Origin: Cytophagales bacterium
Lineage (GTDB): Bacteria > Bacteroidota > Bacteroidia > Cytophagales > Cytophagaceae
DNA length: 47,134 nt
Assembly: GCA_013297765.1 (NCBI GenBank)
Contig: JAAFID010000005.1
Coordinates: 1 to 47,134, forward strand
Direction: 5' to 3'
The translations under genes and the position numbers were made by a program. The notes under the pieces are model-generated. The model worked only from the letters and a program-made list of their open reading frames with translations. It had not been told where the DNA came from and searched no databases. How positions within the stretch are numbered: position 1 is the stretch's first letter; every line of letters begins with the position of its first letter. Shown piece after piece: positions 1-47,134 of this stretch.

Positions 1-1
1 G

Positions 2-3000
2 GTAATTTATGTTGCCGATCAGAATGATTTTACTTTAAAGGAAATAAATCAATATCCAAGTGTTTCCTCTGCAGTTGTGGCAGGTGTTTCAGGCGACAAT
101 AACGATTCTCCCAATACCTTCGTGATTCCTAATGCAACTTCTGTTTTTGTAAAAGGCTTTATAGATGTTGCCGATTATGGTTCTGGAAAAATCAAACGCG
201 TAGGTATCAAAGATTACGGCAGCTTGCCTTTCAAAGGTGCTAGCAAAAATTATTGTTTTGATGGAGTCACGGACACACTTAACTATGTACTGGGTAGCTA
301 TACTGGAAATGGAATTTCTCAAATCAACAACATTTGGGTGTTTAACCCCATTACTGCTGGGGTAGGCAAGCATGTAATTAAATATTCATTTGATCTCAAT
401 GCCTGTAATCAAACATTCACAGATACTTTTATAGTTCATCCCAAACCCAAACCATTCAAAGGTGCAGACCAAGTGATTTGTAATAATGAACTTGATAAAT
501 TTCAGCTAGATGCAGGTTTAGGCAAAACCTTTCAATGGTATCAAGGCATCCCCAATCAATTGATAGCAGGAGCTAATAAACGGTTTTACACCGTACCTTC
601 GGTGGGTAGCTATAGTGTAGTTGTTAAAGACACATTGGGTTGCAATGGTGGCGATACCATTAAAATTACTTCAAAATCATCTTCTACCATATCACTAGGC
701 AACGATGTTCCGCTTTGTGCAGGGTTTAAAACTGTACTAAGCTTTTCGCCTACAATAGGCGTACAGTCTGTATTGTGGCAAGGTGGCAGCACCAGCCTTA
801 CCGATACTGCCTATGGTGGTGGAGTGTATCATGTAACCATTAGAGATGCAAACGGTTGCTTGGCATCAGATACTTTGCACGTAATTTCTAGTTTGCCACC
901 AACGCCATTGATATCTTCTGTACCAGCAGAAAAATGTTTATCTGTTATAACAACAGATCGCAATGCAATTTTTCAACCTGCGGTCAACAGTTTAACTCCA
1001 GTATTGATTGATATGGTAAAAGATTCAAAAGGAAATACTTTTATTACAGATTATGATAACAATAGAATTATCAAATTAGATGCTAATAGAGTACAATCTA
1101 TATATGTAGATTATAGTAATACTAGAAATCCATTGAGTAATAATATTTCAACTTTACGTTTAAATGGCCCTTACGGAATTGCTATTGACAGAAATGACAA
1201 TTTATTTATATCAGAATTGAATGAAAGTGTAATAAGAAAAATTACTCCATCAGGAACTGTTTCCATATATGCAGGTGTCTTCGGTCAAAGAACTTACAAC
1301 GGAAATGTAAGAAAAGATTCAATGCACCTATGGCAACCAGCTGGAATCAAAATTGACGATATTGGGAATATATATGTTGCCGACTTACGACACCATGTAG
1401 TTCGATTTATTTCGCCATTGGGGCATACTTCGACCATAGGTATTCCAAATACTACGGGTGACCGAATTGGTAATTATGGGCAAACATTATTTGACATGCC
1501 AAGGTCATTAGCAATAGACAAAGCTGGATTCGTCTACGTTGCCGATAAAAGAGAGACAATAAAAAAAATAAATCCATTTAATAAGACTGTTTCTATATAT
1601 GCTGTTGTTAATGAAGATGGTGAAAAAGCAATTGCAGTAGATTTACATAGGAGAATGTATATTAATATTAAAGATGACTATACCGTTTATTTCGTAGATC
1701 CAAGAGACAGCACCTCCAGTCTTTATGCGGGAATATCTGGTAAAGAAGGGAAAATAGATGGCAATAAATTAACAGCCACATTTGAAGATTTAGCAGGAAT
1801 ATATGTAAATCCATTAGATGAATCCCTATTTGTAGTGCAACGTGATAGAATACGTGCATTATCAGACTCTTGTGGTGTTACTATATGCGAGGGTTACTTA
1901 GCACAGCTTACCGCCAATCCTCATGAATCTTATGAGTGGAACAATAATCCTACTCAAGCAGGGCAATCTATTTCGGTAGGCACGGCAGGTAAATATTTTG
2001 TAAAAGTAGGGAACAAATTGGGCTGTACTTTTTACGATACCATACAAGTCTCTGTAATTCCTAAACCGATTATTAGGGTTAGTAAAGATACTGTCATTTG
2101 TGTAGGCGATTCTACAATCATTTCTGCATCAGTTTTACCCATTACTTCCAATGATACCATTCAATGGATAAAAAATGGTAAAATGTTAAAACGTACCACT
2201 GGTTTGGCAACAAACACTCTAAAAGTAGGAGCAGGGGTATATATTGCTGAAGTAAGAACTGGCAAACTATGTTATTATGCTGCTAGCGTAAGAGTAGATT
2301 CTATACGTCCCACACTAGATGCTCGTGCCGAACCTACAGATACGGTATGCCAAGGGCAGTCGGTGCAGTTGAAACTAGACGTTACTACTGCCAAACTTCC
2401 ATTGACTTTTGCATGGACAGGGGAAATAATCAATGGTCCAGATAAACAAAACCCTACTGCAAACCCTATTTCTGCTGGCCCCAATAAATATACGGTCAAA
2501 GTAACCGATGCCAACGGTTGCAAAAATACCGATACCGCTATTGTATTTGTAAAACCCATTCCTAAAATAATCACTTTGCCAGATACCATTGTTTGCTTAG
2601 GTAAAACGATTAAACTTGAAACGAGTGTAAGTGGTGGGAAGCTGCCTTACAAAAGCCAATATTGGCTGCCTGTAACTGGGTTGAGCAATCCTAATATCTT
2701 AAATCCAGAAATAACACCTACCAGCAGCGTAACCTATACTGTAAGTGTAACTGATAATGACAATTGTACCGCTCGTGACAGCATCAAAATTAGGGTTGCA
2801 AAGTTTACTGTATCGTCTGCTACTAGCGATTTTGATACCATTTGCCCCAATACTAAAGCTCAGTTTAATGTATCGGTATTGGAAGGTTCAGGTTTCTACA
2901 GCTACCAATGGACTCCTGCTAGTGGCTTGTCGTCTGCTACTATTGCCAATCCGAAAGCACAGCCTACAGCCAGTACAGTTTATAGTGTAAAAGTAAAAGA

Positions 3001-5365
3001 CACCAAGAACTACTGCGAGGAAACCCGCAGTGTTTCACTAGACGTTCTCAACTTAAATGTAAATGCGGGTAGCGATAAAATAGCATGTGTTGGTAAAAGC
3101 ACTAATCTGTTAGCAAGTGTTACTGGCGGAAGCGGTTCATATAAATACCAATGGACACCACAGACAGGATTAAGTAATGCAACTATTGCAAATCCTCTAA
3201 TTGCAAATCCTGTATTGGGTAGCGTCACCTACATCGTGACAGTAACCGATGCTGGAGGATGTATTGATAAAGATACGGTAGTGGTGAATACCTATTCAAA
3301 CCCTACATTAACTATTTCAAATGACACATTGATATGTGCAGGAGTAAGATTGAACCTAGCTGCAATAGTTGCCAATGCTGCGCAGCCTATCACAATTGAG
3401 TGGTCGAACAATAAAAATACACAGCTATTGAACGGTACTACGCTAACCCTAAACCCTCAAGACAGCATTACCTACTTTGCCAAGGCAACAGATGCAAATG
3501 GATGTTTCAGTAATATAGATTCTACCAAATTAGGGGTGATTAAAATTAGTGCTAATGTTACCGCTACGCCCAATGTAGTGTGCCCTGGCGTATTTTCGCA
3601 ACTGAATGCCAATGCAAGAGGGGGCTTTGGAATATTGAAATATACTTGGTCACCAAAAAACAACTTGAGCGATTCTACCATAGCAAACCCGAAAGCAAAC
3701 TTGCAAGAAACCACTACTTACAACCTATTGGTAAAAGATCAACTAGGCTGCACCGCCACAGGCAATACAACTATAAGTGTAGTAGATTTAATGGTCAATG
3801 CCGGGGCAGACAAACAAATATGTTTGGGTAGTGCCTACCAATTAGGAGCATCAATCAGTGGTGGTACTAAGCCGTATAATAATGTAATTTGGACACCAGC
3901 AGATGGGTTGAATGTAACTAATGTATTGAATCCTACATTTACAAAAAATGCCATAGGCAAATACAAATTACAAATTTCGGTAGAAGACAATGCAGGTTGC
4001 AGTAAAACCGATTCTATTGTACTAGAGATTACTCCTGCACCAATTGTAGATGCGGGTAGCGATAGTTTGGCACTTTGTTTCGGTACAGCAACACCTATTG
4101 GTGGCAAACCTACAGCAATGGGTGGTGCAGGAGAACCATACCGCTTTATTTGGACGACAGTAAATAGTTCATCAGGAATTGCTAATAATACACTATCCAA
4201 TCCATCTGTTACAGCAGACCAATCAGGCTATTATAAAGTTTTAGTTACCGATGTTGGCAATTGTACTTCTACAGACTCTGTGTATATTAAGGTTAATGCC
4301 TTGCCATTGGTAAATATTAACAAAGATAAGCCTACCGTCTGCTTGCTCGATAAGGTGACGTTAAGTATCGCACCTCAAATAGGTAACTATAATTATAGTT
4401 GGAAATCTGTCCCTGACCAAGCAGTAGTAGGTAATCAAAATACTTTGGTAGTGCAACAAGATGGAATGTATAGAGGAATAGTAACCAATACATTTACCCA
4501 GTGCAAAGATTCGGCAGAGGTAAGCATAAAGTTTACCAATCCACCATCTAACTTGTCGCTGAATGCCAATGCTCAAGAATGTATCAATGCTCCTGTAAGC
4601 CTAGTAGGTAATGCATTGGGCGATGATTTAGTGTACACTTGGACTACAGCAAATGGCAAAGGAATTATTTCCAATTTCAATTTGCCTAATGCTCAATACA
4701 ACCCCAATGAAAGATTAGACCCTGTTGCACCTAATTTTATTACCATACAATTGAAAGTTTCCAATGATTGCAAGGCCGATTCTGTGAGCAAAAATATTAT
4801 ACTGAACCCTGCGGTAATACCTGCTTTTAAAACAGATGCAAAAGAGACATTGCCTGGCGAAACGATGAATTTTTACAACATTACCGATACGCTAAATAAA
4901 GGGAAGGTTTCCTTTCAATGGAACTTTGGTGATGGTGTAAAATCGACCACTTTCAACGCTAGTCATATTTACGGGGATTATGGAAATTTCTTGGTTATGC
5001 TTACTGCTAAAAATAGTTTCAACTGCGTAGATACCGCCACGCTGAAGGTAGAAGTCATTAGCTCTTCTATCTTTTATATCCCCAATGTATTTGCACCATC
5101 TACAACAAATGCGGAGAACAAAGCTGTAAAAATTTATGGTGTTGCACTAGCACCAGAAGGATTTTCATGGAATATATACAACCGTTGGGGGGAAGTAATT
5201 TATTCAGCAACTAACCCCGAAGAAGCAACAAATAATGGATGGAATGGAAACTTTAAAAACACTGGCGAACCACTGCCTATTGGTGTTTATACCTATACCC
5301 TAAAGGCCAAATTTGCCGATGGTAGAAAAATCGAAAAGACAGGAACCATATCACTCATCAGATAA
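2..5365 (+). CDS. Giant secreted adhesin, NHL and SprB-like repeats, T9SS type B C-terminus (5' partial)
   Basis: The frame is open from base 2, so the gene starts outside the window; a GTG at 77 is an internal codon. The first visible residues (VIYVADQ) already look like an NHL blade. After Ig/PKD-like segments, NHL repeats return at about 1009-1870 (motifs such as GPYGIAIDRNDNLFIS), probably a beta-propeller. SprB-like modules follow, then a PKD domain (about 4825-5055, WNFGDG). The last ~95 residues (from IPNVFAP through NRWGEVIY and GWNG to the end) are the gliding-motility-associated C-terminal domain that routes proteins through the type IX system. The role as surface adhesin or motility filament is inferred from architecture. 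The next genes, PorP/SprF and PorE-like, are typical partners of such type B cargo. About 1787 residues are visible. Confidence 0.93.
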   Translation, partial: VIYVADQNDFTLKEINQYPSVSSAVVAGVSGDNNDSPNTFVIPNATSVFVKGFIDVADYGSGKIKRVGIKDYGSLPFKGASKNYCFDGVTDTLNYVLGSYTGNGISQINNIWVFNPITAGVGKHVIKYSFDLNACNQTFTDTFIVHPKPKPFKGADQVICNNELDKFQLDAGLGKTFQWYQGIPNQLIAGANKRFYTVPSVGSYSVVVKDTLGCNGGDTIKITSKSSSTISLGNDVPLCAGFKTVLSFSPTIGVQSVLWQGGSTSLTDTAYGGGVYHVTIRDANGCLASDTLHVISSLPPTPLISSVPAEKCLSVITTDRNAIFQPAVNSLTPVLIDMVKDSKGNTFITDYDNNRIIKLDANRVQSIYVDYSNTRNPLSNNISTLRLNGPYGIAIDRNDNLFISELNESVIRKITPSGTVSIYAGVFGQRTYNGNVRKDSMHLWQPAGIKIDDIGNIYVADLRHHVVRFISPLGHTSTIGIPNTTGDRIGNYGQTLFDMPRSLAIDKAGFVYVADKRETIKKINPFNKTVSIYAVVNEDGEKAIAVDLHRRMYINIKDDYTVYFVDPRDSTSSLYAGISGKEGKIDGNKLTATFEDLAGIYVNPLDESLFVVQRDRIRALSDSCGVTICEGYLAQLTANPHESYEWNNNPTQAGQSISVGTAGKYFVKVGNKLGCTFYDTIQVSVIPKPIIRVSKDTVICVGDSTIISASVLPITSNDTIQWIKNGKMLKRTTGLATNTLKVGAGVYIAEVRTGKLCYYAASVRVDSIRPTLDARAEPTDTVCQGQSVQLKLDVTTAKLPLTFAWTGEIINGPDKQNPTANPISAGPNKYTVKVTDANGCKNTDTAIVFVKPIPKIITLPDTIVCLGKTIKLETSVSGGKLPYKSQYWLPVTGLSNPNILNPEITPTSSVTYTVSVTDNDNCTARDSIKIRVAKFTVSSATSDFDTICPNTKAQFNVSVLEGSGFYSYQWTPASGLSSATIANPKAQPTASTVYSVKVKDTKNYCEETRSVSLDVLNLNVNAGSDKIACVGKSTNLLASVTGGSGSYKYQWTPQTGLSNATIANPLIANPVLGSVTYIVTVTDAGGCIDKDTVVVNTYSNPTLTISNDTLICAGVRLNLAAIVANAAQPITIEWSNNKNTQLLNGTTLTLNPQDSITYFAKATDANGCFSNIDSTKLGVIKISANVTATPNVVCPGVFSQLNANARGGFGILKYTWSPKNNLSDSTIANPKANLQETTTYNLLVKDQLGCTATGNTTISVVDLMVNAGADKQICLGSAYQLGASISGGTKPYNNVIWTPADGLNVTNVLNPTFTKNAIGKYKLQISVEDNAGCSKTDSIVLEITPAPIVDAGSDSLALCFGTATPIGGKPTAMGGAGEPYRFIWTTVNSSSGIANNTLSNPSVTADQSGYYKVLVTDVGNCTSTDSVYIKVNALPLVNINKDKPTVCLLDKVTLSIAPQIGNYNYSWKSVPDQAVVGNQNTLVVQQDGMYRGIVTNTFTQCKDSAEVSIKFTNPPSNLSLNANAQECINAPVSLVGNALGDDLVYTWTTANGKGIISNFNLPNAQYNPNERLDPVAPNFITIQLKVSNDCKADSVSKNIILNPAVIPAFKTDAKETLPGETMNFYNITDTLNKGKVSFQWNFGDGVKSTTFNASHIYGDYGNFLVMLTAKNSFNCVDTATLKVEVISSSIFYIPNVFAPSTTNAENKAVKIYGVALAPEGFSWNIYNRWGEVIYSATNPEEATNNGWNGNFKNTGEPLPIGVYTYTLKAKFADGRKIEKTGTISLIR
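2560..4035 (+). repeat. Five SprB-like protein modules in the adhesin
   Basis: Five consecutive modules of about 90-100 residues share the pattern GG-x-x-Y, W(T/S)P, a GLS-like turn, an NP pair, then a strand ending VTD-x-x-GC. Spacing is regular but the modules have diverged, so no long identical DNA repeats remain. They resemble the repeats of SprB-type gliding adhesins. Module boundaries were set by eye. Confidence 0.75.
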
Positions 5366-5400
5366 TTAATAAAATCTAATTGGTGAAAGCCAACAATGGA

Positions 5401-6444
5401 ATGAAGAAAATTTATAGTATCGTATTTTTAATTTGTGTGTTTATATCGGTCAAACTTCAGGCACAGGATGCCAGTTTTTCTCAATATTATGCTTCGTCAA
5501 TCTACCTTAACCCAGCTATGACTGGAATGGAACCTACGGTGGCATTTTTATCCAACTATAGGCAGCAGTGGCGTAGTATTGTGGTGCCATACGTTACCAG
5601 TCAAGTTTCTATTATTCACCCCATCATTACTCCTACAGGCGGTCGCAACTTGCATGTGGGCGGTGTCGGTTTATCTTTGCTAAACGATGTAGCTGGCGAT
5701 GGTAATTTTAAAACCACAGGAGTCAATGCCAACGGGGCTTATAATCTTTATTTCACACCAGAAGAAGATCAAATAGTAACATTTGGATTACAATTGGGAG
5801 TAATTCAAAAAAGAATAGACTATACCAATTTGCAATGGGGAGAGCAGTACAATCCCTACATTGGTTTTGATGCAACTGTGAATCCTGAAGTTGGTGTAAA
5901 CTCTGGCAAAACGTATGCTGACATTGGTGCTGGTGTAATGTACAATTATGTTGGATTTAAGAAACAAATAAATCCCATAACAGGATTTGTGGGTCTATCG
6001 GCATATCATTTGAATAGCCCTAACGAATCTTTTTATGGAGCTATGGTGGCCAAGCTACCACGGTTGTACAAGTTGCATGGTGGGTTAAATATTCAGGCAG
6101 GTGACAAATTGAAATTTTCTCCAAATGTACTATATATGATGCAAGGTGGCAGAAACCTGCTAAATACGGGGCTGTACGCAACTTTTAATCTTTATGAAAG
6201 AGATGAAAATGTAAAAACATTAATGCCTTCTGAACTGATTGTAGGAGCATGGTATCGCATGAGAGATGCTTTTATATTTTCCGCTGGGGTATCTAATGAA
6301 TGTTATACCATAGCCTTTAGCTACGATATAAATTCTTCAAATATGCGTTCCTATACGCAAGGTCGTGGGGCATTTGAAGTATCATTAAGCGTGCGTAAAG
6401 CAAGAGACAAAAGATTTAAAAGATTCAATACGCCAAGGATTTAA
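5401..6444 (+). CDS. PorP/SprF family T9SS outer-membrane protein
   Basis: The protein has 347 residues with a clear signal peptide (MKKIYSIVFLICVFISVKLQ, cleavage near AQ) followed by the family opening DASFSQYYASSIYLNPAMTG, typical of PorP/SprF. Strand-like beta-barrel segments fill the rest. An upstream TTG at 5380 is possible, but ATG 5401 places the signal peptide at the N-terminus, so I chose it. It starts 35 bases after the adhesin stop and is probably co-transcribed with it. SprF-like proteins help deliver or anchor type B CTD cargo at the cell surface; here the partner would be the adhesin just upstream (inference from gene order). Confidence 0.92.
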   Translation: MKKIYSIVFLICVFISVKLQAQDASFSQYYASSIYLNPAMTGMEPTVAFLSNYRQQWRSIVVPYVTSQVSIIHPIITPTGGRNLHVGGVGLSLLNDVAGDGNFKTTGVNANGAYNLYFTPEEDQIVTFGLQLGVIQKRIDYTNLQWGEQYNPYIGFDATVNPEVGVNSGKTYADIGAGVMYNYVGFKKQINPITGFVGLSAYHLNSPNESFYGAMVAKLPRLYKLHGGLNIQAGDKLKFSPNVLYMMQGGRNLLNTGLYATFNLYERDENVKTLMPSELIVGAWYRMRDAFIFSAGVSNECYTIAFSYDINSSNMRSYTQGRGAFEVSLSVRKARDKRFKRFNTPRI

Positions 6445-6511
6445 TTCCACAAATTACTCTTAGCATAAACCATTTCTTGAACACCATTATCAAATAGAAA
6501 ATATTTACTAC

Positions 6512-9157
6512 ATGAAATTTTTTACATACCTATTAACTTTTTCTATTGTTTTTCTCAGCCATGTTGCCTACTGTCAAGACCTAGAAATGGGCAAAGATGA
6601 ATTGAAAGGCAAACCAGCCAATATGGACAAGAAAGAACGCCATGAGGTTGAGTTGGCCGACAGATATTTTGATAATTATGAATATTTTTTGGCAGCACAA
6701 GAATATGAAAAAGCCTACCAATACGATGGGGCAAACCATTATGCTTTATTTCGTCTTGCAGAATCGTTTCGTATGTACTTTGATTATGACAAGGCAGAAC
6801 ACGCTTATAAAAAAGCCTCAGAAATAGCCATCAAAGAAATACCAGTTGCCCGATTTTGGTATGCCATGATGCTAAAATTGAATGGTAAATACATAGAATC
6901 GAAAGAACAATTTAAATTATTTTTAAATGAATTTAAAATTACCAAACCCGAAGAACAAGCATTTTACGACAAAGCAAAACTAGAGGAAGAAGGCTGTGAA
7001 CTAGCATTGACCGAGATGAAAAAACCTCAACGCAATTTCATGTTTGAGAATCTTCCTGCACCTATCAACACTGCCAATTCAGAATACTCGCCTACCATCT
7101 ATGAAGGAGATTCTTCTATTATACTATCATCGGCTAGGGAAGAGGCTACTGGCGACAAAGAGTACGGGGGGTTAGGTGGAAAATTTAGCGACAACTTTCG
7201 TTTCAAACGCTCCGATTCATCGGCCTCGGCTTGGCTAGCAAACACCACTGCTGATAATTTTCAAATCATCAATACCAAGTACAACGAAGGTGCAGGTTCG
7301 TTTACTGCCGATAAGAAGAAATTTTACTTTACCCGTTGTGCCGAGCCTATCAAATCTAGCGGCGGTACAGAATTTCAATGCAGTATATTTCTTTCCAAAT
7401 TAGAAAATGGAAAGTGGACAGAACCAGTAAAATTGAACCCAAACATAAACGCACCAGAAGAGTGGAACGCCCAGCCAACCGTTTCGCCAAAGGGGGATAC
7501 GTTGTTTTTTGTGTCTAAACGAAAAGGAGGCGAAGGATTGCACGACATTTGGTACTCTACGTGTCTTAGTGCCGACGATTCATGGGGACCTGCTATAAAT
7601 ATGGGAAAAAAAATAAATACCAATGGTATAGATATGTCGCCCAGCTATTATGCCAAAGACCATACTTTATTTTTTGCCTCCAATGGCTTGAAAGGCTTTG
7701 GTGGCCTCGACATATATAAGGCACAAGGCAAAGACTTCTCAGAAGTGACTACTGCTGGTTTGCCATTCAACTCTAATCGTGATGATTTTTATTTTACCCT
7801 TGGTAATAAAAAAGGGTTTCTAGCCTCTAATAGGCAAGGAGGGCAGGGGAACGATGATATCTACATCTTTAACATAGAGGGTCTAGATGCTGTAATTGCA
7901 ATAATTGATGCCGACTCGCTGAAAAAGGTAAAAAGTATTTCGGTAGAAGGTCGATTGCTGAACGAGGATAGCAAAAAACCAATGGAAGATGTAGAAGTAT
8001 TGCTAAAAGATAAGAATGACCGCACCCTGAAAAAAACAACTACAGATGAAAAAGGGAAGTTTCGCTACGAAAACTTGCCAGCAGACCAAGATTATAAAAT
8101 AACATTAAGTGACAAAGACCGCAGCCTCACTTCAGAAGTGCGCTATGTAAGCGATAGTTTGAAAATAAGGGGTTCGGCAAAAGAAGCTACCAAAACTTTA
8201 TTCGACGGTGTGTTTTTTGATTTTAATAGCTATAGCATTCGCCCAGAAGCCAAGAAAACATTGGATGAGTTGGCCATTTACTATTTACAGCATCCACAAA
8301 TACAAATAGAATTGGACGCAAATACAGATGATGTGGGAAGTGATGAATACAACAAAACACTTTCTCAAAATCGTGGACAGGAGGCATTTCGTTATTTAGT
8401 TACAAAAGGTGTGAAAAAAAGTGCTTTGGTAGTCAATGCTTTCGGTAAAGGAAAGCCAATGGTACCCAATAAAAACGATATAGCTCGCCAAATAAATCGT
8501 CGAGTAGAGTTTTCTATTATTGGTGGCGAGGGATTCAAAGCCCAAACCATGACCTATGTGATAGAGCCTAAAACTGATATTTATGCAATTGCCCAAAAAT
8601 TCAATATGTCGGTAGATGAATTGAAGAAGTTAAATAACCTTTCCAATGAACAAATTCAGGCTTTCCGCCCATTGCGAGTTCGTCGATTGGGCGACGAATC
8701 GCTGATAGCACCTGCAACACTGGGTATGCTAGAAGATGAGTCGCTGGTAGATCAAAATAAACCCAAAGGATCAGGGGCATTTGATGTAAACACTGCCATG
8801 CAGCATGGGCGTGAGTTGCAAGAAGACGAAGAGTATTATGTAGTAGAGCCTGGAAACACGCTCTATTCTATCGCCAAGCTTAATGGTACTACACCGGAAG
8901 CCATAGCTAGTCTTAACAAACTAAAAGGAAATGCCATATCTGTAGGGCAGCGACTACGCTTGCGTAAAACAGGAAATGGTAAGGACAATACTTCAAAATC
9001 TAACAACAGTAACACTACCCAGTATGTAGTAAAAGAAGGCGATACCATGTACACTGTTGCCAAAAAATTTGGCCTTACTTTAGATGAACTGTTGAAACTA
9101 AATAACCTCGACAACTATAGCATTTATGAAAATATGGTGCTCAAAGTGAAAAAGTAA
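6512..9157 (+). CDS. PorE-like OmpA protein with TPR, PD40, Ig-like fold and three C-terminal LysM domains
   Basis: The 881-residue protein has a signal peptide (…SHVAYCQ), TPR-like helices (about 35-150), WD40-like PD40 repeats (about 180-460; SPTIYEGDS, QPTVSPKGDTLFFVS, SPSYYAKDHTLFFAS), a carboxypeptidase-regulatory-like fold (about 478-550) and an OmpA peptidoglycan-binding domain (about 565-670; FFDFNSYSIRPEA, then RRVEFSI). Up to the OmpA domain this is the layout of PorE, which ties the T9SS to peptidoglycan. Unusually, three LysM domains follow (about 678-726, 773-818, 835-880; for example YVVKEGDTMYTVAKKFG), so the protein has four potential peptidoglycan contacts. It lies 67 bases after the PorP gene on the same strand. 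Its role as a periplasmic anchor for the adhesin/PorP complex is inferred. Confidence 0.9.
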   Translation: MKFFTYLLTFSIVFLSHVAYCQDLEMGKDELKGKPANMDKKERHEVELADRYFDNYEYFLAAQEYEKAYQYDGANHYALFRLAESFRMYFDYDKAEHAYKKASEIAIKEIPVARFWYAMMLKLNGKYIESKEQFKLFLNEFKITKPEEQAFYDKAKLEEEGCELALTEMKKPQRNFMFENLPAPINTANSEYSPTIYEGDSSIILSSAREEATGDKEYGGLGGKFSDNFRFKRSDSSASAWLANTTADNFQIINTKYNEGAGSFTADKKKFYFTRCAEPIKSSGGTEFQCSIFLSKLENGKWTEPVKLNPNINAPEEWNAQPTVSPKGDTLFFVSKRKGGEGLHDIWYSTCLSADDSWGPAINMGKKINTNGIDMSPSYYAKDHTLFFASNGLKGFGGLDIYKAQGKDFSEVTTAGLPFNSNRDDFYFTLGNKKGFLASNRQGGQGNDDIYIFNIEGLDAVIAIIDADSLKKVKSISVEGRLLNEDSKKPMEDVEVLLKDKNDRTLKKTTTDEKGKFRYENLPADQDYKITLSDKDRSLTSEVRYVSDSLKIRGSAKEATKTLFDGVFFDFNSYSIRPEAKKTLDELAIYYLQHPQIQIELDANTDDVGSDEYNKTLSQNRGQEAFRYLVTKGVKKSALVVNAFGKGKPMVPNKNDIARQINRRVEFSIIGGEGFKAQTMTYVIEPKTDIYAIAQKFNMSVDELKKLNNLSNEQIQAFRPLRVRRLGDESLIAPATLGMLEDESLVDQNKPKGSGAFDVNTAMQHGRELQEDEEYYVVEPGNTLYSIAKLNGTTPEAIASLNKLKGNAISVGQRLRLRKTGNGKDNTSKSNNSNTTQYVVKEGDTMYTVAKKFGLTLDELLKLNNLDNYSIYENMVLKVKK

Positions 9158-9229
9158 ATGCTGTGAGCACAGTATTATAGGTGCAGTGGAACATTAAGTA
9201 CTAGATTAAAAACACTAAATGCGCTGAAT

Positions 9230-9841
9230 TTAAAACAAATGAGATGTGTCGTTGGCTTTAACCACAGTATATTCGTTGTTTTCATAGTGCAGCAGATATA
9301 AGCAAAGGTTGTTATGCCCAAATTCGTCCATAGCTTCCAATGGCTTCTTTAGTATTGTTGCGAGCAAAATACGCATTGCTCTTCCATGCATACATATTAA
9401 AATATTCTTTTCTGATTTTCTTGATGCTATAGTTGCTAGAACTGGCATTATTCTTTCTTGAACCTCCCGAGGGCTTTCACCAGTGCCAATTTTAGCATCA
9501 ACATTGCCCGCAGCCCAGCTATTGACCATATCCCAATATACATTGCTAGCCTCGTCGCTAGCAATTTTACCATCCATATCGCCCCAACTGATTTCGTTGA
9601 GCCCAGCAAAAGATTCATGCTCTATCGATTGATCTATAAATAACTGTACCGACTGTTGGCTACGTTTTAGCGTAGAGGTATATACCTTATCAAAAGGTAT
9701 ATTTTTATACTGATTGTAAAACTGCCTTGCCTGTGCACGACCAGTTTTATTGAGGTCTGTATCGACTCTGCCGCCCTGTACTATGCCTTGAAGATTAAAA
9801 TCTGTTTGGCCATGCCTTATCAAATAGATGTTCTTGCCCAC
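9230..9841 (-). CDS. Histidine phosphatase family protein (phosphoglycerate mutase-like)
   Basis: The 203-residue protein opens with the family signature LIRHGQTDFN; His10 is the expected phospho-acceptor. Arg60 (STLKRSQQS), the acidic residue Glu83 (LNEISWGDMDG) and His152 (CMHGRAMR) complete the usual active-site set. The family includes phosphosugar, alpha-ribazole and signalling phosphatases; the substrate cannot be read from sequence. The start is a GTG at 9841, which leaves only two residues before the first beta strand. It is convergent with the OmpA gene and lies downstream of the BspA gene on the same strand. Confidence 0.9.
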   Translation of the reverse strand: MGKNIYLIRHGQTDFNLQGIVQGGRVDTDLNKTGRAQARQFYNQYKNIPFDKVYTSTLKRSQQSVQLFIDQSIEHESFAGLNEISWGDMDGKIASDEASNVYWDMVNSWAAGNVDAKIGTGESPREVQERIMPVLATIASRKSEKNILICMHGRAMRILLATILKKPLEAMDEFGHNNLCLYLLHYENNEYTVVKANDTSHLF

Positions 9842-9942
9842 GTCGGTTTATTATAAAATATTAAGCTACAAGATACACATTTTAATACAATAAATTGCGT
9901 GTATGCCTTATTCCGTAAGGGCAAAGGAGTTGATGAAGCAAA

Positions 9943-10026
9943 CTACTTTTTCTTGTCCTTATCATCTTCCGATGGGGCAAATACTTTGATTTTTTCGCCT
10001 ATCGTTATTCCCGAAAATACCCCTAC
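9943..10026 (-). pseudogene. Orphan copy of the 3' end of the HlyD adaptor gene
   Basis: This 84-base stretch encodes a 27-residue tail, including SGITIGEKIKVFAPSEDD, then a stop. It closely matches the C-terminus of the HlyD adaptor encoded at 11644-12771 (SGIAKGEKIKVFAPSEDD). At DNA level 45 bases are identical (9956-10000 and 11663-11707), with a 6-base difference near the stop. It begins directly after the BspA stop codon and is in the same frame, so it has no start of its own. I read it as one side of a duplication or insertion that placed the BspA gene at the end of the exporter operon. Confidence 0.82.
9956..10000 (-). repeat. Direct repeat, distal copy (hlyD tail)
   Basis: This 45-base segment is identical to 11663-11707 in the same orientation, and similarity continues imperfectly on both sides. 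The copies lie 1707 bases apart and enclose the whole BspA gene. Confidence 0.92.
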
Positions 10027-11496
10027 CTATTCTTTGATAAACTTAGCTGACTTATTACCAATTTTTACAAGGTAAATTCCTGCTTCATAAGAATTAAAAT
10101 CTATGATTTGCTGCATTTTATTCGTTTTTATTTCATAAACTAGCGTACCTATTGAGTTATAGATGCTGATTGTTTCCAGTAAATTGTAGCCTGAAAGAGT
10201 AAAAATGCCTACAGATGGATTGGGATAAATGTTTAGATTTTGGGTAATAGTGTTTCCCTTTAAATTTTTATAACCAGTTATTAGAGGGCATTTGGTATTG
10301 TCTATTCCCTGCCCTCCATCAGTTATTTTCCAACCTTTACTGATAAGCGTATTCCTCGCTGAAATGCTTTCTGCTGAGTACTTGCTGGAATCGCTATGAA
10401 AAGTTATATTTAATTGAACGTTTTGCGTTGCCCAACCAGTGAGCAAATTATTGTAATTTTCAGTACACAAGTTAGCTCCAGAAAACATATATCTCATATC
10501 TATTACATTCTTGATATTCCATGTGCCGATGGGTTGATTAAACGAAGTCGCATCACGAAACATCTGTTCCATATCGTAAACATTCTCTGTATTCCAGTTA
10601 CCAATAGGTTGATTAAAAGAAGTCGAAAAATAAAACATTTCTTTCATGCTGTTAACTTTGGAAGTTTGCCATTTGCCTAGTGGCTGATTAAAGGCTATAG
10701 CCGCAAAAAACATACCGGTCATATCGGTAACGCTTATAGTATTCCATGTATCTATAGGCATATTAAAGGCTTTAGCCCCATAAAACATGTTAATCATTTT
10801 GGTTACACTGCTGGTATTCCATGTTCCTATGAATTGGTTGAACGAATTAGTCCTTGCAAACATCCAATGCATATCTTTAACATTCCCTGTATTCCAACTA
10901 CCGATAGGTTGATTGAAAGAATCAGCTTCATAAAACATAGCGCTCATATCACTTACGCTCGAGGTATTCCATGTATCTATGGGCTGATTGAAAGCAGTAG
11001 CAAAAGAAAACATACCTGCCATATTAGTAACATTCGAAGTTTGCCATGTATTGATGGGGTGATTGAATGAGGTGGCTTCATAAAACATCCCGCTCAAATC
11101 AGTTATACTTGAGGGCAAATTTTTAGGTACAGATATTAGAGATGTCGCAGTTAAAAAGGCATAACTCAAACTAGTAAGACCAACTCCGTCCCAGCTTTCT
11201 ACACTAATGAGGTTAGGACCTAGGGGTATTTCACGACTTCCAAACCAACTTAATGTACCAGAGATAGTAACAGTAAATGAACCATTAACTGAATAAGTAT
11301 GTGTTTGTGAGCCAGCAGAGGTAAATATCTTTTTTGTGCTACCATCTCCCCAGTCAACTGTTGCGTTCACAGTACCGTTAAGTGGTAGTGCTATTTTCCT
11401 GTTAGAAGAATTTATTTGGTACTTCAGCACCATTTGTGCAAATAGCGACTGAGAATAGAAAAAAAGACTAGCAATAAGTGTAAAAAACTTTAGCAT
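10027..11496 (-). CDS. BspA-type leucine-rich-repeat surface protein, T9SS type A cargo
   Basis: The 489-residue protein has a signal peptide (MLKFFTLIASLFFYSQSLFA), a PKD-like N-terminal segment (VDWGDGS), then eight tandem 25-residue DUF285/BspA-type repeats with the core MF-x-x-A-x-x-FNQPI-x-x-WNT-x-x-V-x-x-M (about residues 135-335) and a degenerate ninth. The last ~75 residues, beginning NIYPNPSVGIFTL and ending YLVKIGNKSAKFIKE, form a type A Por-secretion tail, so it should be exported and attached to the surface. BspA-like repeats often mediate adhesion; the ligand is unknown. The gene lies downstream of the exporter operon on the same strand, between two copies of the hlyD 3' end, suggesting it is a later arrival there. 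Confidence 0.9.
   Translation of the reverse strand: MLKFFTLIASLFFYSQSLFAQMVLKYQINSSNRKIALPLNGTVNATVDWGDGSTKKIFTSAGSQTHTYSVNGSFTVTISGTLSWFGSREIPLGPNLISVESWDGVGLTSLSYAFLTATSLISVPKNLPSSITDLSGMFYEATSFNHPINTWQTSNVTNMAGMFSFATAFNQPIDTWNTSSVSDMSAMFYEADSFNQPIGSWNTGNVKDMHWMFARTNSFNQFIGTWNTSSVTKMINMFYGAKAFNMPIDTWNTISVTDMTGMFFAAIAFNQPLGKWQTSKVNSMKEMFYFSTSFNQPIGNWNTENVYDMEQMFRDATSFNQPIGTWNIKNVIDMRYMFSGANLCTENYNNLLTGWATQNVQLNITFHSDSSKYSAESISARNTLISKGWKITDGGQGIDNTKCPLITGYKNLKGNTITQNLNIYPNPSVGIFTLSGYNLLETISIYNSIGTLVYEIKTNKMQQIIDFNSYEAGIYLVKIGNKSAKFIKE
10494..11092 (-). repeat. 75-bp tandem repeats coding for BspA repeats
   Basis: Eight tandem 75-base units underlie the BspA repeats. Words such as the complement of TTCAATCAACC (FNQP) recur at 75-base spacing with synonymous and small coding differences. 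Such arrays can gain or lose units by recombination. Edges are approximate. Confidence 0.8.
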
Positions 11497-11616
11497 GGTA
11501 GAGATGTTTTAATTTATAAATTAGTTTGTTGAATTTAAGTGAAATATAAATGAAATAAAAGTTTGTACACTTTGTTCCTATTTGTATTATTAACCTCAAA
11601 AGGATAGAAAATCTTT

Positions 11617-11641
11617 GCAAGGCAACCCATTAGTTGCTTGC
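11617..11641 (-). terminator. Probable terminator of the exporter operon
   Basis: The arms GCAAGGCAAC (11617-11626) and GTTGCTTGC (11633-11641) pair with a single bulged base around a 6-base loop. The hairpin lies two bases past the HlyD stop codon, and the minus-strand sequence after it is moderately T-rich. The T-tract is interrupted, so efficiency is uncertain. If it works, it separates the exporter operon from the BspA gene. Confidence 0.5.
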
Positions 11642-11643
11642 GA

Positions 11644-12771
11644 CTACTTTTTCTTCTCCTTCTCCTTATCATCTTCCGATGGGGCAAATACTTTGATTTT
11701 TTCGCCTTTGGCAATTCCAGAAATTATTTCGGTATTGATGCCATCAGAGATACCTGTTTTGATCATTCTTTTTTCAAACACGTCTTTTGCTTTTTCTACT
11801 TCCACCATTACCGTATCGGTTTTGTACTGAATCAGGCTTTCTTTTATGGCAAATACATTGTTCTTTTTTTCCAGCACTATGTCGGCATTGGCACTGTAGC
11901 CTGCACGTATAAACTGATTTTCTTTCAGCATTACTCGGGCTTTTATTTCAAACTGTATAGCCCCTCTGCCATCTTTGTCTAGCGTTTTTCCTTTGGGTGA
12001 AATGTAATCCAAAACCGCTCTAAAGGTATCGCCTTCTATAGCACCAATCGTTACAAGCAAATCCATGCCTTTCCTGATTTTGCCTACTTCTGATTCGTCT
12101 ATTTTGCCTGTGAATTGCATCTTGTCCATTTCGGCAATAGAGGCAATGGTAGTACCGTCGTTGAAATTATTTGATTCTATCACATTCTTACCCACTTTGA
12201 ATGGTACGTCCAGCACCATTCCTGAAATAGTAGTTTTGATAAGCGTATTGGTAGCATTGCCCATGCGTTTAGAAATTCCATCTCTTACCAATTGTAGGTT
12301 GTCTTGGGCGGTGTTCATTTCTTCTTGTGCTGTTTTGTATGTCAATTCTGACTGTTGCAATTCAGAAAGGGCAATTACTTTTTGGTCAAGCAATGCCTTC
12401 AATCTTTCGTAATTTATTTTTGCATTTTCAAAAGCGATTTTTGATTTACTCAGTCTGTCTTCGGCACTGTTCAGATTAATCATATTAGGAATAATGCGTA
12501 CCCTAGCGATGATGTCTCCCTTCTTTACATGCTGCCCTGCCTCTACAAATATTTCTTCCAAAATACCTGAAACGATAGATTTTATTTCTACCTCTTTCTC
12601 TGGAGCAACTGTGCCAGAGGCAACGGTCTTCTTGACTATGGTGGTGGTATATGGCAATTCAGTGGTGTAGGCAACAGGTTTCGGTTTCGACTTGGAATAC
12701 AAAAAATAAAAAGTCCAGCCAAACAATCCTAAAAGTGCTATGCCAATAAATATTTTAAAAAACTTTTTCAT
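11644..12771 (-). CDS. HlyD/MacA-like periplasmic adaptor subunit of an efflux system
   Basis: The 375-residue protein has one N-terminal membrane anchor (about 7-26), a biotinyl-lipoyl-like half motif (VSGILEEIFVEAGQHVKKGD), an alpha-helical hairpin (about 100-170), the second lipoyl half (TTISGMVLDVPFKVGKNV) and beta-barrel and membrane-proximal domains. This is the standard membrane-fusion-protein layout of MacA and RND adaptors. It ends in a charged lysine-rich tail. It is the last gene of the cluster ATPase, permease, permease, adaptor and should bridge the permeases to an outer-membrane TolC-like channel, which is not in this window. The substrate is unknown. A copy of its 3' end lies about 1.7 kb downstream. 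Confidence 0.92.
   Translation of the reverse strand: MKKFFKIFIGIALLGLFGWTFYFLYSKSKPKPVAYTTELPYTTTIVKKTVASGTVAPEKEVEIKSIVSGILEEIFVEAGQHVKKGDIIARVRIIPNMINLNSAEDRLSKSKIAFENAKINYERLKALLDQKVIALSELQQSELTYKTAQEEMNTAQDNLQLVRDGISKRMGNATNTLIKTTISGMVLDVPFKVGKNVIESNNFNDGTTIASIAEMDKMQFTGKIDESEVGKIRKGMDLLVTIGAIEGDTFRAVLDYISPKGKTLDKDGRGAIQFEIKARVMLKENQFIRAGYSANADIVLEKKNNVFAIKESLIQYKTDTVMVEVEKAKDVFEKRMIKTGISDGINTEIISGIAKGEKIKVFAPSEDDKEKEKKK
11663..11707 (-). repeat. Direct repeat, proximal copy (inside hlyD 3' end)
   Basis: This segment of the intact adaptor gene is identical over 45 bases to 9956-10000. Recombination between the two copies would remove the BspA gene and still leave an hlyD gene with a nearly normal tail (inference). 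Confidence 0.92.
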
Positions 12772-12804
12772 AATCTTTAATTTTTCTTTCTGTTGATATT
12801 AATT

Positions 12805-14067
12805 TTATTCTGCTCTTAATGCTTCTACTGGTTTTATGCTCAATGCTCTTTGGGCGGGTATTAAGCCTGCAAATATTCCCGAAACTACCAACACCGTAAG
12901 GGCTATGATGGCAATATTCAAATCGACCCCTGGGTTTTTGAAGAATACTTCTTTGCCATCCGATGGTGCTTTCTCAATAAGATTATTGATAAGTTCAAGC
13001 AACCCAATACCACAGACTATGCCTATATAGCCTGCCAGCGAGGTCAGCACTACCGACTCCATAATGATTTGGCTCACGATAGCAAAAGGTGTTGCACCTA
13101 TTGCCCGACGAATCCCTATTTCTTTGGTGCGTTCTTTTATAATCACGAGCATAATGTTACTGACCCCAATGACACCAGCTACCAGCGTAAGGATACCTAC
13201 AAACCAAGACAGCCATTTCATACCTACAAAAAGATTATTGATACGGTTGTATTCTTCTTCCAAATTCCAAGAACCCAATGCCTGTGCATCGTCGGGGTGT
13301 ATTTTGTGGCGTTCTTTCAGTAGTTTTAGTACTTTCTTCTGCACGTCTGATGCTTTTACATTTGGCTGTGCGGTGATGCCAAACCAACCTACTTTTTTGC
13401 CCATGTTGAAGGTGTATTGAAAGGTAGAAAATGGTACGGTGATAGATTCTACCTGCTCGTCGTCCGCTCGGCTAGGTTTTTTAAGCAAGCCTACTACTAA
13501 AAAATTTACTTCATTTACTTGTATAAATTTGCCTAATGGATCTTCATTTTTTGCAAACAAAATTTCATAAACTTTTTGTCCTATCACGGCTACTTTTCGC
13601 TTGTCTGTAATGTCGGCTTGATTTATAAATCTTCCTTTTTGCAATTTATAGGTTTCTATTTGGGCATATTCAGGATAATCGCCACTCAGTTTAAAACTGC
13701 CTTCTTTTGTACCACGCATTACTTTTGTAGAGCCGAAAAAATCACCCAATCGATGTCTAGGTGCTATTACATTAACTTCTTTAATATTTTTTTTGATAGC
13801 TTCTAAGTCATCGTTGTCAAAGTCTACTCTTCTACCAGGTTTAAAACCTTTGTACTCTTTGGTAGTAGATTGTACCCAAACAAACACACTGTTAGATGCC
13901 CACGAGTCGAAGCCAGCGTTTACACCATTCTGCATACCATTGCCCGCACCCAGCATGATGAGTAGCATAAATATTCCCCAAAAAACACCAAATGCAGTAA
14001 GAAAAGTACGCAGCTTGTTGCGGCTAAGTGTAGCGTATATTTCTTGCCATTTGTCTAGGTCAAACAT
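12805..14067 (-). CDS. MacB-like ABC transporter permease (second of two)
   Basis: The 420-residue protein has the MacB/FtsX-type topology: a first membrane helix (about 20-45; TFLTAFGVFWGIFMLLIML), a large periplasmic MacB_PCD domain (about 50-280), then three C-terminal helices including the conserved cytoplasmic stretch NIMLVIIKERTKEIGIRRAI and an ending in ALRAE. It is paralogous to the permease at 14306-15550; both start MFDLDKWQEIY. The two probably form a heterodimer served by the shared ATPase. The start ATG lies only three bases from a heptamer repeat array that fills the normal ribosome-binding position, so translation may be weak or coupled. Confidence 0.92.
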   Translation of the reverse strand: MFDLDKWQEIYATLSRNKLRTFLTAFGVFWGIFMLLIMLGAGNGMQNGVNAGFDSWASNSVFVWVQSTTKEYKGFKPGRRVDFDNDDLEAIKKNIKEVNVIAPRHRLGDFFGSTKVMRGTKEGSFKLSGDYPEYAQIETYKLQKGRFINQADITDKRKVAVIGQKVYEILFAKNEDPLGKFIQVNEVNFLVVGLLKKPSRADDEQVESITVPFSTFQYTFNMGKKVGWFGITAQPNVKASDVQKKVLKLLKERHKIHPDDAQALGSWNLEEEYNRINNLFVGMKWLSWFVGILTLVAGVIGVSNIMLVIIKERTKEIGIRRAIGATPFAIVSQIIMESVVLTSLAGYIGIVCGIGLLELINNLIEKAPSDGKEVFFKNPGVDLNIAIIALTVLVVSGIFAGLIPAQRALSIKPVEALRAE

Positions 14068-14070
14068 GTT

Positions 14071-14101
14071 ATGAATTATGAATTATGAATTATGAATTAT
14101 G
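14071..14101. repeat. Heptamer tandem array (ATGAATT)n before the permease start
   Basis: Four perfect ATGAATT units plus three bases, ending three bases upstream of the minus-strand permease start codon (14067). On the mRNA it reads as repeated CATAATT. It is complementary to parts of the array at 14245-14304. Confidence 0.93.
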
Positions 14102-14244
14102 TTTGAATATTGGTGATAGTGATGAGCTAATATATTATTAGTGGAAGTATGTTAAAGAACCAATTTTAAATCTTGAAACCATAATTTATATACTTAATTT
14201 TAAATTACTTACTTAATTATCTATTTACCTATTTACTAATTAAT

Positions 14245-14304
14245 AACTTATAACTTATAACTTATAACTTATAACTTATAACTTATAATTCATAACTCAT
14301 AACT
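14245..14304. repeat. Heptamer tandem array (AACTTAT)n after the first permease stop
   Basis: Six perfect AACTTAT units followed by the variants AATTCAT and AACTCAT, ending one base from the stop codon of the first permease gene (14306-14308). AATTCAT is the exact reverse complement of the ATGAATT unit of the other array. The 143 bases between the arrays are AT-rich and show no ORF. Confidence 0.93.
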
Positions 14305-14305
14305 T

Positions 14306-15550
14306 CTATTCATCTCTTAATGCTACCACTGGCGGTATCTGTGCGGCACGCCTGGCTGGAATAAACCCAGCCAATGCCCCAGAAAACACCAGCAATATTA
14401 CCGCTGCTACGGCTACATTAAAATTTATTTCTGGATTGGTAAATACTTCTTTGCTTACATCAGAGCTTTGCAACCATAAGTTAATCGCCTGCACCACGCC
14501 AACACCCAATGCCAAACCTATGTACCCAAAAACAGAAGTAATGACCACGGCCTCTTGAACTATCAAAGTTATAATAGACCATGGCGTAGCCCCTAGTGCC
14601 TTGCGGATGCCAATTTCTTTGGTGCGGTCTTTTACAACTATAATCATGATATTACTAACACCTACAATGCCTGCAATGATGGTACCCATACCTATTACCC
14701 AAACAAATAATTGAATGCCTGCAAACAGCCCGCCCAGCATGGTGAGCAATTCTGCAAAGTTAAACACCCATACCGCCTTAGGGTCTTTGGGGTCAAATAA
14801 ATGTTTGCTACCCAGAATTTGCTTTACTTTCGTCACCGTTTCGTTGCTGTTGTTGGCATCGGTGTTTTTTAAAGCCAACTTGATATTGTCAAACTCATTG
14901 CCTCCATTAAAAATCAACTGAGCGGTACTAAATGGCACAAAAATACGCCCTTGCCGCCACGGTCTGCCTTGATCTTTAAAGTATCCAATCACTTGAAAGG
15001 GGACACCTTTTAGTATAAAATATTTGCCTACACACGATTCTTTTTTAAATAAGGCTTCATATACATTGAACCCAATTACGGCTACTTTTCGCTTTTGGGC
15101 TACATCATTGTCATTTAGAAATCTACCTTCAGTAATATTAATTTTTTCAATATCTATAAAACCAGCATGGCAAGCCATTACCTGAAAAGATCCTTCATTT
15201 TTTTTGTAAGAAACATAGTTATCGCCCCAGGCATAAAACAAAGCTGTTATTTGGTCTAGGTTGGCAATGTTTTGTTTGATGTTTTTGATATCTTCTTCTA
15301 CAAAATGAATTTTACGACCAGGTTTCATTCCCTTGTAATTCAAACTAGTTTCCCCACTGCCAATTTCAATCATAGATGGACTCATGTTCGCAAAATTACT
15401 TTTTACTCCATTCTCGAAACCCTTGCCTGCCGCAAGCAATATCACCAACATAAATATGCCCCAAGCCACACTGAAACCAGTGAGGAATGTGCGCAATTTG
15501 TTTTTACTGAGGGTAAAATATATTTCTTGCCACTTGTCTAGGTCAAACAT
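14306..15550 (-). CDS. MacB-like ABC transporter permease (first of two)
   Basis: The 414-residue MacB/FtsX-type permease has an N-terminal helix (TFLTGFSVAWGIFMLVILLA), a periplasmic domain and three C-terminal helices around NIMIIVVKDRTKEIGIRKAL, ending ALRDE. Its N-terminus is nearly the same as that of the next gene, which points to an old tandem duplication. It follows the ATPase gene with a 14-base gap, so it is surely in the same operon. Inferred role: with the second permease and the HlyD adaptor, ATP-driven export or extraction across the envelope. Confidence 0.92.
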   Translation of the reverse strand: MFDLDKWQEIYFTLSKNKLRTFLTGFSVAWGIFMLVILLAAGKGFENGVKSNFANMSPSMIEIGSGETSLNYKGMKPGRKIHFVEEDIKNIKQNIANLDQITALFYAWGDNYVSYKKNEGSFQVMACHAGFIDIEKINITEGRFLNDNDVAQKRKVAVIGFNVYEALFKKESCVGKYFILKGVPFQVIGYFKDQGRPWRQGRIFVPFSTAQLIFNGGNEFDNIKLALKNTDANNSNETVTKVKQILGSKHLFDPKDPKAVWVFNFAELLTMLGGLFAGIQLFVWVIGMGTIIAGIVGVSNIMIIVVKDRTKEIGIRKALGATPWSIITLIVQEAVVITSVFGYIGLALGVGVVQAINLWLQSSDVSKEVFTNPEINFNVAVAAVILLVFSGALAGFIPARRAAQIPPVVALRDE

Positions 15551-15564
15551 AATTGCTTTCTATG

Positions 15565-16230
15565 TTATTGGCTAATGATGATTCCATCTTTCAGTCGAAT
15601 GATGCGCTGGGTCTTCTCTGCTACTTCGTTTTCGTGGGTTACTATTACTATGGTAAGGCCTTGCTTGTGTAGGTCTTTGAGTATCTCCATCACGTCTTCC
15701 GATGTTTTAGAATCCAATGCCCCCGTAGGCTCATCGGCAAGAATTACTTTGGGCTGTGATATTAATGCTCTAGCGATGGCTACCCGCTGCTTTTGCCCAC
15801 CCGACAATTCGGAAGGCATGTGATTGGCCCAATCTCGTAGCCCCATTTTGTCCAAATATTCAAGTGCCAATTCATTGCGTTTGTTACGCCCTACACCTTG
15901 ATAATACAGGGGAAGTGCCACATTTTCCATAGCATTTTTAAAAGCAAGCAAATTGAAAGATTGAAATATAAATCCTAAAAATTTATTTCTATAATGAGCT
16001 GCCTTGGTTTCAGAAAGATTTTTTATTAACGTATCGTTAAGGTAGTAACTACCCTCGTCGTAATTGTCAAGTATCCCCAAAATATTGAGCATCGTAGATT
16101 TGCCCGACCCCGACGAACCCATGATAGACACCAACTCGCCATTTTTAATATGAATATCTATACCTTTAAGAACGTGCATGGCACTAGCCCCCATGTGGTA
16201 CGACTTATGAATTCCTGACAATTTAATCAT
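15565..16230 (-). CDS. MacB/LolD-type ABC transporter ATP-binding protein
   Basis: The 221-residue cytoplasmic ATPase shows a Walker A motif (GSSGSGKST), Q-loop (FQSFNL), signature (LSGGQKQRVAIARAL), Walker B (VILADEPTGALD) and switch histidine (IVIVTHE). Its length and sequence fit the MacB/LolD/FtsE class that energises FtsX-like permeases. It is the first gene of the exporter operon; the two permeases and the HlyD adaptor follow. Confidence 0.95.
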   Translation of the reverse strand: MIKLSGIHKSYHMGASAMHVLKGIDIHIKNGELVSIMGSSGSGKSTMLNILGILDNYDEGSYYLNDTLIKNLSETKAAHYRNKFLGFIFQSFNLLAFKNAMENVALPLYYQGVGRNKRNELALEYLDKMGLRDWANHMPSELSGGQKQRVAIARALISQPKVILADEPTGALDSKTSEDVMEILKDLHKQGLTIVIVTHENEVAEKTQRIIRLKDGIIISQ

Positions 16231-16260
16231 GAGTGAATGGCAAAAATGGGGTTAAAAATT

Positions 16261-16431
16261 TTATCGGATTGCATGGAGCGTTAATGAAGGAATTATCGAC
16301 CAGGTTAAATCATTGACTAAGTTTCTATTTGCATCAACATGGCTTAATTTTGACGAATTGTAAGCACTTCTAGCTAAAAAACCTGGGGCAAGAATAATAA
16401 AAAGTAGTATAGTTGTGAAAGCAAAATTCAT
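16261..16431 (-). CDS. 56-residue membrane ORF, possibly a truncated remnant
   Basis: The ORF begins MNFAFTTILLFIILAPGFLA, a hydrophobic helix with the PG-F pattern seen at the start of larger integral membrane proteins. It continues through WSIIPSLTLHAI, which looks like the start of a second helix, then stops at TAA 30 bases before the exporter ATPase. That abrupt end suggests the N-terminus of a larger gene cut off when the exporter operon became its neighbour, but a genuine small membrane protein is possible. It starts five bases after the stop of the 56-residue ORF upstream, so the two form a translational unit. The family is not firmly recognised. Confidence 0.5.
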   Translation of the reverse strand: MNFAFTTILLFIILAPGFLARSAYNSSKLSHVDANRNLVNDLTWSIIPSLTLHAIR

Positions 16432-16436
16432 ACTAA

Positions 16437-16607
16437 CTACCCTAGTTCTCTTACTCTAAAATATTTTTCACCAATTTTGATTAGTTGAGTTTGCCCACTC
16501 GTAGAACTTATTTTATGTGCAATTCTCACTAATCCACTACCAACCTCAGGGCTTCTGAATGATATCAGTTTAGTTGATTTTTCTTTGGGTTCGTTTATTT
16601 TACTCAT
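16437..16607 (-). CDS. 56-residue hydrophilic small ORF, unknown
   Basis: An ATG-initiated ORF of 56 residues (starts MSKINEPKEKSTKL, ends KYFRVRELG) on the strand of its neighbours. It has normal-looking codon use, a basic polar composition, no signal peptide and no membrane helix. It fills a gap that otherwise has no gene and is followed five bases later by the small membrane ORF. Pairing of a small soluble and a small membrane protein is the only functional hint. It could also be non-coding. Confidence 0.45.
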   Translation of the reverse strand: MSKINEPKEKSTKLISFRSPEVGSGLVRIAHKISSTSGQTQLIKIGEKYFRVRELG

Positions 16608-16685
16608 AATTTAAAGTTATATCTTTTTAAATATTATACAAATTGATTCTTTAAAATTATGGATAGAAGTCCCAAACTGTAGATT

Positions 16686-17459
16686 TTACATCGTGAATAC
16701 ATCAGCATCCAAATCTGCTGGAAATTTATTGCGAAATGCCACAAGAGAATCATAGTGCAGGGTATGCGTGTGTACTATTTCATCATTTGATTTGTAAAAT
16801 AGTGATTCTCCTTTAAAATCAATTACGGTCGAGTTGCCTAGGTAATTTACTTCATTGCCATCATTGCCTATTCTATTTACGCCTACTACATAGCTTATAT
16901 TTTCTATGGCTCTTGCTTTTAGCAAAGTATCCCAAGCGATTATTCTTGCAGTAGGCCAGTTGGCAACATATAGCAATACATCGTATTCATTTTTTACATT
17001 TCTGCTCCATACTGGGAAACGCAAATCATAACAAATGAGTGGGCATATTTTCCAACCTTTTATTTCTGTAATTATTTTCTTTGTGCCAAATGAATACACC
17101 TCATTTTCTGATGCCATACGAAACAAATGACGCTTGTCGTAATACTGATATACTCCCGTAGGTTGCATCCACACCAGTCTATTAAAATATTGGTTTTGCT
17201 CTTTTACAATATAGCTGCCAGTGACTACTGCATTGGTTTGTGCTGCCATTTGTTTCATCCACTTCATAGTGGTTAGGTTCATGGGTTCGGCATGTTTTGC
17301 AGCGTTCATAGTAAAGCCTGTGGTAAACATTTCGGGCAATACTATCATGTCTGTTTCGGTATGGTGCTGCCATATTTTTTCCTCCAGCATACCCATATTG
17401 GCGGTGGGCGATTCCCAATGCAAGGCTGTTTGTACTAGTGTAACTTTTAAATCTTGCAT
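16686..17459 (-). CDS. Carbon-nitrogen hydrolase, omega-amidase (YafV/Nit2-like)
   Basis: The 257-residue nitrilase-superfamily enzyme has the catalytic triad visible as Glu43 (VLPEMF), Lys109 (YYDKRHLF) and Cys143 (PLICYDLRFP). YafV/Nit2-type members hydrolyse alpha-ketoglutaramate or ketosuccinamate to the keto acid and ammonia, a repair step after glutamine transamination. The short length, LPEMFTTGF and CYDLRFPVW favour this subgroup over true nitrilases, though the substrate is inferred. The ATG start gives the normal first strand (KVTLVQ). Peptide deformylase lies 51 bases upstream on the same strand. Confidence 0.9.
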   Translation of the reverse strand: MQDLKVTLVQTALHWESPTANMGMLEEKIWQHHTETDMIVLPEMFTTGFTMNAAKHAEPMNLTTMKWMKQMAAQTNAVVTGSYIVKEQNQYFNRLVWMQPTGVYQYYDKRHLFRMASENEVYSFGTKKIITEIKGWKICPLICYDLRFPVWSRNVKNEYDVLLYVANWPTARIIAWDTLLKARAIENISYVVGVNRIGNDGNEVNYLGNSTVIDFKGESLFYKSNDEIVHTHTLHYDSLVAFRNKFPADLDADVFTM

Positions 17460-17510
17460 TGGAAATATTGATCAGTAATTTTTATTCATTCAAATATTTT
17501 TGACCTAAAA

Positions 17511-18101
17511 TTATTTTTTCAATGGAAATTTCATTCTATAACTAGCATCGGTATTGCCTTTGCTGATGTTGCTTAACTTTTTTTTGAGTAGTTGTTTTTT
17601 TAAGCTAGATAGATGGTCAACAAAAAGTACACCCTCAATATGATCGTACTCGTGCTGAATGATGCGGGCAGCAAACCCATCGTAGGTTTCGGTATGCTCT
17701 ACCCAATGTTCATCAAAATAATGAATTCTTAAATTAGGCGCACGATATACATCGCCACGAACGCCAGGAATGCTTAGGCAGCCTTCTTCGTAAGCCCACT
17801 CGTCGCCCCATTCTTCTTCTATCGTGGGGTTTATAAATACTTTTTTAAAATCAATTTTTAGGAGTGTTTTTTTTTCTGTTTCGTCTTCATCGTCTTCATC
17901 ATCGAGTAGCGGTGCGGCATCGGCTACAAACATACGAAGGTTCATTCCTATTTGCGGTGCAGCCAGCCCTACGCCACGTGCATTATACATGGTTTCAAAC
18001 ATATCTTCGGCAAGCTTTACTACATCTAGTTCGCCTTGTACTATATCTTGACCTACTTTTTTTAAAACGGCGTCGCCATAGGCAACTATAGGGTATATCA
18101 T
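17511..18101 (-). CDS. def: Peptide deformylase
   Basis: The 196-residue enzyme removes the N-formyl group from nascent proteins at the ribosome. All three family motifs are present: GVGLAAPQIG, EGCLSIPGV and QHEYDHIEG, giving the Cys and two His metal ligands and the catalytic Glu. An in-frame extension to 18221 exists, but its 40 residues are not deformylase-like; the ATG at 18101 gives the standard start MIYPIVAYGD. A very acidic insert (LLDDEDDEDETEK) sits between motifs 1 and 2 where most enzymes have a short loop, and the C-terminus is basic. Confidence 0.96.
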   Translation of the reverse strand: MIYPIVAYGDAVLKKVGQDIVQGELDVVKLAEDMFETMYNARGVGLAAPQIGMNLRMFVADAAPLLDDEDDEDETEKKTLLKIDFKKVFINPTIEEEWGDEWAYEEGCLSIPGVRGDVYRAPNLRIHYFDEHWVEHTETYDGFAARIIQHEYDHIEGVLFVDHLSSLKKQLLKKKLSNISKGNTDASYRMKFPLKK

Positions 18102-18272
18102 AATAATGAAAATTGGGTACAAATATAATATATCATAGCTACTGCCCATCATATTTTTAATCTTTGCGATGATGGTCATGATAATTATGACATTGAAATA
18201 ATTTTTAAAGTTACAACACATTAAAAATTTAAAAAAAATAGGTATAATTATTTATATATTAATTGTATTGCC

Positions 18273-21200
18273 ATGGCAGCTTCTTTATCTCATTCGACAC
18301 TATCCAAGTTAATTTTTGATCAGGCAACAGATGCACTGGTGGCAGTAAATACTGAGGCAGAAATAATACTTGCCAACCTTTGTTTTTGTCGCACCTTTGA
18401 TATTGATGAGGGTATAGTGAATGGGCAAAATATAGATGATGTGATACTTTGCTCGGCCAATATCAATATTCAAAATATATTATCGGATTTTATTGAGCAA
18501 ACAGATTTCAACGAAAAAAAAATTGTCAATGCTTGCTTGGATGCTTCGGCTGGACACACCTATCATATTCAGCTAATAAAAATAATAGAGACAGAAACCG
18601 TCGCTGGGGTGTTGATGATGTTTATTCCTACACAATTTACACAACTTGAACTGTCGGCCGACAAAAGAAATAACTTGCAAAAACAAAGTGATGCACTACT
18701 GGAGATTGCAAAAAAATCTTTTTGGCAATCGGGCAATCTTGACGATTGCTATAAAGTGGTAACTCAAATGGCGGCTACGGTACTGAACGTTGAAAATTGT
18801 AGCGTATGGATGTTTGAGGGCGACAACTTGGTTTGCAAAACGTGGTATCAAAAAACAGAGGATATATATACCTACGGCTTTGTTATAGATATAAAAAAGT
18901 ACCCCACTTATTTCAATACTTTACGCAATACTGGTATTATAGACGCAAATGATGCACTTACAGACCATAGAACCATTGAATTTTTAGAAGATTATTTTAT
19001 ACCCAATAATATTTATTCATTGCTAGATATAGCTATAAAAAATGGAGGAGAGGTGTGTGGTATATTTTGTTGTGAGCAGGTAGGTTGCAAGAAAGAATGG
19101 CAACTTGATGAGAAAAATTTTGCCAGCTATCTATGCGAAACCATATCGCACGCTTTTAGTACCTACAAAGAGAATGAAATTAAAAAAGATATTTTAATTC
19201 GAGAAAAATATTTTCAATCACTGATAGAAAACTCGCTAGATATTATTGCCATTGCCAGTGAAGATGCACGATTTACCTATTTTTCTCCATCACTTACGCG
19301 TGTTTTGGGTTATGAAAATGAAGAGGTAATAGGGCGTACTCCTTTTGAATTTGTGCACCCAGAAGACCATGCAGAACTTGTATCTATTTACATGCAGGTG
19401 CTGTATCAGTATGGGCAAACGGTAAAATCCTGCTTTAGATTTTTGCACAAAGATGGCAGTTGGAAAAATATAGAAAGTGTCGCTAAAAATCTATTGGATA
19501 TTGATGGGGTAAACGGTATTGTAATCAATATTCGAGATATTTCTGATAGAGTGATTGCAGAAAATGAAATTTTAAGAAAAGAAAAATATTTTAGGCTGCT
19601 TACTGAAAATTCTTTCGATGTACGCTACACTGCCGATGCCTTGGGGTGGATCAATTATATATCTCCTTCTGTAAAAGAAATTTTAGGCTTTGACCCCGAA
19701 GAGATAATAGGTACCAATGGATGGCATTATATAGACGATAGCTACAAAGATGTATTGTCGAAAGATTGGGAAAGAATGCGTACCATACCTAAAGGAATAT
19801 TGTACAATCAACTTCTCATCATTAAAAAAGATGGCACTAGAATAGACGTAGAATTGATAGCCAAAAACATGCTGTCCGATCCTGATATCAATGGGGTCAT
19901 AGTTACTTTTAGAGACATTACCGAACGTAAAATATTTGAAAAGAAACTGCTAGAAAGTGAAGAATATTTTAGATCGCTCATAGAGAATTCTAACGATGCT
20001 ATGACAATCATTGATACCTATGGAAAACGTACCTACGTAAGCCCTTCTACCGAAAAAGTTTTTGGCAGAAGTACCGAAGGTCTTTTAGGGCAATCTCCTT
20101 TCGACTTGCTTCATCCCGATGAAATGGAACAAACCATGAGCATATTTTTAGACCTTTGTCAGCATCCCGATAAAGTAGTAAGTCATGAATTGAGGATGCA
20201 AAATGCACAAGGAAACGACTGGATCAATATTGAAATAACAGCCAAAAATTTATTGCACAACCCCATAGTAAAAGGCGTAGTACTGAATGCGAGAGATGTA
20301 ACAGAAAAAAAGAAAATAGAACAAAAATTAAAAGATAGCGAAGAATATTTTAGAGCATTGATAGAAAATACTTCTGATGTAATATCTGTAATAGATGCAG
20401 ATGGAAAAAGAAAATTTACCAGTCTTTCGGTGAGTCATGTTTTTGGACGAAATCCAGAAGATATACTAGGGCAAAGCCCTATGGATTTGGTACACCCAGA
20501 AGATTTGCCATTGATAAAAATGAAATTGGTAGAACTGCTGCAAAATCCAGGGTTGCCCATCAAATCAGAAGCACGAATGCAACATGCCGATGGTCGCTGG
20601 CTACACATAGATGTGGTAGGTTGCAATCTACTTCACAATCCTGCGGTAAACGGAATTATATTGAATGGTAGAGATATTACAGCCACAAAGCTGGCTCAAC
20701 AAAAACTGGTATTGAGTGAAAAATATTTTCGTTCACTGATAGAAAATTCTAACGACATGCTCTCTATTTGCAATGCCAATGGATACTTTTTTTATGCAAG
20801 CCCATCAGTAGAGCGTTTTCTAGGATATTCCAATCAGTCTTTTTTGAACAGCAACCTCAAAGATTACATTCATCCAGATTTTGAGGCAGCCTGTATCAAA
20901 GTGCTCAACAAATCTTTAGAGCATCCAGGCATTACCTTCAAGCAAGAGTTGTATCATAGGCATAAAAATGGGAATTATATTTATTTGGAAACTATTTTTA
21001 ATAACCTTATCAACGATGAGGCGGTAAAGGGTATCGTGATGATAAGCAGAGATGTAAGCGAGCGAAAAAATGCAGAGTTGATATTGCAGAATTACAATGC
21101 TCAATTGGCGACCGAGGTAAATGCCAAAACTATAGAACTAAAAACAAAAAATAATACTTTAGAGGATTTACTTTCTAATCTAAAATCTACGCAGGCACAA

Positions 21201-22001
21201 CTGATACAATCAGAGAAAATGGCGTCTTTAGGGTTACTTACTGCCGGCATAGCTCATGAAATAAACAATCCTATCACCTTTATTACTGCCAATGTGAAGC
21301 CACTAAGGCGTGATATAAATAGTTTAAAAGAATTTTTGGATGTATTTGAAAGCTTCGATTTCATTACCGAGGAGAAAAAAATTAAACAAATAAAAAAAAT
21401 CAAATCTGAACTGGAAATTGATTATTCATTGGAAGAAATGGATCAATTGCTCAATGGGATAGAAGAGGGGGCCAACCGTACTTTTGAAATTGTAAAAAGC
21501 CTTCGCAATTTCAGTCGCCTAGACGAGGTAGATTTGAAAATGGATGATATCAACCAAAGCATCAATAATACCTTAATGCTGCTACAAAGCAATTTTCATC
21601 AAGACATAGTGATTGTGAAAAATTACAACAGTATGCCCAATATAGAATGCTATCCTGGTAAGTTAAATCAAGTATTTATGAATATTATTTCCAATGCCTT
21701 TCAGGCTATCACTGACAAGGGGTGCGTTACTATTTCTACTTGGTTTGAGAAAGAAAAATCGCAAATAAAGATATCTATTCGTGACACAGGAAAAGGCATG
21801 AGCGAAGAAACAATGTCCAAAATATTTGAACCCTTTTTCACTACCAAACAAGTGGGCGAGGGTACAGGGTTGGGGCTATTTATTTCTTTTGGAATCATTG
21901 AAAACCACAAAGGAAATATCGAGGTAAAAAGCCAGCTAGATATGGGTAGCGAATTTATCATTACTTTGCCTTTAAGCCAATCAGACCTTAGTGAAAAGTA
22001 A
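18273..22001 (+). CDS. Soluble multi-PAS/GAF sensor histidine kinase
   Basis: The 1242-residue protein has an N-terminal PAS-like segment (about 8-130), a GAF-like domain (about 140-295), then five PAS S-box modules starting near residues 310, 436, 562, 689 and 815. Each opens with E-K/E-YFR-x-L-x-EN and repeats at a 126-127 residue pitch. A coiled coil (about 940-980) leads to the HisKA helix with His995 (AGIAHEINNP) and an HATPase domain with N box (NIISNAFQAI), G1 (DTGKGM), F box (FEPFFTTK) and G2 (GTGLGLF). No signal peptide, membrane helix or receiver domain is seen, so it should sense cytoplasmic or diffusible cues and signal to a response regulator encoded elsewhere. It is transcribed alone. 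Confidence 0.94.
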   Translation: MAASLSHSTLSKLIFDQATDALVAVNTEAEIILANLCFCRTFDIDEGIVNGQNIDDVILCSANINIQNILSDFIEQTDFNEKKIVNACLDASAGHTYHIQLIKIIETETVAGVLMMFIPTQFTQLELSADKRNNLQKQSDALLEIAKKSFWQSGNLDDCYKVVTQMAATVLNVENCSVWMFEGDNLVCKTWYQKTEDIYTYGFVIDIKKYPTYFNTLRNTGIIDANDALTDHRTIEFLEDYFIPNNIYSLLDIAIKNGGEVCGIFCCEQVGCKKEWQLDEKNFASYLCETISHAFSTYKENEIKKDILIREKYFQSLIENSLDIIAIASEDARFTYFSPSLTRVLGYENEEVIGRTPFEFVHPEDHAELVSIYMQVLYQYGQTVKSCFRFLHKDGSWKNIESVAKNLLDIDGVNGIVINIRDISDRVIAENEILRKEKYFRLLTENSFDVRYTADALGWINYISPSVKEILGFDPEEIIGTNGWHYIDDSYKDVLSKDWERMRTIPKGILYNQLLIIKKDGTRIDVELIAKNMLSDPDINGVIVTFRDITERKIFEKKLLESEEYFRSLIENSNDAMTIIDTYGKRTYVSPSTEKVFGRSTEGLLGQSPFDLLHPDEMEQTMSIFLDLCQHPDKVVSHELRMQNAQGNDWINIEITAKNLLHNPIVKGVVLNARDVTEKKKIEQKLKDSEEYFRALIENTSDVISVIDADGKRKFTSLSVSHVFGRNPEDILGQSPMDLVHPEDLPLIKMKLVELLQNPGLPIKSEARMQHADGRWLHIDVVGCNLLHNPAVNGIILNGRDITATKLAQQKLVLSEKYFRSLIENSNDMLSICNANGYFFYASPSVERFLGYSNQSFLNSNLKDYIHPDFEAACIKVLNKSLEHPGITFKQELYHRHKNGNYIYLETIFNNLINDEAVKGIVMISRDVSERKNAELILQNYNAQLATEVNAKTIELKTKNNTLEDLLSNLKSTQAQLIQSEKMASLGLLTAGIAHEINNPITFITANVKPLRRDINSLKEFLDVFESFDFITEEKKIKQIKKIKSELEIDYSLEEMDQLLNGIEEGANRTFEIVKSLRNFSRLDEVDLKMDDINQSINNTLMLLQSNFHQDIVIVKNYNSMPNIECYPGKLNQVFMNIISNAFQAITDKGCVTISTWFEKEKSQIKISIRDTGKGMSEETMSKIFEPFFTTKQVGEGTGLGLFISFGIIENHKGNIEVKSQLDMGSEFIITLPLSQSDLSEK

Positions 22002-22064
22002 TGTTCTTTTTCAATGAATCACTGTGGATATTTAAATCCCTTTAGGCTATGTGTTTGGGATGTT

Positions 22065-22544
22065 TTATAATTTCTTTTCCCAAAACATTGCCCTTCCTGT
22101 ACTTTGTGTTAAAGTGTAGCTGTTAAATCCAAAATCGGTATATACTTTTTGAGCTCGAGTATTTCCCTCCAATACTTCAAGTGTTATTTTACAATATCCT
22201 CTTTGTATTGCTATAGTTTCTAAGTGAGACAGAATGTTTTTACCAATTCCCTTGCCTCTTGCAGAACTGCGTACCATCAAGTCGTGTAAATTCAAATAAG
22301 GCTTTGCATTGAACGTAGAAAAAGCTTCGAAAGCGATTGCTAATCCTACGGCTAAATCATTTTCAAAAACCAAAAGTATTAGTGCCGTAGGTCTTTTTAT
22401 AAGTTCATTGATAAGATTTTGTTTTACGAATAATGAAAGTTCCTTATTACCTCCCATAACATCACAAGCATATTCGTTCAAAAGTGTGATTGTTGCAGAT
22501 GCGTGAATTGGATTTTCTAGATTGGCTTCTATTGTAGTCAACAT
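22065..22544 (-). CDS. GNAT family N-acetyltransferase
   Basis: The 159-residue protein has the acetyl-CoA-binding motif A (VRSSARGKGIGKNIL), then the GNAT beta-5 and helix-4 region (ITLEVLEGNTRAQKVYTDFGF). A short FWEKKL ends it. Family members acetylate small amines, antibiotics or protein N-termini; the substrate cannot be assigned. It follows the pRiA4b-ORF3-like gene on the same strand with a 29-base gap and may share its transcript. Confidence 0.92.
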   Translation of the reverse strand: MLTTIEANLENPIHASATITLLNEYACDVMGGNKELSLFVKQNLINELIKRPTALILLVFENDLAVGLAIAFEAFSTFNAKPYLNLHDLMVRSSARGKGIGKNILSHLETIAIQRGYCKITLEVLEGNTRAQKVYTDFGFNSYTLTQSTGRAMFWEKKL

Positions 22545-22573
22545 GAGGTGAAAATATTCATTTATTCAAATAG

Positions 22574-23173
22574 CTAACTTTTAAAGCATTCGAGCAATAT
22601 CGCATTGATTTCTTCTTTGTCAAAAGCAAAAATCTCATCATATTTTTCTCCTTTTCTTAAGCCTAGCCATTCCATAAATTCAGTTTTCTCATCTGATTTT
22701 TTTGGAGAGTTTATTGTTTCTAGCATGTCATAAAAACCATAAATTCCACCACAATCTTCGGTAGGTCCAGCATTAGCACCATCTATACAAATAGGAAATA
22801 GCACATCTTCTGTAGGCTTAGCTAATATTTTGATTTCATGATGCCAATCATCACCAAAGTCGTAAGTGTAGCTTAGTTTCTTCTTGAACAATGGGGTAAG
22901 TATGTCGCTAAGATAAGTTTGAGTAGCGTCGTAGTTTTCATGGTTTTTACCACCAAATAAACCAAAATCTTCATCATCTTCATTGGGCAATCCAATCTTA
23001 TCGCTATTGTAGGGTGCACCCAAATTGAATTGATACATGTGATAGTTTTCCCAACCCATTACTATTTGTATTACTTCATGCAATTGGTCAAACGTAAATT
23101 TTTCTGGAACAATTACTTTTCTGTAAATTTTAGGCTCTGAGCCTGAAAGAACAATATTTAATTTGTGTGCCAT
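22574..23173 (-). CDS. Plasmid pRiA4b ORF-3-like family protein
   Basis: The 199-residue protein shows the family pattern: an N-terminal KIYRKVIVPEKFTFDQLHEV segment, MGWENYHMYQF, then YTYDFGDDWHHEI, and a cysteine-containing ICIDGANAGPTEDCGG before the C-terminal helix. The family takes its name from a plasmid ORF and is also seen in some transposons and many chromosomes; its molecular function is unknown. No inverted repeats or transposase were found beside it, so I treat it as a resident gene. Confidence 0.88.
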   Translation of the reverse strand: MAHKLNIVLSGSEPKIYRKVIVPEKFTFDQLHEVIQIVMGWENYHMYQFNLGAPYNSDKIGLPNEDDEDFGLFGGKNHENYDATQTYLSDILTPLFKKKLSYTYDFGDDWHHEIKILAKPTEDVLFPICIDGANAGPTEDCGGIYGFYDMLETINSPKKSDEKTEFMEWLGLRKGEKYDEIFAFDKEEINAILLECFKS

Positions 23174-23224
23174 AATTTTTCAATTTTTCTAAATGAAATA
23201 CTACCAAATAAAATTAATATTCTT

Positions 23225-23244
23225 AACAATAACAATAACAATAA
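23225..23244. repeat. AACAAT hexamer repeat beside the sugar-transporter stop codon
   Basis: Three perfect AACAAT units plus a partial one, directly against the stop codon of the transporter gene (23245-23247). It is a short microsatellite with no evident function. Confidence 0.85.
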
Positions 23245-24525
23245 CTATCTAATTTTACAACCAATCCAGCCGTAGTAAACTACATACAGATAGCAGACAA
23301 ATGGAGTGAGCATGGCCAACTGAATGTTTGAAATATCAGAGATATAACCCATCAACGCAGGTAGAATGGCAGCACCACATATTCCCATAATCAAATAGGT
23401 AGAGCCTTGTTTGGTAAAGCTGCCCAAATTTTTGATGGCCAATGTAAATATAGTGGAGAACTGAATAGAATTGAAAAAACCAATTGCTACCAAGCAACCT
23501 ACCGCTGCATAGCCTGATAACACAGTACACAATAAAGAGAGTATTGCCGATATGGCTGCAAATAGAACGAGCATTTTGGCGGCATCTATTTTGGTCATAA
23601 TCCAAGCTCCTACGAATCGACCTACCATGAAAATACCTAGAAATGTGGTTAGGCATAAGGCTTTAACTTCTGTAGTAAGATTGTCTAATTTTAAATATTC
23701 GAGATAGCTAAATAATTTTCCACCAACGCCCTCTTGAGCACCCACATAAAAAAATATGGCCAATACGCCCAAAATCAAATGAGGAAAATCAAATAATGAT
23801 TTGTTGGTAGTGTCTATCGACTGGTCGCCTTCTTCTTCTATCTCGGGCAAGTCTGCAAAGTATATGGCTACCGCAAAAATAGTGAGCAAAATGATTAATG
23901 CTAGATATGGACCTTTCACACTATTCGCAGCTTCTATTTGGAAAATTTCAAATTGTGAAGCAGTCATTGCCTTGATTTGCTCTACACTCAATTCTTTGTC
24001 TCCCAATATTAGCTTAGTACCTGCGTATGCGGCTAGGGTCTTGGCTAGTGCGTTGAAACCCTGTGCCAAATTTAGCCTACTCGCTGCTGTTTCCGAGGAG
24101 CCAAGTATGCTTGCATAAGGATTGGCAGCAACTTCTAAAAACGTACAACCGAAGGCGATAATGAGCAATGCACCAAGAAAAAATCCATAAACCCTGTAAT
24201 CGGCAGCTGGAAAGAACAATGCACAGCCCAATATACATAAGCCTAGACCTATTAATATTCCATTCTTATACCCCAGTTTATGAATGATTTTGCCCGCAGG
24301 AATAGCCGCCAAAAAGTAACCAGCAAAAAAAGCACTTTGCACTAGCGACGATTGCAGTTCAGTAAGGGTAAATGCTTTTTTTAAATGATTGGTAAGTACA
24401 TCGTTCAGTGCACCCATAATGCCCCACACTGCAAATATCATCAGTATGGTGATAAAGGGTCTTAAATAATTTTGGTTACTACTAGTGGTGTTTGATTTTA
24501 ATTGTGTTGGTGCACCTACTGCCAT
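23245..24525 (-). CDS. FucP-type sugar:proton symporter (MFS)
   Basis: The 426-residue protein has about 12 hydrophobic helices and FucP-subfamily hallmarks: the first helix with IMGALNDVLTNHLKKAF, LEVAANPYASILG at helix 4-5 and SRLNLAQGFN. FucP-like carriers import fucose, glucose, galactose or N-acetylglucosamine with protons across the inner membrane; the exact sugar cannot be read. A charged loop (PEIEEEGDQSID) separates the two halves as is common. No sugar-utilisation genes flank it. Confidence 0.92.
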   Translation of the reverse strand: MAVGAPTQLKSNTTSSNQNYLRPFITILMIFAVWGIMGALNDVLTNHLKKAFTLTELQSSLVQSAFFAGYFLAAIPAGKIIHKLGYKNGILIGLGLCILGCALFFPAADYRVYGFFLGALLIIAFGCTFLEVAANPYASILGSSETAASRLNLAQGFNALAKTLAAYAGTKLILGDKELSVEQIKAMTASQFEIFQIEAANSVKGPYLALIILLTIFAVAIYFADLPEIEEEGDQSIDTTNKSLFDFPHLILGVLAIFFYVGAQEGVGGKLFSYLEYLKLDNLTTEVKALCLTTFLGIFMVGRFVGAWIMTKIDAAKMLVLFAAISAILSLLCTVLSGYAAVGCLVAIGFFNSIQFSTIFTLAIKNLGSFTKQGSTYLIMGICGAAILPALMGYISDISNIQLAMLTPFVCYLYVVYYGWIGCKIR

Positions 24526-24624
24526 GAGTTTATTGTATTGATATTGTGATGATGTGTTTTTTTAATCAAGGGTTTGCAAGATTACTCAAAATAGATTGTA
24601 TTAAAAAATTGCCATTCTATTTTC

Positions 24625-24665
24625 AAAAAAAAACCAATACATACAGCAAGGCTGTGTATTGGTTT
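24625..24665 (-). terminator. Strong Rho-independent terminator after the 55-residue ORF
   Basis: The arms AAACCAATACATACAGC (24631-24647) and GCTGTGTATTGGTTT (24651-24665) form a 15-pair stem with a two-base bulge and an AAG loop. On the minus strand it runs straight into a tract of nine T residues. It lies 25 bases past the stop of the small ORF at 24691-24858 and ends transcription coming from tsaD, smpB and that ORF. Confidence 0.88.
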
Positions 24666-24690
24666 GAATTCTTGATATTAGGTGTATTTG

Positions 24691-24858
24691 CTATTCTGTC
24701 ATTCTGTATTTTGAACTTCGGTATTTTTTAGATTTCGATTTGCTGTAGTAATCAAAATTGCCATCTAGGAAGAATTCTTTTTCTTGATTTTGACGTACTT
24801 CTATAATGGCTTTGGTAAATTGGTGGTTCGATATTTTGTTTTTTATCAGGCTGTCCAT
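24691..24858 (-). CDS. 55-residue small protein, unknown
   Basis: An ATG-initiated ORF encoding 55 residues (MDSLIKNKISNHQF…, with KEFFLDGNFDYYSK and a basic end KSKKYRSSKYRMTE). It lies between smpB and a strong terminator in the same orientation, so a transcript certainly covers this position if smpB is transcribed through. Codon use resembles its neighbours. No signal peptide or membrane helix is visible. The serine/lysine/tyrosine-rich basic C-terminus suggests nucleic-acid or ribosome contact, but that is only composition. I do not recognise the family. Confidence 0.55.
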   Translation of the reverse strand: MDSLIKNKISNHQFTKAIIEVRQNQEKEFFLDGNFDYYSKSKSKKYRSSKYRMTE

Positions 24859-24960
24859 AACTTTTTAATTTAAAATTATGAGACTATTAACGCCTATGTT
24901 TGAGTAGGGTTTTATAAATATTAAAAATTATTTTCGTGCTGAAAAATAAAATACTTTATA

Positions 24961-25416
24961 CTAAAATTTTACTCGTTGCATTTCACGGGTCATGTCTTTT
25001 TGTTTTAATGTATCTCGTTTGTCGTATAGTTTTTTTCCACGAGCAAGTGCTATTTCTATTTTGGCAAAACCTCTATCGTTGATAAATACTTTAGTAATAA
25101 TGATGGTAAGCCCCCGCTCTTCTGATTTTTTTTCTAGTTTGCGAAGTTCTATTTTTTTTAAAAGCAACTTTCTATCTCGCATAGGCTCGTGATTGTAGTG
25201 CGTGCCTTCTTTATATTTAGATATGGTAAGGCTTTTGACCCACAACTCGCCATGATTGAAAAAGCAATAAGCATCTTGCATCTGCACTTGCGACATGCGT
25301 ATAGACTTTATTTCAGTGCCTGTAAGTACCATGCCTGCTATGTAGGTATCTATTATTTCGTATTCGTGAAATGCTTTTCTATTTCGTAAGGAAACGTTTT
25401 TTACTATTTCTGCCAT
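24961..25416 (-). CDS. smpB: SsrA-binding protein SmpB
   Basis: The 151-residue tmRNA partner is needed for trans-translation rescue of stalled ribosomes. Diagnostic segments are RNRKAFHEYEI, GMVLTGTEIKSIR, the HGELWV and YKEGTHYNHEP strands, and the basic C-terminal tail (ARGKKLYDKRDTLKQKD) that enters the ribosome's mRNA channel. A TTG two codons upstream is possible, but ATG 25416 fits the usual start and lies two bases after the tsaD stop, indicating translational coupling. The tmRNA gene itself is not in the window. Confidence 0.96.
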   Translation of the reverse strand: MAEIVKNVSLRNRKAFHEYEIIDTYIAGMVLTGTEIKSIRMSQVQMQDAYCFFNHGELWVKSLTISKYKEGTHYNHEPMRDRKLLLKKIELRKLEKKSEERGLTIIITKVFINDRGFAKIEIALARGKKLYDKRDTLKQKDMTREMQRVKF

Positions 25417-25418
25417 AA

Positions 25419-26444
25419 TCAAAGGTGTAGTGTAGAGTTTGGAATTTTCATTCTAGGGTCGGGTACGGTTTCTAGGTTGGCATATCTACCCTGCAAGTAG
25501 TGATAGTGTGCTGCCATAGCTATCATTGCAGCATTATCGGTGCAGTATTCAAATTTGGGAATAAATATTTGCCAATTATTTTGCTGGGCTAATTTCTCCA
25601 ATGTATTTCGTAAACCTTTATTAGCCGATACTCCGCCCGCAATAGCAATGCTGGTTATACCTGTTTCGGCAACTGCCTTTTTTAATTTTTTTATTAAAAT
25701 AGAAATTAAAGTAAACTGCACAGAGGCACAAATATCGTTTCTGTTTTCAGTTATAAACTCAGGATTTGTTTTTGTTTTCTCTTTTAAAAAATATAAAAAA
25801 GAAGTTTTGATACCACTAAATGAAAAATCAAGATTGGGCATATCTACTTGTGGAAATTTATACGCCAATGGATTGCCTAGTTGTGCATATTGATCTATCA
25901 ATGGGCCGCCAGGGTAGGGTAGGCCTAGTAGCTTAGCAGTTTTGTCAAAGGCCTCGCCTACCGCATCGTCGTTGGTCTGCCCTATTATTTCCATTTCTAG
26001 ATGAGAAATTACTTTTACCAATTGGGTGTGCCCACCACTCACTGTTAGGCACAAAAAAGGAAAGCTAGGCTTAGGGTCATCTATAAAGTGAGCTAAAATA
26101 TGAGCCTGCATGTGGTTGATGGCAATGGTTGGTAGGTTTAATCCCATAGCATAGGCCTTGGCAAATGATACACCTACCAACAATGAACCCAATAATCCTG
26201 GTCCTTGGGTATAAGCCACAGCATTTAGGTCATATTTTGTTATATTTGCAGTGTTCAATGCATCGAGCACTACAGGTACTATGTTTTGTTGGTGTGCACG
26301 TGAAGCCAGTTCTGGCACGATGCCCCCATATTTAGCATGAATTTCTTGTGTGGCAATAATGTTGGATAGAATTTTGCCATTGCGAATTACTGCGGCCGCA
26401 GTTTCATCGCATGAAGACTCAATGGCTAGTATTGTTATATTCAT
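25419..26444 (-). CDS. tsaD: tRNA N6-adenosine threonylcarbamoyltransferase TsaD
   Basis: The 341-residue enzyme transfers threonylcarbamoyl to A37 of ANN-decoding tRNAs, with TsaB and TsaE. It begins with ILAIESSCDETAAAVI, has the metal-binding NHMQAH motif (His111, His115), SGGHTQLV, FDKTAKLLGLPYPGG and the nucleotide-binding AGGVSANKGLR. Its length is standard. The ATG at 26444 faces the TamB start with only 12 bases between, so its promoter must lie inside the tamB coding region. smpB follows two bases after its stop. Confidence 0.97.
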   Translation of the reverse strand: MNITILAIESSCDETAAAVIRNGKILSNIIATQEIHAKYGGIVPELASRAHQQNIVPVVLDALNTANITKYDLNAVAYTQGPGLLGSLLVGVSFAKAYAMGLNLPTIAINHMQAHILAHFIDDPKPSFPFLCLTVSGGHTQLVKVISHLEMEIIGQTNDDAVGEAFDKTAKLLGLPYPGGPLIDQYAQLGNPLAYKFPQVDMPNLDFSFSGIKTSFLYFLKEKTKTNPEFITENRNDICASVQFTLISILIKKLKKAVAETGITSIAIAGGVSANKGLRNTLEKLAQQNNWQIFIPKFEYCTDNAAMIAMAAHYHYLQGRYANLETVPDPRMKIPNSTLHL

Positions 26445-26456
26445 CGTCGAAACCTT

Positions 26457-29400
26457 TTGAAGCCTACAAAGCTAAGCATATTAAAAATAAAGAAAGGAAT
26501 TTACAGGGTTTTTAAAACGCTGCTTGAAGGCGTATGGCGGCTGTTTTTTTTACTATTGTTGCTAATAGGTTTGCTTTTAGTTGCTATTCAAATACCTGTG
26601 GTGCAAAATAAACTGGTAGATGTAGCCACAGATTATGTAAGTGAAAAATTATATTTCCCAGTAACAATAGGTAGTGTAGGTATTAGTTGGTTCGACGAGA
26701 TAGTGCTGTACAATGCAGTGATGGAAGACCCCAATGGCGGTAAAATGATTTACCTAGGCAAAGCCATTGTGGATTTTAAAATAATGAAATTACTGAATGC
26801 CGATATTGTGGTTGAAGATGTTTCTCTGCAAGATGGTGGTGTAAACTTGATTGCTTACAAAAATGGACATCTTAACATCAACGATTTTATAGATGCGTTG
26901 TCTGGAAATGACACTACTACCACCTCGCCAAGCCAGCCACCTACACCATTTACAGTGCCCTATATCGAGTTGGTCAATATGAATTTTAGTTTCAATGATG
27001 TAGTGCAGCCGCATATTCCCGATTTTGATCATTTTCATTTTGAATTTGACAGCATCAATGCCGATGTGTACAATTTAAAAATAGTGGGCGACACTTTTAA
27101 GATAGATGTACGCAACCTAAATACTTTTGAAACCCATACCCAACTAAGGATACATAGCCTAAGTACCGATTATTTGATTACTGATAAAAGAATGGAGTTT
27201 GCCGCACTTGATGCTAAAATAGGCGACTGTCATGTAAAAAATTATATGAATTTTGGATTTAGAGAAATAGGCAACCTGTCTTACTTTGTAGATAGTACCG
27301 ATGTTACGCTTAATCTAGACAGCACCGTATTGAGTTTGCAAGATCTTTCTTTTTTTAATGCTGAATTAAAACCCTATACCGACAAGGCAATATTGTCGGG
27401 GTTTTTCAAAGGTAAAGTTGGCGATTTTGGGGTAAGAAATTTATCGTTTCAGTTTGGCAACAATTCAATTTTTAAAGGCAAGTTAGAGCTAAAAGGCTTG
27501 CCCAATATTCGAGAAACATTTGTCGATTTTGCATTCAAAGAATCAAAGCTAGATGCAAGAGACATTCGTCAATACTGCGATGCATTTACCTATCGACAAT
27601 TTCAAAAATTTGCTACCATAGCTGGTAAGGGCAATTTTGTTGGGTTTGCCAACGATTTCGTTGCCTCGGGCAATTTCAATACTGGCCTAGGAACTTTGAA
27701 GGCCGACATTAATTTCAAAATTGACGATCACAAACATGCACACGCATTTTACGAAGGGCAAGTGACCACTTCCAATTTTAATCTTGGTAAATTAATAGAG
27801 CAAGAAGATTATATAGGGCATATAGACATAGATGGTAAGCTAGAAGGCGAGGGGGTAGAGATTGCCAATGCGGTAGTGAAAGTAAATGCCAAAATTCCTA
27901 AAATAGAATTAAACGGCTATCAATTTAAAAATATAAAAACCAACGCAACACTGCAAAACCGACTATTCGACGGGTTGCTAGAGGTAAACGACAGCAACCT
28001 AGTATTGCAAACTATAGGCAAGGTAGATTTGCGTAAGGATAAAAACATAGTCAATATTTCGGGAAGAATAGATAAGGCAAATCTAAGACCCCTCAACTTG
28101 AGCTTGAATAATAAAGAAGCACTTTTGAGAACCAATTTTTATTTCAATTTTACGGGTTTAGAAATTGATAAAATAGATGGCGAATGCGGACTGGTAAACA
28201 CTTACTTGCTCTATAAAGGTGTGAAAGAAGTAGAGATAGATTCTTTAAAAATCATAACAAAAAAGATAGATAAGAAAAGAACATTCACCGTCAATTCAGA
28301 CTTGCTAACGCTGGATGCAAGAGGCGATTTTGATTTTACCACATTGATTGCCGAGTGCAAACGATTGTATAAGGAATATAGTATTAGCCTTGCCAATGAT
28401 AAGGTAGAAATTGAAAACTACTATGCTGCCAAAAATAACAGTGTCACTGGACTATCTCAGTTGGATTTTAGTTTGCATGCCAAAGATTTGAATCAAATAC
28501 TTTCTATCTATGTGCCCAATCTATATTTATCGAGTGGTTTCTTTGTAAAAGGCGATTTTACTAGTGGTCACAGTAGTATACTGAACATACAATCGTTTAT
28601 AGATACGGTATATTTCAACGAAAATGAATTGATAAAAACGGAAATAGAATGCAGCACCTCTAAGGCGATAAATCATGCCGATGTAAACGCTTCGTTGTTT
28701 ATTAATTCCAAATCGCAAAAGCTAAAATCAGGATTAAAGTTTAGAAACCTTTATTTTGAAGGCAACTGGAAAAATGATGCCATTGATTTTAAGAGCAAGC
28801 TGTACCAGCAAGATTCAGAAGATCATTTGATATTGAATGGTGATGTGAAACTGGGCGATCGCACGCAAACCTTGGTCTTGAGAAATTCAGAATTACATAT
28901 CCTCAATCAAGTATGGAATTTGCCACAAGACAACAAAACATTTTTTACCAAGACTACCATTGGATTTGAAAATTTAAAATTACAAAACGGTGTGCAATAC
29001 ATAGCACTAGATGGCGAAATGTCGGATGATCCAGAGCATGAGTCTAGGTTGGTATTTCAAGATTTTAAAATGGAAAATCTAAATCCATTGTTGAAAAATA
29101 CAAATCTGAAAGGAAACCTAAACGCCAATTTTGTGCTCAAAAAAGTTTTCTCTGGTGTGCAGGCAGTAGGAAATATTGACCTAGATACATTTATAGTCGA
29201 TGGGTTTAAGATAGGAAATATCAAAGGTGCTACTACTTATGACAATGCTACCAATACCATCAAAGCTGGGGTAGAGGTAGTTCGTGACGATATAAAAGTA
29301 ATTGATATCATGGGCGACATCGTCCCTTCTAGCGATACGACAGAAAATAAATTGGATCTGCGTGCATCGCTCAATGGTGCAGATTTGGAAATATTAAATC

Positions 29401-31034
29401 CATTGCTCAGAGGCGTGCTGACCAACATTGGCGGCAAGGCCACTGGGGTATTTAAAATAAAAGGTAGCACTAAGAATATTTCAATACAAGGCAAAGCTGA
29501 TGTAAAAAAAGGAAAATTTAAAGTGCCCTATTTAGGAACCACCTATTATTTTGAGGATCAAATTTACCTTACAGAAAATTTGATAGGGTTCAAAAATCTA
29601 AAACTAAAGGATAGCGAAGGCAATATGGGTACGGTAAATGGAGGTTTGTACCACGATCATTTCAATCATTTTATTGTAGATATTAAAGGCCTATTTAAAG
29701 ATATGAAAGTGCTAAACTTAGAAGAGAAAGACAACAATCTTTTCTATGGCGAGGCCAATATTAGTGGCGACTTTGAGATATTGGGCACATTCGACGATTT
29801 ACAAATTAATGCCAATGCGATAACCAAAAAAGGAACAAAAATTTATATACCCATCAACAGCAGTAGTACGCTAGAGCAGCAGAGTTACATTAAATTTATT
29901 TCTAAAAAAGACAAAGTAACGCTGAAAAAAACTAGAGATAGCGTAGATGTGTCGGGCTTAAAGATGGAGTTTAATCTAGAAATAACCCCAAGTGCCTATA
30001 CTGAAATTATTTTTGACAAACGTACTGGCGATATTATTAGAGGATATGGGCAAGGCAACTTGAAACTTAAAATAGATACCAGAGGCGATTTTACCATGGA
30101 AGGCGATTATAGGTTTAGAGAAGGTTGGTATAATTTTACGTTGGCTGGCCTTATCAATAAAGAGTTTAAAATTAAATCGAATAGCAGTATTTCATGGTCG
30201 GGCGATCCTTATGGCGGCCTCATGGATATTGAGGCAGAGTATCTCCAATATGTGTCTATGAAGCCACTATTGAAAGATTCTTTGAAACTAAAAAACTCGG
30301 AAATGAATAGAAAATATCCTGCCGAGGTAAGGCTAGGGTTGAAGGGCAATCTACTGAGTCCAGAAATTAAAATGGGAATAGATATACTTCGCAACCCGTC
30401 GTTTATGAATGAAGAAGTGACGGCTTTCAAATCTAAGCTAGCCAGCAATGACCAAGAGCTAAACAGGCAGGTTTTTAGCGTACTGGTATTGGGTGGGTTT
30501 GCTCCCGAAAATAGTTTTTCGGGCATAGCCAGCCCAGCCAATAATTTAAGCGAAATGCTGTCGAATCAGCTTAGCAACTGGCTGTCGCAGGTAGATGACA
30601 AATTGCAAATAGATGTAAATCTCAATTCGCTAGATAGAAATGCACTCAATACTTTTCAAATGCGGCTTTCATACACCTTGCTTGATGGTCGCCTTCGCAT
30701 TACTAGAGATGGAAGTTTTCAAAATGCCCAAAACCCTAATCAAACCAACGTGTCGAACATAGCAGGCGAGTGGACAATAGAATATTTGCTCAGTGCCGAT
30801 GGCAAGTTTAGAATGAAATTATTTAATAAAATCAATCAAAATATTTTAATCAATAGTGTAGGCGGCAACTCTACCTCGTCTGCTGGCTTTAGCGTTCTGC
30901 ATACCCAAAGTTTTAATGGACTTAAAGATTTGGTAAAACCACAAAAGGACAACATTACGCAAGAGCTGAATAATTATATTTTGAAAAAATCTAAAGAAGA
31001 AGACAAAAATTTTGAAGAAAATCAACAAAAATAA
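26457..31034 (+). CDS. tamB: TamB-like translocation and assembly module / AsmA-like bridge protein
   Basis: The 1525-residue protein has one N-terminal membrane helix (about 29-48, LFFLLLLLIGLLLVAIQI) followed by a very long beta-strand-rich periplasmic region and the C-terminal TamB/DUF490 domain (about 1150-1490; for example QVFSVLVLGGFAP, MRLSYTLLDGRLRITRDG). TamB family members span the periplasm as hydrophobic-groove bridges that move phospholipids and assist insertion of outer-membrane proteins. The only workable start is the TTG at 26457; no ATG lies near. It is divergent from tsaD with a 12-base gap. The C-terminus is a short charged tail. Confidence 0.92.
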   Translation: MKPTKLSILKIKKGIYRVFKTLLEGVWRLFFLLLLLIGLLLVAIQIPVVQNKLVDVATDYVSEKLYFPVTIGSVGISWFDEIVLYNAVMEDPNGGKMIYLGKAIVDFKIMKLLNADIVVEDVSLQDGGVNLIAYKNGHLNINDFIDALSGNDTTTTSPSQPPTPFTVPYIELVNMNFSFNDVVQPHIPDFDHFHFEFDSINADVYNLKIVGDTFKIDVRNLNTFETHTQLRIHSLSTDYLITDKRMEFAALDAKIGDCHVKNYMNFGFREIGNLSYFVDSTDVTLNLDSTVLSLQDLSFFNAELKPYTDKAILSGFFKGKVGDFGVRNLSFQFGNNSIFKGKLELKGLPNIRETFVDFAFKESKLDARDIRQYCDAFTYRQFQKFATIAGKGNFVGFANDFVASGNFNTGLGTLKADINFKIDDHKHAHAFYEGQVTTSNFNLGKLIEQEDYIGHIDIDGKLEGEGVEIANAVVKVNAKIPKIELNGYQFKNIKTNATLQNRLFDGLLEVNDSNLVLQTIGKVDLRKDKNIVNISGRIDKANLRPLNLSLNNKEALLRTNFYFNFTGLEIDKIDGECGLVNTYLLYKGVKEVEIDSLKIITKKIDKKRTFTVNSDLLTLDARGDFDFTTLIAECKRLYKEYSISLANDKVEIENYYAAKNNSVTGLSQLDFSLHAKDLNQILSIYVPNLYLSSGFFVKGDFTSGHSSILNIQSFIDTVYFNENELIKTEIECSTSKAINHADVNASLFINSKSQKLKSGLKFRNLYFEGNWKNDAIDFKSKLYQQDSEDHLILNGDVKLGDRTQTLVLRNSELHILNQVWNLPQDNKTFFTKTTIGFENLKLQNGVQYIALDGEMSDDPEHESRLVFQDFKMENLNPLLKNTNLKGNLNANFVLKKVFSGVQAVGNIDLDTFIVDGFKIGNIKGATTYDNATNTIKAGVEVVRDDIKVIDIMGDIVPSSDTTENKLDLRASLNGADLEILNPLLRGVLTNIGGKATGVFKIKGSTKNISIQGKADVKKGKFKVPYLGTTYYFEDQIYLTENLIGFKNLKLKDSEGNMGTVNGGLYHDHFNHFIVDIKGLFKDMKVLNLEEKDNNLFYGEANISGDFEILGTFDDLQINANAITKKGTKIYIPINSSSTLEQQSYIKFISKKDKVTLKKTRDSVDVSGLKMEFNLEITPSAYTEIIFDKRTGDIIRGYGQGNLKLKIDTRGDFTMEGDYRFREGWYNFTLAGLINKEFKIKSNSSISWSGDPYGGLMDIEAEYLQYVSMKPLLKDSLKLKNSEMNRKYPAEVRLGLKGNLLSPEIKMGIDILRNPSFMNEEVTAFKSKLASNDQELNRQVFSVLVLGGFAPENSFSGIASPANNLSEMLSNQLSNWLSQVDDKLQIDVNLNSLDRNALNTFQMRLSYTLLDGRLRITRDGSFQNAQNPNQTNVSNIAGEWTIEYLLSADGKFRMKLFNKINQNILINSVGGNSTSSAGFSVLHTQSFNGLKDLVKPQKDNITQELNNYILKKSKEEDKNFEENQQK
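26467..26474 (-). promoter_or_regulatory. Candidate tsaD promoter -7 element inside tamB
   Basis: The minus strand reads TAGCTTTG, matching the Bacteroidota -7 consensus TAnnTTTG, 22 bases before the tsaD start codon. No good -33 TTG is seen at 19-20 bases upstream, so the support is partial. Confidence 0.4.
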
Positions 31035-31140
31035 TTACCTGTTGTTCCAAATGAAAGAGAAACAAAAGGCGACAATCCGAATGAAAATAAGATTGCCCCC
31101 AAAGAAGAACATCAATAGCTACTTGTTTTTGTTCTCTTTT

Positions 31141-31203
31141 TTACCCATTTCTATTTAGTATTAATTCCTATTTCCCCATTGTTACAGTTACCCATTTCTA
31201 TTT
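31141..31203. repeat. 16-base direct repeat at the photolyase start
   Basis: TTACCCATTTCTATTT occurs at 31141-31156 and again at 31188-31203, 47 bases apart. The second copy codes for the first beta strand of the photolyase (LPISIF). The region between holds the TTG start used here. It may be a small duplication that changed the 5' end of the gene. Confidence 0.85.
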
Positions 31204-32483
31204 TTTGGTTTAGAAGAGATTTGCGATTGCACGACAACGCTGCTCTCTATCACTCCCTAAAAGCAGGTTTACCCGTATTGCCCATTTTTATATTTGATAC
31301 AGAAATTTTAAATAAACTGGAGAACAAAAGTGACGCTAGAGTGCAATTTATTCATCAAACCCTTGCCAATATTGATAGAGAGTTGCAAGCTTACCATTCT
31401 TCATTGCTGCTAATGCATGGAAGTGTAATAGATATTTTAAATACAATATTGACAAAATTTAATGTAAAAAAAGTATATGCAAACCATGACTACGAACCTA
31501 GTGCAATAGCTAGAGACGAACAGGTAAATATTTTTTTACAATCAAAGAACATTGAATTTCATACCTTCAAAGACCAAGTAATATTTGAAAAAAATGAAAT
31601 ATTAAGCGATACAGGAAATCCTTATAAAGTTTACACCCCTTACAAAAACAAGTGGCTACAGAAGGTAAATGATTTTTATTTGAAGTCCTATCCCGTAGAA
31701 AAATATGTGGCTAATTTTTACCAATCTACACCTTTTGCACTCCCTACACTTGCTGCTATTGGGTTTCGACCTTCCCACATTCAAATTCCATCTACCCGAA
31801 TCAATGAAAATTTGTTGAAAGAATATGATTTGCGTCGTGATTATCCAGAGCAGGCGGCTACCTCTTTGCTAGGGATACACCTTCGGTTTGGCACACTATC
31901 GGTGAGGCAGATGGCGAGTAAAGCCCAAGCCATCAATGCTACTTGGCTAAGCGAATTTATATGGAGAGAATTTTTTATGCAGTTGCTATTCCACTTTCCC
32001 TATGTGCAAAAAGAACCTTTCAATAGAAAATTTTTGAAATTAGGTTGGCGGTATGATGAAAAAGATTTTGAAAAATGGTGCAATGGCAATACTGGGTATC
32101 CGCTGGTAGATGCAGGCATGAGAGAGCTCAATGCTACAGGGCACATGCACAATAGAGTGCGTATGGTGGTGGCTAGTTTCCTTACCAAACATTTGCTCAT
32201 AGACTGGACTTGGGGAGAAGCATATTTTGCACAACGATTGCTTGACTACGACCTTGCAGCAAACAATGGTAACTGGCAGTGGAGTGCTGGCACAGGTGCC
32301 GATGCACAACCATTTTTTCGCATCTTCAATCCTACTTTACAGCAAGAGCGATTTGACCCACACTTTAAATACATTAAAAAATGGGTTCCAGAATATGGAA
32401 CATTCAACTATGTAGCCCCCATGATAGACCACAAATTTGCGACAGATAGGGCAAAACAGGCTTTTAAAAATATCCAAGACTAA
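31179..32483 (+). CDS. phr: Cryptochrome/deoxyribodipyrimidine photolyase family protein
   Basis: The 434-residue flavoprotein has an N-terminal alpha/beta photolyase domain (IFWFRRDLRLHDNAAL) and a C-terminal FAD domain with SEFIWREFFMQLL, GYPLVDAGMRELNATG, MHNRVRMVVASFL and WQWSAGTGADAQPFFRIFNP. These residues line the FAD pocket, and the length fits class I CPD photolyases, which use blue light to split thymine dimers. The start is TTG 31179, only eight codons before the first conserved strand; no ATG is available, and a nearby duplication makes the 5' end uncertain. A cryptochrome-like function cannot be excluded. Confidence 0.92.
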   Translation: MLQLPISIFWFRRDLRLHDNAALYHSLKAGLPVLPIFIFDTEILNKLENKSDARVQFIHQTLANIDRELQAYHSSLLLMHGSVIDILNTILTKFNVKKVYANHDYEPSAIARDEQVNIFLQSKNIEFHTFKDQVIFEKNEILSDTGNPYKVYTPYKNKWLQKVNDFYLKSYPVEKYVANFYQSTPFALPTLAAIGFRPSHIQIPSTRINENLLKEYDLRRDYPEQAATSLLGIHLRFGTLSVRQMASKAQAINATWLSEFIWREFFMQLLFHFPYVQKEPFNRKFLKLGWRYDEKDFEKWCNGNTGYPLVDAGMRELNATGHMHNRVRMVVASFLTKHLLIDWTWGEAYFAQRLLDYDLAANNGNWQWSAGTGADAQPFFRIFNPTLQQERFDPHFKYIKKWVPEYGTFNYVAPMIDHKFATDRAKQAFKNIQD

Positions 32484-32496
32484 AACGAAAAATACC

Positions 32497-32504
32497 TATT
32501 TTTG
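32497..32504 (+). promoter_or_regulatory. Candidate promoter -7 element for the YedK/HMCES gene
   Basis: TATTTTTG matches the Bacteroidota TAnnTTTG consensus and lies 31 bases before the ATG at 32536, a normal leader distance. A -33 TTG is not obvious. Confidence 0.35.
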
Positions 32505-32535
32505 TAGCCTATATTTTTAATGACAACAACCCAAT

Positions 32536-33231
32536 ATGTGCGGTAGATATTCTTTAATTTCTGATAAAAAAAATCTTGAAAAAAGATTTGGCGTTACTTT
32601 CCCTGCCGACTTAAAACCTAGGTACAATGCTGCCCCCACCCAGCTGCTTCCCATCATAGCCAATGATAATACTACAGAAGCACATTATTGCAAATGGGGA
32701 CTAGTGCCACACTGGTCGCTCAATGAAGCTGGTGGTAGCAACCTTATCAATATTCGTTCTGAAAATATATTATCAAAAAATACTTTTAAACTGGTAGCCC
32801 AAAGCCAACGCTGCATAGTGCCTACTGACGGATTTTATGAATGGAAAAAAGAATTAAAATTACGCACACCCTACAGAATAATGCTGAGCAACGAACAGCC
32901 ATTTGCTTTCGCAGGTATATGGGATGAGTGGCAAAACGACCAAGGTCAAAGTCTTCGCACCTTTGGCATCGTTACCACTGAAGCCTTGGGCGATTTGAAA
33001 GAAATACACGACCGTATGCCCATTATTTTGACCCCCGAAACGGAAAAAATATGGCTACATGCCACCCTCGCAGATACCGATATGCGACAAATTTTTGACA
33101 CTACACCTTTCAGCCAACTTACATTTTACAAATCACACCGCAATGTAAACTCAGCCATGGTAGATGAACCAGTATGTATAGAACCCGCACCTAAGTTGTA
33201 TCCTGGTGAATCTTACAGTCTTTTTGATTAG
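32536..33231 (+). CDS. SOS response-associated peptidase (HMCES/YedK family)
   Basis: The 231-residue SRAP protein has all its catalytic residues: Cys2 exposed after Met removal (MCGRYS), Asn72 (NIRSE), Glu102 (DGFYEW) and His158 (EIHDRMP). These proteins form a covalent thiazolidine crosslink through Cys2 with abasic sites in single-stranded DNA and shield them from breakage. It lies 52 bases after the photolyase on the same strand, so two DNA-damage proteins are adjacent. Confidence 0.95.
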   Translation: MCGRYSLISDKKNLEKRFGVTFPADLKPRYNAAPTQLLPIIANDNTTEAHYCKWGLVPHWSLNEAGGSNLINIRSENILSKNTFKLVAQSQRCIVPTDGFYEWKKELKLRTPYRIMLSNEQPFAFAGIWDEWQNDQGQSLRTFGIVTTEALGDLKEIHDRMPIILTPETEKIWLHATLADTDMRQIFDTTPFSQLTFYKSHRNVNSAMVDEPVCIEPAPKLYPGESYSLFD

Positions 33232-33421
33232 TATTTGGGTTATTTTTTATTGAAAATTGAAAATTTCCCTTATCCAATGTTATCTTTTTTTGTAAAATTG
33301 ATACTAAACCATATCAAAATCTAAAACCTCACGTATAAGATTTTTGACATGAATCGACATAGATGTTTTGCATCTGATGGCGATTGTTTTTTACCCATTT
33401 TCTGAGAATTTTCTGCTGGTT

Positions 33422-34756
33422 ATGACACTAAAATTTAAGCCCAAGGCCATTATTGTGCATCCGATATTTACCCTTCTTTTTTTTGGTAGCCTATGCCTGT
33501 TTGCACCAAGCGATACAATAGCACAGTCTAAAATGGGGGTTAGCCTAAGCCCAGGTATAGGGTCTATCTATTCCCCTACCTTGAATAATATTCAAAAATC
33601 ACAAATAGGGAAAGAACCATTGCTCAGTACAGCCTCGGCATCTAGGGGGGTAGGTTTCAATATGGGGTTAGGTATATTTTATCAATATGCCATTAATAAA
33701 AATGTAGCATTGTTGATAGACCCAAGTTTCAATATGTTGTTTTCTAAAATTTATATGAATCAAAAATATGAAAATTTGGACAAGAACGGCACAGGCACAC
33801 AAGTAAGAGAAGAGGCAAAAGCAAAAATAACTACCATGTACCTGCATGTTCCACTGCTGGTCAAATATACCTTTTTTCAAAAAAGAAAACTCTATCTACT
33901 TGCTGGCGGTGCTATGAATATCATGCTTCAGTCAAAATTAAAATCAGAAGAAACCACCACCACCTCTACCTATGGTTTTGAGAGAATCACCGAAACAAAT
34001 GTTTTGCCAACAACTACATTTACAGCTAGTATTGATAAATTTAATCCAGTACAATTTTCAGCCGTAGTAGGTTTGGGAAGGCAGTTTAGAAAAGGTTTGA
34101 AAAATGTTTCTTTAGATTTTACCTACAGCCATCCACTAGTGGGCGGTACTTTCTATAGTTCGTCAAGCGATATGAAACAGGCAAAACAAAATTCAATATT
34201 TGGCGAAGCAGGTAAAATAGAAAGTGAAACTAAGTCGCCTCAATTTTCGCTTAACGATTTTAAAATGGGCGTATTTAATGTTACGTTACGTTTTACCTTA
34301 AAGAAATTTGATAAATCTGCCTATGTCAAAAAAACAGATTCTACGATGTTGCCCACCAAGGCAGAAATTGTACCACCCACCCCCAGTACAAGTAAATCTA
34401 TAGAGGTAGCCCCCGCCCTAGAAACTAAAGCAGAGAAGAAAGCGAGAATAAAGAAAGAAAAGGAAGATGCCAAGGCGGCTAAGAAAACTGTGGCAACGCC
34501 CACCACATCAACAGACAAATTCACAGAGCCCACAACAGCTACCGAAACCGAAACCAAAGCGGAAAAGAAGGCAAGAATAAAAAAAGAAGCTGATGAAGCC
34601 AAGGCTGCTAGGAAAGCCAAGTCTATAACTGAAAGTACAGAATCTACCCCAGAGAAATCTACAGAAGTAGCCCCTACCACTGAAACCAAAAGCGAAAAGA
34701 AAGCAAGGCTAAAAAAGGAAGCAGAAGAGGGTAAAAAAGATAAAGTAGAGAAATAA
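33422..34756 (+). CDS. Outer-membrane beta-barrel protein with a lysine-rich triple-repeat tail
   Basis: From ATG 33422 the protein has 444 residues; an upstream TTG at 33368 would bury the signal peptide. A signal sequence (HPIFTLLFFGSLCLFAPSDT, cleaved near IAQS) leads to alternating beta strands typical of small Bacteroidota barrels (GFNMGLGIFYQYAINKNVAL, YLHVPLLVKYTF, FNVTLRFTLKKF). After the last strand comes a ~130-residue hydrophilic tail with three copies of ETK(A/S)EKKAR(I/L)KKE. Such a tail on a barrel is unusual and might reach peptidoglycan or a periplasmic partner (inference). No operon partner is evident. Confidence 0.75.
   Translation: MTLKFKPKAIIVHPIFTLLFFGSLCLFAPSDTIAQSKMGVSLSPGIGSIYSPTLNNIQKSQIGKEPLLSTASASRGVGFNMGLGIFYQYAINKNVALLIDPSFNMLFSKIYMNQKYENLDKNGTGTQVREEAKAKITTMYLHVPLLVKYTFFQKRKLYLLAGGAMNIMLQSKLKSEETTTTSTYGFERITETNVLPTTTFTASIDKFNPVQFSAVVGLGRQFRKGLKNVSLDFTYSHPLVGGTFYSSSSDMKQAKQNSIFGEAGKIESETKSPQFSLNDFKMGVFNVTLRFTLKKFDKSAYVKKTDSTMLPTKAEIVPPTPSTSKSIEVAPALETKAEKKARIKKEKEDAKAAKKTVATPTTSTDKFTEPTTATETETKAEKKARIKKEADEAKAARKAKSITESTESTPEKSTEVAPTTETKSEKKARLKKEAEEGKKDKVEK
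34421..34753 (+). repeat. Three lysine/alanine-rich tail repeats
   Basis: The motif ETK-x-EKKAR-x-KKE begins at 34421, 34550 and 34682 (43- and 44-codon spacing), each followed by a charged E/D/K/A stretch. Between copies lies Thr/Ser/Pro-rich linker. The DNA of the copies is similar but not identical. Confidence 0.88.
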
Positions 34757-35138
34757 TCATTTTGGTAATAAATAATTTACCATTGCTAAAAAAAAGGTAC
34801 ACCTACTAGTGCCTACTTTATTGGGTGCTTATATTTAAAGCACGTTCGTTCGTTGTTTGGATTCAAGTGCAAAATTAATACTTTGGCATTTTTTACATCT
34901 AAAGATGAGCAGCAGAAACAAATTTGGATAATAACTATGTTTTTAATTAATATGGTATTATAGCATATTTTGATATATCATCGTGGTCCTTTATCACTTT
35001 TTACATTTTTTCATTCGAATCAAAGTGAAGTATTTTACTAAATATGACATTCTAAAATTGATTATAAAATCTATTTGCTAATTTCGTGGTGTAATAATTT
35101 TAGGCTAGTATCTATACACCATTACCACCTTAGTAAAC
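34757..35138. other. Intergenic region, no gene seen; possible mlaE promoter
   Basis: No convincing ORF or RNA was found in these 382 bases. A near-consensus promoter is present: TTTG at 34856-34859, then 19 bases, then TA-c-TTTG at 34879-34885 (one base short of TAnnTTTG). If used, the mlaE transcript would have a leader of about 240 bases. The rest is AT-rich without strong hairpins. Confidence 0.3.
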
Positions 35139-35867
35139 ATGAACAGCATTGGTCAATATTGTCTTTTTATCTTTAGCATGTTTCGGCAGCGAGAAAAGTT
35201 TAGGGTTTATGTAGGGTTGGTATTTGATGAATGTATATTGATAGGGGTAGATTCTGTCTATGTTGTAGCCATAGTATCCACTTTTATAGGTGCAGTATCG
35301 GCGATACAAACGGCTTATAATTTGACTAGCCCATTGGTCCCGCTATCTACAGTAGGCAATATTGTAAGAGATTTTACCATTTTAGAAAATGCCCCAACCT
35401 TTACTTGCCTTGTGTTGGCTGGCAAAGTAGGGTCTAGCATTGCTGGCGGCCTAGGAACTATGCGCATTACAGAACAAATAGACGCTATAGATGTGATGGG
35501 CATAAACTCTGCATCATACCTTGTATTGCCCAAACTATTGGCTGCCATGATAGTATTCCCTATGCTGGTGATCATTTCAGGATTTTTATCTATTGCAGGT
35601 GGTTATTTTGCTACAGTTTACACAGGAATACTTACTCATTACGATTTTGTAACAGGCTTGAGAGATACTTTTGTAGTCTATAATGTATTTTTTGCATTGA
35701 TAAAAGCCGTTGTTTTTGCTTTCCTTATTGCTTCCATCTCTTCTTACCAAGGTTTTTTTACCAAAGGGGGAGCTTTGGAAGTAGGCAAATCGAGTACTAA
35801 TGCCGTAACCAACAGTTGTATTGCCATTCTTGCAGCAGATTATATTATAGCCAAACTTTTATTGTAA
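35139..35867 (+). CDS. mlaE: MlaE-family ABC transporter permease (pair without MCE protein)
   Basis: The 242-residue membrane protein of the MlaE/DUF140 family has about five hydrophobic segments, with the family stretches FIGAVSAIQTAYNL, GKVGSSIAGGLGTMRITEQ and IDAIDVMGINSASYLVLPK. MlaE permeases form the inner-membrane core of phospholipid transporters that work with an MlaF ATPase and an MCE (MlaD) ring. The ATPase gene follows after 12 bases, but no MCE gene is adjacent. The symbol denotes family only. It is a paralogue of the permease at 40990-41799. Confidence 0.92.
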   Translation: MNSIGQYCLFIFSMFRQREKFRVYVGLVFDECILIGVDSVYVVAIVSTFIGAVSAIQTAYNLTSPLVPLSTVGNIVRDFTILENAPTFTCLVLAGKVGSSIAGGLGTMRITEQIDAIDVMGINSASYLVLPKLLAAMIVFPMLVIISGFLSIAGGYFATVYTGILTHYDFVTGLRDTFVVYNVFFALIKAVVFAFLIASISSYQGFFTKGGALEVGKSSTNAVTNSCIAILAADYIIAKLLL

Positions 35868-35879
35868 ACAAGCTATTCG

Positions 35880-36632
35880 ATGATTGAGGTAAATAATGTA
35901 AATAAAACTTTTCGAGACAAAAAAATACTTACAGATGTATCCATGTCTTTTGTAAAAGGTAAAACCAATTTGATTATTGGGGCAAGCGGTACAGGTAAAA
36001 GCGTATTGTTGAAATGTATAGTTGGTTTGGTAAAGCCAGAAACAGGTACTATCAAATACGATGGGCGAGATTTTCTTACTGCCGATAGTGAGGTGCAAAA
36101 AGACATAAGAAGAGAAATGGGCATGCTGTTTCAAGGCGGTGCACTGTTCGATTTTAAAACAGTACATGAAAATGTGATGTTTCCCCTGCACATGCTTAGC
36201 GAAATGGGCAAAAGCGAAAAAATGGATCGGGTAGCATTTTGCTTGCAACGGGTAGGGCTAGACAAAGTAGGCAACCTATTTCCCTCGCAGATAAGTGGCG
36301 GTATGCAAAAACGAGTAGGCATAGCACGTGCTATAGTGATGAACCCACAATACCTCTTTTGCGACGAACCCAATTCGGGGCTAGACCCACAGACGGCAAT
36401 AAAAATAGACGATTTGATTCAAGAAATTACCCACGAATACAACACTACTACTGTGATTGTTACCCACGATATGAACTCGGTGGTAAGCATAGGCGAATAC
36501 ATTGCCTTTATATACCAAGGAATGAAGGTATGGGAAGGCGACAAAGACAATATTCTTCAAACAGAATCTAAGCCATTGCAAGATTTTATATTTGCCAATA
36601 AGTTGATTAGAGATAGAAAGGCGATGATGTAG
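35880..36632 (+). CDS. mlaF: MlaF-type ABC transporter ATP-binding protein (pair without MCE protein)
   Basis: The 250-residue ATPase has Walker A (GASGTGKSVLLK), signature (ISGGMQKRVGIARA), Walker B (YLFCDEPNSGLD) and switch histidine (VIVTHDMNS). The -GGM-KR- signature is typical of MlaF proteins. It starts 12 bases after the MlaE gene and must energise that permease. An NlpC/P60 gene follows in the opposite direction 10 bases later, so the operon holds only these two genes. Confidence 0.93.
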   Translation: MIEVNNVNKTFRDKKILTDVSMSFVKGKTNLIIGASGTGKSVLLKCIVGLVKPETGTIKYDGRDFLTADSEVQKDIRREMGMLFQGGALFDFKTVHENVMFPLHMLSEMGKSEKMDRVAFCLQRVGLDKVGNLFPSQISGGMQKRVGIARAIVMNPQYLFCDEPNSGLDPQTAIKIDDLIQEITHEYNTTTVIVTHDMNSVVSIGEYIAFIYQGMKVWEGDKDNILQTESKPLQDFIFANKLIRDRKAMM

Positions 36633-36642
36633 AGAGTAAAGA

Positions 36643-37446
36643 TTACACCCTAATCACTTTCAATAAATAATGAGAATAGGATTGCAATTCCTCATTAAAA
36701 ATTCCTGTAGTATCTAATTTATCTATTCTCACTTCTCCCGAGGCGTGTATTATTTTATCCCCTTCTAGCACGATGCCTACATGGGTAATTTTCGTTTCGT
36801 TGGGCGACGAATTGAAGAATGCCAAATCTCCTTGTTTCGCTTCTGTCAAATCTATTTTATTTCCCATTTCTGCCTGTTGCCAAGCATCTCGTGGCAGTGG
36901 CTTGAATAGGTGTTTGAAAATTTGCTGCACAAAGCCAGAGCAATCGACACCAAAAAAAGTACGCCCACCCCATAAATACGGGGCAGCAAGGTAGGTAAGG
37001 GCATATTCTAATGCCCAATCGTCGAAATAGGAATTGCCAATATGCTGCTCAAAATTATTGATGACTTCTCCTTTAGCATACCCCAAATCTATTTCAAAAT
37101 TTTCGTTTAGAAATGGCAATGTGCTGCCGCCCAAAATAGGAAAACTGGTATTGCCAACCGCCACAATTGCGATACCGTGGTGGGTATATGGGTGCAGTGT
37201 TTCGGTATGTGCTTGATAGTATTTTTGATTTACAGAACGATATTGCTTTGCATCTACCCAGCCTTGGTAGTCGTCGTGTGAAATTTCTATTTTAAGCCAT
37301 TTTTTATTTTCTGAAATTTTCAAAACAGAGAACACCTCGCCAAACAATAGCTGGGTAGTAAGTTCGGCTTTGTCGCTTGGTTCTGATCTAACAGGCACTA
37401 GGCTAAGGTGGCAAATGCCATAATTGATAGGCAAAGAATCTTTCAA
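36643..37446 (-). CDS. C40 family (NlpC/P60) peptidase with N-terminal SH3-like domains
   Basis: The 267-residue protein has a bacterial SH3 domain first (about 8-75; LSLVPVRSEPSDKAE, LLFGEVF), a second SH3-like segment (about 80-130), then the NlpC/P60 fold with Cys169 (GVDCSGFVQQ), His222 (THVGIVL) and His234 (IIHASGEV). These enzymes cut the gamma-D-Glu to diamino acid bond in peptidoglycan stem peptides, often during recycling. No signal peptide is seen, which fits a cytoplasmic recycling enzyme. The start is TTG 37446: an in-frame stop lies just upstream and no ATG is available. Confidence 0.9.
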   Translation of the reverse strand: MKDSLPINYGICHLSLVPVRSEPSDKAELTTQLLFGEVFSVLKISENKKWLKIEISHDDYQGWVDAKQYRSVNQKYYQAHTETLHPYTHHGIAIVAVGNTSFPILGGSTLPFLNENFEIDLGYAKGEVINNFEQHIGNSYFDDWALEYALTYLAAPYLWGGRTFFGVDCSGFVQQIFKHLFKPLPRDAWQQAEMGNKIDLTEAKQGDLAFFNSSPNETKITHVGIVLEGDKIIHASGEVRIDKLDTTGIFNEELQSYSHYLLKVIRV

Positions 37447-37625
37447 AATATTTTCAAAATTAATGGTATGTAAGCAGTCTTTTTTTAATCAATAAATCAG
37501 CAAAAGCCATTAATCTAGTTGGCAATTGACAAGCTATTGTGTACTGAAAAAAATCTAAAATTGAAGATAACAACTAATACCAATGCTTAATTCATTTCAA
37601 TTAAAAATATTTTTGCTGCTGCATT

Positions 37626-38108
37626 CTAAACATTTAATTGCCAAATATAGAAATTAAGCAATGAAGCAAAACTAACCCATAGCAAATACGGTATTTGTAG
37701 CCATGCAGCAGTAGTAGAGAGCTTGTAAAACCTCACTATCATCAGCAAAATCATAATCCATAGTGCAATGATATTTATAAAAGCCATTAATGGTGACCTA
37801 AGGTAAAAGAAACTGTATGACCATAATATATTTAAACACAATTGGGTGAAAAATATAATCATGGCATTTTTTCTATCTTCTTGTGGTGGCAAAGTGGAAA
37901 TGATATAAATAGAAATTCCCATGAGGATGTACAAAGTAGTCCACACTGGTGCAAATATCCATGACGGTGGGTTGAAAGATGGCTTGTTCAACACCAAGTA
38001 CCAACTGGTGACTGACGATTGGGTAAAGTATGAACCGATGAAGCCCGCAGCTAGGCAAATGCCAATGTACAATGCTAGTTTACCAAATTGAATGTTTTTA
38101 AGTGTCAT
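37626..38108 (-). CDS. tspO: TspO/MBR family tryptophan-rich sensory protein
   Basis: The 160-residue five-helix membrane protein has the family core KPSFNPPSWIFAPVWTTLYI and LMGISIYI, then LCLNILWSYSFF. TspO proteins bind porphyrins and cholesterol-like ligands and regulate tetrapyrrole or stress responses. It lies 25 bases after rpoN on the same strand and may share its transcript. Proximity of a photolyase and TspO could reflect light or oxidative stress, but that is conjecture. Confidence 0.92.
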   Translation of the reverse strand: MTLKNIQFGKLALYIGICLAAGFIGSYFTQSSVTSWYLVLNKPSFNPPSWIFAPVWTTLYILMGISIYIISTLPPQEDRKNAMIIFFTQLCLNILWSYSFFYLRSPLMAFINIIALWIMILLMIVRFYKLSTTAAWLQIPYLLWVSFASLLNFYIWQLNV

Positions 38109-38133
38109 TTCTTTGTTTCTATTTTTTTAAAAT

Positions 38134-39585
38134 TTAGTTTATTGATTTTCTCATTTTTGCTATCGGCAGCCCTAGGCATTCTCTATATTTTGCTACTGTA
38201 CGCCTAGCTATGGTATAGCCTTGGCCTTTTAATCCTTCTGATATTTGCAAGTCGGTGAGTGGCTCAGATTTGTTTTCGGCAACCAGTATTTCTTTGATGA
38301 TGTCTTGAATCTCTTTGTTAGACACCACGTCGCCATTGTCTTTTGATAGGGCTTCGGTAAATAAGGTTTTCAATAACACAGTGCCAAAATCAGTTTGTAC
38401 ATACTTAGTGCTAGTGACTCTGGAAACTGTTGCAATATCCATTTCTATCAATTCGGCAATATTTTTAAGAATCATGGGGCGTAGAGTTTTGTTGTCGCCT
38501 GTGCAGAAATACTCATACTGAAACTGTGCAATGGCCTTAATTGTTTTCAGCATGGTTTGTTCTCTTTGTTTTATAGCATCTATAAACCACTTGGCGGTGG
38601 CTATTTTAGATTTAAAAAATCCAATGGCGGCCTTATCTCTTTTCTTTAATTGTGCTCTATTTTCTTTGCCCTCGCTTACCATATCTACTACCGATCGGCT
38701 TAGTTTTATGTCGGGAAGGTTTTTATTGATCAATCCCACGACTAGTTCTCCATTTTCGCATCTTACCGAGTATTCGGGTACTACTTGGTTGTAGTGCACT
38801 CTTTCATCGGTAAATATATTGGGCTTAGGGCTTAGTTTTGAAATAAGTAAAATACAGCCTCGCAACTGGTCGCCGTCTATGTGTAGCAGACGTTGTATTT
38901 TATCAAAATTTCTATTTTCTAATTCAAAAATATGGTTCTCTAATATTTTTTGTGTCAGTTTAAAAAAGGGTTCTTGCCTTTTATTTTTATTCAGTTGCAG
39001 CAGCAGGCATTCTTGCAAATTTCTAGCACCTATGCCTACAGGGTCGCACGATTGTATGTATGCAAGTGCTTGTTGGAAATCGGCAATTGTTACTTCATAA
39101 TCATTGGCAAATAAAAACTGGTCTAGCAACTCTTCTAGGTCGGTGCGAAGGTAGCCATCATCGTCTAGCGAATCGGTAAGAAAAAGGGCAACCTCTCTTT
39201 GTAGCACGCTTAGTGCCATCATCGACACTTGATGTTTTATTCGTTCATGAAATGAAGTTTGCTGCACTATGGGCATACTGTAATCTGCATCATCAGAATA
39301 ATCAGTTTCCAGCTTGGTTTTGTATTGAGGTATTTCGTCGTCGTATTCATCGTAAAAATCTGCATAATCGTCCATCGAATTTTCTGCACCTTCGGTTATG
39401 TCTTCTACCTCGGCAGTATCGCTATCATTGTCGTCTATGGCTTCTTCCAATGCTGGGTTTTCTTCTATTTCATCTTTTATTTTTTGTTGCAATTCTTGAG
39501 TGCTCAGGTGCAAAAGATTGAGCATTTGGATTTGTAGCGGAGAAAATTTCTGAGATTGTTTTTGCTCTTGAGATTGGTGCATCAT
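38134..39585 (-). CDS. rpoN: RNA polymerase sigma-54 factor
   Basis: The 483-residue protein has the glutamine-rich region I (QSQKFSPLQIQMLNLLHLST and EIEENPALEE), an acidic region II, the core-binding domain (about 115-300) and the C-terminal DNA-binding part ending with the RpoN box ARRTVAKYRE. Sigma-54 reads -24/-12 promoters and needs an AAA+ activator. An ATG immediately follows the first, so the start may be either. TspO follows downstream. No activator gene and no clear -24/-12 promoter are seen in this window. Confidence 0.97.
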   Translation of the reverse strand: MMHQSQEQKQSQKFSPLQIQMLNLLHLSTQELQQKIKDEIEENPALEEAIDDNDSDTAEVEDITEGAENSMDDYADFYDEYDDEIPQYKTKLETDYSDDADYSMPIVQQTSFHERIKHQVSMMALSVLQREVALFLTDSLDDDGYLRTDLEELLDQFLFANDYEVTIADFQQALAYIQSCDPVGIGARNLQECLLLQLNKNKRQEPFFKLTQKILENHIFELENRNFDKIQRLLHIDGDQLRGCILLISKLSPKPNIFTDERVHYNQVVPEYSVRCENGELVVGLINKNLPDIKLSRSVVDMVSEGKENRAQLKKRDKAAIGFFKSKIATAKWFIDAIKQREQTMLKTIKAIAQFQYEYFCTGDNKTLRPMILKNIAELIEMDIATVSRVTSTKYVQTDFGTVLLKTLFTEALSKDNGDVVSNKEIQDIIKEILVAENKSEPLTDLQISEGLKGQGYTIARRTVAKYRECLGLPIAKMRKSIN

Positions 39586-39746
39586 GATAGGTGAACTTTA
39601 AAAATTAAAAATCATTTGTGCCAATTATTTCAATAGTTAAGCCAGTTATATTTTAACCATTTATTATGCTTTATTTTAATTGTAATAAAATGATATTCAA
39701 TTAATAAAAAATATATTTTTTAATTTCTAATTCTCCCTAAAACAAA

Positions 39747-39773
39747 AAAGTGGGGAACAAATTCCCCACTTTT
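39747..39773 (-). terminator. Rho-independent terminator of the YtxH/holin-like cluster
   Basis: A perfect stem of about 11 pairs (AAAGTGGGGAA with TTCCCCACTTT) around the loop CAAA, followed on the minus strand by six T residues. It lies 42 bases after the stop of the 136-residue gene and upstream of rpoN, so it separates the two transcription units. Confidence 0.9.
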
Positions 39774-39815
39774 ACAAATGGTTTCTACACTGTGGTATGG
39801 TTTTTTAGTAAATTT

Positions 39816-40226
39816 TTATCTGTCAAATGATTTTTCGTTATGCTCGGCAAGCAGCTTAGGTGTTGCTTTTTTCTTGCCAATATAGTTTACAATCGATTGG
39901 ATGATACTTACTCCATTTTTTTCAACATAGTTGCCTACAATATTTTTAGATGCTGCGGTCAATAGCCAGCGTAAAGGCCAGCCAAAGCCAGCAAATACAG
40001 TGCGGCTAGCTATTTTGCCCACTACATTAGTAATCATATTTCCTGCAAAACCATTGGGTGGCGATATGATACTTTTGGCCACATTTACCATTACCTTGCT
40101 AGGGCTTAGGCTTTGTTCTAGCATGTGTACTTCATATTTCAAATTTGCTTTCGCATCCCCCATTTCTAGTTGCAATTTTTTTCTTTCCTTTATCAATTGC
40201 TCTAGGTTTTCGATATTATTTATCAT
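39816..40226 (-). CDS. 136-residue protein of the YtxH/holin-like envelope cluster, unknown
   Basis: The N-terminus is a charged coiled coil (MINNIENLEQLIKERKKLQL), then an amphipathic and weakly hydrophobic central part (VFAGFGWPLRWLLTAA) and a basic end. It overlaps the preceding holin-like gene by 11 bases, so translation is coupled. I know no function. Its place as last gene of a YtxH, holin-X-like, third-protein set suggests a membrane-associated stress function. Confidence 0.8.
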   Translation of the reverse strand: MINNIENLEQLIKERKKLQLEMGDAKANLKYEVHMLEQSLSPSKVMVNVAKSIISPPNGFAGNMITNVVGKIASRTVFAGFGWPLRWLLTAASKNIVGNYVEKNGVSIIQSIVNYIGKKKATPKLLAEHNEKSFDR

Positions 40227-40563
40227 AAAATATTTTTTTAATAATGAGGTTGATAATGGAATCTTGAATAAGGCGTTTACCTATTACCAGCGTGAATACA
40301 AATAGTGCTAGATAAAACCCAGTAATAGCAAAGAAACCTATGGCAACGCTACCTGTAGCAGTAGCTATCCACCAGGCAAAGCCTATGCTTGCAAAGATGA
40401 GGATAAAAAGCCCCAAAACAGACAGCACAACGCCTGCCGCTATGGTAGATACTACTCTAGAAGATTTCTCTACTACATCCAAGAATATGATTTCTCCTTT
40501 TGTCTCTAAGTAGGTAGTAGCATAATCTACAATAGTGCCCAGTTTAGATTTAGTGTGTTCCAT
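40216..40563 (-). CDS. Phage-holin-like (holin-X/DUF1469-type) membrane protein
   Basis: The 115-residue protein has two membrane helices (about 37-61, VSTIAAGVVLSVLGLFILIF; and 68-95, GSVAIGFFAITGFYLALFVF) and an amphipathic C-terminus. It fits the small chromosomal holin-X/DUF1469-like family, which is not phage in this setting: there are no phage genes here. It lies between the YtxH gene (19-base gap) and the 136-residue gene (overlap). Confidence 0.82.
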   Translation of the reverse strand: MEHTKSKLGTIVDYATTYLETKGEIIFLDVVEKSSRVVSTIAAGVVLSVLGLFILIFASIGFAWWIATATGSVAIGFFAITGFYLALFVFTLVIGKRLIQDSIINLIIKKIFYDK

Positions 40564-40582
40564 AGGTTTCTTTGATTTAATA

Positions 40583-40867
40583 TTAATTTTGATTTACATT
40601 CTGTTTGGCTTTGTTCATCATATTGTTGGCCTCGTCTTTTGCTCTATTTACTAGCTCTTCAGAAGTGCTCATGATGGAATTTTTCAATTTTCCAGCTAGC
40701 TCTTTTCCTTCTTCTATTTTAAATTTCAATTCCTCTGCCAAATCATTTGCAGAATCAAGAATTTTTTTCCTAGTGTCAGCTCCTTTTTCAGGGGCAAATA
40801 AAACGCCAAGTACTGCACCAGCAGCAGCACCCAAGAGCAATGCTCCGATTACTTTTTTAGTAGACAT
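40583..40867 (-). CDS. YtxH domain-containing protein
   Basis: The 94-residue protein begins with a glycine/alanine-rich membrane helix and the YtxH hallmark [22 protein letters not shown], followed by a long amphipathic helix ([16 protein letters not shown]…). YtxH-like proteins are general-stress, membrane-associated proteins of unknown mechanism. It is the first gene of the three-gene cluster and is divergent from the MlaEFD operon. Confidence 0.9.
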
Positions 40868-40989
40868 AATGTTAAAATTTTAAGTTTAATGAATAATTGT
40901 TTTGAATTAGAATTTTAAAAAACTGTGCCACGCAGGGTTGGTGGCGATGGCATGAGATTTTATAGGTTTTTTGAAAATTCTTTACAATT

Positions 40990-41799
40990 ATGGACAATCA
41001 ACCACAGGCCTCGCCTGATATTTTTTCAAAAACCAAAGCCTACTTTGCCCAGTTGGCAATGGTAGCACGATTTATCAGTAAAACATTCAAAGAAATATTT
41101 CTATTTGTAAAGCCACCACACGAGTTTGATGAACTGTTTAAACAGTGTTTTAAAATAGGCAACAAATCGTTGGTATTAGTTGCCATTACAGGCTTTATCA
41201 TGGGGTTGGTGCTTACCATTCAATCTCGCCCAGTATTGGCCGAGTTTGGTGCTACCTCTTGGTTACCTGCTATGGTGAGTATTTCATTCATTAGAGAAAT
41301 AGGCCCAGTAATTACGGCATTGATATGTGCAGGCAAGATAGGGTCGGGCATAGGTGCAGAAGTAGGCTCTATGAAGGTTACAGAGCAAATAGAAGCGATG
41401 GAAGTGTCGGCTACCAATCCTTTCAAATTTATTGTTGCCACAAGAGTAATCGCTTGCTCGCTCATGGTGCCGCTGCTGGTACTATTTTCCGATGCTTGCG
41501 GTATGTTGGGGTCACTTACAGGCATCAATATTTATGGCGACATGAATATGAATTTGTTTTTTGCCCAGGCTATTGCATCCCTTGAATTTGCCGACTTTTT
41601 TCCTGCCATGATTAAATCTGTTTTGTTTGGTTTTGTAATAGGGGTGGTAGGTTGCTACCAAGGGTTCAATGCTGGCCGAGGCACTGAAAGTGTAGGTACA
41701 GCCGCCAACTCGGCAGTGGTTATTTCTTCTATGATCATCTTTTTTGTCGATTTAATAGTGGTGCAGTTAAGTGAAGTTTACAACACACTTTCCAATTAA
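40990..41799 (+). CDS. mlaE: MlaE-family ABC transporter permease (MlaEFD operon)
   Basis: The 269-residue permease has the MlaE core (GFIMGLVLTIQSRP, GKIGSGIGAEVGSMKVTEQ, IEAMEVSATNPFKFIVATRV) and about five membrane segments. It forms the inner-membrane channel of a phospholipid transporter. It is the first gene of MlaE, MlaF, MlaD and the 160-residue unknown, all on one strand with gaps of 13-34 bases. It differs clearly from the MlaE at 35139-35867. Confidence 0.94.
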   Translation: MDNQPQASPDIFSKTKAYFAQLAMVARFISKTFKEIFLFVKPPHEFDELFKQCFKIGNKSLVLVAITGFIMGLVLTIQSRPVLAEFGATSWLPAMVSISFIREIGPVITALICAGKIGSGIGAEVGSMKVTEQIEAMEVSATNPFKFIVATRVIACSLMVPLLVLFSDACGMLGSLTGINIYGDMNMNLFFAQAIASLEFADFFPAMIKSVLFGFVIGVVGCYQGFNAGRGTESVGTAANSAVVISSMIIFFVDLIVVQLSEVYNTLSN

Positions 41800-41812
41800 A
41801 ATAATTAAAAAT

Positions 41813-42547
41813 ATGAGCGAGAAAGTGGCAGAAATAAAAGGCATCTATCAGTCTTTTGGCAGTCAAGAAGTACTGAAAAATCTAAGTCTGGATTTGTACA
41901 AAGGCGAAAATTTGGTAGTGCTGGGCAAATCGGGTACTGGCAAATCGGTACTTATCAAATGCCTTGTAGGGCTTATTGGTATAGATAAAGGCACTATGAC
42001 CATATTGGGCAAAAGTGTAGAAACGGCAAATGAAAATGAGCTAATGGAAATAAGAAAGAAAGTCGGTTTCTTATTTCAAAGTGCCGCACTATACGATTCT
42101 ATGAGTGTAAGGGAAAACCTAGAATTTCCATTAAAAAGAATAGAAACCAATATATCTAAATCAGATTTAGAATTGAGAACGGTGGAGGCCTTAGAAAATG
42201 TGGGCTTGCTCGACGCAATAGACAAAATGCCTTCTCAACTTTCGGGCGGTATGCGCAAAAGAGTAGGTTTGGCTAGAACTATTGTTTTGAATCCTGAAAT
42301 CATATTGTACGACGAGCCCACTACAGGCCTAGACAGCATTACCTCCAGAGAAATAAGCGATTTGATACTTTCACTACAGCAGAAATACAATACCTCTTCC
42401 ATCATCATTACCCATGATATGCCTTGTGCCAAGCATACTGCAAATCGCATCATCATTCTTGCAGAGGGCAAGGAAATAGCCGAAGGAAGCTATGAAGAAT
42501 TAGCAAATTCTACAGATTCATTGATCAATTCATTTTTCAAACAATAA
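41813..42547 (+). CDS. mlaF: MlaF-type ABC transporter ATP-binding protein (MlaEFD operon)
   Basis: The 244-residue ATPase has Walker A (GKSGTGKSVLIK), signature (LSGGMRKRVGLAR), Walker B (IILYDEPTTGLD) and switch His (IIITHDMP). An in-frame TTG/ATG-like extension into the MlaE gene (41771) exists, but ATG 41813, 13 bases after the MlaE stop, gives the usual N-terminus MSEKVAEIKG. It powers the adjacent MlaE/MlaD complex. Confidence 0.94.
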   Translation: MSEKVAEIKGIYQSFGSQEVLKNLSLDLYKGENLVVLGKSGTGKSVLIKCLVGLIGIDKGTMTILGKSVETANENELMEIRKKVGFLFQSAALYDSMSVRENLEFPLKRIETNISKSDLELRTVEALENVGLLDAIDKMPSQLSGGMRKRVGLARTIVLNPEIILYDEPTTGLDSITSREISDLILSLQQKYNTSSIIITHDMPCAKHTANRIIILAEGKEIAEGSYEELANSTDSLINSFFKQ

Positions 42548-42563
42548 TAAATACAACATCATT

Positions 42564-43304
42564 ATGGAAAACAATAAAAATTCATCGTGGAAACTAGGCA
42601 TATTTATAGCCGCAGGCCTTGCTATCTTTATCTTCTTTATATTTTACATAGGGAAAAATAAGAATATATTTTCCTCTACCATATCGCTTCATAGCCAGTT
42701 CGACAACGTAGGCGGCCTCGCAGTAGGCAACAATGTACGGTTTGCAGGCATCAAAGTAGGGTCGGTAACGGGCATAGCCATAGAAAACGATACCACAGTG
42801 CGGGTAGATATCATCGTGGAAGAAAATGTTCAAAAATTTATCAAGCAAGATTCCAAACTGGCCATAGGTTCTGATGGTTTAATGGGCGATAAAGTCATCA
42901 ACATCATACAGGGCAGTGTGGCCGCTGCCACTATACAAAATGGAGAAATGCTGGCATCTACCAAGCCATTTGACACTGACAAGCTGATGGCAAGCCTACA
43001 AAAAACGGTGTACAATGCCGAAACAGTAGCAACGGAGATAGCCTCCATTACCAAAAAGATGAACAGTCGCAATGGTATCATAGGTAGGCTGCTAGACGAT
43101 AGTTCTTTTTCTGATCGCATTACCAAAACGGTAAAAAATCTGGAGCAAGCCTCTGGCGGCTTGTCGCAAAATATGGAAGCGGCGAAAAGTAGTTTTTTAT
43201 TGAAAGGATATTTTAAGAAAAAAGAAAAGAAGCAAAAGGAAAATGAAGAGGAAAAAAAGAATGAAACTGAAGACAAGTTAAAAATTAAGATTAAAACAAA
43301 ATAA
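42564..43304 (+). CDS. mlaD: MlaD/MCE family substrate-binding protein
   Basis: The 246-residue protein has an N-terminal membrane helix (about 10-27, LGIFIAAGLAIFIFFIFYIG) and one MCE domain (about 35-125; FDNVGGLAVGNNVRFAGIKVG, GLMGDKVINI). MCE rings sit on MlaE and pass lipids across the periplasm. A helical region and a strongly basic/acidic C-terminal tail (EKKQKENEEEKKNETEDK) follow; the direction of lipid flow is not readable. Confidence 0.93.
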   Translation: MENNKNSSWKLGIFIAAGLAIFIFFIFYIGKNKNIFSSTISLHSQFDNVGGLAVGNNVRFAGIKVGSVTGIAIENDTTVRVDIIVEENVQKFIKQDSKLAIGSDGLMGDKVINIIQGSVAAATIQNGEMLASTKPFDTDKLMASLQKTVYNAETVATEIASITKKMNSRNGIIGRLLDDSSFSDRITKTVKNLEQASGGLSQNMEAAKSSFLLKGYFKKKEKKQKENEEEKKNETEDKLKIKIKTK

Positions 43305-43338
43305 AACATATACTCCATAATACTGTAAATATAAAACC

Positions 43339-43821
43339 ATGAACACATTGTTAAATAGTAGCTTATTTCCTGATATGGAGTTTGATATTCATTATACTTC
43401 CAAAGAATTGGTGTCTATTCTCAAAATTATATTGGCAGATACCAATGAGTTATTTATAAAAAGCAACAACCTATTAGAACTGTTGCTAGGTCCAGCCTAT
43501 ACAGAGGCAAGGGTAGAGGTAGAAAATTGCTGCCATGAATTGACCCTGACACTTCCTTTGTTTTATGAAGCCATGTGGAATGCCAATTTGGATGCCTCAA
43601 AAATTGCCTGCAATCTTCAACTTTTCGCTACACCCACATACACTGGCTGGACAGATAGAATGAGGGAACTAGCCACTATTCATCAAAAAATACGAAACAA
43701 TATATTGGCAGTATTTATGAATTTTAATGAAGTAGATTTTCCCGCAGTTTTTCAATACCTAAAAATCCGATTGGGCATACACGAAAAATATATTTGGAAT
43801 TTGAGAGCAATTTTGGATTGA
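43339..43821 (+). CDS. 160-residue helical protein downstream of mlaD, unknown
   Basis: An ATG-initiated ORF 34 bases after the MlaD stop, on the same strand, with codon use like its neighbours. The protein is almost wholly alpha-helical by pattern (SKELVSILKIILADTNELFI, ELATIHQKIRNNILAVFMNF) and has no signal peptide, membrane helix or recognisable motif. I do not know the family. Its place as fourth gene of the operon suggests a cytoplasmic accessory to MlaEFD or a hitch-hiking gene. It is convergent with the T9SS cargo gene, 16 bases away. Confidence 0.78.
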   Translation: MNTLLNSSLFPDMEFDIHYTSKELVSILKIILADTNELFIKSNNLLELLLGPAYTEARVEVENCCHELTLTLPLFYEAMWNANLDASKIACNLQLFATPTYTGWTDRMRELATIHQKIRNNILAVFMNFNEVDFPAVFQYLKIRLGIHEKYIWNLRAILD

Positions 43822-43837
43822 TGTATGGGGTGAGGGT

Positions 43838-44716
43838 TTACTCTCTCACTACCTTTTTACTCATTATTGCCCCATTTACAGTAGCTACTACCACATACAT
43901 ACCTTTGGGAAATGCCGATAGGTCTAGTGTGTTGGGGTTGATAAAGCTTGGCACTATTTCATTTCCTTGGGCATTGTACACTTGTATGTTGGTTGGTTCT
44001 CCATCGATATGAAACAGTCCTGTGGCAGAGGGGTTGGGGGTAAGGGTGAAGGATTGGGGGGATGATTCTATTTCGGCAGAAGTAGGAGTATTTATACAAT
44101 CAAATTTTACCTCGTAACAATTGGCGGTTATATAAAAAACTTGTTTATCTGGCGAAGGCGGAACTGAGGATTCGCCCATAAATTGTAAGAATGAGAATAC
44201 TTTTTCGACGTTCATATTTATAGGTAAAACTCTGTTGCTAATTTCATTTAAAGAATCTACAATATGAAATTGCATTGTAGTTAGACCCCATTTAGCTTTT
44301 TTTAGAGTTGGATATTCATTCTTATCACTATTAAAATAAAAATCGGATTGACCTCTATTATCTTGTGAACTAGGTATAGCTTTGTAAAAAGTTAAATCTA
44401 TAATGGGAGTTGGCGACGAAGTAAATTCAAATTCCCTAATAAGAATCTTAAATTCGTTCATTAAAGGTGTAGTGAACCTATAAAGTGTAGAATCTTTATT
44501 TGTATATACCTTGTTGTCAATGGTATATTTAATAACTGCCGATATACTATCGTCCTTCGATATATTTTTAATATCTTCAAAATTAGAAGACCCAAAACTA
44601 GAACCAAAAATTACCCTCGCTACTTTCCCTTTAATACAAATACTATATGTTTGGCAAAATGAGGTTTTAGCATATAAAAATAACACCATAATTAAATATC
44701 TTTTTTTCATCATCAT
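43838..44716 (-). CDS. T9SS type A cargo protein, unknown ectodomain
   Basis: The 292-residue protein has a signal peptide (KKRYLIMVLFLYAKTSFCQ), a ~190-residue ectodomain I cannot assign, and a type A sorting tail from FTLTPNPSATGLFHI to the end (PKGMYVVVATVNGAIMSKKV). Three ATGs in a row open the gene; 44716 is only five bases after the stop of the larger cargo gene upstream, so the two are coupled. Function is unknown; it should be exported and surface-attached or released. Confidence 0.85.
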   Translation of the reverse strand: MMMKKRYLIMVLFLYAKTSFCQTYSICIKGKVARVIFGSSFGSSNFEDIKNISKDDSISAVIKYTIDNKVYTNKDSTLYRFTTPLMNEFKILIREFEFTSSPTPIIDLTFYKAIPSSQDNRGQSDFYFNSDKNEYPTLKKAKWGLTTMQFHIVDSLNEISNRVLPINMNVEKVFSFLQFMGESSVPPSPDKQVFYITANCYEVKFDCINTPTSAEIESSPQSFTLTPNPSATGLFHIDGEPTNIQVYNAQGNEIVPSFINPNTLDLSAFPKGMYVVVATVNGAIMSKKVVRE

Positions 44717-44721
44717 CTTTT

Positions 44722-47133
44722 TTATTTTAAAACAATTAACTTTTTACTACAAATCAATTTTTCATTAACATACAAGCTGTAAATATACATCCCATTAATT
44801 AAGTCCGAAACATCTATATTTATATCACCAAAACCCGAAGCACTAGGTAAATCAAACGTTTGAAGAGTATTTTCTTTATACATACCATATAACACTATTC
44901 TAGCAGAACTAGATGGGGGGATACGGTAACTAATTTTTGATTTGTTATTACTTGGATTAGGAGTAACATTTCCTAGGAGAGGCGTTGAAAATAAATCTGA
45001 GTTAAAATACTGTGGAACAATATCTTTATTTTTCAATCTTTGCATATTGCTACTTTTGCAAGTCCAGTCGGAATAGTAATATCCAGGAGACACACCATTT
45101 CCTAACTCACCTATATCATTCGTTCCCACGCCACAAAGTCTACTCTCGCAGAAACGTGTAACCATCGCATGATACTTTCCTACACTAAAAAGTGAGATGT
45201 TTTCAAGATTAATTTTATGAGGAGAATAAATTTTTTCGATGTCGATGTTATTTATACCACCTTTTCCTGCATAATTACTACCCCATGAATAAAGAGAGTT
45301 ATTCTGTTTTGAACAATATACAGTATTTGAATATGCCTCGATGTCCCTCCAATCTGTATCATTATTTACGCGTATTAACACGTTACTAGATTTAATGCTG
45401 GTATCGCCAATACCTAGTTCTCCATTTTCATTTGTACCACATGCCCATAAAGTCCCATTTTCCTTAATTGCATAAGTATTATTGCTACAATTAACTTTAG
45501 CCCAATCATTGTTATTTCCAACTTGGCTGAAGTCTATTGTGTTCAAAGTATTAGTACCTCTTCCTGTATTTCCCCTAAAATCCCAGCCACCAGTCCAAAG
45601 TGTACCGTCTGATTTGATAGCAGCGATATAGCCGTTGCCAGTAGAAAAGGATTTCCATTGAAAACCTGGCCGCAGATTTATTGGCATATCAATATATGGA
45701 ATTGATGTTGTATTAAGTTGGTTGAAAATATTATCACCAAATCCCCATAAAGAACTATCATTTTTGAGTATTAATAAAGTCGATTCCTCTACGCTTATTT
45801 CTTTCCAATCATTATCTTGACCAACTTGTACAGGTATCGAATCCCCTCTCTCTCCAAAATTAAAAGTGCCCGCATTAACGCCCCATCTCCAAAGTGTCCC
45901 ATCTTTTTTTATGGCAGCAGAAACGTAATAACCAGTTCCTATTTCTTTCCAATTATTTTCATTGCCAATTCGTATAGGGATATCACTCCAGTAAATATTT
46001 TCATTCCCTAATTCCCCAAAAAGATTACCTCCCCAACTCCACAAACTGCCATCGGCTTTAATTGCTAGATTATGCCTTCCACCTGAAGAAATTTTCACCC
46101 AATATTTTTCCCTACCTGTGTTCACCTCATAATCAGCCGCACCGCCTCCACAACTGGCATTGATTACTACAGAATATCGGGCAGGAGCGGTAACTCGTAG
46201 CACTGGGCTGGTAGCACCAGCTATGGTATTGCCATTTTTATACCATTGGTAGCGGTACTCATAGCTATTTTCTGCTATGGCAGCAAGGTCTATGTGATTA
46301 ACAGTATTGATTTCACATAATGAATCTTCGGTGGACGATTCTATCGTTACCGTAGGGTTGCCACCAATCTTTATTTCTTTGGTGTCGCTATTGGTGCAGC
46401 CTGTGGTAGGGTGGGTATAGCTATAGGTCAGGGTGTAGGCTCTACCTTGGGTTTTGGCTGTGGGCAAGAACACATCTTGTATTTTAGGGATGAGTGGTGG
46501 GGGCGGTGCTCCCCCACTAGAAAATGATGGTGGACCTGTTGGGTTGTCTGCTATGGTATTCGTCATGATGGTATCTCTCTTATAACCCTCACCAGCCCAA
46601 CTACCGCCCACAGGCGTTGCATTTTTCAATAACAGTTTGGGAATGTAGGTACAGGTGATTTCGTCTATGCCTGCATTGACTATTGGCAATGGGTTGAAAA
46701 ATAAAGTGCGGGTAGCATTGGCATTAGGGCTATTGGTACAGCCGTCTTTGGTAGCAGTGATGGTGTACAGCCCTTTTTGTGATTCGGTAAAGTTGTACAA
46801 TGTTGTGCTAGCCCTGTCTGCTATAAAGCCATTGGGGCCAGTTATTTTGTAAATAGTGCCAGCAATCAAGATGCTGGGGGTTAAAGTAACTGAACTACCT
46901 TCACAGACGGTTTCTCTAGGTTGTGCGGTAAGGTAGGGTGGGGCAGGCGTTGGTTTTACGGTCACTTGTTTTACTATGCTGTTACTACAGCCATTGGCAG
47001 TAGCTGTATAGGTAAGGTATTGTGTGCCTATGGGCGAACTTGCAGGGGTGAAAACACCTGCTGGCGTTACGGCTGTACCAGCCCAAGTGCCGCCTGTAGG
47101 GGTTACTCCGCCAAGGGTATAGGCAGGATTGTT
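44722..47133 (-). CDS. T9SS type A cargo with Ig-like repeats and RCC1 propeller (5' partial)
   Basis: The frame is open to the right edge, so the 5' end is missing; the GTG at 46965 is an internal codon (…SIVKQ-VTVKP). From the N-terminal side there are Ig/SprB-like segments (CSNSIVKQV, TVCEGSSVTL, DEITCTYIPK, ADNPTGPPSF), then seven RCC1-type repeats at about 45080-46110, each with a DG(S/T)LW(S/x)(W/x)G-like core (GSLWSWG, GTLWRWG, SSLWGFG, GTLWTGG, GTLWACG, NSLYSWG, SRLCGVG). That number matches a closed seven-bladed propeller. The type A sorting tail (TPNPSNNKSKISYRI … LICSKKLIVLK) ends it. It is probably an extracellular adhesin or binding protein; the ligand is unknown. Confidence 0.9.
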   Translation of the reverse strand, partial: NNPAYTLGGVTPTGGTWAGTAVTPAGVFTPASSPIGTQYLTYTATANGCSNSIVKQVTVKPTPAPPYLTAQPRETVCEGSSVTLTPSILIAGTIYKITGPNGFIADRASTTLYNFTESQKGLYTITATKDGCTNSPNANATRTLFFNPLPIVNAGIDEITCTYIPKLLLKNATPVGGSWAGEGYKRDTIMTNTIADNPTGPPSFSSGGAPPPPLIPKIQDVFLPTAKTQGRAYTLTYSYTHPTTGCTNSDTKEIKIGGNPTVTIESSTEDSLCEINTVNHIDLAAIAENSYEYRYQWYKNGNTIAGATSPVLRVTAPARYSVVINASCGGGAADYEVNTGREKYWVKISSGGRHNLAIKADGSLWSWGGNLFGELGNENIYWSDIPIRIGNENNWKEIGTGYYVSAAIKKDGTLWRWGVNAGTFNFGERGDSIPVQVGQDNDWKEISVEESTLLILKNDSSLWGFGDNIFNQLNTTSIPYIDMPINLRPGFQWKSFSTGNGYIAAIKSDGTLWTGGWDFRGNTGRGTNTLNTIDFSQVGNNNDWAKVNCSNNTYAIKENGTLWACGTNENGELGIGDTSIKSSNVLIRVNNDTDWRDIEAYSNTVYCSKQNNSLYSWGSNYAGKGGINNIDIEKIYSPHKINLENISLFSVGKYHAMVTRFCESRLCGVGTNDIGELGNGVSPGYYYSDWTCKSSNMQRLKNKDIVPQYFNSDLFSTPLLGNVTPNPSNNKSKISYRIPPSSSARIVLYGMYKENTLQTFDLPSASGFGDINIDVSDLINGMYIYSLYVNEKLICSKKLIVLK

Positions 47134-47134
47134 G

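Follow-up and report, generated by a model that had tools for sequence, protein, structure and literature searches.

The window, meaning the whole stretch of 47,134 nucleotides that was analysed, harbors a surface-protein gene directly behind an hlyD gene, and both of these, like the histidine-phosphatase gene that follows them, lie on the minus strand. The hlyD gene (11644-12771) is intact and encodes a HlyD/MacA-type periplasmic adaptor (RND_mfp) of 375 aa (TIGR01730, E=4e-37; HlyD_D23), the genuine terminus of which reads EIISGIAKGEKIKVFAPSEDDKEKEKKK, followed by the stop codon at 11644-11646. From the hlyD stop to the start codon of the surface-protein gene extends a leader/promoter region of 147 nt (11497-11643). 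The surface-protein gene itself (10027-11496) encodes 489 aa, comprising about eight repeats of 25 aa and a type A sorting tail of the type IX secretion system (T9SS); it includes a 75-nt repeat family, and its end on the minus strand reads AAA GAA TAG (10027-10029). The downstream neighbor (9230-9841) belongs to the histidine-phosphatase superfamily and is phosphoglycerate-mutase-like.

The repeats of the 489-aa protein, of 25-26 residues each, are recognized by TIGR02167 with 138 bits (cut-off 30) and by PF03382 with 302 bits, and its C-terminal T9SS type A sorting domain by TIGR04183 with 35.6 bits (cut-off 23) and by PF18962 with 44 bits. The original prediction had called the gene BspA-type, which holds in the loose sense of annotation, but the repeats are of the DUF285/PARCEL type (PF03382; TIGR02167), whereas Tannerella BspA has LRR_5 repeats. 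NCBI names the DUF285 family PARCEL repeat-containing surface protein, and the gene is referred to here as a PARCEL gene.

A direct repeat of the hlyD 3' end

The end of hlyD occurs a second time behind the PARCEL gene, in the same orientation, as had been predicted. The proximal copy (11653-11726, minus strand) is the true hlyD 3' end, and the distal copy (9946-10019, minus strand) is a second one; the two align gap-free over 74 nt with 88% identity and share an identical core of 45 nt (9956-10000 and 11663-11707), with a spacing of 1,707 nt. The distal copy can be read in the same frame onward from the stop codon of the surface gene, where it encodes VGVFSGITIGEKIKVFAPSEDDKDKKK and terminates on a TAG stop at 9943-9945, so that the predicted in-frame second tail is borne out as well. 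The alignment of the two tails scores 56; when the flanks were shuffled 200 times, the highest score was 20. Short tandem heptamers aside, this pair is the sole direct repeat of at least 18 nt in the 47-kb window, and it is the only such pair, with two copies only, in the 3.56-Mb assembly; the locus hence has a locus-specific direct repeat around a single gene. The heptamers in question, TTATGAA and ATAACTT, are repeated in tandem between two MacB-type permease genes (14069-14115 and 14243-14290).

A dispersed or REP-type repeat was considered as the origin of the pair and was ruled out, since the genome has two copies only, and no known RNA family was found at the repeat in the window. The PARCEL gene is the only open reading frame between the copies, where no recombinase gene lies, and neither an integrase or transposase nor a conserved cassette end was found in the insert.

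The similarity of the distal copy to hlyD extends beyond the identical core. In the 27 nt to the left of the 45-mer, 15 of 27 positions match the hlyD tail (56%), a similarity that is reached in 0.06% of shuffles, and the differences fall largely on third-codon or conservative positions. Since these 27 nt are diverged and yet related, homology spans the whole distance from the stop codon of the PARCEL gene to the hlyD stop. The distal copy is therefore a mosaic, its 45-nt core being identical and the adjacent 27 nt only 56% identical. A crossover between two alleles of the hlyD tail, placed inside the core, would leave such a pattern, and later gene conversion would account for it equally well.

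These features bear on another possible origin of the distal tail, namely a second hlyD gene in tandem, or a displaced allele, of which only this relic would have survived replacement by the PARCEL gene. The 27 nt by the stop codon have diverged as a coding sequence would, with S-G-I kept and third positions changed, the tail is in frame and has its own stop, and genes for MacB-type permeases stand in tandem nearby (12805-14067 and 14306-15550). However, only 74-85 nt of such a gene would be left, beginning exactly at the stop codon of the PARCEL gene, the 45 identical nt would require a recent conversion, and the corresponding operon of the genus mate G001 has one hlyD of this type, hence a relic is considered rather unlikely. 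The hlyD of G001, the sole genus mate compared, is 81% identical, has a normal end and lacks an adjacent PARCEL gene, and at the 27-nt segment it is closer to the intact hlyD than to the distal tail. Downstream of hlyD, G001 has different genes and synteny is lost, and neither a filled nor an empty state of the window locus was found among the relatives.

Empty sites and flanking repeats at other DUF285 genes

Arrangements like that of the window occur in the single-contig genomes G102 and G226, and the flanks of their PARCEL genes were searched against 92 genomes of the family to which both belong. In G226, the gene lies between 31-nt copies of a tRNA-Val terminator, one of the repeat copies abutting the PARCEL stop codon as in the window, whereas G175 has a single 31-nt copy, with tRNA-Val and its terminator continuing into the upstream region of the next gene. 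The two flanks in G226 (L193, 3627-5164 and 7158-8994) align to adjoining segments in G175 (L252, 3461-1922 and 1954-101), with an overlap of 33 nt at the junction. In G102, the PARCEL gene lies between 26-nt copies of the terminator of a conserved element of ~145 nt, beside a gene for a LuxR-type regulator. One copy of the LuxR-side terminator is present in G064, G091, G076, and G199, the first three of which also have the left-hand neighbor of the site in common. The single-copy empty sites in the relatives show that the PARCEL genes of G226 and G102 were inserted alone, at terminators, with target duplications of 26-31 nt.

By analogy, these insertions allow the window to be read as the same kind of event. 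They also count against the relic of a second hlyD, since empty sites are demonstrated for the counterparts of the gene in G226 and G102. Highly improbable in view of them is an assembly artefact, in which strain variants or distant pieces would have been joined via the 45-nt repeat: the assembly is indeed a draft of 290 contigs with 2.4% contamination, but both copies are contained in a single 47-kb contig and are bordered on each side by intact genes, and the same arrangement recurs in the two single-contig genomes.

The ~145-nt element beside the LuxR-type gene (L179, 6946-7090, and relatives) shows ~79% conservation in many genomes of the family. No Rfam family corresponds to it, and it is possibly a small RNA or 3' element that has yet to be described. 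DUF285 genes are also found near LuxR/element sites of the G102 type in G432 (L263, contig C228, 1-398) and in G175 (L258, contig C1, 1098-1996), which makes the site a possible insertion hotspot.

DUF285 genes were surveyed more widely in 54 stretches, nearly all from Bacteroidota genomes, by comparing the 500-nt flanks of every gene, and 40 stretches picked for T9SS genes, labelled by profile, and 39 hlyD loci were added as controls. Genes with paralogous neighbors were removed, so that L171, L174, and L198, which have DUF285 or T9SS paralogues nearby, stand outside the count of solitary genes. A flanking direct repeat was found at 9/34 solitary standalone DUF285 genes and at 5/364 other standalone genes (p=1e-7), counts that are to be read with the caveats that the threshold was chosen after the data had been seen, that genes within one stretch are not independent, and that the unsure cases G004, L169, and L182 are included. 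The difference persists when the window is left out (8/33 vs 5/360, p=1e-6) and when the window, G004, and the locus on contig C258 of the window's own genome are all left out (6/31 vs 5/356, p=6e-5). Other T9SS-secreted genes have a flanking direct repeat in 2/32 cases, and the enrichment of DUF285 genes over these is only suggestive (p=0.045 with the window, 0.08 without it).

None of 1,122 mismatched flank pairs reached the threshold, and the repeats flanking DUF285 genes are direct in nine cases and inverted in one. Most of the cases that were checked are locus-specific: the repeats of G102, G140, G226, and G246 are present in exactly two copies per genome, and terminators repeated genome-wide were therefore rejected as their source. 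G004 is an unsure case, as its repeat is located at a contig end and a third copy of 38 nt is present close to the terminus of contig C150; in L169 and L182, a third related copy lies nearby. The repeat in G416 takes in the 3' end of a tRNA-Leu gene. The loci fall again and again at terminators, at tRNA ends and at 3' ends, a pattern suggestive of some preference for targets or of selection.

This recurrence weighs against a further explanation, according to which the PARCEL gene was taken up during the illegitimate repair of a staggered break and the hlyD tail was copied at that time by a local duplication or template switch, with neither carrier nor dedicated recombinase. Fill-in of staggered breaks would give repeats that vary in length and are unrelated in sequence, as is seen among the loci (26-74 nt), and the inserts show no conserved end. 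Repair capture would, however, leave the mosaic identity of the distal copy in the window unexplained, and is regarded as improbable.

Probable insertion at the hlyD end and comparison with known systems

The surface-protein gene together with its promoter is thus best read, by comparison with G226 and G102, as a probable single-gene insertion at the hlyD 3' end, in which the two tails represent the duplicated target. The analogy is strong where it concerns the insertion of one gene and the duplication of its target; where it concerns the mechanism, it is weak. The two tails would be comparable to attL and attR, or to an extended target-site duplication. In the most likely course of events, a donor, either a circle or imported DNA, would have carried the PARCEL gene beside a stretch resembling the hlyD tail and would have recombined within the 45-nt core at hlyD, leaving hlyD intact with the PARCEL gene immediately after it, followed by either the original tail or that of the donor. 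We infer the equivalence to the events in G226 and G102, the direction of the event and the homologous stretch on the donor. The mosaic distal copy counts against this reading, since it is not what a simple target duplication would produce; insertion needs either a crossover in the core between diverged alleles or a later conversion. No recombinase, shared insert end or circle was seen for these DUF285 insertions.

In the other direction, excision is expected from the 45-nt identity: recA-dependent or slippage recombination between the two cores could remove a unit of 1,707 nt (9956-11662, minus strand), consisting of one core copy and the surface-protein gene, and would restore a normal hlyD end. 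The proposal of a cassette brought in by recombination that may be lost again draws partial support from the clean empty sites of homologous genes (G175 for G226; G064, G091, G076, and G199 for G102); among the relatives of the window, neither an empty nor a filled site turned up.

Elements with att sites for tyrosine recombinases enter the 3' ends of tRNA and protein genes, NBU1 and icd-type prophages being examples. The PARCEL insertions resemble integrative elements at gene 3' ends in that the target end is duplicated on both sides and the end of the host gene is restored, and resemble those targeting tRNA genes in their tRNA-Val (G226) and tRNA-Leu (G416) neighbors. Unlike integrative elements, they have no integrase, carry one cargo gene and use a different core at each locus. 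They share with integron gene cassettes that single genes lie between short sites and that gain and loss are possible, but differ from these in having neither an integrase nor a shared attC site, the repeats being unrelated between loci, and in that the PARCEL genes carry a leader, which probably includes a promoter.

The patchy distribution of PARCEL (DUF285) genes has been ascribed to horizontal transfer and shuffling, and in mycoplasmas the genes have been tied to large conjugative islands (Roske et al., 2010; PMC2996958). The window gene has the same 25-residue repeat family (TIGR02167, PF03382) as the genes of that study; in contrast to the mycoplasma genes it stands alone, is T9SS-tailed and is located at the 3' end of a gene. 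The accessible portion of the study reports no flanking target duplication, and a keyword search in it returned neither "target site" nor "Bacteroidetes"; a literature search that took in few subscription papers found nothing relevant on PARCEL-type insertions with target duplication.

While the spread of PARCEL genes by horizontal transfer is already known, the question addressed here is how single genes enter without a visible vehicle. The genes seem to reach gene ends one by one, with later loss being possible, and the clean empty sites, with duplications of 26-31 nt in two genera, provide together with the hlyD-tail pair defined junctions at which mechanism and reversibility can be tested. 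The insertions suggest a general route for the swapping of surface proteins in Bacteroidota, and their interest rises if this route is a dedicated one. As a tentative generalization, the surface-protein genes of the PARCEL type in Bacteroidota, and perhaps further T9SS ones, might be mobile single-gene cassettes that take an undescribed recombination route to terminators and to tRNA, small-RNA, and protein genes at their 3' ends; this route would duplicate 25-80 nt of the target and permit removal, and repertoires would turn over gene by gene.

Further DUF285 loci of the same genus

Three other DUF285 loci are present in the window's own genome, two of which (contigs C27 and C67) are without a flanking repeat, a point that weighs against the insertion reading. 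At the third, on contig C258, an exact 31-nt repeat is found on both sides of the gene, with these two strong copies and weak cousins on contig C91. This repeat (L133, 6075-6105 and 8144-8174) is a REP-like hairpin and flanks a PARCEL gene behind accD; its strict REP-like pattern occurs nowhere else in the genome. On contig C67, a paralogous PARCEL gene (L092, 4734-6852) is split into two frames, and the break, inside the repeat array, coincides with a tandem duplication of 127 nt (copies at 5573 and 5700), which is not a multiple of three. In the genus mate G001, a PARCEL gene is located directly behind a gene for an IS200-like Y1 transposase (PF01797), possibly of the REP-associated type (L127, contig C31, 85-642 and 758-2287).
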